From: Clostridia bacterium
GTDB lineage: Bacteria > Bacillota > Clostridia > UBA1381
Assembly (NCBI GenBank): GCA_017443895.1
Contig: JAFSXU010000019.1
Span: 1 to 39,479 of the forward strand
Direction: 5' to 3'
Length of the DNA stretch: 39,479 bases
Part shown: one piece after another, positions 1 to 39,479 of the stretch
How the letters are laid out: each line of letters opens with the position of its first letter
Position numbering within the stretch: position 1 is the stretch's first letter
The notes under the pieces: generated by a model
What the model was told of the DNA's origin: nothing
Seen by the model: only the letters and a program-made list of their open reading frames with translations
Databases searched by the model: none
Program-made: the position numbers and the translations under genes

Positions 1-45
1 GTGGCAGTACGGTGGTACGGTAGGGTTTATTTGAGCAAAAAGCAC

Positions 46-83
46 ATAATACTGTCGTTTTTGTAAAAGAACGACAGTATTAT
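46..83. terminator. Strong hairpin downstream of trmD, possible terminator
   Basis: A 14-bp perfect inverted repeat (arms 46-59 and 70-83, 10-nt loop) lies about 90 bases past the trmD stop. Read on the minus strand it is followed by GTGC and then a short T run, so it could end the trmD transcript, but the U tract is displaced by four bases and the call is moderate. The rest of 1-169 has no convincing gene on either strand. In particular rplS, the usual neighbour after trmD, is not here. Confidence 0.5.
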
Positions 84-169
84 TTATGACAATAAGTTAT
101 ATATAGATGCAAGCCATAATATTTAAGTTTTGTGCGGTCCGGGCAGTTTTTCGACAGTCTGAGAGGAGT

Positions 170-907
170 TTACAACTCCTCTTTTAAACTATTAAGCAAT
201 TTTATATCTTTGTCCGTTAAGCTTGCATTTTTAAGTAAATCAGGGCGCTTTTTTAATGTGTTTTTTAATGACTGCTCCCTTTTCCATTCATCAATCTTTG
301 CATGGTTTCCCGAAACTAAAATTTCAGGGATTTCCCTGCCGTGCCATACACGGGGTTTTGTATATTGGGGATATTCCAAAAGTCCCGTAAAATGTGATTC
401 GTTTTCATATGAAGCGGTATCTGACAACACCCCAGGCACCATTCTTGAAACCGCATCAATAACAGCCATTGCAGGTATTTCACCGCCCGTCAGCACAAAA
501 TCGCCAACAGATATTTCACAGTCTGCTATCTCGTCTATAACCCTTTGGTCTATTCCCTCATAGTGTCCGCAAAGTATAATTATATGCTCATAATTATTTA
601 CCAGTTCCTTTGCAATATCCTGGTTAAATACTCTCCCCTGCGGTGACATATAAATAGTATACGGCTTATAATCCAGGTTCTTTACAACCGACATATACGC
701 ATCATAAATCGGCTGAGGCGTCATTAACATTCCACCACCGCCGCTGTATGGTGTATCATCAACCTTTTTATGCTTATCCAAAGTAAAATCACGGATATTT
801 ATAAAATTTAACTCCAATATCCCGTTTTCCCTTGCACGGCCTATAATGCTATCCCCCAAAACTGCCTCAAACATATCAGGAAACAGCGTTAAAACATCAA
901 ACCTCAT
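170..907 (-). CDS. trmD: tRNA (guanine-N1-)-methyltransferase TrmD
   Basis: TrmD methylates N1 of G37 next to the anticodon using S-adenosylmethionine, which prevents +1 frameshifting; it is a cytosolic trefoil-knot (SPOUT) enzyme. The 245-residue product begins MRFDVLTLFPDMFEA and carries the knot motifs YSGGGGMLM, ILCGHYEGIDQRV and DFVLTGGEIPAM, with the conserved SHFTGLLEYPQYTKP segment further on. Length matches the family (about 240-250). The ATG overlaps the end of rimM by 11 nt, so the two are translationally coupled as the last genes of the ylxM-ffh-rpsP-khpA-rimM-trmD operon. No rplS follows. Identification is secure. Confidence 0.97.
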   Translation of the reverse strand: MRFDVLTLFPDMFEAVLGDSIIGRARENGILELNFINIRDFTLDKHKKVDDTPYSGGGGMLMTPQPIYDAYMSVVKNLDYKPYTIYMSPQGRVFNQDIAKELVNNYEHIIILCGHYEGIDQRVIDEIADCEISVGDFVLTGGEIPAMAVIDAVSRMVPGVLSDTASYENESHFTGLLEYPQYTKPRVWHGREIPEILVSGNHAKIDEWKREQSLKNTLKKRPDLLKNASLTDKDIKLLNSLKEEL

Positions 908-1409
908 CGTCCAAGCCTTCCATCATAAACACAAGCACACGCTTATTTTCAATATCAATTTCTTTTACAACATCATCAATTACAGGAATAAGCAAATTTT
1001 TCTTTCCATCTCTTTTAACATCGTAAATATCGGAACTGCCGGTATTGAACACATCACAAATTGTGCCGATAAGCTCATTTGTTTCAATATTGTATACCGA
1101 AAGCCCTATCAAATCGGCAATAAAATGCACACCCTCGGGTAAGTTAAACATATCTCTTGGAGATAACAGCACTGTATTTTTATACATCTGGGCTTTATCA
1201 ATATCCTGTATCTGTTCAAACTTTAATATAACATTGTTTTTTTGGTATTTGATACCCGTTATATCAAGGCGCAGATCGCCCTCTTTTGTCCTTGCATACA
1301 CATATTCTATGTCCTCAAAAGTTTCAGGGTAGTCCGTCCACGGTACTACCTTTACCTCGCCACGAAGTCCGTGAGTATTTACAATTTTTCCTACTTCCAA
1401 CAAGTCCAT
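897..1409 (-). CDS. rimM: Ribosome maturation factor RimM
   Basis: RimM binds ribosomal protein S19 and assists 30S head assembly and 16S rRNA processing. The 170-residue protein starts MDLLEVGKIVNTHGLRGEVKV, the typical N-terminal RimM barrel motif, and has the C-terminal PRC-barrel segment ending in IPVIDDVVKEIDIENKRVLV. The ATG is preceded by AGGAG. It sits between khpA and trmD, the standard Firmicutes order, and overlaps trmD by 11 nt. Nothing unusual is seen. Confidence 0.96.
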   Translation of the reverse strand: MDLLEVGKIVNTHGLRGEVKVVPWTDYPETFEDIEYVYARTKEGDLRLDITGIKYQKNNVILKFEQIQDIDKAQMYKNTVLLSPRDMFNLPEGVHFIADLIGLSVYNIETNELIGTICDVFNTGSSDIYDVKRDGKKNLLIPVIDDVVKEIDIENKRVLVFMMEGLDDEV

Positions 1410-1468
1410 AATTTACTCCTGAAATTCAAATCGGGATTAGATTTTATCTAATCCCGATTTGTAATATT

Positions 1469-1699
1469 TTAGATAATATCCACCGAAACTTTTTTATTTT
1501 CATTGTTTGCGGCAGCTTTTACCACAGTTCTGATTGCTTTTGCAATTCGTCCCTGCTTACCTATAACCTTACCCATATCACTCTGAGCTACTCGAAGCTC
1601 TAAAGTAACTGAGCTATCCGCATTGTCAACTTCTGTTACACTAACCTCTTGAGGGTTATCAACGAGTGATTTGGCTATTATTTCTAAAACAGTTTTCAT
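1469..1699 (-). CDS. khpA: KH-domain RNA-binding protein KhpA (YlqC)
   Basis: A 76-residue single KH-domain protein. The RNA-binding GxxG loop is visible as VIGKQGRIAKAIRTVVKAA, about residues 45-63. In other Firmicutes KhpA pairs with KhpB/Jag and influences cell elongation and small-RNA-linked regulation. It lies 19 nt after rpsP and before rimM, its conserved position. Length is standard for the family (75-80). Confidence 0.94.
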   Translation of the reverse strand: MKTVLEIIAKSLVDNPQEVSVTEVDNADSSVTLELRVAQSDMGKVIGKQGRIAKAIRTVVKAAANNENKKVSVDII

Positions 1700-1718
1700 T
1701 AGCCTCTACCTCCATACA

Positions 1719-1958
1719 TTACAGAATATTTGACTTTTTAAGCAGTGCCTTTACAGTATCTGTAGGCTGAGCACCGTTAGCGATCCACTTCTTTGCAGCC
1801 TCTGCATCAATGTTTACTGTTGCAGGGTCAGTAAGTGGGTTATATGTTCCGATTTCTTCAATAAATCTACCGTTTCTTGGGTATCTTGAATCAGCAACAA
1901 CAACTCTATAGAAAGGAGCTTTCTTTGCACCCATTCTTCTTAATCTGATCTTTACCAT
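1719..1958 (-). CDS. rpsP: 30S ribosomal protein S16
   Basis: A 79-residue product with the universal S16 start [20 protein letters not shown] and the motif [19 protein letters not shown]. It is a structural protein of the small subunit that binds 16S rRNA early in assembly. The ATG has a GGGAGGTG ribosome binding site. It lies 60 nt downstream of ffh in the same operon. Confidence 0.98.
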
Positions 1959-2018
1959 AACTTAATTCACCTCCCGATATGAATATCTATATATAAAGTA
2001 TTTATATACCTTATTAAC

Positions 2019-3365
2019 TTATCTTCCGAATTTTCTCATTCGTTTGAGCATTTTAGCCTGCTTTGGACCGCTAAATTGCTTCATCATTTTTTGCATCTGC
2101 TCAAACTGCTTTAAAAGCTGGTTTACATCCTGAACTCTCGTTCCGCTTCCCTTTGCAATTCTGACCTTACGACTTGCGCCGATAATCTTAGGGTTTACCC
2201 TTTCCTTCATCGTCATTGACTGGATAATCGCCTCGGTATGCTTTAGCTTTTTCTCGTTCTCTTCACTATCGACATTTTCAAGCATCTTTGCATCAACGCC
2301 CGGAACCATACCAAGTATTGAAGATAACGAGCCTAATTTCCTTATCTGCTTGAACTGCTGTAGGAAATCATCAAGATTAAATTCCTGCTTTCTTATCTTC
2401 TTTTCAAGCTCAATAGCATCCTTCTGATCAATCGCCTCCTGCGCCTTGTCAATCAAGGTTAGCACATCGCCCATACCCAAAATTCGCGACGCCATACGGT
2501 CGGGGTAAAACGGCTCAAGGTCTGTAAGCTTCTCACCTACCGATGAATACTTTATCGGCTTTCCCGTTACCTGCTTTACAGATAACGCCGCACCGCCTCT
2601 TGTGTCACCGTCAAGCTTTGATAATATTACGCCTGTTACATCAAGCTGTTCGTTAAAAGTCTTTGCAACATTTACCGCATCCTGACCTGTCATTGCGTCA
2701 ACTACCAGTAAAATCTCTGTAGGATTTAGAGCTGATTTTATATCTTGAAGCTCCTTCATTAAGGTGTCGTCTATATGCAATCTACCTGCCGTATCCAAAA
2801 TAACAGGATCGTTGCCGTGCTTTATAGCATGGGAGAGGGCTTGCTTTGCAATCTCAACAGGACTAACCTCTGTCCCCAAACTAAACACAGGAGTTTTTAT
2901 CTGCTCACCCAAAACCTCCAACTGCTTTATTGCGGCAGGTCTGTATATATCACACGCAACCAATAACGGTCTCTTGTTCTGTGTTTTTGTTAAATTAAGG
3001 GCAAGTTTGCCCGATGCGGTTGTCTTACCTGCACCCTGCAATCCGCACATCATTATTACCGTCGGCGGAGTTTTTGAATACCTTAACGGTTCAACCTCGC
3101 CGCCAATCATTTGGGTAAGCTCGTCATTTACCACTTTTACAAGCTGTTGTGCAGGTGTTAATGACTCTAAAATCTCAACACCGACCGCCTTTTCCGACAC
3201 AACCTTAATGAAATCCTTTACAACCTTAAAGTTTACATCGGCTTCCAAAAGTGCAAGCTTTATCTCACGCATGGCGTCTTTTATGTCTTTTTCTGTAAGC
3301 TTTCCTTTGCCACGGAGCTTTTTAAAAACGCCCTGTAGCTTTTCGCCCAAGCTTTCAAATGCCAT
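2019..3365 (-). CDS. ffh: Signal recognition particle protein Ffh (SRP54)
   Basis: Ffh is the GTPase of the bacterial SRP; with 4.5S/scRNA it binds signal sequences on ribosomes and docks with FtsY at the membrane. The 448-residue product has the N domain (1-~90), the G domain with the P-loop GLQGAGKTT, DTAGR and SKLDGDTRGG motifs, and a methionine-rich M domain ending FEQMQKMMKQFSGPKQ...KRMRKFGR. Length matches the family (440-455). It starts 26 nt after ylxM, the usual pairing. Confidence 0.98.
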   Translation of the reverse strand: MAFESLGEKLQGVFKKLRGKGKLTEKDIKDAMREIKLALLEADVNFKVVKDFIKVVSEKAVGVEILESLTPAQQLVKVVNDELTQMIGGEVEPLRYSKTPPTVIMMCGLQGAGKTTASGKLALNLTKTQNKRPLLVACDIYRPAAIKQLEVLGEQIKTPVFSLGTEVSPVEIAKQALSHAIKHGNDPVILDTAGRLHIDDTLMKELQDIKSALNPTEILLVVDAMTGQDAVNVAKTFNEQLDVTGVILSKLDGDTRGGAALSVKQVTGKPIKYSSVGEKLTDLEPFYPDRMASRILGMGDVLTLIDKAQEAIDQKDAIELEKKIRKQEFNLDDFLQQFKQIRKLGSLSSILGMVPGVDAKMLENVDSEENEKKLKHTEAIIQSMTMKERVNPKIIGASRKVRIAKGSGTRVQDVNQLLKQFEQMQKMMKQFSGPKQAKMLKRMRKFGR

Positions 3366-3391
3366 GTGTATCTCACCCCTTTTATAATCCT

Positions 3392-3739
3392 CTATAAGTC
3401 TTTTGAAAGACTTTTGGATATTTCCTTAATCTCATTTAACTTGTCTTTATCGCAATCTGAAATACTCAGACTGTCAATAACGGAATTTAGTTTGTCAATA
3501 TTCTTTGAAATATTTCTAAACCTTTTTACCAGTCCCAGCTTTTCTTCAAACTCATATAACTGCTTTTCTCCACGCTTTATCGAGTCCCTGACTCCCTGAC
3601 GGCTTATCCCAAGCTCATCGGCTATTTCTGACAATGATAAATCATCATTATAGTATAAATCCAGTGCGTCAAGCTGTTTAAGAGTCAAAAGCTGACCGTA
3701 AAAATCCATCAAAATGCTTACGCTTAAATTCTTATCCAT
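3392..3739 (-). CDS. ylxM: YlxM family HTH protein (UPF0122), SRP-linked
   Basis: YlxM is a small sigma-70 region-4-like helix-turn-helix protein encoded just before ffh across Firmicutes; in Streptococcus it binds SRP components. The 115-residue product has the HTH stretch LSEIADELGISRQGVRDSIK near residues 37-56 and a helical C-terminus. The ATG at 3739 is chosen over an in-frame GTG at 3748 because AGGTGA lies five bases before the ATG, and because the predicted transcript starts near 3771. That ribosome binding site is the 3' arm of a perfect hairpin (see 3746-3775). First gene of the operon running to trmD. Confidence 0.93.
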   Translation of the reverse strand: MDKNLSVSILMDFYGQLLTLKQLDALDLYYNDDLSLSEIADELGISRQGVRDSIKRGEKQLYEFEEKLGLVKRFRNISKNIDKLNSVIDSLSISDCDKDKLNEIKEISKSLSKDL

Positions 3740-3745
3740 AAAAAT

Positions 3746-3775
3746 CACCTGTAAAGGTTTTTTACTTTACAGGTG
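3746..3775 (-). promoter_or_regulatory. 5'-end hairpin that sequesters the ylxM ribosome binding site
   Basis: Perfect 11-bp inverted repeat (arms 3746-3756 and 3765-3775, 8-nt loop). In the mRNA sense the second arm contains AGGTG, the Shine-Dalgarno of ylxM. The promoter at 3778-3806 would start transcription at about 3771, so the hairpin would form at the very 5' end of the message. It could lower ylxM translation, stabilise the mRNA, or, with the following ATTTTT, act as a weak attenuator. The structure is plain in the sequence; the function is inferred. Confidence 0.6.
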
Positions 3776-3777
3776 TT

Positions 3778-3806
3778 ATTCTACACTATAGTATTCCATT
3801 TGTCAA
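3778..3806 (-). promoter_or_regulatory. Sigma-A promoter of the ylxM-ffh-trmD operon
   Basis: On the minus strand: -35 TTGACA (3801-3806), 17-bp spacer, -10 TAGAAT (3778-3783). It lies just past the Toprim gene stop at 3825, with no terminator between, so readthrough from upstream is also possible. Confidence 0.75.
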
Positions 3807-3824
3807 CATTTATTTGATTTTTTA

Positions 3825-4439
3825 TCAACAAAATTTATCAGAATTTTTGTCTATGTTTTGTACAAGTTCACAAAGCTCATCAAAGGTAAGGAGTCTGTTT
3901 ATTACATCCAGCAACATATTTGAGGATATTTTATACGGCAGTCCCAGCTCTTTTGTAAGTAAAACCCTCATTTTTACGCTGTCTTTTGTTCCCGATAAGC
4001 CCAAATTAAACATATCCGACTTTGTTATTGTACGGTTATTTTTGACTCTTGTATTTTCACCGTCAATTGTCGCGCCCGATGCTCTTAAAGCCTCGATTAT
4101 AACATCGTCTGATACTCCCTCAACGCCCAAAAGTCCTTCTTTTCCGCCTATTCTTTTGCGTTTTTCCTTGCCCTCGATATTTGGGATATACGCATGCTTT
4201 ACAAGCTTTTCGGGAAGCAATTGCTTTACAAAATTCCGTATCTTAAAGCCTGCGCTGTCAGAGTCGGTTAAAATTACAATTCCCGTTCTTTTTCCAAGCT
4301 CCTGTATGGATTTTTGCATATTCTCATTTGTAAAAACGGAAAATCCGTTGGTTACAAAAATAACTCCGTCAACAAACTGCGACAGCTTGATTTTATCGTA
4401 TAAGCCCTCAACTATAATTGTTTCTTTTATCTTGTACAT
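3825..4439 (-). CDS. Toprim domain protein with DUF4093, RNase M5-like
   Basis: A 204-residue protein. The N-terminal half is a Toprim fold: IIVEGLYDK gives the catalytic Glu and ILTDSDSAG the DxD metal ligands (residues about 8-65). The C-terminal half resembles the DUF4093 region of RNase M5 (RnmV), which removes the 5' precursor of 5S rRNA in Bacillus. It may be the RNase M5 of this organism or a paralogue of unknown substrate, so no symbol is given. The ATG at 4439 is preferred because the family starts at this YKIKETIIVEG segment; an in-frame TTG at 4454 is possible. No clear Shine-Dalgarno is present. Confidence 0.85.
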   Translation of the reverse strand: MYKIKETIIVEGLYDKIKLSQFVDGVIFVTNGFSVFTNENMQKSIQELGKRTGIVILTDSDSAGFKIRNFVKQLLPEKLVKHAYIPNIEGKEKRKRIGGKEGLLGVEGVSDDVIIEALRASGATIDGENTRVKNNRTITKSDMFNLGLSGTKDSVKMRVLLTKELGLPYKISSNMLLDVINRLLTFDELCELVQNIDKNSDKFC

Positions 4440-4454
4440 AATTTTTAAATCCAA

Positions 4455-4478
4455 AAGGCTCGGATAATATCCAAGCCT
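4455..4478 (-). terminator. Probable terminator of the aconitase gene
   Basis: Eleven-bp hairpin with one G-U pair, followed on the minus strand by TTGGATTT. It lies directly after the aconitase stop (4488) and 16 nt before the Toprim gene start. The U tract is poor, so it may only partly terminate. Confidence 0.5.
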
Positions 4479-4487
4479 TTATATAAC

Positions 4488-6422
4488 TTAACTATTCTGC
4501 TCTTTTGTGTAGTTTAGGAGTCCGCCTGCATAAAGCATATTTTTCTGTCTGTCTGAAAAATCGCCCACAAGCTCAAATTCCACGCTCTTAGTCTTATTCT
4601 TTGCAATGATTTTAGTTCCGTTTTTAATCTGATCCTTGATATTGTCAATTACGATTTCATCACCTTCGGAAATCATATCATAATCAGCCTCATTTTTAAA
4701 TACAAGCGGAACAATACCTGCGTTTATAAGGTTTGCCATATGTATTCTTGCAAATGACTTCGTTATAACCGCCTTAACGCCAAGATACAAAGGCGCCAAT
4801 GCCGCATGCTCACGGGACGAGCCCTGACCGTAGTTTGAACCTCCGATTATAACACTCTTTCCCATTTGAAGCGCTCTGTCATGGAACTTCTCATCACATA
4901 CCGCAAAGCAATACTCCGAAATCTTTGGAATATTTGACCTGAGCGGTAAAATCTTAGCGCCTGCAGGCATTATATGGTCGGTTGTTATATTATCGCCAAC
5001 CTTTAAGCTGACTCCTGCCTCAATCTTATCAGGCATAGGAGTAGATACAGGGAACGGCTTAATGTTTGGTCCTCTTAAAATTTCAACGCTGTCCATATCC
5101 TTTTCATCAACAGGCAGAGCAATCATATTATCGTTTATTTTAAACTTTTCGGGCAGTTTAAACTCAGGCATATCGCCCAAAGTTCTCGGGTCCGTTAAAA
5201 CGCCCCTTATTGCCGATACTGCGGCAAGCTCGGGAGATACAAGATAAATTTGTCCGTCCTTAGTTCCCGATCTTCCCTCAAAGTTACGGTTAAATGTTCT
5301 TAATGATATACCTGCCGAGTTTGGCGACTGTCCCATACCTATACACGGCCCGCAGGCGCTCTCTAAAATTCTTGCTCCTGCGTCAATCATAATTTCAAGA
5401 AGCCCAAGCTCCGCCATCATTGTAAGCACCTGCTTTGAACCCGGTGCAATGGCAAGCGAAACATCGGGGTGTACAGTCTTCCCTTTTAGGATATGCGCAA
5501 CCTTCATCATATCAAGCAAGGATGAGTTGGTGCATGAACCGATACAAACCTGGTCAATCTTCATAGGCCCGATTTGGTCAACACTCTTTACATTATCGGG
5601 TGAGTGCGGACAAGCAGCAAGCGGAACAAGCTCGGATAAGTTAATCCGAACAACCTCATCATATTCTGCGTCGTCATCTGCACATAACGGTGTCCAAACC
5701 TCTTCTCTTCCCTGCGCTTTTAAAAACTCAAGTGTTACCTCGTCTGACGGGAATATTGATGTTGTTGCGCCAAGCTCTGCGCCCATATTGGTAATTGTAG
5801 CACGCTCGGGGACAGATAATGTCTTTACACCCTCGCCCGTGTATTCAATAACCTTGCCTACACCGCCCTTTACAGACAGCCTTTTTAATACCTCTAAAAT
5901 GACATCTTTTGCTCCAACCCACGGCGATAACTTGCCCGTAAGCTCTACCTTGACAACCTTGGGACAGGTAATATAGTATGTACCGCCACCCATTGCAACT
6001 GCGACATCCATACCGCCCGCGCCAATGGCAATCATACCTATACCTCCGCCTGTAGGCGTATGGCTGTCAGAGCCTATCAAGGTTTTACCGGGAACGCCGA
6101 AACGCTCCAGATGTACCTGATGGCAAATGCCGTTACCGGGTCTTGAAAAATAAATACCGTGTTTTTTTGCAATTGAACCGATAAATCTATGGTCATCAGC
6201 ATTTTCAAATCCGTTTTGCAAAGTGTTATGGTCAATATATGCAACCGATCTCTCGGTTTTAACTCTCGGAACACCCATAGCCTCAAATTCAAGATACGCC
6301 ATTGTACCTGTATCGTCCTGAGTCAAGGTCTGGTCAATCTTTATACCGATTTCCGTACCCTTTATCATTTCACCCTCAACAAGATGAGCGGATAAAATCT
6401 TCTCCGTTAAAGTAGCTCCCAT
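4488..6422 (-). CDS. Aconitate hydratase
   Basis: Interconverts citrate and isocitrate using a [4Fe-4S] cluster, here probably for the oxidative branch toward 2-oxoglutarate and glutamate. The 644-residue protein has cluster ligands C297 (CIGSCTNSS) and C357/C360 (ACGPCIGMGQ), the N-terminal substrate motif SDSHTPTGGG, and the C-terminal swivel domain with GGSNYGQGSSREHAA near 527-541. The length (~640) is that of the compact clostridial aconitase, shorter than the ~890-residue AcnA. The ATG is preceded by GAGGAG. It has its own promoter and terminator and is probably monocistronic. Confidence 0.95.
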   Translation of the reverse strand: MGATLTEKILSAHLVEGEMIKGTEIGIKIDQTLTQDDTGTMAYLEFEAMGVPRVKTERSVAYIDHNTLQNGFENADDHRFIGSIAKKHGIYFSRPGNGICHQVHLERFGVPGKTLIGSDSHTPTGGGIGMIAIGAGGMDVAVAMGGGTYYITCPKVVKVELTGKLSPWVGAKDVILEVLKRLSVKGGVGKVIEYTGEGVKTLSVPERATITNMGAELGATTSIFPSDEVTLEFLKAQGREEVWTPLCADDDAEYDEVVRINLSELVPLAACPHSPDNVKSVDQIGPMKIDQVCIGSCTNSSLLDMMKVAHILKGKTVHPDVSLAIAPGSKQVLTMMAELGLLEIMIDAGARILESACGPCIGMGQSPNSAGISLRTFNRNFEGRSGTKDGQIYLVSPELAAVSAIRGVLTDPRTLGDMPEFKLPEKFKINDNMIALPVDEKDMDSVEILRGPNIKPFPVSTPMPDKIEAGVSLKVGDNITTDHIMPAGAKILPLRSNIPKISEYCFAVCDEKFHDRALQMGKSVIIGGSNYGQGSSREHAALAPLYLGVKAVITKSFARIHMANLINAGIVPLVFKNEADYDMISEGDEIVIDNIKDQIKNGTKIIAKNKTKSVEFELVGDFSDRQKNMLYAGGLLNYTKEQNS

Positions 6423-6465
6423 TATTACATCTCCTCAAATAATTATTCATATAATTTCATATTAC

Positions 6466-6494
6466 ATTCTACAGAATTTGTCCATGATTGTCAA
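6466..6494 (-). promoter_or_regulatory. Sigma-A promoter of aconitase
   Basis: Minus strand: -35 TTGACA (6489-6494), 17-bp spacer, -10 TAGAAT (6466-6471), about 40 nt before the aconitase ATG. Confidence 0.75.
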
Positions 6495-6591
6495 GTCTGC
6501 ACATAAAATTTTAGCTAAAAAGGATAATATTGACTGTGCGCAAAATCTCTTTATCAAACATATACTATTAGTAAGCGAAGAGGTGATATAT

Positions 6592-6888
6592 ATGCTTGCA
6601 TTTATTACAATGTGTTTTTTGTCAATATTTACTGTTTTAGGGATAATATCCATAATATATGAGATAAAATGCTATTTATCGCTAAAGGTTCCCGTTACAT
6701 TCAAAATACTCCTAAGCGAGATTGAAAAAGAGCCTGAATACTACCTGCGGTCTTTGGCGACACTTTATCCTCAAGCCAACATCGAAATAACTCCCGATGT
6801 AAGTAATATACAGGCAGAAGCGGTTGTTGCATATCTCATGTGCCAAATGCCTCAAATATCGGTAAATACTGCTTACAAAAAAGCATAA
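6592..6888 (+). CDS. Small membrane protein of unknown function
   Basis: A 98-residue product. The ATG at 6592 is chosen because GAAGAGGTGATA precedes it and because it places a clean hydrophobic segment (about residues 2-22, MLAFITMCFLSIFTVLGIIS) at the N-terminus; reading could extend upstream, but without a ribosome binding site. After the single predicted membrane segment comes a charged, probably cytoplasmic tail of about 70 residues. I do not recognise the family. It is convergent with the GH35 gene and shares a bidirectional terminator with it. Confidence 0.65.
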   Translation: MLAFITMCFLSIFTVLGIISIIYEIKCYLSLKVPVTFKILLSEIEKEPEYYLRSLATLYPQANIEITPDVSNIQAEAVVAYLMCQMPQISVNTAYKKA

Positions 6889-6917
6889 CCACCCCTAACA
6901 GTGGTTATGCCTTTTTT
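6878..6917. terminator. Bidirectional terminator between the membrane protein and GH35 gene
   Basis: Ten-bp GC-containing stem (6883-6892 / 6901-6910) flanked by A-rich and T-rich runs on both sides, so it reads as an intrinsic terminator in both directions between two convergent genes. Confidence 0.85.
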
Positions 6918-6918
6918 G

Positions 6919-8937
6919 CTAAAATTCCTTATAGTAATCAGCTCTGTAATCAGAATATGCAAGATAACACTCTTTTTTATTAAGCATACTTGCAGGCAGG
7001 CGCCACGGCTTTCCGTAATAAAACTCGTCCGCTACAAGCTCACCATCTGCATACATCTGCATAACATCGCAAAGCGGTACATCTATCGAAACAAATCCTT
7101 GTGTGCCTGTTACCTCTACTTTTTTCCAGTGTATCTTTCTTCCGCCCGTATAATTTAGCTCATACGCATACGGCATATCAAATTCAGGCTTATTACAATC
7201 CGAAATTGACAAGGTTGGCTCTATATACGGCAAATTAACCGAAATTTCATCAAAGCCGACACCGTTAAACAGCTTATAACTGTAGGCCTTATTTTGTGCC
7301 GATAAAATATCCACACCGTCAAAATACAAATCGCAATCGTTTCCAATATAAAGCTTATTATCAAGCTTTCTTGCAAATCTTGCCTCATCAAATGACAGGG
7401 TTACAATATTCTTTAAACCCTCGTCTGAAATTTTATAACTCGCCTTTATACCGGGGATTTCAACAAAGAAATATTTATCCCCCACCTTACACAAGGGCTG
7501 TGCTGTTGCATATTCAAGGTTATGTCCGTTTATATCCATATTAAACGGCATAAAGAACGAAACATCTCCGCACACATCAATTTCAGGGAATTTGACAACC
7601 CCCGTATCAATTATAACGCCCTTTACATCCTCTAATTTATGCAGTCTTTGATAATGGTTTATAAATACAAAACCGCTCTTTCCGTCAGTTCTCATTCCGT
7701 ACCTTAAAGATTTCATATCGGAGCTTAAAACCTCTTTTTCTGAGTCCACTGCCTCCATCGGCGCAATAACATCGCCAAAATCCTCAACGAACATATGCAT
7801 AAGGTTAAGTAATCTATACTGCTCTCTTACCTCACCAAACTGTGACAGCGGTGCCTGGAAATCATATGAAAGTATAGGATAATCATTTGGATAGCCCGTA
7901 ATGGTTGACTCTTGAAGAGTAGAATTTTTACCAATCTTATTCGTGCTGCCATGATACATATAATAGCCTATAAGGTTATTTCCTGCGCCCAATTTAACAA
8001 GCGAAAATGCATATATATCCATACCGTTTATTATGTATCTTCTATGATGAGTATTCTGCAATCCGCCCCCAAGCTCACAGGTTGCAAACGGATACTTCTC
8101 ATACGGCAACTGCCAGCCGTCGTCTGAAATTTGGCTTATTTGGTCTTTGCCGACTGCACTGTCGTTACGCATTTGATTAAATACATAATGTGATGATGGT
8201 TCTAATTCTTCGATACTGCTCTCCCAAGGTGCATCACAGTATCCACCAAACACAGGAACAACCTCCGTTACAGGTATTCTTGCTCCCGATGCGCTGTTCC
8301 AACCTGTTACGGTATACAAAGGTGCATCCATGCCTGACTCGATTGCAAGCTCTTTTAATTTTGCAAGATGCTCTGCATCCTCCGTAAGCTCGTTCTCTAC
8401 CTGCACGCCGATTATCGGGCCTCCGTCTTTATAAAACAAGCCTTTTACCTCGTTTGATATTGCGCTGTACCATTTTTTTGTATATTCTAAATAATCGGGG
8501 TTATTCTCACGGACTTTGAACGGTTTTTTAAGCATCCAGTCAGGCATACCGCCGTTTCTTACTTCACCGTGACACCATGGCCCAATCCTGATTATTACAT
8601 CAAGTCCTGCCTTTTGGCACTCGATAACAAACTCACGGATATCCAAATCACCCTCAAAGCTGATATTGCCCTCTGTTTCCTCGTGATATATCCAAATAAT
8701 ATATGTAGATACTACGGTTACTCCGCCTGCGCGCATTTTGCAAAGCTCATCATACCATTCATTTCTGTTGTATCTTGAAAAATGGTACTCGCCCATTACC
8801 CAGATACATGGCTTATTATCCTTTATGAAGTATTTATTGCTTACTTCAATACTACCGCCGTTGTTATTTGTTCCGCCAAGGTTTAAATGATTTTTAACCA
8901 ATGCCTTTGGCTCATATTTTTTAAATTTATATTCCAT
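6919..8937 (-). CDS. Glycoside hydrolase family 35 beta-galactosidase
   Basis: A retaining enzyme that releases terminal beta-galactose from glycans or oligosaccharides. The 672-residue protein has a TIM-barrel N-terminal half (about 30-390). The acid/base Glu is expected at E183 in QVENEL and the nucleophile near E288 in TCELGGG; IGPWCHGEVRNGGMPDW near 118 is the characteristic GH35 substrate loop. The C-terminal part is beta-rich. There is no signal peptide, so it acts in the cytoplasm on imported sugars. A GGAGGAAC ribosome binding site precedes the ATG. It diverges from a secreted stalk-domain protein. The family is clear; the natural substrate is not. Confidence 0.93.
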   Translation of the reverse strand: MEYKFKKYEPKALVKNHLNLGGTNNNGGSIEVSNKYFIKDNKPCIWVMGEYHFSRYNRNEWYDELCKMRAGGVTVVSTYIIWIYHEETEGNISFEGDLDIREFVIECQKAGLDVIIRIGPWCHGEVRNGGMPDWMLKKPFKVRENNPDYLEYTKKWYSAISNEVKGLFYKDGGPIIGVQVENELTEDAEHLAKLKELAIESGMDAPLYTVTGWNSASGARIPVTEVVPVFGGYCDAPWESSIEELEPSSHYVFNQMRNDSAVGKDQISQISDDGWQLPYEKYPFATCELGGGLQNTHHRRYIINGMDIYAFSLVKLGAGNNLIGYYMYHGSTNKIGKNSTLQESTITGYPNDYPILSYDFQAPLSQFGEVREQYRLLNLMHMFVEDFGDVIAPMEAVDSEKEVLSSDMKSLRYGMRTDGKSGFVFINHYQRLHKLEDVKGVIIDTGVVKFPEIDVCGDVSFFMPFNMDINGHNLEYATAQPLCKVGDKYFFVEIPGIKASYKISDEGLKNIVTLSFDEARFARKLDNKLYIGNDCDLYFDGVDILSAQNKAYSYKLFNGVGFDEISVNLPYIEPTLSISDCNKPEFDMPYAYELNYTGGRKIHWKKVEVTGTQGFVSIDVPLCDVMQMYADGELVADEFYYGKPWRLPASMLNKKECYLAYSDYRADYYKEF

Positions 8938-8968
8938 AATAGTTCCTCCGAAATGTTAATTCTTATTC

Positions 8969-8997
8969 ATTCTACACACTAATTTTTTGTTTGTCAA
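8969..8997 (-). promoter_or_regulatory. Promoter of the GH35 gene
   Basis: Minus strand: -35 TTGACA (8992-8997), 17-bp spacer, -10 TAGAAT (8969-8974). Its -35 box faces the -35 box of the divergent promoter only 8 bp away. Confidence 0.75.
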
Positions 8998-9005
8998 CAT
9001 ATAAA

Positions 9006-9033
9006 TTGACAAATATCAAATATATGCTAAAAT
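9006..9033 (+). promoter_or_regulatory. Promoter of the secreted stalk-domain protein gene
   Basis: Plus strand: -35 TTGACA (9006-9011), 16-bp spacer, -10 TAAAAT (9028-9033), leaving a 5' leader of roughly 65 nt before the ATG at 9106. Confidence 0.65.
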
Positions 9034-9105
9034 GGATAATATAATTATTTTTAAAATTTATGAATATACATAAGTTAAGATAAGTTATACGAAAGGCTTT
9101 GGAAT

Positions 9106-11595
9106 ATGAAAAAATTTTTAGTTGCTGTTTTTACCATGCTCATAACCGTTTCAGCCTCGGCGTACGCCTTGGAGGACCCGGATTTGATTTTTGACACCAC
9201 CGACGGAAAATATATCTACTGCAACAATTACGAGTCGCTTAGAAAAACCGACCTTGCAGATTTATCAAACGAAAATCCCAGATATATTATGACAAACTAT
9301 GATATGAGGCCTGACAAATATTCAATGTTTGTATCGCATATAAACAGGACCGAAACAAAGGATGAAAAAGGCAATATTACCGCACCGGGCTTTGATATTG
9401 AAATTGATGTATTATTTAAGGCGACTGAGGATACAACTATCGCATTTAACTCAATCGGCTTTGAAGTGCCAAAAAACGGAATGTATAGATACAACGGTCG
9501 TCCGTTTACCTACGAGGATGAATGGGGATGCTTCAACTGCTGGGCAACATACTTAAAAATGCCAATCCGACAGCTTGATTCGGGGACTACCTATTCCCCA
9601 ACTCCGTTTGAGCCTGTTACCGTTACAATAAAAGCGGGCGAAATTTACTGGATTTCAGATATTACCCCCGATTATGCGCCCGTTCCGTATAAAAGGCCTA
9701 TGAATTTAATGGCTGATTTTGATATAGTATCGGGTAAATGTGAAATTGATGTTGCTGCCTTAAAATCAACAGGCACGCTAAAGGACAGGAGCCAATATGC
9801 TCCAAACTCCGCGTTTGGTATATATGACAGAGACCACCAATATAAGGGTATTGCAAATTCAATGAATGAGGTTAATTCAAAAACGCTCAACTATGTGGTA
9901 GATAACTCATCATGGCATAACCAGAATTTAGGAGTTAAGGTGTATAACCCAAAATACCCAAACGGTAACGATATAAATGTATGGTACACACACTTAAATC
10001 CGCTTGCGGATCAGTGGTCGGGCGATAAATGCGCCGAGTCTGATATGCTCGCATTTGATTATTACGATCCGTCAAAGCTCAGCTATTACGGAACAAAGGT
10101 AAGCGAGAGCAAAAAAGACGATGTATGGCATTTTGACACCAGACATTCTGACACATCAAAGTTCAGTACCGAATACGGATTTTCAAAAGCCACCTATATT
10201 CCAAACTGGGAATTACCAAAGGATAGGCTCACAGGCTATGCCTGTAATTTAGGTAACTACGGCGTAAAGGTAAACTATAACATAAGCGTTGATAACCAAG
10301 GCGATATGACAAGGTACTTTAACTACGACCTTGCAACCGCATCAAATAATGTAGTATACGCAACCGATAAAGACGGTAATTTAATAGACGGATATGCTCT
10401 TTGCAAAGGCACAGAAACTATCCGTGTGAGTGATGATATGTTCTCCATAGAGTTACCTGCGCATACTGTTACGGATTTTACAATTACAGTAATTCTCACT
10501 ACCTTTAACCCCGGTGGAATGGAAAACTCGTTTGTTTTAAAGGACTACAGAACGCCCACATTTGTTTATCACAACGAAAAACAAGAAATAACAACCGATA
10601 AAAATTTTGACGGATACGAGCATTATTTATGGCATAACGGGAATTTGTGCTTTATAGAATCGGGTAAGGTTATAACATTGCCTAAGCATATACAGTCTGA
10701 CATTAACGGAAACTGGTCCGAATACAGGGTGTTTAAAACCGATAACGGATATGTTATAAAACCGGGCATTTATGACGGTATTCCCTCATACTCGCACGAC
10801 TTCTTTAAGACTGTATATTTCTTTGACAATGACTTTAATTATTTGTCGGAGTATAAATTCAAGTTCTATCCGTCGGCGTACACAAGCATAAACGGCGTGC
10901 ATTTTGTAAATGCAGGTTCAGTGTTATATAGCCTTGATGGAAGAAGCTGGACACAGCTTGATACAAAATTCTATATGCCCTGCTCAAATCACGGCAAATT
11001 TGGCGCTACAGTATCAAAGGATAATAAAATATATCTAACCGCAGACGGTATAAATTTTGAAAAAGTCAAGTACCAAGACTTTAGGGGCGATTATATTGAT
11101 TCAATAGGAAATGTTTACTACTATGCAAAAGGCAAAAACCTATATCTTAGCACAAACGGAATTTATTGGGAGCATCACGCTCTAAGCTCCGATATAAGCA
11201 CGGTAAACACGCTTGAAAGCACTATTACAGTAAACGGTGAAGATAATTTCAGTGTTCCTAAAACCGATGCGCCGATAATAAAGCTAAAGAATGAGTATCT
11301 TGGTTTTACACAGATGCCATACGAAAAGAATAATACCACCTATGTACCGCTGCGGTTCTTATGCGAGAGCTTGGGCGCAACTGTTTCATGGGAAAACGGA
11401 TTTATCATCATTGATAACCACAAAACACAGATTTGCCTAAGACCAAATGACAAAACCGCATATGTAAACGGAAAAGAAGTTAAAATGACACAACCTGCCT
11501 ATAACAACGGAACAGCTTTTGTGCCGCTCAGGTTCATATGTGAGAATTTAGGCTACGGCATAGAAATAAAAAACGGAATAATAACAGTAAAATAA
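9106..11595 (+). CDS. Secreted stalk-domain (Cu_amine_oxidN1) protein, unknown function
   Basis: An 829-residue exported protein. The N-terminus is a signal peptide (MKKFLVAVFTMLITVSASAYA, cleavage likely after AYA). Residues about 30-490 are rich in Tyr, Asp and Asn and match no family I recognise. Residues about 500-730 contain a repeated pattern, LYSLDGRSWTQL / IYLTADGINFEKV / LYLSTNGIYWEHH, that suggests beta-propeller blades. The last ~95 residues are two units of the 'copper amine oxidase N-terminal-like' fold (TTYVPLRFLCESLGATVSW and TAFVPLRFICENLGYGIEI), a stalk or cell-surface module in clostridia, not an enzyme. Likely displayed on the cell surface. It diverges from GH35, which hints at a glycan-related role; that is only inference. 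Confidence 0.9.
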   Translation: MKKFLVAVFTMLITVSASAYALEDPDLIFDTTDGKYIYCNNYESLRKTDLADLSNENPRYIMTNYDMRPDKYSMFVSHINRTETKDEKGNITAPGFDIEIDVLFKATEDTTIAFNSIGFEVPKNGMYRYNGRPFTYEDEWGCFNCWATYLKMPIRQLDSGTTYSPTPFEPVTVTIKAGEIYWISDITPDYAPVPYKRPMNLMADFDIVSGKCEIDVAALKSTGTLKDRSQYAPNSAFGIYDRDHQYKGIANSMNEVNSKTLNYVVDNSSWHNQNLGVKVYNPKYPNGNDINVWYTHLNPLADQWSGDKCAESDMLAFDYYDPSKLSYYGTKVSESKKDDVWHFDTRHSDTSKFSTEYGFSKATYIPNWELPKDRLTGYACNLGNYGVKVNYNISVDNQGDMTRYFNYDLATASNNVVYATDKDGNLIDGYALCKGTETIRVSDDMFSIELPAHTVTDFTITVILTTFNPGGMENSFVLKDYRTPTFVYHNEKQEITTDKNFDGYEHYLWHNGNLCFIESGKVITLPKHIQSDINGNWSEYRVFKTDNGYVIKPGIYDGIPSYSHDFFKTVYFFDNDFNYLSEYKFKFYPSAYTSINGVHFVNAGSVLYSLDGRSWTQLDTKFYMPCSNHGKFGATVSKDNKIYLTADGINFEKVKYQDFRGDYIDSIGNVYYYAKGKNLYLSTNGIYWEHHALSSDISTVNTLESTITVNGEDNFSVPKTDAPIIKLKNEYLGFTQMPYEKNNTTYVPLRFLCESLGATVSWENGFIIIDNHKTQICLRPNDKTAYVNGKEVKMTQPAYNNGTAFVPLRFICENLGYGIEIKNGIITVK

Positions 11596-11604
11596 ACCAT
11601 AAAA

Positions 11605-11645
11605 TATGCACCTGTAAAAGTGTTTGACTTTTACAGGTGCATATC
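11605..11645. terminator. Terminator after the stalk-domain protein gene
   Basis: Perfect stem of about 15 bp (ATGCACCTGTAAAAG paired with CTTTTACAGGTGCAT) with a 7-nt loop, 10 nt after the stop. No strong T run follows on the plus strand; on the minus strand ATTTT follows, so it may also serve the convergent gene at 11666-12109. Its arms share CACCTGTAAA with the ylxM leader hairpin. Confidence 0.7.
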
Positions 11646-11665
11646 AGTTTATTGTTCTTTACTTT

Positions 11666-12109
11666 TTAATCATCATAAAAATCCGAATCGGGAATGCCAA
11701 TATACGGCATTAAAAATACCTGTGCTATAAATATTGCACCGACAACTAAGGTTGACAGTACCTTGTTCAAATTCATATATGCCAAAATCTTAAACGGCAT
11801 ATATAAAATTGTAAAATACGGTTCATAATTGACTACTGCCATAGCTATCGCAATTGCTACAAATACAGTAATAATTGGTAAATTAACACCAAGATATACC
11901 TTCGGCCTATTTGATACCTCCATAAGAAACGAATGAAGTGTAAAACCATAAAAAATAAGTGTCATAATTATACCAATTGCTGCAATTATCACATTTGAAA
12001 ATGTCGTTGACCTTATCAGCTCAAGACGCACAAACAGAGAAAAAAGCGCCGCAACTCCCATTTCAAATCCAAAAACTTCCAATATCCTTTGTATTATTAC
12101 TCTTCGCAT
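11666..12109 (-). CDS. Integral membrane protein of unknown function
   Basis: A 147-residue protein with about four hydrophobic segments (roughly residues 12-33, 38-60, 75-97 and 108-138) and a short acidic C-terminal tail (IPDSDFYDD). GAGGT precedes the ATG. I recognise no family. It lies convergent to the stalk-domain gene and divergent from spoVT with about 220 nt between, which could mean expression around sporulation, but nothing in the protein itself supports that. Confidence 0.75.
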   Translation of the reverse strand: MRRVIIQRILEVFGFEMGVAALFSLFVRLELIRSTTFSNVIIAAIGIIMTLIFYGFTLHSFLMEVSNRPKVYLGVNLPIITVFVAIAIAMAVVNYEPYFTILYMPFKILAYMNLNKVLSTLVVGAIFIAQVFLMPYIGIPDSDFYDD

Positions 12110-12247
12110 AAGGCATACCTCACTAACATTGAATTATATAATATCTAACCTAATTACGATTGTATCATAAAGACAACAAGATTTCAATTGTTTTTGATGA
12201 GAAATTGACAAGTGTTAATAACTTTACCGAAAAAATTGTAATTTTTT

Positions 12248-12276
12248 GAATAATACGCAATAAACAAGAAATAATA
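12248..12276 (+). promoter_or_regulatory. Possible sigma-G-type promoter of spoVT
   Basis: GAATA at 12248-12252, 17-bp spacer, AATAATA at 12270-12276. This resembles the forespore sigma-G pattern (GHATR / CATNHTA) with one mismatch in the -10. In Bacillus spoVT is sigma-G dependent. The region is AT-rich, so chance resemblance is possible. Confidence 0.35.
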
Positions 12277-12330
12277 AGTCTATAAATAATTGTGTTTTTT
12301 GATACAGTAATATAAATCAGGAGGTTAGCT

Positions 12331-12867
12331 ATGAAAGCAACAGGAATTGTAAGACGAATAGACGATTTGGGAAGAGTGGTAATTCCAAAGGAGTTAAGAA
12401 GGACTTTAAGAATAAGAGAGGGAGATCCGTTAGAAATTTTTGTAAACAATGACGGTGAGGTGATATTTAAAAAATACTCACCCATCGGCGAGCTTGGAGA
12501 TTTTGCATCAGATTACGCAGAAACACTTGCAAAAGCAAGCGGTCAGGGAGCTGTTATTACAGACCGTGACAATATAATTGCAGTATCGGGAATACCGAAA
12601 AAAGAGCTTATACAAAAACCCGTAAGCCATGAGCTTGAAAATATGATGAATGAGAAAATCTCACTCACATCCGATGAGAGCAAGACTGTTTCAGTATCGG
12701 GGATAAGCGATAAATACAGTGCAGGAGTTGTCGTTCCGATAATTTCAGAGGGTGACACGATAGGCTCTGTATTGTTTGTTATGCATGACGGTATGAAGCC
12801 TACCGAGGTTGAAAACAAATTGGCAGAATCCGCAGCAGGATTTTTAGGCAAGCATATGGAGGGCTAA
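12331..12867 (+). CDS. spoVT: Stage V sporulation protein T, AbrB-family regulator
   Basis: A transcriptional regulator of late forespore genes in endospore formers. The 178-residue protein has an N-terminal AbrB/SpoVT swapped-hairpin DNA-binding domain (ATGIVRRIDDLGRVVIPKEL, residues 3-22, through ~50) and a C-terminal GAF-like domain (~55-178), the same length and layout as Bacillus SpoVT. A strong AGGAGGT lies before the ATG. It is monocistronic, with a terminator directly after the stop. Related AbrB proteins exist in non-sporulating clostridia, so it does not by itself prove sporulation. Confidence 0.95.
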   Translation: MKATGIVRRIDDLGRVVIPKELRRTLRIREGDPLEIFVNNDGEVIFKKYSPIGELGDFASDYAETLAKASGQGAVITDRDNIIAVSGIPKKELIQKPVSHELENMMNEKISLTSDESKTVSVSGISDKYSAGVVVPIISEGDTIGSVLFVMHDGMKPTEVENKLAESAAGFLGKHMEG

Positions 12868-12874
12868 GCTATAA

Positions 12875-12919
12875 AACAGTCGGGTTATTCAAAATTTGAA
12901 TAACCCTGCTGTTTTTTTC
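12875..12919 (+). terminator. Intrinsic terminator of spoVT
   Basis: Long stem (about 16 bp with one internal mismatch) followed by seven Ts, 8 nt after the spoVT stop. Confidence 0.9.
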
Positions 12920-12948
12920 TTGAAAAAACAGGTATTGAGTGGTATAAT
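12920..12948 (+). promoter_or_regulatory. Promoter of hypB-hypA
   Basis: -35 TTGAAA (12920-12925), 17-bp spacer, perfect -10 TATAAT (12943-12948). It begins within the last T of the spoVT terminator, so hypBA is insulated from spoVT. Confidence 0.85.
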
Positions 12949-12981
12949 CTTCTATGATAAAATATATAGGAGCAATATACC

Positions 12982-13638
12982 ATGGAAATTAAAGTAGTAC
13001 ATCAGATACTTGAATGGAACGAAGATGTTTCAGATAAAATAAAATCAGATTTAACTAAAAAAAATGTGTGCCTTATTAACCTTATGGGTTCTCCGGGCGC
13101 AGGAAAAACCTCTATAATTACAACAATTATAAACAACCTTTCAGACAAGTTTAATATAGGCGTTATTGAAGGCGATATTGCAGGTCAGATAGATGCTCAG
13201 AAAATGAAGGACTTAGGAGTGCCCGTTGTTCAGTTAAACACAGACGGCGCCTGTCATATAGAGGCAATGTCTATTGATAATATTTTGCCCGAATTTGATC
13301 TTGACACACTTGATGTAATATTTGTCGAAAACATAGGCAACTTAGTCTGCCCTGCCGAATTTAACATCGGTGAGGATATGAGAATTGCGCTTTTGAGCAT
13401 CCCCGAGGGTGACGACAAGGTTGAAAAATATCCGCTTATGTTCCAGACTACAGATGCGCTTGTGCTTAACAAATACGATATGATTGAATACTTTGACTTT
13501 GACGAGCAAAGAGCAATTAAAAACGCCAAGGACATAAACCCAAAAATTTCTATATTCAAGGTTTCAAATAAGACCACAGAGGGTGTTTTGGAGTTTATCA
13601 AATACCTTGAAAATAAGATTACGGAGAAAATAGGCTGA
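12982..13638 (+). CDS. hypB: Hydrogenase nickel incorporation GTPase HypB
   Basis: HypB is a SIMIBI-class GTPase that, with HypA, inserts nickel into the [NiFe] hydrogenase large subunit. The 218-residue protein has the P-loop GSPGAGKTS (about 36-44), EGDIAGQIDAQ, and the metal-site segment GACHIEA with Cys and His at the dimer interface; VENIGNLVCPAEF is the Switch/G3 region. It lacks the N-terminal His-rich nickel store found in some species. An AGGAG ribosome binding site is present. The stop overlaps the hypA start by one base (TGATG), so the two are coupled. hypBA lies apart from, and convergent with, the ech-hypFCDE operon. Confidence 0.96.
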   Translation: MEIKVVHQILEWNEDVSDKIKSDLTKKNVCLINLMGSPGAGKTSIITTIINNLSDKFNIGVIEGDIAGQIDAQKMKDLGVPVVQLNTDGACHIEAMSIDNILPEFDLDTLDVIFVENIGNLVCPAEFNIGEDMRIALLSIPEGDDKVEKYPLMFQTTDALVLNKYDMIEYFDFDEQRAIKNAKDINPKISIFKVSNKTTEGVLEFIKYLENKITEKIG

Positions 13639-13979
13639 TGCATGAGTTATCCATTACACAAAGTATATTAAACATTGCTGTTTCATCAGCCCAAAAAGAA
13701 CACGCAAAAAAGGTAAATAAAATAACCATAGTTCTTGGTGAAATGACCGATTTTATTCCGCAATACATACAGGAATATTATAACATTGTAAGTAAGGGCA
13801 CAATTGCCGAAAATGCAGAGCTTGTATTTAAAAAAGCACCTGCCATTGCCCGATGCCTTGATTGCGGTCATGATACACATTTAAAGGACTATAAATTTAT
13901 ATGTGAAAATTGCGCATCGCAAAATCTGAAAATCATATCGGGCAAGGAATTTTTTGTAGAAACAATAGATATAGATTAG
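13638..13979 (+). CDS. hypA: Hydrogenase nickel metallochaperone HypA
   Basis: HypA binds nickel through its N-terminal MHEL (His2) and docks with HypB to load the large subunit. The 113-residue protein begins MHELSITQSILNIAV and has the structural zinc site CLDCG...CENC (residues about 74-98). Length and layout are standard. Translationally coupled to hypB and followed directly by a terminator. Confidence 0.96.
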   Translation: MHELSITQSILNIAVSSAQKEHAKKVNKITIVLGEMTDFIPQYIQEYYNIVSKGTIAENAELVFKKAPAIARCLDCGHDTHLKDYKFICENCASQNLKIISGKEFFVETIDID

Positions 13980-13997
13980 TAAGAGTTCTTATAAATC

Positions 13998-14031
13998 AAT
14001 ACGAGTGCTAATTTAGCACTCGTATTTTTTT
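13998..14031. terminator. Bidirectional terminator between hypA and the PAP2 gene
   Basis: Thirteen-to-fourteen-bp stem (AATACGAGTGCTA and its complement) followed by seven Ts on the plus strand. It overlaps the last codons of the convergent PAP2 gene, which stops at 14008, and probably ends both operons. Confidence 0.85.
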
Positions 14032-14529
14032 GCATACCTTACACACCGCATAGGATATTATAAATGCAATTACAATTCCGCCCAACACATCGGTTGGGAA
14101 ATGTACATACAGATACAGTCTTGAAAAAGCTATCACACATGCAATTGCCAAAACCGGCCACCAATACTTAAACTTTCTAAACCACAGTACAAACACAGCA
14201 ATAAAGCCTGCCTGTGTATGTCCTGACGGGAACGAATAATCAGTCGGGTTTTTGATAAGTAATTGCACATCAGTGTTTATCCAGCACGGTCTTGGTCTTG
14301 CAACTATGTTTTTAATAAACACATTTGAAACGATAAGTCCCAAAATTAGCGCTATTGCAAGAACAATTCCTGTTTTTCTGTATTTTTTTGATATAATAAG
14401 TGCTAATGTCAACAATATCCATACAAATCCCGAATTTCCGATTGTTGAAAAAAATACCATTATTTTATCCATCCAAACGCATCTTATGCAGTCAAGTGCA
14501 TCCAGTATGTAAAATTCAATATTCTGCAT
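14008..14529 (-). CDS. PAP2-family membrane phosphatase
   Basis: An integral membrane phosphatase of the type-2 phosphatidic acid phosphatase / undecaprenyl-diphosphatase superfamily. The 173 residues hold about five membrane segments and all three catalytic motifs: KNIVARPRP (motif 1), PSGH (motif 2) and SRLYLYVHFPTD (motif 3, with the nucleophile-assisting His). The substrate could be undecaprenyl pyrophosphate or a lipid phosphate; the sequence does not decide. It starts 13 nt after hypE and is the last gene of the ech-hyp operon, an unexpected passenger with no known hydrogenase role. Confidence 0.9.
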   Translation of the reverse strand: MQNIEFYILDALDCIRCVWMDKIMVFFSTIGNSGFVWILLTLALIISKKYRKTGIVLAIALILGLIVSNVFIKNIVARPRPCWINTDVQLLIKNPTDYSFPSGHTQAGFIAVFVLWFRKFKYWWPVLAIACVIAFSRLYLYVHFPTDVLGGIVIAFIISYAVCKVCKKIRVLN

Positions 14530-14542
14530 ATATAACTCCTAT

Positions 14543-15523
14543 TTAGCAAATTCTTGGCAAGCCCTCGCCGAAAAGCTCCGTAATTATCCTTTTTCCGCCA
14601 ATCTTGGTATTCATTATAACGCCGTTATCGTCTGTTACCGTGCCGATAATCCTTGCATTTTCGCCATATTTACTGCTCTTTATAATTTGAAGTGCCTTAT
14701 TGGCATCTTCACTGTCTACTATCGCAACCATTTTCCCCTCATTGCCCATATGCATAATATTAAGACCTAAAATTTCACAAAAGCCCTTAACCGCCTCCGA
14801 CACAGGTAAATCCTCTTCATTTATTAAAAAGCCATAACCCGAAGCAGATGATAATTCATTTAAAACTGTTCCAAGACCGCCCCTTGTTATATCGCGCATA
14901 GCATGGACGCCGATATTATTTTTTATTAACCCTAAAACCATTTCATTTAACGGTGCGTTATCGCTTTTTATGGAGTTTGAAATCCCCATTCTGGAGCTTA
15001 AAATTGTGGCATGGTGGTCGCCGAGGTTCCCTGAAACTATAACTTTATCGCCTGCTTTACAGTTTGCACTTTTTATATCAATGCCGTTTTCAACAAATCC
15101 GACACCTGTCGTATTTATATATATTCCGCATTTTCCCTCGATAACTTTTGTGTCCCCGCATACAAGCGTAACACCTGCCTCCTTTGCGGTTTGGGACATA
15201 GATTCGGCAATCTTTTCTAAATCGTCTGTGTCTGCGCCCTCTTCTATTATGTATGCGCTTGTTATATACTTCGGTACTGCGCCACGCATAAGCAGGTCAT
15301 TTACTGTTCCGCAAACAGATAATCTGCCTATATCTCCGCCGTTAAAGAACATGGGAGTAACAACAAAGCTGTCGGTTGTTATTGCAATGGTTTTAAAACC
15401 GTCAACAACCGCACTGTCCTCCATCATATCAAGAACCGGATTGGAATTTGCTTTTTTAAATATATTATCAATCAATTCGGAAGTGGATTTTCCTCCGCTT
15501 CCGTGTGCCATTGTTATTTTCAT
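14543..15523 (-). CDS. hypE: Hydrogenase maturation protein HypE
   Basis: HypE dehydrates the thiocarbamoyl group placed on its C-terminal Cys by HypF to make the thiocyanate that supplies CN ligands to iron. The 326-residue PurM-like ATPase starts KITMAHGSGGKST and ends LPRIC, with the essential terminal cysteine intact. Other PurM motifs (VSGNLGDHHATIL, DITRGGLGTVLNE) are present. It lies in the order hypF-C-D-E, about 50 nt after hypD. Confidence 0.97.
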   Translation of the reverse strand: MKITMAHGSGGKSTSELIDNIFKKANSNPVLDMMEDSAVVDGFKTIAITTDSFVVTPMFFNGGDIGRLSVCGTVNDLLMRGAVPKYITSAYIIEEGADTDDLEKIAESMSQTAKEAGVTLVCGDTKVIEGKCGIYINTTGVGFVENGIDIKSANCKAGDKVIVSGNLGDHHATILSSRMGISNSIKSDNAPLNEMVLGLIKNNIGVHAMRDITRGGLGTVLNELSSASGYGFLINEEDLPVSEAVKGFCEILGLNIMHMGNEGKMVAIVDSEDANKALQIIKSSKYGENARIIGTVTDDNGVIMNTKIGGKRIITELFGEGLPRIC

Positions 15524-15572
15524 ACAATAATCTCCATTCTGACAAAGGTCTATCCGAAAACAAACTTTCCGA

Positions 15573-16610
15573 TTATAACCTCTTATTCATATAATAGTGA
15601 AAGCATGAGCCCTCCGTTGATACCATACACGCGCCCTGCGGATTTTCGGGTGTACATACTTTTCCATACAGCGGACAATTATTCGGGTTAATCTTACCTG
15701 CAATTACATCACCGCAGCTACACGCACTGTTATACATACTGTCTGATGTAAGACTTTCACTGCCTGCGTCAAAGTCTTTGTATTCGTCTTTTAAAATCAT
15801 ACCCGAATTTTTTATTATTCCCATTCCACGCCATGCGCCATCACACGGTTTAAAGTATTTTGATACAGTTTCCTGTGCCTTAATATTGCCCTCGTTTGTA
15901 ACAACAGATGTGTACATATTCAAGGACTGTCCACCTTTTAGCTTTGTAAGCGCATAAATGGAGGATAAGAGCTCCTGCCCCGAAAAACCCGATACCACAA
16001 ATGGGATTTGGAGTTTTTTTGCCATATCACAAAATAAATTATAGCCTGTTATAACGCTTACATGACCCGGCGCCAAAAAGCCCGTTATCTTATCATTATC
16101 CTTTGCAACCGCCATAATAGCCTCAGGCATGGTTTTTAGAGCCGTTAAAAGTTTTACATTTTTAATTTTATTTTTAATCAGCTCATCAACAATAAGCGCA
16201 TATATGGGCGTTGTTGTTTCAAAGCCCACGGCTGCAAATATGAAATTATGCCCGATATTTGATTTTGCAAGCTCAATAATATCAAAGGGAGAATAAATCA
16301 TTTTTACGCTTGCGCCCATTGCGGTTACATCTCTTAGAGATTTTTCTGTTCCCCTTACTCTTATCATATCTCCAAAGGTTACAACCGTTGTATCGGGAAG
16401 CATTGAAAGCTCTATAAGTTTATCAATATACGACGCCACCGTTACACATACGGGGCATCCCGGCCCTGAAATAAGCTTTATTTTATCGCTTAGCATATTT
16501 GGTATGCCATTTTCGGAAATTGCAGCCGTATGCGTTCCGCAAACCTCCATGATGGTGCATTGCTCCCCATCATAGCCTTTTAGATATTCCTTGATTTTAT
16601 CTATCTGCAT
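15573..16610 (-). CDS. hypD: Hydrogenase maturation protein HypD
   Basis: HypD, with HypC, is the scaffold on which the Fe(CN)2CO unit is assembled. The 345-residue protein has the conserved MEVCGTHT, GPGCPVCV and GFSGQELL motifs, and the C-terminal [4Fe-4S] Cys set in CSCGDVIAGKINPNNCPLYG and later Cys residues. The ATG at 16610 is chosen because GGAGGAG lies 10 nt upstream; an in-frame GTG at 16634 would overlap hypC and lacks a ribosome binding site. It follows hypC by 4 nt. Confidence 0.96.
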   Translation of the reverse strand: MQIDKIKEYLKGYDGEQCTIMEVCGTHTAAISENGIPNMLSDKIKLISGPGCPVCVTVASYIDKLIELSMLPDTTVVTFGDMIRVRGTEKSLRDVTAMGASVKMIYSPFDIIELAKSNIGHNFIFAAVGFETTTPIYALIVDELIKNKIKNVKLLTALKTMPEAIMAVAKDNDKITGFLAPGHVSVITGYNLFCDMAKKLQIPFVVSGFSGQELLSSIYALTKLKGGQSLNMYTSVVTNEGNIKAQETVSKYFKPCDGAWRGMGIIKNSGMILKDEYKDFDAGSESLTSDSMYNSACSCGDVIAGKINPNNCPLYGKVCTPENPQGACMVSTEGSCFHYYMNKRL

Positions 16611-16614
16611 ACGA

Positions 16615-16827
16615 TTAAAGCTCCTCCAATTCACGAAACAGCTCTTGCATCTGTTGCGCTTCGCTCTTGCTGACCTTTTGAATTATAAGCCCTGCATGGA
16701 CAAGCACATAGTCGCCTACCGATACATTTACCACGCCTGCATTTGCATTTACGATATTTCCGTTATAGTCAACCTTTGCAATGTTATCGTTTAATTCAAT
16801 TATTTTTCCCGGTGCTGCAACGCACAT
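16615..16827 (-). CDS. hypC: Hydrogenase maturation chaperone HypC
   Basis: A small OB-fold chaperone that carries the Fe(CN)2CO unit with HypD and delivers it to the hydrogenase large subunit. The 70-residue product starts MCVAAPGKI, with the essential Cys2, and contains VGDYVLVHAGLIIQKVS. It begins 1 nt after the hypF stop, with the ribosome binding site inside the hypF end. Confidence 0.96.
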   Translation of the reverse strand: MCVAAPGKIIELNDNIAKVDYNGNIVNANAGVVNVSVGDYVLVHAGLIIQKVSKSEAQQMQELFRELEEL

Positions 16828-16828
16828 A

Positions 16829-18973
16829 TTATTTTATCCTCCTGTTTAAAATATACCATGTTTGACCTAAAGCAATACCTTGATCATTTGTCGGCACTTG
16901 CTCGTTTATATAAACGCTAAATCCGTCTTTACTCAGTCTATTATAACACATAGTTGTTAAAATTTCATTAGCAAATACTCCGCCAGATAAAATTATTTGG
17001 TTTATTCCCTGCTCATTTGAAATTTTGCATATTGCATCAACTATCGCCATATGAAATCCAAGGGCAATATCACAAGGCTTGTGAGTTTTTTTCGCTTTTT
17101 CAATATCCAAAATCAAATCATTTACAAGCCAGATACTATTTTGTATTTTTATCTCAAATTTGCAAGGTGCTTTTGATTTTCTTGCACAGCTTTCAAGTTT
17201 AATTGCGCTCTCGCCCTCATAGCTGTTATATTGGCACACTCCCAAAATTGAGGCAACCGCATCAAATAATCTGCCCATACTCGATGATTTTACTGTGTTT
17301 ATATGGTTTTTAATTGCGGTTTTAATAAGCTCGCCGTTTTCACTCACAGGCTCTCCTCCTGCGCAGACTCTATAGCAATCGGCGCTAAGCCTTGAATTTT
17401 TTGCAGACTCGTCACCGCCCAAAAGCTCGGTATACGATAAATGTCCAATTCTTTTAAAACCGTTATCGTATTTTATTATCTCACCGCCCCATATATTGTT
17501 ATCTTCTCCGTAGCCCGTTCCGTCAAATATAAAGCCTAAAGCCACACCCGAGAGTTTATGCTCCGCCATTACAGACGCCATATGCGCATAATGATGTTGC
17601 AAAGTTTGGTTATGCTCCGTTTTTGCGCTTAAATACAGCGGATGTAAATCTGATATTCTTATTTTGGGGTTTACCTCTAAAATATCCGACATTCTTTTAA
17701 TATTGTCAAGCCAAAGCCTGTGTGCGTCCGCATTTTCCAAATCACCAAAATACTGGCTCATATACGCATAATTGTTTTTTACATAGCAAAAGCTCGCCTT
17801 TAAGTCTCCGCCGCTTGCAAAAACCTCATCACTGCCGCCTAAAATTTCTATCGGAAGCGGTACATACCCCCTTGCACGCCTGATTACCTGAACCTTACCG
17901 CATATAACACGGCATATTGAATCATCAAGCGGTGTTAAAATTCGCCTGTTATGGGATAGAATTTCAAAATCATTGTCTTCCCTTAGTCTTAGCATTTGAG
18001 AGTCGGATGTTATTATAGGCTCTCCCGATACATTAGCACTTGTCATAATCAATGGCGAAACTTCAAGTGTTATTGCGTACTGTACAGGGTTACACGGTAA
18101 AAATGCGCCGATATAATCACTTTCTCCGCATACGCTATACGGAAGCTCCTTTTTCTTTTTTAAAAGAACTATCGGTCTTTTGGGTGATAGCAGTGTTTTT
18201 ATTTCAAGCTCGTCTGTATAACAATACTCCTTTATTTCATCAATATTGTTAAACATAACCGCAAACGGCTTTTTATCACGGTTTTTAATATTCCGTATCT
18301 TTATTGCCACATGATCACTTAATGCATCGCCTGCAAAATGATAACCGCCTATATCCTTTACTGCCACAACATCGCCCCTTTTAAGGCTTAATATTGCCAT
18401 ATCCAGTGGATCGCCCTCTTTTGTAAAGGATAGTTTAGGACCGCAATTATTACATGCAATAGTCTGGGCATGGCATCGGATATTTGAAATGTCGGTATAT
18501 TCTTTTTTACATTCATCACACATTTCAAAGTCCGACATAGTGATATTACATCTGTCATACGGGAGTCTGTCAATAATGGAATATCTCGGTCCGCAATTTA
18601 CACAGCTTATAAAAGGATGACGGTAGCGCCTGTTGCTTTTATCCGTAAACTCTGACAAGCAAGCGTTGCAGGTTGCAATATCGGCAGGTATTATCGGTGT
18701 TTTTATAACCTCTGTATCGCTCTTTACAATTTTAAAATCCTCTGCCGTAAAATCAGGGACTTGTTCAACCTCAAATTTATCAATTACGGCATTTTCAATA
18801 TTTTTTATATCCGATATGAAGTTATCCATATCAGCACCAAAAGCATTTACCAAAACAATTCCGCCACAGTTTTTTACCGTGCCGAAAATGTTATGTTTAT
18901 CTGCAATTCGTTTAATGTTCGGTCTAAAGCCTATGCCCTGTACCAAACCTGAAATCATAATCTTATATGCCAT
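16829..18973 (-). CDS. hypF: Carbamoyltransferase HypF
   Basis: HypF uses carbamoyl phosphate and ATP to carbamoylate the HypE C-terminal Cys. The 714 residues show the full domain order: acylphosphatase (1-~90, SGLVQGIGFRPNIKRIA), two zinc-finger pairs (CNACLSEF...CVNCGPRYS and CDECKKEY...CNNCGPKLS, ~105-185), a YrdC/Sua5-like domain (~190-380), and a Kae1-like carbamoyltransferase domain with the metal motif HHYAHMASV and the SGGVF signature. It is slightly shorter than E. coli HypF (750) but no motif is missing. It starts 66 nt after echF, behind a hairpin, with only a weak ribosome binding site. Confidence 0.97.
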   Translation of the reverse strand: MAYKIMISGLVQGIGFRPNIKRIADKHNIFGTVKNCGGIVLVNAFGADMDNFISDIKNIENAVIDKFEVEQVPDFTAEDFKIVKSDTEVIKTPIIPADIATCNACLSEFTDKSNRRYRHPFISCVNCGPRYSIIDRLPYDRCNITMSDFEMCDECKKEYTDISNIRCHAQTIACNNCGPKLSFTKEGDPLDMAILSLKRGDVVAVKDIGGYHFAGDALSDHVAIKIRNIKNRDKKPFAVMFNNIDEIKEYCYTDELEIKTLLSPKRPIVLLKKKKELPYSVCGESDYIGAFLPCNPVQYAITLEVSPLIMTSANVSGEPIITSDSQMLRLREDNDFEILSHNRRILTPLDDSICRVICGKVQVIRRARGYVPLPIEILGGSDEVFASGGDLKASFCYVKNNYAYMSQYFGDLENADAHRLWLDNIKRMSDILEVNPKIRISDLHPLYLSAKTEHNQTLQHHYAHMASVMAEHKLSGVALGFIFDGTGYGEDNNIWGGEIIKYDNGFKRIGHLSYTELLGGDESAKNSRLSADCYRVCAGGEPVSENGELIKTAIKNHINTVKSSSMGRLFDAVASILGVCQYNSYEGESAIKLESCARKSKAPCKFEIKIQNSIWLVNDLILDIEKAKKTHKPCDIALGFHMAIVDAICKISNEQGINQIILSGGVFANEILTTMCYNRLSKDGFSVYINEQVPTNDQGIALGQTWYILNRRIK

Positions 18974-18995
18974 AATTTAATACCTTAATATTGTC

Positions 18996-19029
18996 AAAGA
19001 AGGTGCCACAAAAATGCAACACCTTCTTT
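18996..19029 (-). other. Intercistronic hairpin between echF and hypF
   Basis: Perfect 10-bp stem (AAAGAAGGTG / CACCTTCTTT, 14-nt loop) between the echF stop and the hypF start. No U run follows in the transcript sense (GACAATATT), so it is not a standard terminator; a processing or mRNA-stability element is more likely. Confidence 0.5.
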
Positions 19030-19039
19030 ATCCGCCGTT

Positions 19040-19483
19040 TTATTCTTCTGATTTTTGAGCCTCTTTTTGAGCCGCAGCTTTCTTTGCCGCAGCCGCTGCC
19101 TTTAGTGCCGCTAATTTTTCAGGGTCCATTGCCGGCTTTGGCGGTGCGGGCGGACCTTCAAATGTATCAACAGTCTTTGTAAAATCAGGAGTTGTGTAGT
19201 GCTTATCCATATGCAAGCACTTTTTAGGGCAGTTATTTATACAGTTTTCACACTGCACACAGCCCATTCTGTCGATTGTCCATGTTCTTGCGTTCCTGTC
19301 AACCGTTATTGCGCCCGAGGGACATTTTCTCTGACATGAACCGCAATAGATACAATCCTCAATATTTATAGTTACAGAGCCTCTTGTACGCTCACAAAAT
19401 TCATTTTTTACATTCGGATAATCTCTTGTGACAGGCTTTCTAAAGAGATTTTTTAATGCAAATTTAGTAAATTTCATTATCAT
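19040..19483 (-). CDS. echF: Ech hydrogenase ferredoxin-like subunit EchF
   Basis: A 2[4Fe-4S] NuoI-like subunit that passes electrons from reduced ferredoxin to EchC. The 147 residues hold two CxxCxxCxxxC clusters, CIYCGSCQRKCP and CVQCENCINNCP (about 42-85). After these comes a PPAPPKP linker and a 25-residue Ala/Lys/Glu-rich tail that looks helical and is not part of the core family. GGAGGT lies 8 nt before the chosen ATG; a second in-frame ATG two codons later is possible. It follows echE by 16 nt. Confidence 0.93.
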   Translation of the reverse strand: MIMKFTKFALKNLFRKPVTRDYPNVKNEFCERTRGSVTINIEDCIYCGSCQRKCPSGAITVDRNARTWTIDRMGCVQCENCINNCPKKCLHMDKHYTTPDFTKTVDTFEGPPAPPKPAMDPEKLAALKAAAAAKKAAAQKEAQKSEE

Positions 19484-19499
19484 ATCTTCATACCTCCGC

Positions 19500-20582
19500 T
19501 TATCTTTCGGTACAGCTTATGCATGGGTCAATTGTAAGGATAAGAAGCGGTACATCTGCAAGCTCTGCGTTCTTTAATGTTTCAAGTAACGGTGATAAAT
19601 TGGCAAATGTCGGCGTTCTTATTCGCATACGCTCCAAGAACTTTGAGCCGTCTGAACGGGAATAATATATTGCCTCGCCTCGTGGCTGCTCGACTCTCAT
19701 AAACGCCTCGCCCACAGGCGGATTGCCCTTAACAGGTGTTATAAGCTCGCCCTCGGGTATCTTTGAAACCGCCTGACGGATAATATCAAACGCCTGGAAT
19801 ATCTCGCCTATTCTTACCTCACATCTTGCATAGCTGTCGCAATCCTTGCTTGTTATAATATCAAAGCTAAGATCGCCGTATGCCGCATAGCCGAGCTTTC
19901 TCGTGTCAAGCTCTATTCCGCTTGCACGCATCATAGGTCCGACAGCGCCCAATGTAACTGCCTGCTCCTTTGTTAAGATGCCAACGCCTCTTAATCTGCT
20001 CTGAACGGTATAGTCGTTTAAGAATACATCTGTTAAAGCTCTTAATTCCTTTTCCATACCGTTTAGGTTGTTTACAAACTTTAAAAGCATTTCATGGGGC
20101 ATATCCTTTAAAACACCGCCGATTTTATTAACCGAGAATATAACCCGTCCGCCGGTTGATTCTTCAAACATATCAAGGATTTGCTCTCTCATTCTCCAGC
20201 ACTGATAAAACAGCGCTTCAAAGCCGAATGCATCGGCTAAAAGTCCAAGCCACAAAAGGTGTGAATGTATTCTTGACATTTCCGCCCATATTGTTCTTAA
20301 ATACTTGGCGCGGTCGGGAATTTCTACATCAAATATCCGCTCAACCGACTCAACATATCCCATACCATGCATAAATGAGCAGATACCGCATGTACGCTCC
20401 ACCACATACACATAATCGTTAAAATCACGCTTTTTTGCAAGGCTTTCAAGGCCTCTGTGAATATATCCTATCTTTGGAATTGCCTCTATTACCTTTTCAT
20501 CTTCAAGCACAAGGTCAAGATGAATAGGCTCCGGAAGCACCGGATGCTGAGGTCCAAAAGGTACTATAGTTCTATTTCCCAT
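19500..20582 (-). CDS. echE: Ech-type [NiFe] hydrogenase large subunit EchE
   Basis: The catalytic NuoD-like subunit of a group 4 membrane-bound [NiFe] hydrogenase; it holds the Ni-Fe(CN)2CO centre and reduces protons with electrons from ferredoxin. The 360 residues contain the N-terminal nickel motif RTCGIC (C65, C68) and the C-terminal motif DPCISC (C354, C357). The protein ends three residues later (TER), so there is no C-terminal peptide to be cleaved in maturation, which fits the absence of a protease gene nearby. The start overlaps the echD stop by one base. Confidence 0.95.
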   Translation of the reverse strand: MGNRTIVPFGPQHPVLPEPIHLDLVLEDEKVIEAIPKIGYIHRGLESLAKKRDFNDYVYVVERTCGICSFMHGMGYVESVERIFDVEIPDRAKYLRTIWAEMSRIHSHLLWLGLLADAFGFEALFYQCWRMREQILDMFEESTGGRVIFSVNKIGGVLKDMPHEMLLKFVNNLNGMEKELRALTDVFLNDYTVQSRLRGVGILTKEQAVTLGAVGPMMRASGIELDTRKLGYAAYGDLSFDIITSKDCDSYARCEVRIGEIFQAFDIIRQAVSKIPEGELITPVKGNPPVGEAFMRVEQPRGEAIYYSRSDGSKFLERMRIRTPTFANLSPLLETLKNAELADVPLLILTIDPCISCTER

Positions 20583-20944
20583 TATTCCCCGTCCTCCTTT
20601 TCTTCCGGTCTGAACGGCGTTACAGTATCAATGTTATACAGCTCGTTTCTGTAATCAAGACCTATATAGCTTACATTTACGCCAAACAGCTCCGACATTT
20701 CGTTTTCATACAATGATGCACTCGGATATATGTTTGAAATACTTACAATTTCCTCGTCTTTTAAAAGGTGTATTTTGTAGTTTACAAAATGATACCCGTC
20801 TGCAAATGAATATAATAAATCGTATCCGTCCTCGGTATTTGCACAGCACATCTGAACAAGCCTTGCACCTGCTTGCTTTGCTTTTAATACCTTTAGCGGT
20901 ACCAAATCGGGAGTTAAATCCACAAGAACATATTTTTCTCTCAT
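20582..20944 (-). CDS. echD: Ech hydrogenase subunit EchD (NuoC-like)
   Basis: A 120-residue protein in the NuoC/30-kDa position between the small and large subunits. Visible family marks are the PSASLYENEMSELFGVNVSYIGLDY segment in the C-terminal half. It probably helps to join EchC and EchE, with no cofactor of its own. It overlaps both echC and echE by a single base, giving tight coupling. Short, as usual for EchD. Confidence 0.88.
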   Translation of the reverse strand: MREKYVLVDLTPDLVPLKVLKAKQAGARLVQMCCANTEDGYDLLYSFADGYHFVNYKIHLLKDEEIVSISNIYPSASLYENEMSELFGVNVSYIGLDYRNELYNIDTVTPFRPEEKEDGE

Positions 20945-21378
20945 CAGTGTTTACCTCCCTTTTTCTTTCTCTTTTCTTCAAGAATGCCTACTGCCTTTAT
21001 GACTCCGTCAATTATCGCATCAGGTCTTGCGGCACAGCCCGGAACATATACATCAACAGGCAATACCTTGTCAACTCCGCCTATTATGTTATAGCAGTCC
21101 TTGAACACGCCTCCGTTACAAGCGCATATACCAACCGCACAAACTACCTTAGGATCGGGCATCTGTGAATAAATCTGCTCAACTACCGCCTTATTCTGCG
21201 AATTGATACCGCCTGTAATCAAGAAAATATCCGCATGCTTTGGGTCGCCTGTGTTTATTACTCCAAATCTCTCGACATCATAAACAGGAGTAAGGCACGC
21301 CAAAACCTCTATATCGCAACCGTTACAGCTTGAGCCGTCATAATGGATAAGCCACGGTGATTTTGCTAATTTTGCCAT
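20944..21378 (-). CDS. echC: Ech-type [NiFe] hydrogenase small subunit EchC
   Basis: The NuoB-like small subunit carrying the proximal [4Fe-4S] cluster next to the NiFe site. The 144 residues show the four expected ligands: CNGC (C18, C21), GICACNGG and VPGCAARPDAI. Like other group 4 small subunits it lacks the extra clusters and Tat signal of uptake hydrogenases, so it stays on the cytoplasmic face. It starts 13 nt after echB. Confidence 0.94.
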   Translation of the reverse strand: MAKLAKSPWLIHYDGSSCNGCDIEVLACLTPVYDVERFGVINTGDPKHADIFLITGGINSQNKAVVEQIYSQMPDPKVVCAVGICACNGGVFKDCYNIIGGVDKVLPVDVYVPGCAARPDAIIDGVIKAVGILEEKRKKKGGKH

Positions 21379-21391
21379 TTTCCTCTCCTCC

Positions 21392-22288
21392 TTATGACAA
21401 CATTTGTAAAATGAATATGTTTACAACGCCGAATATCAAAGTAATAATCCATGAATGCTTAAACATATTTTCCCATTTTACACGCGCGCTTGTGTTGTCA
21501 ACTAAAATTTCTACAAAGTATGTTATTGCACATACCAATATTGCAAGTGGTATACTCCACCATTTATTGCACAGTACAAACAGTGCAACTACACCTAAGA
21601 GGAATACATTTTCATACCAGTGTGAAACCTCAATAAGTGCCATCATACCACCCGATAATTCAGTGGTTATACCCTTTACCATTTCCTGATGCGCATGGTG
21701 CGACATTGAAAGGTCAAACGGTGATTTTCTAAACTTAATTGTAAGTATGAATGCAAAGCCAAAGAATACGCCCGGCAATACCACAATGTTTGGTATGTTT
21801 GACTCTGAAATGATGCTTGCTACAGAGAATGTACCCGCACCCGTACCTGTCGTAAACGCAGTTGCCACATAGAAGCCTACCGCTGTTAATAAAACCATAG
21901 GCTCGTATGATAGCATTTGAATCATCTCTCTGTTTGCGCCCATTACCGAATACGGTGAGTTTGTAGTTGTTGCCTCAAGCACAAAGAACATTGCGGCGGT
22001 TGTTAATACAAAGAATACCAACAGTATATTAAAACCACCGTAAAACAATGCGCCTGTGAACACTACAAATATTACAAAACACCATGCAAACAAATACTGC
22101 ATATTGTTGATAAGTAAAATATCCTTGTTTATAAGTTTTCTTACATCATAGAACGGCTGCAATATTGGCGGCCCTATTCTTCCCTGCATCCTTGCGGTAA
22201 TTTTTCTGTCAAGACCTGCCAAAAGTCCGCCTACAAACGGTGCAAACACTATGTATAAAACCATTCCCAAAATCGTTTTTAACATCAT
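21392..22288 (-). CDS. echB: Ech hydrogenase membrane subunit EchB (NuoH-like)
   Basis: An integral membrane subunit related to complex I NuoH that anchors the hydrogenase module and links it to the ion pump. The 298 residues have about eight membrane segments and the NuoH-type loops ARMQGRIGPPILQPFYDV and FRKSPFDLSMSHHAHQE, the second containing acidic residues thought to matter for coupling. The ATG overlaps the echA stop by a few bases. Confidence 0.94.
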   Translation of the reverse strand: MMLKTILGMVLYIVFAPFVGGLLAGLDRKITARMQGRIGPPILQPFYDVRKLINKDILLINNMQYLFAWCFVIFVVFTGALFYGGFNILLVFFVLTTAAMFFVLEATTTNSPYSVMGANREMIQMLSYEPMVLLTAVGFYVATAFTTGTGAGTFSVASIISESNIPNIVVLPGVFFGFAFILTIKFRKSPFDLSMSHHAHQEMVKGITTELSGGMMALIEVSHWYENVFLLGVVALFVLCNKWWSIPLAILVCAITYFVEILVDNTSARVKWENMFKHSWIITLIFGVVNIFILQMLS

Positions 22289-24219
22289 ATAGCACCTCCT
22301 GTCAGATTACCTATAACTATGCCTATACATGCCACAATCACAGCGGCAGCAATGGCTACAGATATTTTCCAGATTTTCTTTTCGCCAAAATAGTCCTCCA
22401 TATACCAGTTTGACAAGAACATCAATTTAGGCTGGTTAAATGAGTCCACGAAATGGCGGTTATCGCCTTGGTTTATACCTGACATATACTCCATATTAGG
22501 CTTAAATGTCATTTTCTTTACGATAATTCTGGCAACCATAGGAATTACAAATATAAGCAGTAACAATACTACCATTATTACCATATCCTCGGGTGCAAGT
22601 ACCGAAACATGTTCTATTTTATAAAGCTGTGCCAAAAGTGGCTCGATAAGCTTTATTGATAACACCGGCAACAGCACGCAAAGCATTACCATCATTGTTG
22701 CGTGACCTGCAAGCGAGAACCACTGTCCCAAAGATGTTGTATTGCGTCTTAATCTTGTCTGTGCCTTACAAGCAAGAATTTTCGACAGCCATTTTGTCCA
22801 GTAAAGCATGGTTGTTGCACTGCCGAATGTAATGAACAGAACAAGCAAAATATTTTTAGCGTCAACAAACGCCTTTAGTGCAGCCCACTTGGATATAAGC
22901 ATTCCAAAAGGCGCTAAGAACATTCCTGCAATGCCTATAATCATTACAAATGCAAGGAACGGTAATCTTACAATAAGTCCGTGCATATCCTCAATATCAC
23001 GGCTTCCCGTTGCATTTTCAATCGCGCCCACCGCCTGGAACATCATTGATTTTGAAACAGCATGGAACATTATAAGTAAAGTTCCTGCCCATACGGTTTC
23101 CGTTGTTCCTACGCCTGCGCAGGCAGTAATAAGTCCAAGGTTTGAAATAGTCGAATATGCCAAAACCTTTTTACCGTCGCTTACGGTTATTGCAAGCATT
23201 GATGCAACAAGGAAGGTAAATCCGCCGATTAAAGATACCATTGTTCCTGCGATTGTACCGCTCATTGCCGGCGCTAATCTTATAAGAAGATAAACTCCTG
23301 CCTTTACCATTGTTGCACTATGTAAAAGCGCCGATGTAGGCGTTGGCGCAACCATTGCGCCCAAAAGCCATTTTGAGAACGGTAGCTGTGCCGATTTTGT
23401 GAGTGCGGCAAACGCCAAAAGTGTTACAGGTACCAATGTTATAATGCTTGCAGGATGATATACCAACTGCTGGAGAGTTGTAACATGCAATACTGTTGTA
23501 CTGTAAACTATTGCTCCTGCAAAGCCCAAGCCTCCCAAAAGGTTCATCCACAAGGCTCTGAATGAATTGTCAATCGCCTCTTTTGTGCGTGTATATCCTA
23601 TTAACAGGAATGATGAGATACTTGTTATCTCCCAGAAGAAATAAATCCAAATTAAATTAGATGATATTACAAGCCCGAACATTGCGCCCAAAAATACAAA
23701 CAGCATCGGGAAAAAGAATGTCCGCCTGTCTTTAAACTCTGTATGATGATTATGATAATCAACCATATATCCGACCGCATAAATGCAAATAAGCGAGCCT
23801 ACAATTGCTATAATCAAGCACATTATAACAGAGAGCTTATCGCAATAAACATGGTTCTGTACCGACGCCGCCTTTCCTGATAATTCAAGCCAAGCTATAA
23901 GCACGGTTCCTGCAACCGATAATAACCCCGCATAATATTTTTTGTGCTTGATACTTAAATATACAATAAGCACCATAAGAAGAATTTCTATGCCAAGCAT
24001 AACAGTGTCTATCACATGCACCAGATGTGTGACGCCAAAATACTTTGCACCGCTGTCAATTCCTTTTATAAGAGCCGTAAGCGAAAACACTATTGCTGTA
24101 CAGATTATAATTGCACTGCCTGTATATACTACGGCTTTTCTTACTGTGTTGTTTTTAGTCATAGTCAGAATTGCCGCCGTGAGGAACGGAAACAATACCA
24201 AGAAAACTATAAATCCCAC
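22285..24219 (-). CDS. echA: Ech hydrogenase ion-pump subunit EchA (NuoL-like)
   Basis: An antiporter-like membrane subunit related to NuoL/MrpA that moves H+ or Na+ when ferredoxin is oxidised. The 644 residues have about 14-16 membrane segments, the proton_antipo_M core with FFFWEITSISSFLLIGY (key Glu), LGAMVAPTPTSALLHSATMV and KAGVYLL, and a charged C-terminal part. The start is GTG at 24219, selected because AAAGGAG lies 8 nt before it; a nearer upstream ATG is out of frame and soon stops. First gene of the ech-hyp operon. Confidence 0.94.
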   Translation of the reverse strand: MGFIVFLVLFPFLTAAILTMTKNNTVRKAVVYTGSAIIICTAIVFSLTALIKGIDSGAKYFGVTHLVHVIDTVMLGIEILLMVLIVYLSIKHKKYYAGLLSVAGTVLIAWLELSGKAASVQNHVYCDKLSVIMCLIIAIVGSLICIYAVGYMVDYHNHHTEFKDRRTFFFPMLFVFLGAMFGLVISSNLIWIYFFWEITSISSFLLIGYTRTKEAIDNSFRALWMNLLGGLGFAGAIVYSTTVLHVTTLQQLVYHPASIITLVPVTLLAFAALTKSAQLPFSKWLLGAMVAPTPTSALLHSATMVKAGVYLLIRLAPAMSGTIAGTMVSLIGGFTFLVASMLAITVSDGKKVLAYSTISNLGLITACAGVGTTETVWAGTLLIMFHAVSKSMMFQAVGAIENATGSRDIEDMHGLIVRLPFLAFVMIIGIAGMFLAPFGMLISKWAALKAFVDAKNILLVLFITFGSATTMLYWTKWLSKILACKAQTRLRRNTTSLGQWFSLAGHATMMVMLCVLLPVLSIKLIEPLLAQLYKIEHVSVLAPEDMVIMVVLLLLIFVIPMVARIIVKKMTFKPNMEYMSGINQGDNRHFVDSFNQPKLMFLSNWYMEDYFGEKKIWKISVAIAAAVIVACIGIVIGNLTGGAI

Positions 24220-24255
24220 TTCTCCATCTCCTTTGTTATATTTTTACCACAGTGT

Positions 24256-24284
24256 ATTGTACCATTTTAGGGGATAATTGTCAA
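24256..24284 (-). promoter_or_regulatory. Promoter of the ech-hyp operon
   Basis: Minus strand: -35 TTGACA (24279-24284), 17-bp spacer, -10 TACAAT (24256-24261), 37 nt before the echA GTG. No obvious operator is seen. A near-consensus promoter suggests constitutive, high expression. Confidence 0.8.
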
Positions 24285-24397
24285 ACAAAAAACCCACTCG
24301 CATAAATTATGTAACGATTTATAAATATTTACTGCGATTTTTGTAAAAAATATGTAATAATATCACAAAAGGCATTGCTATTAAACCCGTGAACTTT

Positions 24398-24480
24398 AGG
24401 CTAAATGAATTCAGATGCAGAACGAACCAAGCTCATCCGACGGCGTATGCGTATACTCCGAGTGGTGAGTTTGGTTCGTA
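24398..24480 (+). repeat. 83-bp hairpin element, copy 1
   Basis: This element matches 29375-29457 with 9 differences and no gaps in 83 bases. Its core is a 16-bp stem (24422-24437 with 24464-24479) capped by a smaller hairpin (CGG, GTAT-GCGT-ATAC, CCG). It lies between the ech promoter and the 3' end of the M18 aminopeptidase gene, both on the minus strand. No U run follows on either strand, so it is not a simple terminator. The rest of the 24285-24512 gap holds only AT-rich sequence. Confidence 0.8.
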
Positions 24481-24512
24481 ATGAAATGGTCTGCTATAAA
24501 GTAAGCACAAGC

Positions 24513-25916
24513 TTATCTGTCTTTATAGAATGCCTTGTATGCCTTGTATGCCATATATATATCTGTCTTTGCCGTAACCTCAAATGGGGCGTGCATTGAC
24601 AAAACAGGAACACCGCAGTCAACAACATCCATATTGAGATTTGCAACATACTGCGCAATTGTTCCGCCGCCGCCCTGGTCAACCTTACCAAGCTCGCCTG
24701 ATTGCCATACAACATTGTTGTCATTCATAATTTTTTCAACACTGTACATAAATTCAGAGCTTGCATCGGAGGAGCCTGACTTACCTCTGGCACCGGTGTA
24801 TTTTATAATGCACATTCCGTATCCTGCAAATGATGCGTTGTTTTTCTCGTATGCGCTCTCGTATGTCGGATCAACCGCCGCATTGACATCGGATGAAAGA
24901 CATGCTGAATTTGCTATTACCTTATTATAAGTCGTAATTTTGCACTTGCCTTTTATTTTTTCAATAATTTCAGCTACCGTCATTTCAAAAAATGCACTTA
25001 ACATTCCCGTGTTTCCGCAGGACCCGATTTCCTCTTTATCAACCAAAATTGCAACTGCGGTTTTTTTAGGAAGCTCGCTGTCAATTATACCTTTTAGCGT
25101 TGTATATGCACACACTCTGTCATCCTGACCGTATGCTCCCACAAAGCTCCTGTCAAGTCCCACATCTTTTGCTTTAAACGCGGGCACAATTTCTATTTCG
25201 GCGTTTAGGAAATCAGTTTCACATATTCCGTATTTTTCATTCAAAAGCTTTAATATGCCAAACTTAACACGCTCTTTTACATCCTTACCTACGGGAATAC
25301 CGCCTATTAAAACATTTAAGTTTTCGCCCTCTATTCCCTCCGTCATTTTCTTCATCATCTGGCTTGACGCAAGGTGTGGCAGAAGATCTGTTATGCAAAA
25401 CACAGGATCGTTTTCTTCCTCGCCTATGTTTATAACCACCTTATCGCCGTTTTTGGTATAAATAACGCCATGCATAGACATTGGAATTGTCGTCCACTGG
25501 TATTTTTTTATACCACCGTAATAATGGGTTTTAAACAAAGCCATATCATCTTGTTCATAGAGCGGATTTTGCTTTAAATCAAGGCGCGGTGAATCAATAT
25601 GCGCACCGCAGATATTTATTCCGTTTTCAATATCATCCGTACCAATCTGCGCCATAAATATATTTTTGCCACGGTTTAATTTGTATACCTTATCGCCAGG
25701 CTTTAGCGTTTTGTAATCATCCAGTGGCTTATATCCTGCCTCCTCTGCCATTTTAACAGATATGTTTACACATTCACGCTCCGTTTTTCCGTTATCTAAA
25801 AATTTGCGGTATTCATCGCAAAACTCAAACATTTGTGCTTTTTCTGCGTCTGTTATTACATCATAAACATTCTTTTTTGTATATGATAATTCTTCAAATA
25901 ACTCCTTATCAGTCAT
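24513..25916 (-). CDS. M18-family aminopeptidase
   Basis: A cytosolic di-zinc aminopeptidase that trims N-terminal residues, often acidic ones, from peptides; it forms a tetrahedral dodecamer in known members. The 467 residues show CGAHIDSPRLDLK (metal His/Asp), VDKEEIGSCGNTGM (catalytic and metal Glu), SSDVNAAVDPTY and the last metal His in VPVLSMHAPFE. The ATG at 25916 is chosen because GGAGG lies 6 nt before it; an in-frame TTG upstream would bury that site. Monocistronic with its own promoter. Confidence 0.93.
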   Translation of the reverse strand: MTDKELFEELSYTKKNVYDVITDAEKAQMFEFCDEYRKFLDNGKTERECVNISVKMAEEAGYKPLDDYKTLKPGDKVYKLNRGKNIFMAQIGTDDIENGINICGAHIDSPRLDLKQNPLYEQDDMALFKTHYYGGIKKYQWTTIPMSMHGVIYTKNGDKVVINIGEEENDPVFCITDLLPHLASSQMMKKMTEGIEGENLNVLIGGIPVGKDVKERVKFGILKLLNEKYGICETDFLNAEIEIVPAFKAKDVGLDRSFVGAYGQDDRVCAYTTLKGIIDSELPKKTAVAILVDKEEIGSCGNTGMLSAFFEMTVAEIIEKIKGKCKITTYNKVIANSACLSSDVNAAVDPTYESAYEKNNASFAGYGMCIIKYTGARGKSGSSDASSEFMYSVEKIMNDNNVVWQSGELGKVDQGGGGTIAQYVANLNMDVVDCGVPVLSMHAPFEVTAKTDIYMAYKAYKAFYKDR

Positions 25917-25949
25917 ATATTTTGCCTCCAAACTTTTAATCTGTTTGCA

Positions 25950-25978
25950 ATTATACCACTATTTCCATTATTTTTCAA
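25950..25978 (-). promoter_or_regulatory. Promoter of the M18 aminopeptidase
   Basis: Minus strand: -35 TTGAAA (25973-25978), 17-bp spacer, -10 TATAAT (25950-25955), immediately past the thiT terminator. Confidence 0.75.
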
Positions 25979-25991
25979 TATCCTAATTATT

Positions 25992-26025
25992 CAAAAAAGC
26001 AATGGCATAATTACCATTGCTTTTT
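25992..26025 (-). terminator. Intrinsic terminator of thiT
   Basis: Minus strand: AGCAATGG / CCATTGCT stem, extended by A-T pairs, with a run of six Ts after it, 7 nt past the thiT stop. Confidence 0.85.
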
Positions 26026-26031
26026 AACAAA

Positions 26032-26610
26032 TTAAAGGCTTAGCATTTTTCTTGTCTGTGGGATTTTAAACAGGATAAATGCTCCGATTGCCGTAAACAC
26101 CATTTCAGGCAACATATATGAGCCGTTATACAAAAGGCTGTATAAGAAGGTGTTATTTGTTGAAAATCCCTCCCAAAGCTCGCCAAAGCTATGGAATATC
26201 AAAACTCCGCTTATAAAATGACACGCAAACCTTAAAAACAGCGCAAATACCGTACCGCCTATCCAACCAACAGCGCCCTTTGTCCTCCAAAGACCGGCAA
26301 ATCCGATTACCGTAAATGCAAATATGTAGTCAAAAAATATACAGCCTACAAGCGCCATTGGCGATAATCCCCAACCAAAAAGTCCCAGTCCGATGCCTTG
26401 GAAAAACTGAATTAACGAATACGCAAATGCTGTTATAAGCCCTTTTTTTACGCCGTACTTAATGCTGTATAAGCATATGGGAAGCATTGAAAGCAAGGTA
26501 ATTGCTCCGTCCCAAGGCAGGCGGTAGATGACAATAAAGCTTAAAACCGTTGCAAGCGCCACCATAATTGCACCCTCTGTAAGCATAAGTGTTTTTGATG
26601 TTTGTTTCAT
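26032..26610 (-). CDS. thiT: Thiamine transporter ThiT (ECF S component)
   Basis: ThiT is the thiamine-binding membrane subunit of an energy-coupling factor transporter; the shared EcfA/A'/T module is encoded elsewhere. The 192 residues have about six membrane segments and the signature GWIGGTVFALFLRFACHFIS, which resembles the conserved WxxxxxxRFxxHxxSG motif of ThiT/YuaJ. The TPP riboswitch in its leader independently supports thiamine as the substrate. AAAGGAT is the likely ribosome binding site. Confidence 0.93.
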   Translation of the reverse strand: MKQTSKTLMLTEGAIMVALATVLSFIVIYRLPWDGAITLLSMLPICLYSIKYGVKKGLITAFAYSLIQFFQGIGLGLFGWGLSPMALVGCIFFDYIFAFTVIGFAGLWRTKGAVGWIGGTVFALFLRFACHFISGVLIFHSFGELWEGFSTNNTFLYSLLYNGSYMLPEMVFTAIGAFILFKIPQTRKMLSL

Positions 26611-26639
26611 TATAAATCAAATCCTTTCATAAATTTGCA

Positions 26640-26671
26640 AAAGAAAAAACGCTCCTCCGCCGAAGAACGCA
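26640..26671 (-). terminator. Expression-platform terminator of the TPP riboswitch
   Basis: Minus strand: 8-bp stem CGTTCTTC / GAGGAGCG with GGCG loop, followed by six Ts. It sits between the riboswitch core and thiT and would stop transcription when TPP is bound. Confidence 0.8.
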
Positions 26672-26683
26672 CCTAAAACTAAA

Positions 26684-26779
26684 ACTTGGCTTCCTAACGA
26701 CGGTATTAACCGACAGGTTCAAAGGGTCAGATTTTAATCTTCTCAACCTCCGCGCAAAAAGCGCTTTAGTCCCCCTGCA
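26684..26779 (-). promoter_or_regulatory. TPP riboswitch (THI element) controlling thiT
   Basis: On the minus strand the segment has the diagnostic TPP core: a GGGGG start near 26775, GGTTGAGA, CTGACCCTTTGAACCTG (26714-26730), GTTAATACC, and the closing GTTAGGAAGC (26689-26698). A variable P3 stem (AAAGCGCTTTTTGCGC) lies where length variation is normal. Binding of thiamine pyrophosphate should favour the downstream terminator and repress thiT. Confidence 0.94.
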
Positions 26780-26806
26780 AATCTTATAATATTTTGTTTT
26801 GTACAC

Positions 26807-26835
26807 ATTTTACTATATGACATTTAATTTGTCAA
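26807..26835 (-). promoter_or_regulatory. Promoter of the TPP riboswitch-thiT transcript
   Basis: Minus strand: -35 TTGACA (26830-26835), 17-bp spacer, -10 TAAAAT (26807-26812), about 30 nt before the riboswitch core. Confidence 0.8.
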
Positions 26836-26895
26836 TACAAATTTGGCATATGCTAAAACAAATAGGATAATTTGTATAAAATTCCCATTATTTTA

Positions 26896-26924
26896 TTGAT
26901 AATACAAAAAATTTGTGGTATACT
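26896..26924 (+). promoter_or_regulatory. Promoter of ogg, probably leaderless
   Basis: -35 TTGATA (26896-26901), 17-bp spacer, -10 TATACT (26919-26924). Only seven bases separate the -10 from the ATG at 26932, so transcription should begin at or next to the start codon. Confidence 0.7.
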
Positions 26925-26931
26925 CTGTTAT

Positions 26932-27807
26932 ATGAATATAGAAACAAAAAACAATGATTTAATATTAGAAAATGTATCGGATTTTAATTTGACACATATT
27001 TTTGACTGCGGGCAATGTTTCCGCTTCAATCAAAACGACGACGGTACATACACAGGTGTTGCAAAAGGCAAAGCCTTGACAATTTCGCAAACCCATGACA
27101 CGGTTATCCTATATGACACATCGGAGGAAGATTTTAAAAACATATGGTATGACTTTTTCGATTTTGACCGTGACTATAAAAAAATAAAGGACACCTTATC
27201 CTCTGACCCGATTATGGCGGATGCCATAAAATTTGGGAGTGGCATACGGATACTTAACCAGGATTTATGGGAAGCAATTATATCCTTTATAATTTCATCG
27301 TCAAATAATATACCGAGAATTAAGGGTATTGTTGAAAGACTTTGTCAAAATTTTGGCAAGAAGATAGAGTATATGGGAAAAACATATTATTCATTCCCTA
27401 CACTTGATGAGCTTCAAGGTGTTACAGCAGATGATTTATCCGTAATTCGTGCAGGGTTTAGGGATAAGTATATAATAGATGCCATAGACAAATTCAGCAG
27501 AGGTATTTTATCGGTTGATTATATAAACTCCCTGTCAACTGCCGAGGCAAAAAATGCCCTGATGTCAATAAAGGGCGTGGGAAACAAGGTTTCAGACTGC
27601 ATTTTGCTTTTTGGTATGAACAGAGCAAATTCATTTCCTGTCGATGTATGGATAAAAAGGATTATGGAGTTTTGCTATTTCAATAATGAGGAACAGTCTG
27701 TAAAAACCATTTGTGATTTTGCAAACTCAAAGTTTGGCACGCTTGGCGGATATGCACAGCAGTATTTATTTTTCTATGCAAGAGAAAACAAAATCGGAAC
27801 AGAATAA
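26932..27807 (+). CDS. ogg: 8-oxoguanine DNA glycosylase (OGG1 type)
   Basis: A bifunctional base-excision repair glycosylase/AP lyase that removes 8-oxoguanine opposite cytosine. The 291-residue protein has the N-terminal OGG domain (FDCGQCFRFNQNDDGTYTGV, about 25-44), the HhH motif with the catalytic Lys in IKGVGNKVSDCILLFG, and the catalytic Asp in FPVDVWIKRIM. Length fits the characterised Clostridium acetobutylicum Ogg. ATG 26932 is chosen over an upstream in-frame start at 26872 because that one lies before the promoter -10; there is no Shine-Dalgarno, in keeping with a leaderless message. The zinc-ribbon gene follows by 17 nt. Confidence 0.93.
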   Translation: MNIETKNNDLILENVSDFNLTHIFDCGQCFRFNQNDDGTYTGVAKGKALTISQTHDTVILYDTSEEDFKNIWYDFFDFDRDYKKIKDTLSSDPIMADAIKFGSGIRILNQDLWEAIISFIISSSNNIPRIKGIVERLCQNFGKKIEYMGKTYYSFPTLDELQGVTADDLSVIRAGFRDKYIIDAIDKFSRGILSVDYINSLSTAEAKNALMSIKGVGNKVSDCILLFGMNRANSFPVDVWIKRIMEFCYFNNEEQSVKTICDFANSKFGTLGGYAQQYLFFYARENKIGTE

Positions 27808-27824
27808 TTGTTAGGAGACGACCT

Positions 27825-28421
27825 ATGGTTATAAATTATGACAGAACTACCGCATTTATATGCCCGTTTTGTTCAAGCATTGTCAAAAAGAAGATAAACG
27901 CATTTAACTTTTCGGGCAGAAATGAAATTAACCTAAACTGCCCTGCTGCAGGCTGTAAAGAGAAATGTATCACAATAAAAAAGCGACCTCAAAAAATCAA
28001 AGTTGATATTGAATGTCCCATATGCGGTGATGACCACAGCGTCACTTATCAATCGACCACATTCTGGAACAAGGAGCTTATATCATATAAATGTCCGACC
28101 GCAGGTGAGGATATTTTCCACTGCGGAACAGAAAAAAATGTAAAAACAGCAATCCAAAAAACTGTTATGGAGTATTGTTCTCCACAGGATATGGATTTTA
28201 CTCAAAACGATTTACTCAAAGAAATGCTTGAGTTGGTCAAGGAAATTAAAGACGAGGATAACATTTGGTGTCAGTGTGGCTGCCACGATGTCCTGATTAA
28301 GGTCGTCAGTGACAGCATATCCCTTGTATGCAAGAAATGTAACAGGGTCCGCACTATTGAGCCAAGCGACAAAAACCTGATAATGCTTATAAATGCAGAG
28401 TCAATTGTTATCGGTGACTAA
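27825..28421 (+). CDS. Cys-rich zinc-ribbon protein of unknown function
   Basis: A 198-residue soluble protein with at least three Cys clusters: C13/C16 with C39/C44/C48, C64/C67 with C90/C100, and a C-terminal set around CQCGC and CKKC. The spacing suggests three zinc ribbons, two of which look like a duplicated CPxC...CPxAG unit (CPAAG and CPTAG). A helical stretch (~125-145, LLKEMLELVKEIKDED) links them. I recognise no named family and give no function. AGGAGA precedes the ATG. It lies between ogg, probably in one transcript, and fba. Confidence 0.85.
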   Translation: MVINYDRTTAFICPFCSSIVKKKINAFNFSGRNEINLNCPAAGCKEKCITIKKRPQKIKVDIECPICGDDHSVTYQSTTFWNKELISYKCPTAGEDIFHCGTEKNVKTAIQKTVMEYCSPQDMDFTQNDLLKEMLELVKEIKDEDNIWCQCGCHDVLIKVVSDSISLVCKKCNRVRTIEPSDKNLIMLINAESIVIGD

Positions 28422-28476
28422 GTAAATAAATAATTTTTTATTTAATATAATTAAAATTTTTAGGAGGAATAAAAAA

Positions 28477-29340
28477 ATGTTAGTATCAGCTACAGAGATG
28501 TTAAAAAAGGCAGTCGAGGGCAAATATGCCGTAGGTCAGTTTAACATCAACAACCTTGAATGGACAAAGTCAATCCTGCAAACGGCACAGGAAAATAATT
28601 CACCTGTTATTTTAGGTGTTTCAGAGGGTGCAGGTAAATATATGACAGGCTTTAAGACGGTATCGGCTATGGTATCTGCTATGATTGATGAATTAGGCAT
28701 AACCGTTCCCGTTGCGCTTCATTTAGACCACGGTTCATACGAGGGTTGCTATAAGTGTGTAAAAGCAGGCTTCTCATCAATTATGTTTGACGGCTCACAC
28801 TTACCTATCGAGGAAAATGTTGAAAAGACAAAGGAGCTTGTAAAGGTAGCACACGCTATGGGAATGTCAATTGAGGCAGAGGTCGGCTCAATCGGCGGTG
28901 AGGAAGACGGCGTTGTAGGCGCAGGAGAAATCGCAGACCCTAACGAATGCAAGAAGATTGCCGATTTAGGCGTTGATTTCTTAGCGGCAGGTATTGGTAA
29001 TATCCACGGCAAGTACCCCGAAAACTGGAAAGGACTTGACTTTGACGCTCTTGCAAAAACGAAGGAGCTTATCGGTGATTTACCTCTCGTTCTTCACGGC
29101 GGTACAGGTATTCCTGCGGATATGATAAAGAAAGCAATTTCATTAGGCGTTGCAAAAATAAATGTAAACACAGAATGTCAGCTTTACTTCCAGGAGGCAA
29201 CAAGAAAGTACATTGAAGAGGGCAAGGACCTTCAGGGCAAGGGCTTTGACCCAAGAAAGCTCTTGGCACCCGGCGCTGAGGCAATCAAGGTTATTGTAAA
29301 AGAAAAGATGGAATTATTCGGTTCAGTAAACAAGGCTTGA
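28477..29340 (+). CDS. fba: Class II fructose-1,6-bisphosphate aldolase
   Basis: A zinc-dependent glycolytic aldolase that splits fructose 1,6-bisphosphate into DHAP and glyceraldehyde 3-phosphate. The 287 residues have the zinc and catalytic motifs HLDHGSYEGC, MFDGSHLP, EAEVGSIGGEEDG, GIGNIHGKYP and VLHGGTGIP, and the class IIA/B length typical of Firmicutes. It has a strong AGGAGG site and codon use suited to high expression. The 55-nt gap before it contains a TATAAT-like box but no good -35. Its 3' UTR carries copy 2 of the 83-bp element. A tagatose-bisphosphate specificity cannot be ruled out. Confidence 0.95.
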   Translation: MLVSATEMLKKAVEGKYAVGQFNINNLEWTKSILQTAQENNSPVILGVSEGAGKYMTGFKTVSAMVSAMIDELGITVPVALHLDHGSYEGCYKCVKAGFSSIMFDGSHLPIEENVEKTKELVKVAHAMGMSIEAEVGSIGGEEDGVVGAGEIADPNECKKIADLGVDFLAAGIGNIHGKYPENWKGLDFDALAKTKELIGDLPLVLHGGTGIPADMIKKAISLGVAKINVNTECQLYFQEATRKYIEEGKDLQGKGFDPRKLLAPGAEAIKVIVKEKMELFGSVNKA

Positions 29341-29374
29341 ATTTGAATACGGTTATATTAAATAATCTTGCTAA

Positions 29375-29457
29375 AGGCTGATTGAATTTAGATGCAGAAC
29401 GGACAAAGCTCACCCGACGGCGTATGTGTATACTCCGAGTGGTGAGCTTTGTTCGTA
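29375..29457 (+). repeat. 83-bp hairpin element, copy 2, in the fba 3' region
   Basis: The counterpart of 24398-24480. Stem arms are 29399-29414 and 29441-29456 (16 bp, one G-U pair). Six arm positions differ between the copies, counting both sides, yet pairing is kept in both. It begins 35 nt after the fba stop in sense orientation and is followed by the terminator structure at 29457-29553. Confidence 0.8.
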
Positions 29458-29553
29458 GCAGAAAGACAAAAACAAAGAATTCCGATAATGCGGAATTCTT
29501 CATTATAAACACAGTATCATCAAAAGAACAAAACAAAGCTTTCTGCTTTTTTT
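29457..29553 (+). terminator. Composite terminator of fba
   Basis: A 9-bp stem, AGCAGAAAG (29457-29465) with CTTTCTGCT (29539-29547), encloses an inner 10-bp hairpin (29475-29484 / 29491-29500) and is followed by seven Ts. The long closing distance makes the fold less certain than a simple hairpin. Confidence 0.5.
29467..29500 (-). terminator. Terminator of the serpin gene
   Basis: Minus strand: the 10-bp AAGAATTCCG / CGGAATTCTT hairpin is followed by TGTTTTTGTC, about 90 nt after the serpin stop. The same inner hairpin is part of the fba terminator on the other strand. Confidence 0.65.
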
Positions 29554-29589
29554 GATATCTTTATGCGTTCTGCGCTAAAGTCAACAGCC

Positions 29590-31089
29590 CTATTCTGCAT
29601 AAAGCATTTTACCCATAAACAATATTGTATCAGTCTGTGTATCGTAGATATAATATGTAAACGGCTCGTTTAATTTAAATTCTATCGGGTCTTCCAAAAG
29701 TGCGCTTGTCACACCGACAACCACCGCCGTAACTGCGGCTGCCTCTGTTCCCTCTTCATCAACATTTATATAGGTCTTGTGTATAACGGAGTCTATTAAA
29801 AGTCCTGTATCCGATGTCAGCATCTTTGAAAAATCAGCACTGTCCAAGAATGCTTTTTTCATACCCATATTATATAATGTGTCTTTTAAATCAAAACTGC
29901 TTCTTGCCGTCCATTTTGGCATTGATAGTCTGACACGCCTGTAATCCATATCCTTTAGCTTATTAAAATCAGCATCGCCCTTTATGGCATACATACAAAG
30001 TCCGTCATAATAGGGAATTTCCACAGCCTCGGTAGTTGCATCTTTATAATATCCATAACGCTCTGTTTGGTGCATAAAGTCGATATCCTTTGCATTGCCC
30101 TCAATATCGGTAAATGCTTCCTTATAAGTATTTGACTTATCAAAGCTGTCAACCCATTTAGCCTTCATATAAATTGCATTTATAAGCATGGCAAGAAAAT
30201 CACTGTTTTGAGTAATTTCGGTTATTTTCTTGTTTGTTGCATCGCTTACCCAAGCATTTATTTTATCAACAGCATTCTTCTTGTTAACAACCGAGCTTGT
30301 ACCAAAATAGTTATTTGCTACAGTGCTTGTAAATTTATCGTCAAAGCGCGCCTTTTCGCCTGCCGTATCGGAATTTATCCATATAGAGTTTGAAATTTTA
30401 AACTCAGTATGTGAGTCCTTTGAAGTATTTAATTCGTTAAATCTTTCAATTAACGCTTTTGTTTCCTCGTTATACTCATCTAAATCAGTAATACCGAGAG
30501 TATTTAGCATTTCCGTTTTTGTATCGCCGTGAGCGCCGTTTGCAGTCATCGCAAGCGCCATTTTTATACTTATTGGCGATACCATAAAGTTCTTGTCATT
30601 TGGAATAGTGTTAAACAGCTTTTCTTCAAATGACATTTCAGTGCTGTCACGAAGCACTACTGTTCTTGTATCGCCGTCCCATTCTACGCTAACGCCTATA
30701 GCCTCCGCAAAATAGCGTATCGGCACAAAAACACGGTCATATTTTATTGTCGGTGCAACATCAAGCTCTATTTCATATACATCGTGTAAGCCGACTGTTT
30801 TTGTTGCGATATTTGTATCAAGCTTTATGACATTTACCACATCATCTTTTCTTACCGTAACAATTTTGTCAAGCTCGTTCCATTCCACCGTCGCGCCCAG
30901 CTTTTCAAGCACATACCTTGCAGGTACCATAACTCTGTCATTCTCAATATACGGAATTACATCTACAGGTGCAATCTCCTCGTCATTATAAGTTACAAAA
31001 ATTGCCTTTTCATAACTCCATGTTGTTGCAAGTGCCGATAGTTGGCAAAATGCCATAACCATTGACATTATAAATGCTATTTTTTTCAT
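29590..31089 (-). CDS. Secreted serpin with N-terminal stalk domains
   Basis: A predicted extracellular protease inhibitor. The 499 residues are: signal peptide (1-~21, cleavage after ALA); two 'copper amine oxidase N-terminal-like' units (~30-150, DRVMVPARYVLEKLGATVEW and DRVFVPIRYFAEAIGVSVEW); and a serpin domain (~153-499, with SPISIKMALAMTANGAHGDT and MLINAIYMKAKWVDSFD). The hinge EEGTEAAAVTAVVVG (445-459) keeps the small residues that inhibitory serpins need for loop insertion. Counting from P15 Gly gives P1-P1' as Thr461-Ser462, which points to elastase- or subtilisin-like targets rather than trypsin. GGGAGGAAC precedes the ATG. Confidence 0.93.
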   Translation of the reverse strand: MKKIAFIMSMVMAFCQLSALATTWSYEKAIFVTYNDEEIAPVDVIPYIENDRVMVPARYVLEKLGATVEWNELDKIVTVRKDDVVNVIKLDTNIATKTVGLHDVYEIELDVAPTIKYDRVFVPIRYFAEAIGVSVEWDGDTRTVVLRDSTEMSFEEKLFNTIPNDKNFMVSPISIKMALAMTANGAHGDTKTEMLNTLGITDLDEYNEETKALIERFNELNTSKDSHTEFKISNSIWINSDTAGEKARFDDKFTSTVANNYFGTSSVVNKKNAVDKINAWVSDATNKKITEITQNSDFLAMLINAIYMKAKWVDSFDKSNTYKEAFTDIEGNAKDIDFMHQTERYGYYKDATTEAVEIPYYDGLCMYAIKGDADFNKLKDMDYRRVRLSMPKWTARSSFDLKDTLYNMGMKKAFLDSADFSKMLTSDTGLLIDSVIHKTYINVDEEGTEAAAVTAVVVGVTSALLEDPIEFKLNEPFTYYIYDTQTDTILFMGKMLYAE

Positions 31090-31163
31090 AGCTCTGTTCC
31101 TCCCGTAAATTGAATTTTCATTGGTTTAGACGGAAAATTATAGAATTTGTTCCAAAACGCCCA

Positions 31164-34100
31164 TTAAAACAGTGAAACCTGGTCGGTATACGGAATATCC
31201 TCAAAGCACCCGTATTGGTCAAGCGCCTCTATTGCGGTTTTATTTATATGCGTTCTTAATCTTAAATCAACAACCGTTTTAAACGGACCTTTTTCCCTTT
31301 CCTCAACTATTGCCATCGCCGCATTATCCGCAACTCCGTCAAGTGCATCAAGAGGTGGCAGGATACTGTTATCTAAAGGCAGAAAATTGGTTGCATGGGA
31401 TTTATACAAGTCAATCTTTTCAAACTCAATTCCCCTTGAGTACATTTCAATACATATTTCAAGTATCGGAATAACATTTTCTTCTTTGGGTGAAATTGTA
31501 CCGTCCTTTTTCTTATCCTGTAACTCCTTTAGTTTTGCCCGAGCTATATCCTCACCGTTTGCCATAATCGCCGCATCAAAATCATCGGCACGCACGCTGT
31601 AGTATGCAATATAGAAAGCAACAGGCTCATGTACCTTAAACCATGCAATTCTGAACGCCGACATAACATATGCAACTGCGTGTGCTTTGGGGAACATATA
31701 TTTAATTTTCTTGCACGAATCAATATACCAATCGGGTACATTATTATCACGCATTTCCTGCTCGTATTCGGGAGTCAGGCCCTTTCCCTTTCTTACCATT
31801 TCCATAATCTTAAAGGAATGCTCCTCAGGGAGTCCGCTTGCGATAAGATAAATCATAATATCATCTCTTGCACAAATTGAATGTGAAAGGTCGCACATTC
31901 CCTGCCTTATAAGCTCCTGCGCATTACCAAGCCACACATCTGTACCATGCGACAGACCTGAAATTCTTGCAAGCTCGGAGAAGGTTGTAGGCTTTGTATC
32001 CTCAAGCATCTGACGCACAAATTTCGTACCGAACTCAGGTATACCGTATGTGCCGAGATTTGTACCGATATCCTTGCCGGGCAAAATTTTGAGTGCTTCA
32101 TTGCTTGTAAACAGGCTCATTGTTTCCTTTTCACCTATCGGGATTTCACGCGCGTTTATGCCTGTTATCTCTTCAAGCATTTTAATTACCGTCGGATCAT
32201 CGTGTCCAAGCTCGTCTAATTTTAAAAGGTTTTGGTCAATCTTATGGTAATCAAAATGTGTTGTTATAATATCGGAGTTTGGGTCATCGGCAGGATGCTG
32301 TACAGGGCAAAACTCATGAATATCATTTTCAAACGGCACAACAATAATTCCGCCCGGGTGCTGTCCCGATGTTCGCTTTACACCTACACAGCCTGCAGCA
32401 AGACGGCGCATTTGCGCACCGCGCATTTGTACTCCCTTTTCCTCGCAATACTTTTTTACATATCCAAACGCTGTTTTTTCAGCCACAGTTCCGATTGTTC
32501 CGGCTCTGAAAACCTTACCCTCGCCAAAATATGTTTCGGTGTATTTATGAATTACGGGCTGGTATACTCCCGAGAAATTAAGGTCAATATCGGGCTCTTT
32601 ATCACCCTTGAAGCCTAAAAAGGTTTCAAACGGTATATCATGTCCGTCCTTTTTCATAAGCGTTCCGCACTTGGGGCATTTTTTATCCTCCAAATCACAG
32701 CCTGAAATACCAATTTCTGACTCAACGGGTATGAAATTCTTGCATTTTGGACAAATATAGTGTGCCTGCAAGGAATTTACCTCGGTAATATCCGAAAGAT
32801 AAGCAACAAATGACGAACCGACAGAGCCTCGCGAGCCTACAAGGTATCCGTCATTTAAAGAATGGCGCACCAACTCCTGCGCAATCTTATACATAACCGC
32901 AAAACCGTAGGTGGTAATTGAATAAAGCTCCTTATCGAGTCGTTTTTGTACCATTTCGGGCAACGGATCGCCGTATATCTCCTTTGCCCTGCTTATCGAG
33001 TCGTTTACAATGCCCTCCTTTGCGCCCTCGATTACAGGCGGACATTTTTCCTTTGGTATCGGCCTTACATCGCCAATCATATCGGCAATTTTATTGGTAT
33101 TGGTTACGACAACCTCATATGCCTTTTTCTTGCCAAGATACGAAAATTCATCAAGCATTTCCTCCGTTGTTCTAAAATACAACGGTGCTTGAAAATCCGC
33201 ATCGGAAAAGCCCTTATAATGCATTAAGATTTTTCTGTAGTCCGCGCCCTCCATATCAATAAAATGCACATCGCAGGTTGCGCATACGGGCTTATTTAAA
33301 AGCTCGCCTATATGCACTATTCTTCTGTTGAGGTTTTGTAAATCCTCATCAGTTTTTATATCCTCGTATTCCTCACGGTCAGAGCGTTTCATAAACTCGT
33401 TATTGCCTATGGGCTGGATTTCAAGATAGTCATAAAACTCTGCAACCCTTTTCATTTCTTCATCCGACGCACCGTCTAACATTGCCGCAAACAGCTCTCC
33501 CTGCTCACACGCCGAGCCCAATATCAAGCCCTCACGCTTTTCTTCAAGCAAGCTCCTTGGTATTCTTGGCGTTCTGAAGAAATAATTAAGATGCGACTGT
33601 GAAACAAGCTCATATATATGCCTTAAACCGATCTGGTTCTTTGCAAGTATGATTATATGATATGCCTTATTCTTTTTAGCCCCGTTCCTCAAATCATACT
33701 GAGTATTAAGGTCTGCTAAATTCGTTTTTCCCTCGCCCTCTAAAATTTCAAGCATCTTGACAAAAGCGTCTGCCGTTGCCTTTGCATCGTCAACCGCCCT
33801 ATGATGATTTTCCAAAATAACATTTAAGTGTTTTGAAATGGTATCAAGCCTGAAATTACGCAAATTCGGGAACATACACCTTGACAGGATAAGTGTATCA
33901 AGGCTGCAAAAATCATAGTCAAGTCCGCACCTTTTGGCATCACGCTTAATAAACGAAATATCAAAGGAGGCGTTATGTGCAACCAGTACACACCCCTTTG
34001 CAAACTCAAAAAATTTGGGTAAAATCTCGTCAATCACGGGTGCATTTGCTACCATTTGGTCGGTTATTCCCGTAAGCTCCACAATTCTTTGCGGAATAGG

Positions 34101-35216
34101 CTTTTTAGGGTTTACAAAGGTTGACCATTTATCAACAATTTTGCCGTTACTTACCTTTACCGCACCAATCTCGGTTATTTGCTCTGTTTCTCTTGCAAGA
34201 CCTGTTGTTTCTATATCAAAGACTACAAAATCCGAATTTATAGTTTCGTCTTTGGCGTTATATACTATTTTTTTGCTATCATCAACAAGATAGCCCTCTA
34301 CTCCGTAAAGGACTTTTATTTTTTGGTTATAATCCGATGCCTTCATGGCATCAGGGAACGACTGCACTACTCCATGGTCGGTTATGGCAACCGCTTTATG
34401 CCCCCACGATATTGCTCTTTGCACAATATCCTCAACAGGTGTTATTGCATCCATCTGTGACATCTGCGTGTGCATATGAAGCTCTACCCTTTTTTGAGGT
34501 GCCAAATCGTCTCTTAGTTTAGGCGGTGCAACAGACGCAATACTTCTTGCCATAATAACCGTTTCTTTTGCATACTCGTCAAACTGAGCTTTTCCGTGGC
34601 ATACAATATAAAATCCACCCTTTTTTACACCTTTTTTTATAGGGGAAAATAAATTATTAAACGCCTCGTCATCATCTGTTTTATCCATAAACAGCTTTAC
34701 GGTTATCGAGTCTGTATTATCCGTTATATCCATAGTGATAAGGTGCATATCCTTATCCTTTTTCTTTGCATGTATAACCTTATCGTCTATTGCAAATACA
34801 CGCCCCGAAACAGTACAGTACCCCGAATTATCATCAACGGATTTTAAGGTGATTACATCGTCTTTAATTGCACGGCCGTACATTGTTTCAAAAATATCAA
34901 CCTTGCCGATAACGGTATTTGCCTTTTGCTCGCTGACACCGTTTTCTGTGTCCGTCGGAGGTGTATAAATAATTGTATTTTTTACTCTTTTTAGGTTGCT
35001 GTTGTTTTTCTCCTTTGACACAACAAGAGCGCCCGTAAGAGCGCACATTTTTTGAAGCGCCTCGGACAATTTATCGGATATTTTATCGGATACAGTTTCT
35101 GCAAGGTAAATCTCTAACCTCCTGTGCAGCTTTGAAACCTGTACCTTATCAATAGTTATTTCCCTTAGATTTTCGTCTTTTATCATGGGAAATAAATCAC
35201 AAATCTTTGGTTTCAT
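31164..35216 (-). CDS. polC: DNA polymerase III alpha subunit, PolC type
   Basis: The main replicative polymerase of low-GC Firmicutes, with built-in 3'-5' proofreading. The 1350 residues are: N-terminal domain; OB domain (~105-230); PHP domain split by the exonuclease (VELHMHTQMSQMD at 244); DEDDh exonuclease (VFDIETTGLA at ~332, HRAVDDAKATADAF); a zinc site (CPKC...CPKCG); and the polymerase palm with PDIDLNFSG and the trailing KAHAVAYVMSAFR region. Slightly shorter than Bacillus PolC (1437). The ribosome binding site is weak (TAGGT). It is preceded by purL on the same strand. Confidence 0.97.
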   Translation of the reverse strand: MKPKICDLFPMIKDENLREITIDKVQVSKLHRRLEIYLAETVSDKISDKLSEALQKMCALTGALVVSKEKNNSNLKRVKNTIIYTPPTDTENGVSEQKANTVIGKVDIFETMYGRAIKDDVITLKSVDDNSGYCTVSGRVFAIDDKVIHAKKKDKDMHLITMDITDNTDSITVKLFMDKTDDDEAFNNLFSPIKKGVKKGGFYIVCHGKAQFDEYAKETVIMARSIASVAPPKLRDDLAPQKRVELHMHTQMSQMDAITPVEDIVQRAISWGHKAVAITDHGVVQSFPDAMKASDYNQKIKVLYGVEGYLVDDSKKIVYNAKDETINSDFVVFDIETTGLARETEQITEIGAVKVSNGKIVDKWSTFVNPKKPIPQRIVELTGITDQMVANAPVIDEILPKFFEFAKGCVLVAHNASFDISFIKRDAKRCGLDYDFCSLDTLILSRCMFPNLRNFRLDTISKHLNVILENHHRAVDDAKATADAFVKMLEILEGEGKTNLADLNTQYDLRNGAKKNKAYHIIILAKNQIGLRHIYELVSQSHLNYFFRTPRIPRSLLEEKREGLILGSACEQGELFAAMLDGASDEEMKRVAEFYDYLEIQPIGNNEFMKRSDREEYEDIKTDEDLQNLNRRIVHIGELLNKPVCATCDVHFIDMEGADYRKILMHYKGFSDADFQAPLYFRTTEEMLDEFSYLGKKKAYEVVVTNTNKIADMIGDVRPIPKEKCPPVIEGAKEGIVNDSISRAKEIYGDPLPEMVQKRLDKELYSITTYGFAVMYKIAQELVRHSLNDGYLVGSRGSVGSSFVAYLSDITEVNSLQAHYICPKCKNFIPVESEIGISGCDLEDKKCPKCGTLMKKDGHDIPFETFLGFKGDKEPDIDLNFSGVYQPVIHKYTETYFGEGKVFRAGTIGTVAEKTAFGYVKKYCEEKGVQMRGAQMRRLAAGCVGVKRTSGQHPGGIIVVPFENDIHEFCPVQHPADDPNSDIITTHFDYHKIDQNLLKLDELGHDDPTVIKMLEEITGINAREIPIGEKETMSLFTSNEALKILPGKDIGTNLGTYGIPEFGTKFVRQMLEDTKPTTFSELARISGLSHGTDVWLGNAQELIRQGMCDLSHSICARDDIMIYLIASGLPEEHSFKIMEMVRKGKGLTPEYEQEMRDNNVPDWYIDSCKKIKYMFPKAHAVAYVMSAFRIAWFKVHEPVAFYIAYYSVRADDFDAAIMANGEDIARAKLKELQDKKKDGTISPKEENVIPILEICIEMYSRGIEFEKIDLYKSHATNFLPLDNSILPPLDALDGVADNAAMAIVEEREKGPFKTVVDLRLRTHINKTAIEALDQYGCFEDIPYTDQVSLF

Positions 35217-35232
35217 GTTTTTTACCTATATG

Positions 35233-35271
35233 AAAAGTTAAGTACAAATCTGAGATTTGTACTTAACCAAT
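35233..35271 (-). terminator. Hairpin between purL and polC, terminator or attenuator
   Basis: A 14-bp perfect stem (35237-35250 / 35254-35267, 3-nt loop) with TTTTC after it on the minus strand. It lies 8 nt after the purL stop and about 20 nt before the polC start. Because polC has no evident promoter in the short remaining gap, partial readthrough is likely. Confidence 0.6.
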
Positions 35272-35275
35272 TCCT

Positions 35276-38200
35276 TTATTTAAAGTAGTTTACTCCGGAT
35301 TCAAATATTTTGGTATCCTTTTCGCCGGGAACATTAAAGGAAACTCTGTTACCTATTCTCTCACTGTGCCCCATTTTACCTAAAATTCTTCCGTCAGGAC
35401 TTGTTATACCCTCTATAGCTGATACTGAGCCGTTTGGATTCCAGTCAATATCATATGTTGCCTTACCGTCAAGATTTACATACTGCGTTGCAATCTGACC
35501 GTTTTTGGCAAGCTCTTCAACCTGCTTATCGCTTGCAATAAATCTGCCCTCGCCGTGCGACAAAGCAACCGAGAACACATCGCCCGTATTTACATTACTA
35601 AACCATGGCGACTTATTCGATGCAATCCTTGTGTTTGCCATTCTTGATATATGTCTGCCGATAGTGTTAAATGTAAGCGTCGGTGAATTTTCATCAAGAT
35701 CCCTTATCTCGCCGTAAGGCACAAGCCCAAGCTTAATAAGTGCCTGGAAGCCGTTACAGATACCCAGCATTAAACCGTCACGGTTTTTGAGCATATTCAT
35801 AACCGCATCGCATACCTTCGGATTTCTAAACGCCGTTGCAATAAACTTACCGCTGCCCTCAGGCTCGTCACCGCCTGAGAAACCGCCCGGAATCATAACA
35901 ATTTGTGAATTGTTTATCCTCTTTTCCATTTCCCGAAGCGAGTATTCTACATCTTGACCGTTTAAGTTACGCAGAACAAATACATCTGCTACTCCGCCTG
36001 CCTTTTCAAATGCACGGGCAGTGTCATATTCACAGTTTGTACCCGGGAAAACAGGTATGAAAATCCTTGGTTTTGCAAATTTCTCACTTGCAACGGTTAT
36101 ATTTCTTCCGTCATAGCTATAGGTTTTTGGCTCTTTATCAAAATTCCCAGCTTTGGTTCTGAACACCTTTTCAAGCGGCTTTGTCCATACATTGATTGCC
36201 TCGTCAATATCAAGTGTAACACCACAAGCATTTATAGTATGTGTATCATTTGTTTTACCTATTGTAAGACCTTTACAAACATCATCGCTTACTTCCAATA
36301 CGATTGAGCCTAACGGTGCATAGAACAATAAATCACTTGTCACATTGTCATTTAATTCTACACCGATTTTATTGCCAAACGACATTTTTGCAATTGTTTC
36401 GGCAAGTCCAAAGCCCTTTACAACTGCTGATGATAAAACCTTACCGTCTTTTATGAGCGAATGTATTTCATCATACATCGCCTTTAGCTTATCAAACACA
36501 GGCAAATCATTCTCATCACGGCAAAGCTCAAACAGTACAAGCTTTGAATTTGTTTTCTTTAATTCCTGGGAAACTATCTTATCGGCTTTTGCAGGAGAAA
36601 CCGCAAACGATGTAAGTGTCGGCGGAACATCAAGCTCATTAAACGAGCCACTCATAGAGTCCTTACCGCCGATAGCGGCAATACCCAGTTCAAGCTGTGT
36701 TTTATATGCGCCCAAAAGTGCTGAGAACGGTTTTCCCCAACGCTTAGGATCGGTGCCGAGTCTTTCAAAGTATTCCTGGAATGTAAGGTAAATATCTTTA
36801 TAGTCTGCGCCCAAGGCAACAGCCTTTGACACCGATTCAATGATTGCATATGTTGCACCGTGATACGGTGACCATGAGGAAAGCTCGGGATTATAACCAA
36901 AAGTCATAATCGTTGCAGTATTTGTTTCGCCTGATAATACAGGCACCTTTGCCGCCATACCGTCAGACGGTGTAAGCTGATACTTACCGCCAAACGGCAT
37001 AAGCACAGTATTTGCTCCGATTGTTGAGTCAAACTTCTCGCACAGTCCCTTTTGTGAGCATACATTAAGATTTTGCAATACATCAAGCCATTTTGCCTTG
37101 ACATCTGATATATTTTCCTTATTAAAGAAGCTATATTCTGTACTTGGAAGCACAACCTCAACATCGGTATTCTTTGTTGCGCCGTTTGTATTTAAGAAAT
37201 CTCTTGAAATATCGCAAATTGTCTTACCGCGCCACATCATAACAAGCCTGTTATCTGATGTTACGGTTGCAACAATGGTTGCTTCAAGGTTTTCTGCATG
37301 GGCGTATTCAATAAATTTATCCGCGTCCTCTTTCCTTACCACAACCGCCATTCTTTCCTGCGACTCGCTTATTGCAAGCTCGGTGCCGTCAAGACCTTCA
37401 TACTTTTTAGGTACTTTATCAAGGTTTATTACAAGACCGTCTGCAAGCTCGCCTATTGCAACAGACACACCGCCTGCACCGAAGTCATTACATCTTTTAA
37501 TAAGAGTTGTAACCTTTTCATCACGGAAAAGTCTTTGAATTTTTCTCTCAACAGGCGGATTACCCTTTTGTACCTCACTGCCACAGGTAAGCACGCTCTT
37601 TTCATCATGCGCCTTTGACGAGCCTGTCGCACCGCCTATGCCGTCACGACCTGTTCTTCCACCGAGAAGAATTATTATATCCCCCTCTGAGGGTACTTCA
37701 CGGATAACATTTTTCTTAGGAGCAGCACCGATTACACCGCCTATCTCCATTCGCTTTGCAACATAGCCCGGGTGGTAAATCTCTTGCACCTGTCCTGTTG
37801 CAAGTCCTATCTGGTTACCGTATGAGGAATATCCGTCAGATGCGCCTTTTGTAATTTTTCTCTGCATAAGCTTTCCGTCTAAGGTATCTTTTAGGGAAAT
37901 TCTCGGATCACCGCTTCCTGTTACACGCATTGCCTGATATACATACGATCTGCCCGATAACGGATCACGGATAGCACCGCCAAGACAGGTCGCCGCGCCG
38001 CCAAACGGCTCAATCTCTGTAGGGTGGTTATGAGTTTCGTTCTTGAACATTATAAGCCAGTCCTCGTCCTTACCGTCGATATCCACAGGCACAACAATTG
38101 AGCAGGCGTTAATTTCCTCAGATTCGTCAATCTCCTTTAACAAGCCCTTTGCCTTTAGCTGTTTTACAATAATTGTAGCCATATTCATAAGGCAAATATC

Positions 38201-38998
38201 TCTGTCAGGTGCATAAAGCTCTGATTTTGCCTTTTTATATTCATCATACGCACTCTTTATTACATCTGCATATTTACCGTTATTTATTGTAACATTGTTT
38301 ATTCTTGTTGCAAAGGTTGTATGACGGCAATGGTCTGACCAATATGTATCAATCATACGCATTTCCGTAACGGTTGGATTTCTCTTTTCTGTATTCTTAA
38401 AATAGTTCTGACAGAACATCAAGTCGTCTAAATCCATAGCAAAGCCCATGGAATTTAAAAATTTTAGCATATGCTCTGTATCCATATCAATAAAACCGTC
38501 AACTGTTTCTACATCGTCGGGAACGGTTACTTCCATATCAAGGCTTTCAGGTTTTTGAAGCTCAGCCTCACGGGACTCAACAGGGTTAATTAAATATTTC
38601 TTTACCTTTTCAAATTCATCATCCGACACATCGCCGATAAGCACATATACCCTTGCCGATCTTACAGTCGGTGCGTCCTTTTGTGTAAGAATTGAGATAC
38701 ACTCTGCCGCCGATGCCGCCCTTTGGTCAAACTGACCAGGTAAATACTCAATTGCGAAGCTCCTGCCGTTGGATAAATCAATTTCCTCATCATAGGCGTT
38801 ATCGACAGGAGGCTCTGAAAATATAAGGTTACGGGCGCTTTGATACTCCGTATCGTCAATACCGTCAACATCATATCTCTGAATAAGCCTTACATCCCTA
38901 AGGCCCGAAAGCGACAGGTTTTCCTTAATATCCGAGTACACCTTTTTTGCCTCAACATCAAAGCCGGGCTTCTTCTCAACATAAATTCTTCTTACCAT
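35276..38998 (-). CDS. purL: Phosphoribosylformylglycinamidine synthase, large fused type
   Basis: Converts FGAR, glutamine and ATP to FGAM in purine synthesis. The 1240 residues join the PurS-like N-terminal region, two PurM-like synthetase halves (HNHPTEIEPFGGAATCLGGA, DFGAGGVSVAIGEL) and a C-terminal glutaminase with the nucleophile Cys in LGICNGFQALIKLG and the catalytic His in ALSHGEGRF. So no separate purS or purQ is needed. The length is that of the clostridial single-chain form, slightly under the E. coli ~1295. AGGAAGG precedes the ATG. Apparently monocistronic or with polC. Confidence 0.97.
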   Translation of the reverse strand: MVRRIYVEKKPGFDVEAKKVYSDIKENLSLSGLRDVRLIQRYDVDGIDDTEYQSARNLIFSEPPVDNAYDEEIDLSNGRSFAIEYLPGQFDQRAASAAECISILTQKDAPTVRSARVYVLIGDVSDDEFEKVKKYLINPVESREAELQKPESLDMEVTVPDDVETVDGFIDMDTEHMLKFLNSMGFAMDLDDLMFCQNYFKNTEKRNPTVTEMRMIDTYWSDHCRHTTFATRINNVTINNGKYADVIKSAYDEYKKAKSELYAPDRDICLMNMATIIVKQLKAKGLLKEIDESEEINACSIVVPVDIDGKDEDWLIMFKNETHNHPTEIEPFGGAATCLGGAIRDPLSGRSYVYQAMRVTGSGDPRISLKDTLDGKLMQRKITKGASDGYSSYGNQIGLATGQVQEIYHPGYVAKRMEIGGVIGAAPKKNVIREVPSEGDIIILLGGRTGRDGIGGATGSSKAHDEKSVLTCGSEVQKGNPPVERKIQRLFRDEKVTTLIKRCNDFGAGGVSVAIGELADGLVINLDKVPKKYEGLDGTELAISESQERMAVVVRKEDADKFIEYAHAENLEATIVATVTSDNRLVMMWRGKTICDISRDFLNTNGATKNTDVEVVLPSTEYSFFNKENISDVKAKWLDVLQNLNVCSQKGLCEKFDSTIGANTVLMPFGGKYQLTPSDGMAAKVPVLSGETNTATIMTFGYNPELSSWSPYHGATYAIIESVSKAVALGADYKDIYLTFQEYFERLGTDPKRWGKPFSALLGAYKTQLELGIAAIGGKDSMSGSFNELDVPPTLTSFAVSPAKADKIVSQELKKTNSKLVLFELCRDENDLPVFDKLKAMYDEIHSLIKDGKVLSSAVVKGFGLAETIAKMSFGNKIGVELNDNVTSDLLFYAPLGSIVLEVSDDVCKGLTIGKTNDTHTINACGVTLDIDEAINVWTKPLEKVFRTKAGNFDKEPKTYSYDGRNITVASEKFAKPRIFIPVFPGTNCEYDTARAFEKAGGVADVFVLRNLNGQDVEYSLREMEKRINNSQIVMIPGGFSGGDEPEGSGKFIATAFRNPKVCDAVMNMLKNRDGLMLGICNGFQALIKLGLVPYGEIRDLDENSPTLTFNTIGRHISRMANTRIASNKSPWFSNVNTGDVFSVALSHGEGRFIASDKQVEELAKNGQIATQYVNLDGKATYDIDWNPNGSVSAIEGITSPDGRILGKMGHSERIGNRVSFNVPGEKDTKIFESGVNYFK

Positions 38999-39051
38999 AA
39001 TTTATCCTTCCTGACATAATATCAAAGCATTAAATTTCTACATTATGTATC

Positions 39052-39080
39052 ATTTTACCACAGGTTGTGGATTTAAGCAA
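39052..39080 (-). promoter_or_regulatory. Probable purL promoter with internal palindrome
   Basis: Minus strand: -35 TTGCTT (39075-39080), 17-bp spacer, -10 TAAAAT (39052-39057). The spacer holds CCACA-N3-TGTGG (39058-39070), a perfect palindrome that may be an operator. No purine riboswitch is seen in the 55-nt leader. Confidence 0.5.
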
Positions 39081-39160
39081 TATTTTTTATTAAAAAATAC
39101 CACATAATATGTACCAAAAAGAGTACAAACAAACCCTCAAAAAAATATTTATATTTTCTC

Positions 39161-39189
39161 TTGACAAAATTTATATTTTGTGTTAATAT
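39161..39189 (+). promoter_or_regulatory. Promoter of tRNA-Gly
   Basis: -35 TTGACA (39161-39166), 17-bp spacer, -10 TAATAT (39184-39189), ending 13 nt before the tRNA 5' end. Confidence 0.8.
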
Positions 39190-39202
39190 ACATACTGTTG
39201 AT

Positions 39203-39277
39203 GCGGGAGTGGCTCAGTGGTAGAGCGTCACCTTGCCAAGGTGAACGTCGCGAGTTCGAATCTCGTCTTCCGCTCCA
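39203..39277 (+). tRNA. tRNA-Gly (anticodon GCC)
   Basis: Full cloverleaf: acceptor GCGGGAG with CTTCCGC (one G-U pair), D arm GCTC...GAGC, anticodon stem TCACC/GGTGA around loop TTGCCAA, T arm with GTTCGAAT, and encoded CCA. The anticodon GCC reads GGC and GGU. It has its own promoter and terminator. Confidence 0.97.
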
Positions 39278-39307
39278 AAAAATCCTATCTTATGATAGGA
39301 TTTTTTT
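39278..39307 (+). terminator. Terminator of tRNA-Gly
   Basis: AATCCTATC / GATAGGATT stem with a 4-nt loop and seven Ts, starting right after the CCA end. Confidence 0.9.
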
Positions 39308-39343
39308 ATTTTTTATCAAAAAAAGGATTGAGTAAATCTGAAG

Positions 39344-39479
39344 TGAACCCCAAAGTTTAGACAAAATTTAATATTAAATTGATTGGTAATGAGTTCGGTA
39401 TTGCACCGGACTCATTCCTTTTAATTTAAGCGATATTCGTTCGTTGTTGTAATAGTAAATGTATTGTTCTAACTTCTCA
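39344..39479 (-). mobile_element. IS3-family insertion sequence, one end only
   Basis: The end of the element at about 39344 begins TGAACCCCAAAGTTTAGACA, a terminal inverted repeat like those of IS3-family (IS150-type) elements, and a transposase C-terminus follows inward on the minus strand. The element runs off the window edge. It lies about 35 nt past the tRNA-Gly terminator. Confidence 0.8.
39374..39479 (-). CDS. IS3-family transposase (OrfB), C-terminal end
   Basis: Only the last 34 codons are present. They include YYYNNERISLKLKGMSPVQY, the characteristic C-terminus of DDE transposases of the IS3/IS150 group, where the final Glu-Arg helix follows the catalytic Glu. The reading frame is open to the edge and stops with TAA at 39374-39376. 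Whether the element is intact cannot be seen. Confidence 0.88.
   Translation of the reverse strand, partial: EKLEQYIYYYNNERISLKLKGMSPVQYRTHYQSI

Follow-up and report, generated by a model that had tools for sequence, protein, structure and literature searches.

What is the role of the perfect inverted repeat that lies between the predicted promoter of ylxM and its start codon? The window, i.e., the whole stretch of 39,479 nucleotides that was analysed, carries ylxM in front of ffh, and the preliminary description of this locus had read the repeat as an RNA hairpin at the 5' end of the mRNA. This hairpin would hide the Shine-Dalgarno sequence (SD) and block initiation at ylxM, with feedback by YlxM through the stem as a further possibility. 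The features on which the argument rests are the following.

3825–4454, minus strand: upstream gene, ribonuclease M5-like (Pfam Toprim and DUF4093), which stops 18 bp short of the −35 hexamer
3801–3806, minus strand: predicted −35 hexamer TTGACA (11/12 match jointly with the −10 hexamer, 17-bp spacer)
3778–3783, minus strand: predicted −10 hexamer TAGAAT; the YlxM box starts 6 bp past it
3746–3775, minus strand: extended perfect palindrome CACCTGTAAAG-N8-CTTTACAGGTG, an 11-bp inverted repeat and the hairpin of the preliminary description
3750–3771, minus strand: YlxM box, the proposed operator core, consisting of TGTAAAG (3771–3765), N8 (3764–3757) and CTTTACA (3756–3750)
3746–3750, minus strand: SD AGGTG of ylxM, at the right edge of the palindrome
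3392–3739, minus strand: ylxM (UPF0122), encoding an HTH protein with a sigma-70 region-4-like fold, the proposed repressor; ATG at 3739
2019–3365, minus strand: ffh, SRP GTPase (TIGR00959, 633.7 bits)
1719–1958, minus strand: rpsP, ribosomal protein S16 (TIGR00002)
1469–1699, minus strand: KH-domain protein gene (NF001748)
897–1409, minus strand: rimM (TIGR02273)
170–907, minus strand: trmD (TIGR00088)

The genes behind ylxM follow in the order ffh, rpsP, the KH-protein gene, rimM and trmD, and the KH-protein gene (1469–1699) occupies the ylqC/khpA position. The upstream gene at 3825–4454 scored 74.9 bits against TIGR00334, which is under the cut-off of 110.65. The exact 22-bp core of the box is present as a single copy in the 2.72-Mb genome, and the same is true for its relaxed form with an 8-bp spacer. 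A genome search allowing three mismatches gave 408 matches against 227 for the control and was set aside. Two other inverted repeats were seen in the window. One of 16 bp (1427–1461) separates the KH gene from rimM and is possibly a terminator or processing site internal to the operon. The other, of 18–19 bp (11603–11645), lies between convergent ORFs and has CACCTGTAAA/TTTACAGGTG in common with the ylxM palindrome. Its half-site geometry differs from that of the palindrome, no other such pairs were found in the genome, and it is probably a bidirectional terminator.

The elements described earlier are indeed all present on the minus strand: the perfect 11-bp hairpin, the promoter, the SD and the start codon. 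The consensus promoter would place the transcript start seven nt past the −10 hexamer, at 3771 and within the 5' arm, as had been stated for this predicted start. A transcript that begins at 3771 lacks CACC (3775–3772), with which the SD would have to pair, and the two halves of the earlier proposal are therefore mutually exclusive. Folding of the ylxM strand from 3771 gave a 7-bp stem of −5.3 kcal/mol (z −0.67 vs. shuffles) with GGUG unpaired, while a start at 3775 would give an 11-bp stem of −15.8 kcal/mol (z −4.83). A fold of the 122-nt region had a z of −3.0, obtained with the plus strand, i.e., the strand opposite to that of ylxM. Rfam gave nothing above the gathering score for window positions 3000–4500, and two matches below it.

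YlxM was present in 56 of 61 relatives, in 145 of 147 genomes from the class and in 114 of 119 from the phylum. Altogether 334 ylxM loci were read, and after removal of L016 and L138, which have less than 60 bp upstream, and of 19 duplicates as judged by the last 90 bp, 313 distinct Bacillota upstream regions were left. L089 was excluded as a paralogue and has no box at this second YlxM-like gene (genome G060); L430, L431, L435 and L439 are outside the analysed set. The pattern TGTNAAG-N7/8-CTTNACA occurs exactly in 227 of these regions; the number rises to 300 when one mismatch out of 12 is allowed and to 311 when two are. Since the loci are related by descent, these counts are not independent. 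Five control patterns (four other palindromes and the pattern reversed) gave 0 exact occurrences, 0–2 with at most one and 1–35 with at most two mismatches. The two exceptions are L208, where a box with 1 mismatch lies 487 bp upstream, and L296 with three mismatches. Among the named carriers are Ruminococcus bromii 5AMG (L134) and Caproiciproducens galactitolivorans YR-4 (L185), whose spacers measure 7 bp. The arm complementarity, for which the preliminary description had proposed a comparison in close relatives, was not lost at the same-genus loci L004–L006. Judged from these upstream regions, the conserved element at the ylxM promoter is a palindromic DNA site, found in nearly all Firmicutes examined.

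The two halves of the site are not equally constant everywhere. In some clades the left half is much less conserved than the right, which is odd for a symmetric dimer. Loci of the order-level family f2 (e.g., L020, L027, and L063) have a left half that varies at two positions (TGTnnAG), and a constant right half CTTTACA.

The position of the box relative to the promoter was evaluated for promoters called by consensus, and all start sites are predictions. For 267 boxes the left half starts between −1 and +16 nt relative to the end of the called −10 hexamer, most often at 5–8 nt, while the distance from box to start codon ranges from 8 to 330 nt with a median of 23. With so narrow a distance to the −10 hexamer and so wide a one to the start codon, the box belongs with the promoter and not with the ribosome binding site. 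In 54 boxes the called −35 hexamer is the right half itself. Boxes with the right half CTTGACA have a TATAAT-like hexamer (at least 5/6) at exactly 17 bp in 42 of 61 cases, and in 0–10% at the other spacers between 8 and 29; for the right halves CTTTACA and CTTAACA a match of at least 5/6 to TATAAT at 17 bp was found once in 109. The exact spacing of 17 bp argues that the assignment of the right half as a −35 element is more than a scoring effect. A box at the −35 position is not transcribed from that promoter, and thus the conserved object is DNA, at least there. At five loci it is the left half that coincides with the called −10 hexamer, three of these being weak hexamers.

Two boxes are present at 29 loci, and in 25 of them the upstream box ends in the called −35 hexamer. 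When 262 promoters that had not been selected for a second box were examined, 18 showed a left half that starts 16 bp ahead of the −35 hexamer, compared with 0–4 at other offsets. No further box was detected downstream of the ylxM start in the 62 of 80 named loci that were scanned. The core promoter of the gene for the proposed regulator thus carries a conserved dyad, as is expected of an autorepressor with an operator at its own promoter.

The same survey bears on the proposal of a 5'-terminal RNA hairpin that hides the ylxM SD and is perhaps bound by YlxM. The perfect 11-bp arms, the 3' one of which holds the SD, speak for it, as does the reported binding of SRP RNA by YlxM (the accessible text of PMC8546722), and the left arm as a whole would be transcribed in 166 of 256 loci, where it lies past the predicted +1. 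Against this, the SD-pairing bases of the window lie upstream of +1, at least four left-arm bases do so in 20 of the 256 loci, the SD overlaps the paired arm in just 12 of the 198 loci with a recognisable SD (within the 267 boxes after a −10 hexamer), and the right half serves as −35 in the 54 boxes mentioned above.

Pairing between the arms could be assessed at position 4, which was left open in the search pattern. The left/right bases were A/T 188, C/G 30, A/G 25, A/A 16, T/T 11, T/G 11, C/T 9, G/T 9, C/A 6, T/A 5, and G/G 1. Watson-Crick pairing at this position reached 71.7% compared with 55.2% in column shuffles, and the first flanking pair showed the same tendency (0.55 vs. 0.31 shuffled; likewise 0.50 vs. 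0.28 for the −35 class). An RNA hairpin would give such an excess, which counts in its favour; a symmetric protein site explains it as well. Of 311 boxes, 68 carry bases at position 4 that cannot pair, G-U included, which speaks against a conserved stem at the transcript end. SD sequestration as the main function was therefore dropped on the combined grounds of transcript start, SD position, the −35-class boxes, and position-4 pairing, and we regard the RNA hairpin as very improbable. A secondary RNA role of the dyad in some species is conceivable, and, given the reported binding to SRP RNA, YlxM may bind RNA as well (PMC8546722, as far as its text was accessible). Of the feedback that had been suggested, the element itself is real and strongly conserved, and regulation by YlxM is the best reading of it; the route would be promoter DNA, and not an RNA stem.

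A dyad behind a neighbouring gene might also act as an intrinsic terminator against read-through from upstream, and a pattern scan does class the window copy as terminator-like for either strand. Only 22 of the 267 boxes, however, have a T-run after the stem, the loop measures 7 or 8 nt, the arms are conserved in sequence, and the site is placed past a strong called −10 hexamer. The terminator was rejected because of the rarity of the T-run, despite the fit of the window copy to the simple pattern, and we hardly credit it as an explanation for the conserved dyad.

The occurrence of the box elsewhere in the genomes was then considered together with the identity of the protein that binds it. For the family of the window (f1), 21 of 24 exact genomic sites are located at ylxM. 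In 18 genomes the relaxed pattern with an 8-bp spacer gave 29 sites compared with 10 for the reversed control pattern; the site is single in nine of these genomes, each time at ylxM, while four have none and five have at least two. One of these genomes, G316, has two relaxed sites, one at ylxM and one in the ffh-rpsP gap. The box in the gap (L427, 2262–2283) is found besides two at ylxM, and it suggests separate control of rpsP.

Six genomes from four families have ffh and lack ylxM, and in the flanks fetched around their ffh and ftsY genes there was no site with at most one mismatch. Six more genomes (G006, G023, G025, G036, G056, and G119) were uninformative, as they had no ylxM match and their ffh was missing, partial or below the cut-off. 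A search of 18 SRP RNA loci that tolerated up to one mismatch picked up nothing but the box of ylxM in L421 and L422, and one site in L409. This last site (L409 1066–1087, genome G232) has one mismatch, precedes the SRP RNA gene by ∼220 bp, and could be due to chance or a rare extra target. In G017 (contig C2) and G028 (contig C57), which belong to one genus, the SRP RNA gene is located ∼1.2 kb from ylxM.

Among 22 other exact sites that were read, 17 fall within open frames of at least 160 codons and five outside (two in G016 C96 and one each in G039 C40, G042 C41, and G045 C24). Ten further relaxed sites (G012, G046, and G172) are all within open frames. This reading did not extend to G015 C58 and four other relaxed sites of G046, or to exact sites in G044, G046, G048, and G059 and one each in G052 and G056. 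Two exact boxes, L094 631 (G041) and L100 2714 (G050), stand right before plausible starts of other genes while also being within open frames, and may be chance occurrences or rare extra targets. The gene after the former presumably corresponds to der/engA, which its first residues resemble.

The YlxM of the window matches PF04297 (2.3e-26, 92.4 bits, cut-off 22.7) and NCBIfam NF045758 (96.1, cut-off 80), and it also exceeds the cut-off of 24.1 for Sigma70_r4 PF04545 (3e-08, 33.5 bits). The next gene is ffh, and an ffh-like match was found in the flanks of all 168 ylxM loci scanned. The structural model has a pLDDT of 91.4, and its best Foldseek matches are the two solved YlxM structures 1xsv and 1s7o, the second of which has carried the title "putative DNA binding protein" since its release in 2004. 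The next matches are sigma region-4/−35-binding domains (TMt about 0.7–0.8, with weak E-values of 0.03–0.4), one of them bound to −35 DNA. Alignment with RpoD of the same genome, which is weak on its own, sets R47, Q48, and R51 of YlxM opposite R, E, and R of TRERIRQ in region 4.2. We take these RpoD residues to be the counterparts of R584, E585, and R588 of E. coli sigma70, which read the −35 element.

Changes in the box could be compared with changes in recognition-helix residues of YlxM, and they covary in part, with L069, L075, and L208 outside the residue table and truncated proteins (among them L302) included for residue 47. With K47 the outermost dyad base is changed in 5 of 7 loci, compared with 20 of the 303 that have R47 (Fisher 4e-5, a post hoc value without correction). 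The changed loci are L290, L303, L320, L407, and L408 from four families, and the unchanged ones L288 and L302. With Q56 the left G7 is lost in 7 of 7 cases, otherwise in 1 of 192, and the right half is intact. With R51 the right position 4 is T in 140 of 141 boxes located after or on a −10 hexamer (139/142 over best boxes), while H, Y or F at residue 51 go along with a mixed position (T, G or A). All these correlations were found by looking over several residues and positions, and those of Q56 and R51, which follow few clades, are only suggestive of contacts with the corresponding box bases.

It is conceivable that the dyad belongs to a different repressor that controls the SRP operon. YlxM is a candidate binder, such palindromes are common among DNA-binding proteins, and the residue correlations have their exceptions. 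We nevertheless consider a different repressor unlikely, as the box is often the sole genomic site and then stands at ylxM, is absent near ffh and ftsY in the six genomes lacking ylxM, tends to change along with YlxM residue 47, and is built from a half-site that resembles or equals the −35 element read by the fold family of YlxM.

Taken together, we think it likely that the palindrome is the DNA operator of YlxM, a sigma-region-4-like protein that as a dimer represses its own operon ylxM-ffh-rpsP-rimM-trmD; binding, dimer formation and repression are what we infer from the conserved site and the fold. The YlxM dimer would use its HTH to read two inverted −35-like heptamers (CTTNACA, of which CTTGACA is one form) separated by 7 or 8 bp. 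Sitting on the core promoter, where it would cover +1, the −35 hexamer or both, it would keep RNA polymerase off, and such occlusion at −35, −10 or +1 would amount to autorepression of the operon. Binding with the opposite outcome can also be imagined, i.e., that YlxM activates or merely fine-tunes the promoter, since the direction of the effect is deduced. The box lies over or next to +1, −35 or −10, where a bound protein is expected to occlude the polymerase, and this makes activation or fine-tuning decidedly unlikely.

In Streptococcus mutans, work on the SRP has described YlxM as an accessory protein that attaches to both Ffh and SRP RNA (PMC8546722, citing Williams 2014, to the extent that this source was available). 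Given this reported binding, the input to repression may be the status of the SRP. The YlxM left over when the SRP is saturated would be the repressing form, in analogy with the autogenous control of ribosomal proteins. A wider reading is that YlxM is a domesticated sigma region 4: free of Ffh and SRP RNA, it would occupy a site built of −35 elements, sometimes the promoter's own −35 in direct competition with sigma, and shut the Ffh/S16/RimM/TrmD operon, in a phylum-wide loop coupling protein targeting to ribosome production. This wider loop is possible, though we lean towards doubting it.

For Bacillus subtilis, a 5-kb operon transcript and one of 2.5 kb have been reported from a promoter P1 in front of ylxM (PMC10100781, accessible part). 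PylxM of the same organism was picked as a strong sigma-A promoter after exclusion of promoters with regulators listed in DBTBS (PMC7042180, accessible part). This promoter, chosen as one without a listed regulator, may be autoregulated. In the literature searched, which largely leaves out subscription papers and was in part available as excerpts, we found no description of a ylxM operator or a DNA target of YlxM. The conserved site would give YlxM a concrete DNA target and would open the regulation of SRP synthesis in Firmicutes to experiment. It further illustrates that a −35 element and a repressor half-site can share identical bases.

Several known systems share features with this proposal. 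The S. mutans YlxM belongs to the same family and is likewise encoded beside ffh, but it is described as an SRP accessory, and the part of PMC8546722 that was available mentions no DNA site. Sigma region 4 on a −35 element (PDB 2h27) has the same HTH fold, and the half-site CTTGACA contains the −35 consensus and is the called −35 in 54 boxes; unlike sigma, YlxM has no other sigma domains, and its proposed site consists of two half-sites in inverted orientation.

KorA acts as a dimer on a palindromic operator and represses its own synthesis. It is a small HTH protein that has been solved with operator DNA (PDB 5clv and 5cm3, both Foldseek matches to the YlxM model), and these structures are of the KorA of plasmid RK2. 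KorA is a plasmid-encoded global regulator with many targets, whereas the YlxM box is located on the chromosome, often as the only copy.

In the autogenous control of ribosomal proteins an RNA-binding component in excess limits its own operon, and the target is usually mRNA. YlxM would likewise be a component that binds an RNA partner, but the conserved target at ylxM is promoter DNA. An autorepressor with a palindromic operator is of a known kind; what is new here is a sigma-like half-site that is able to be the −35 element, its phylum-wide conservation at one operon, and the SRP context.
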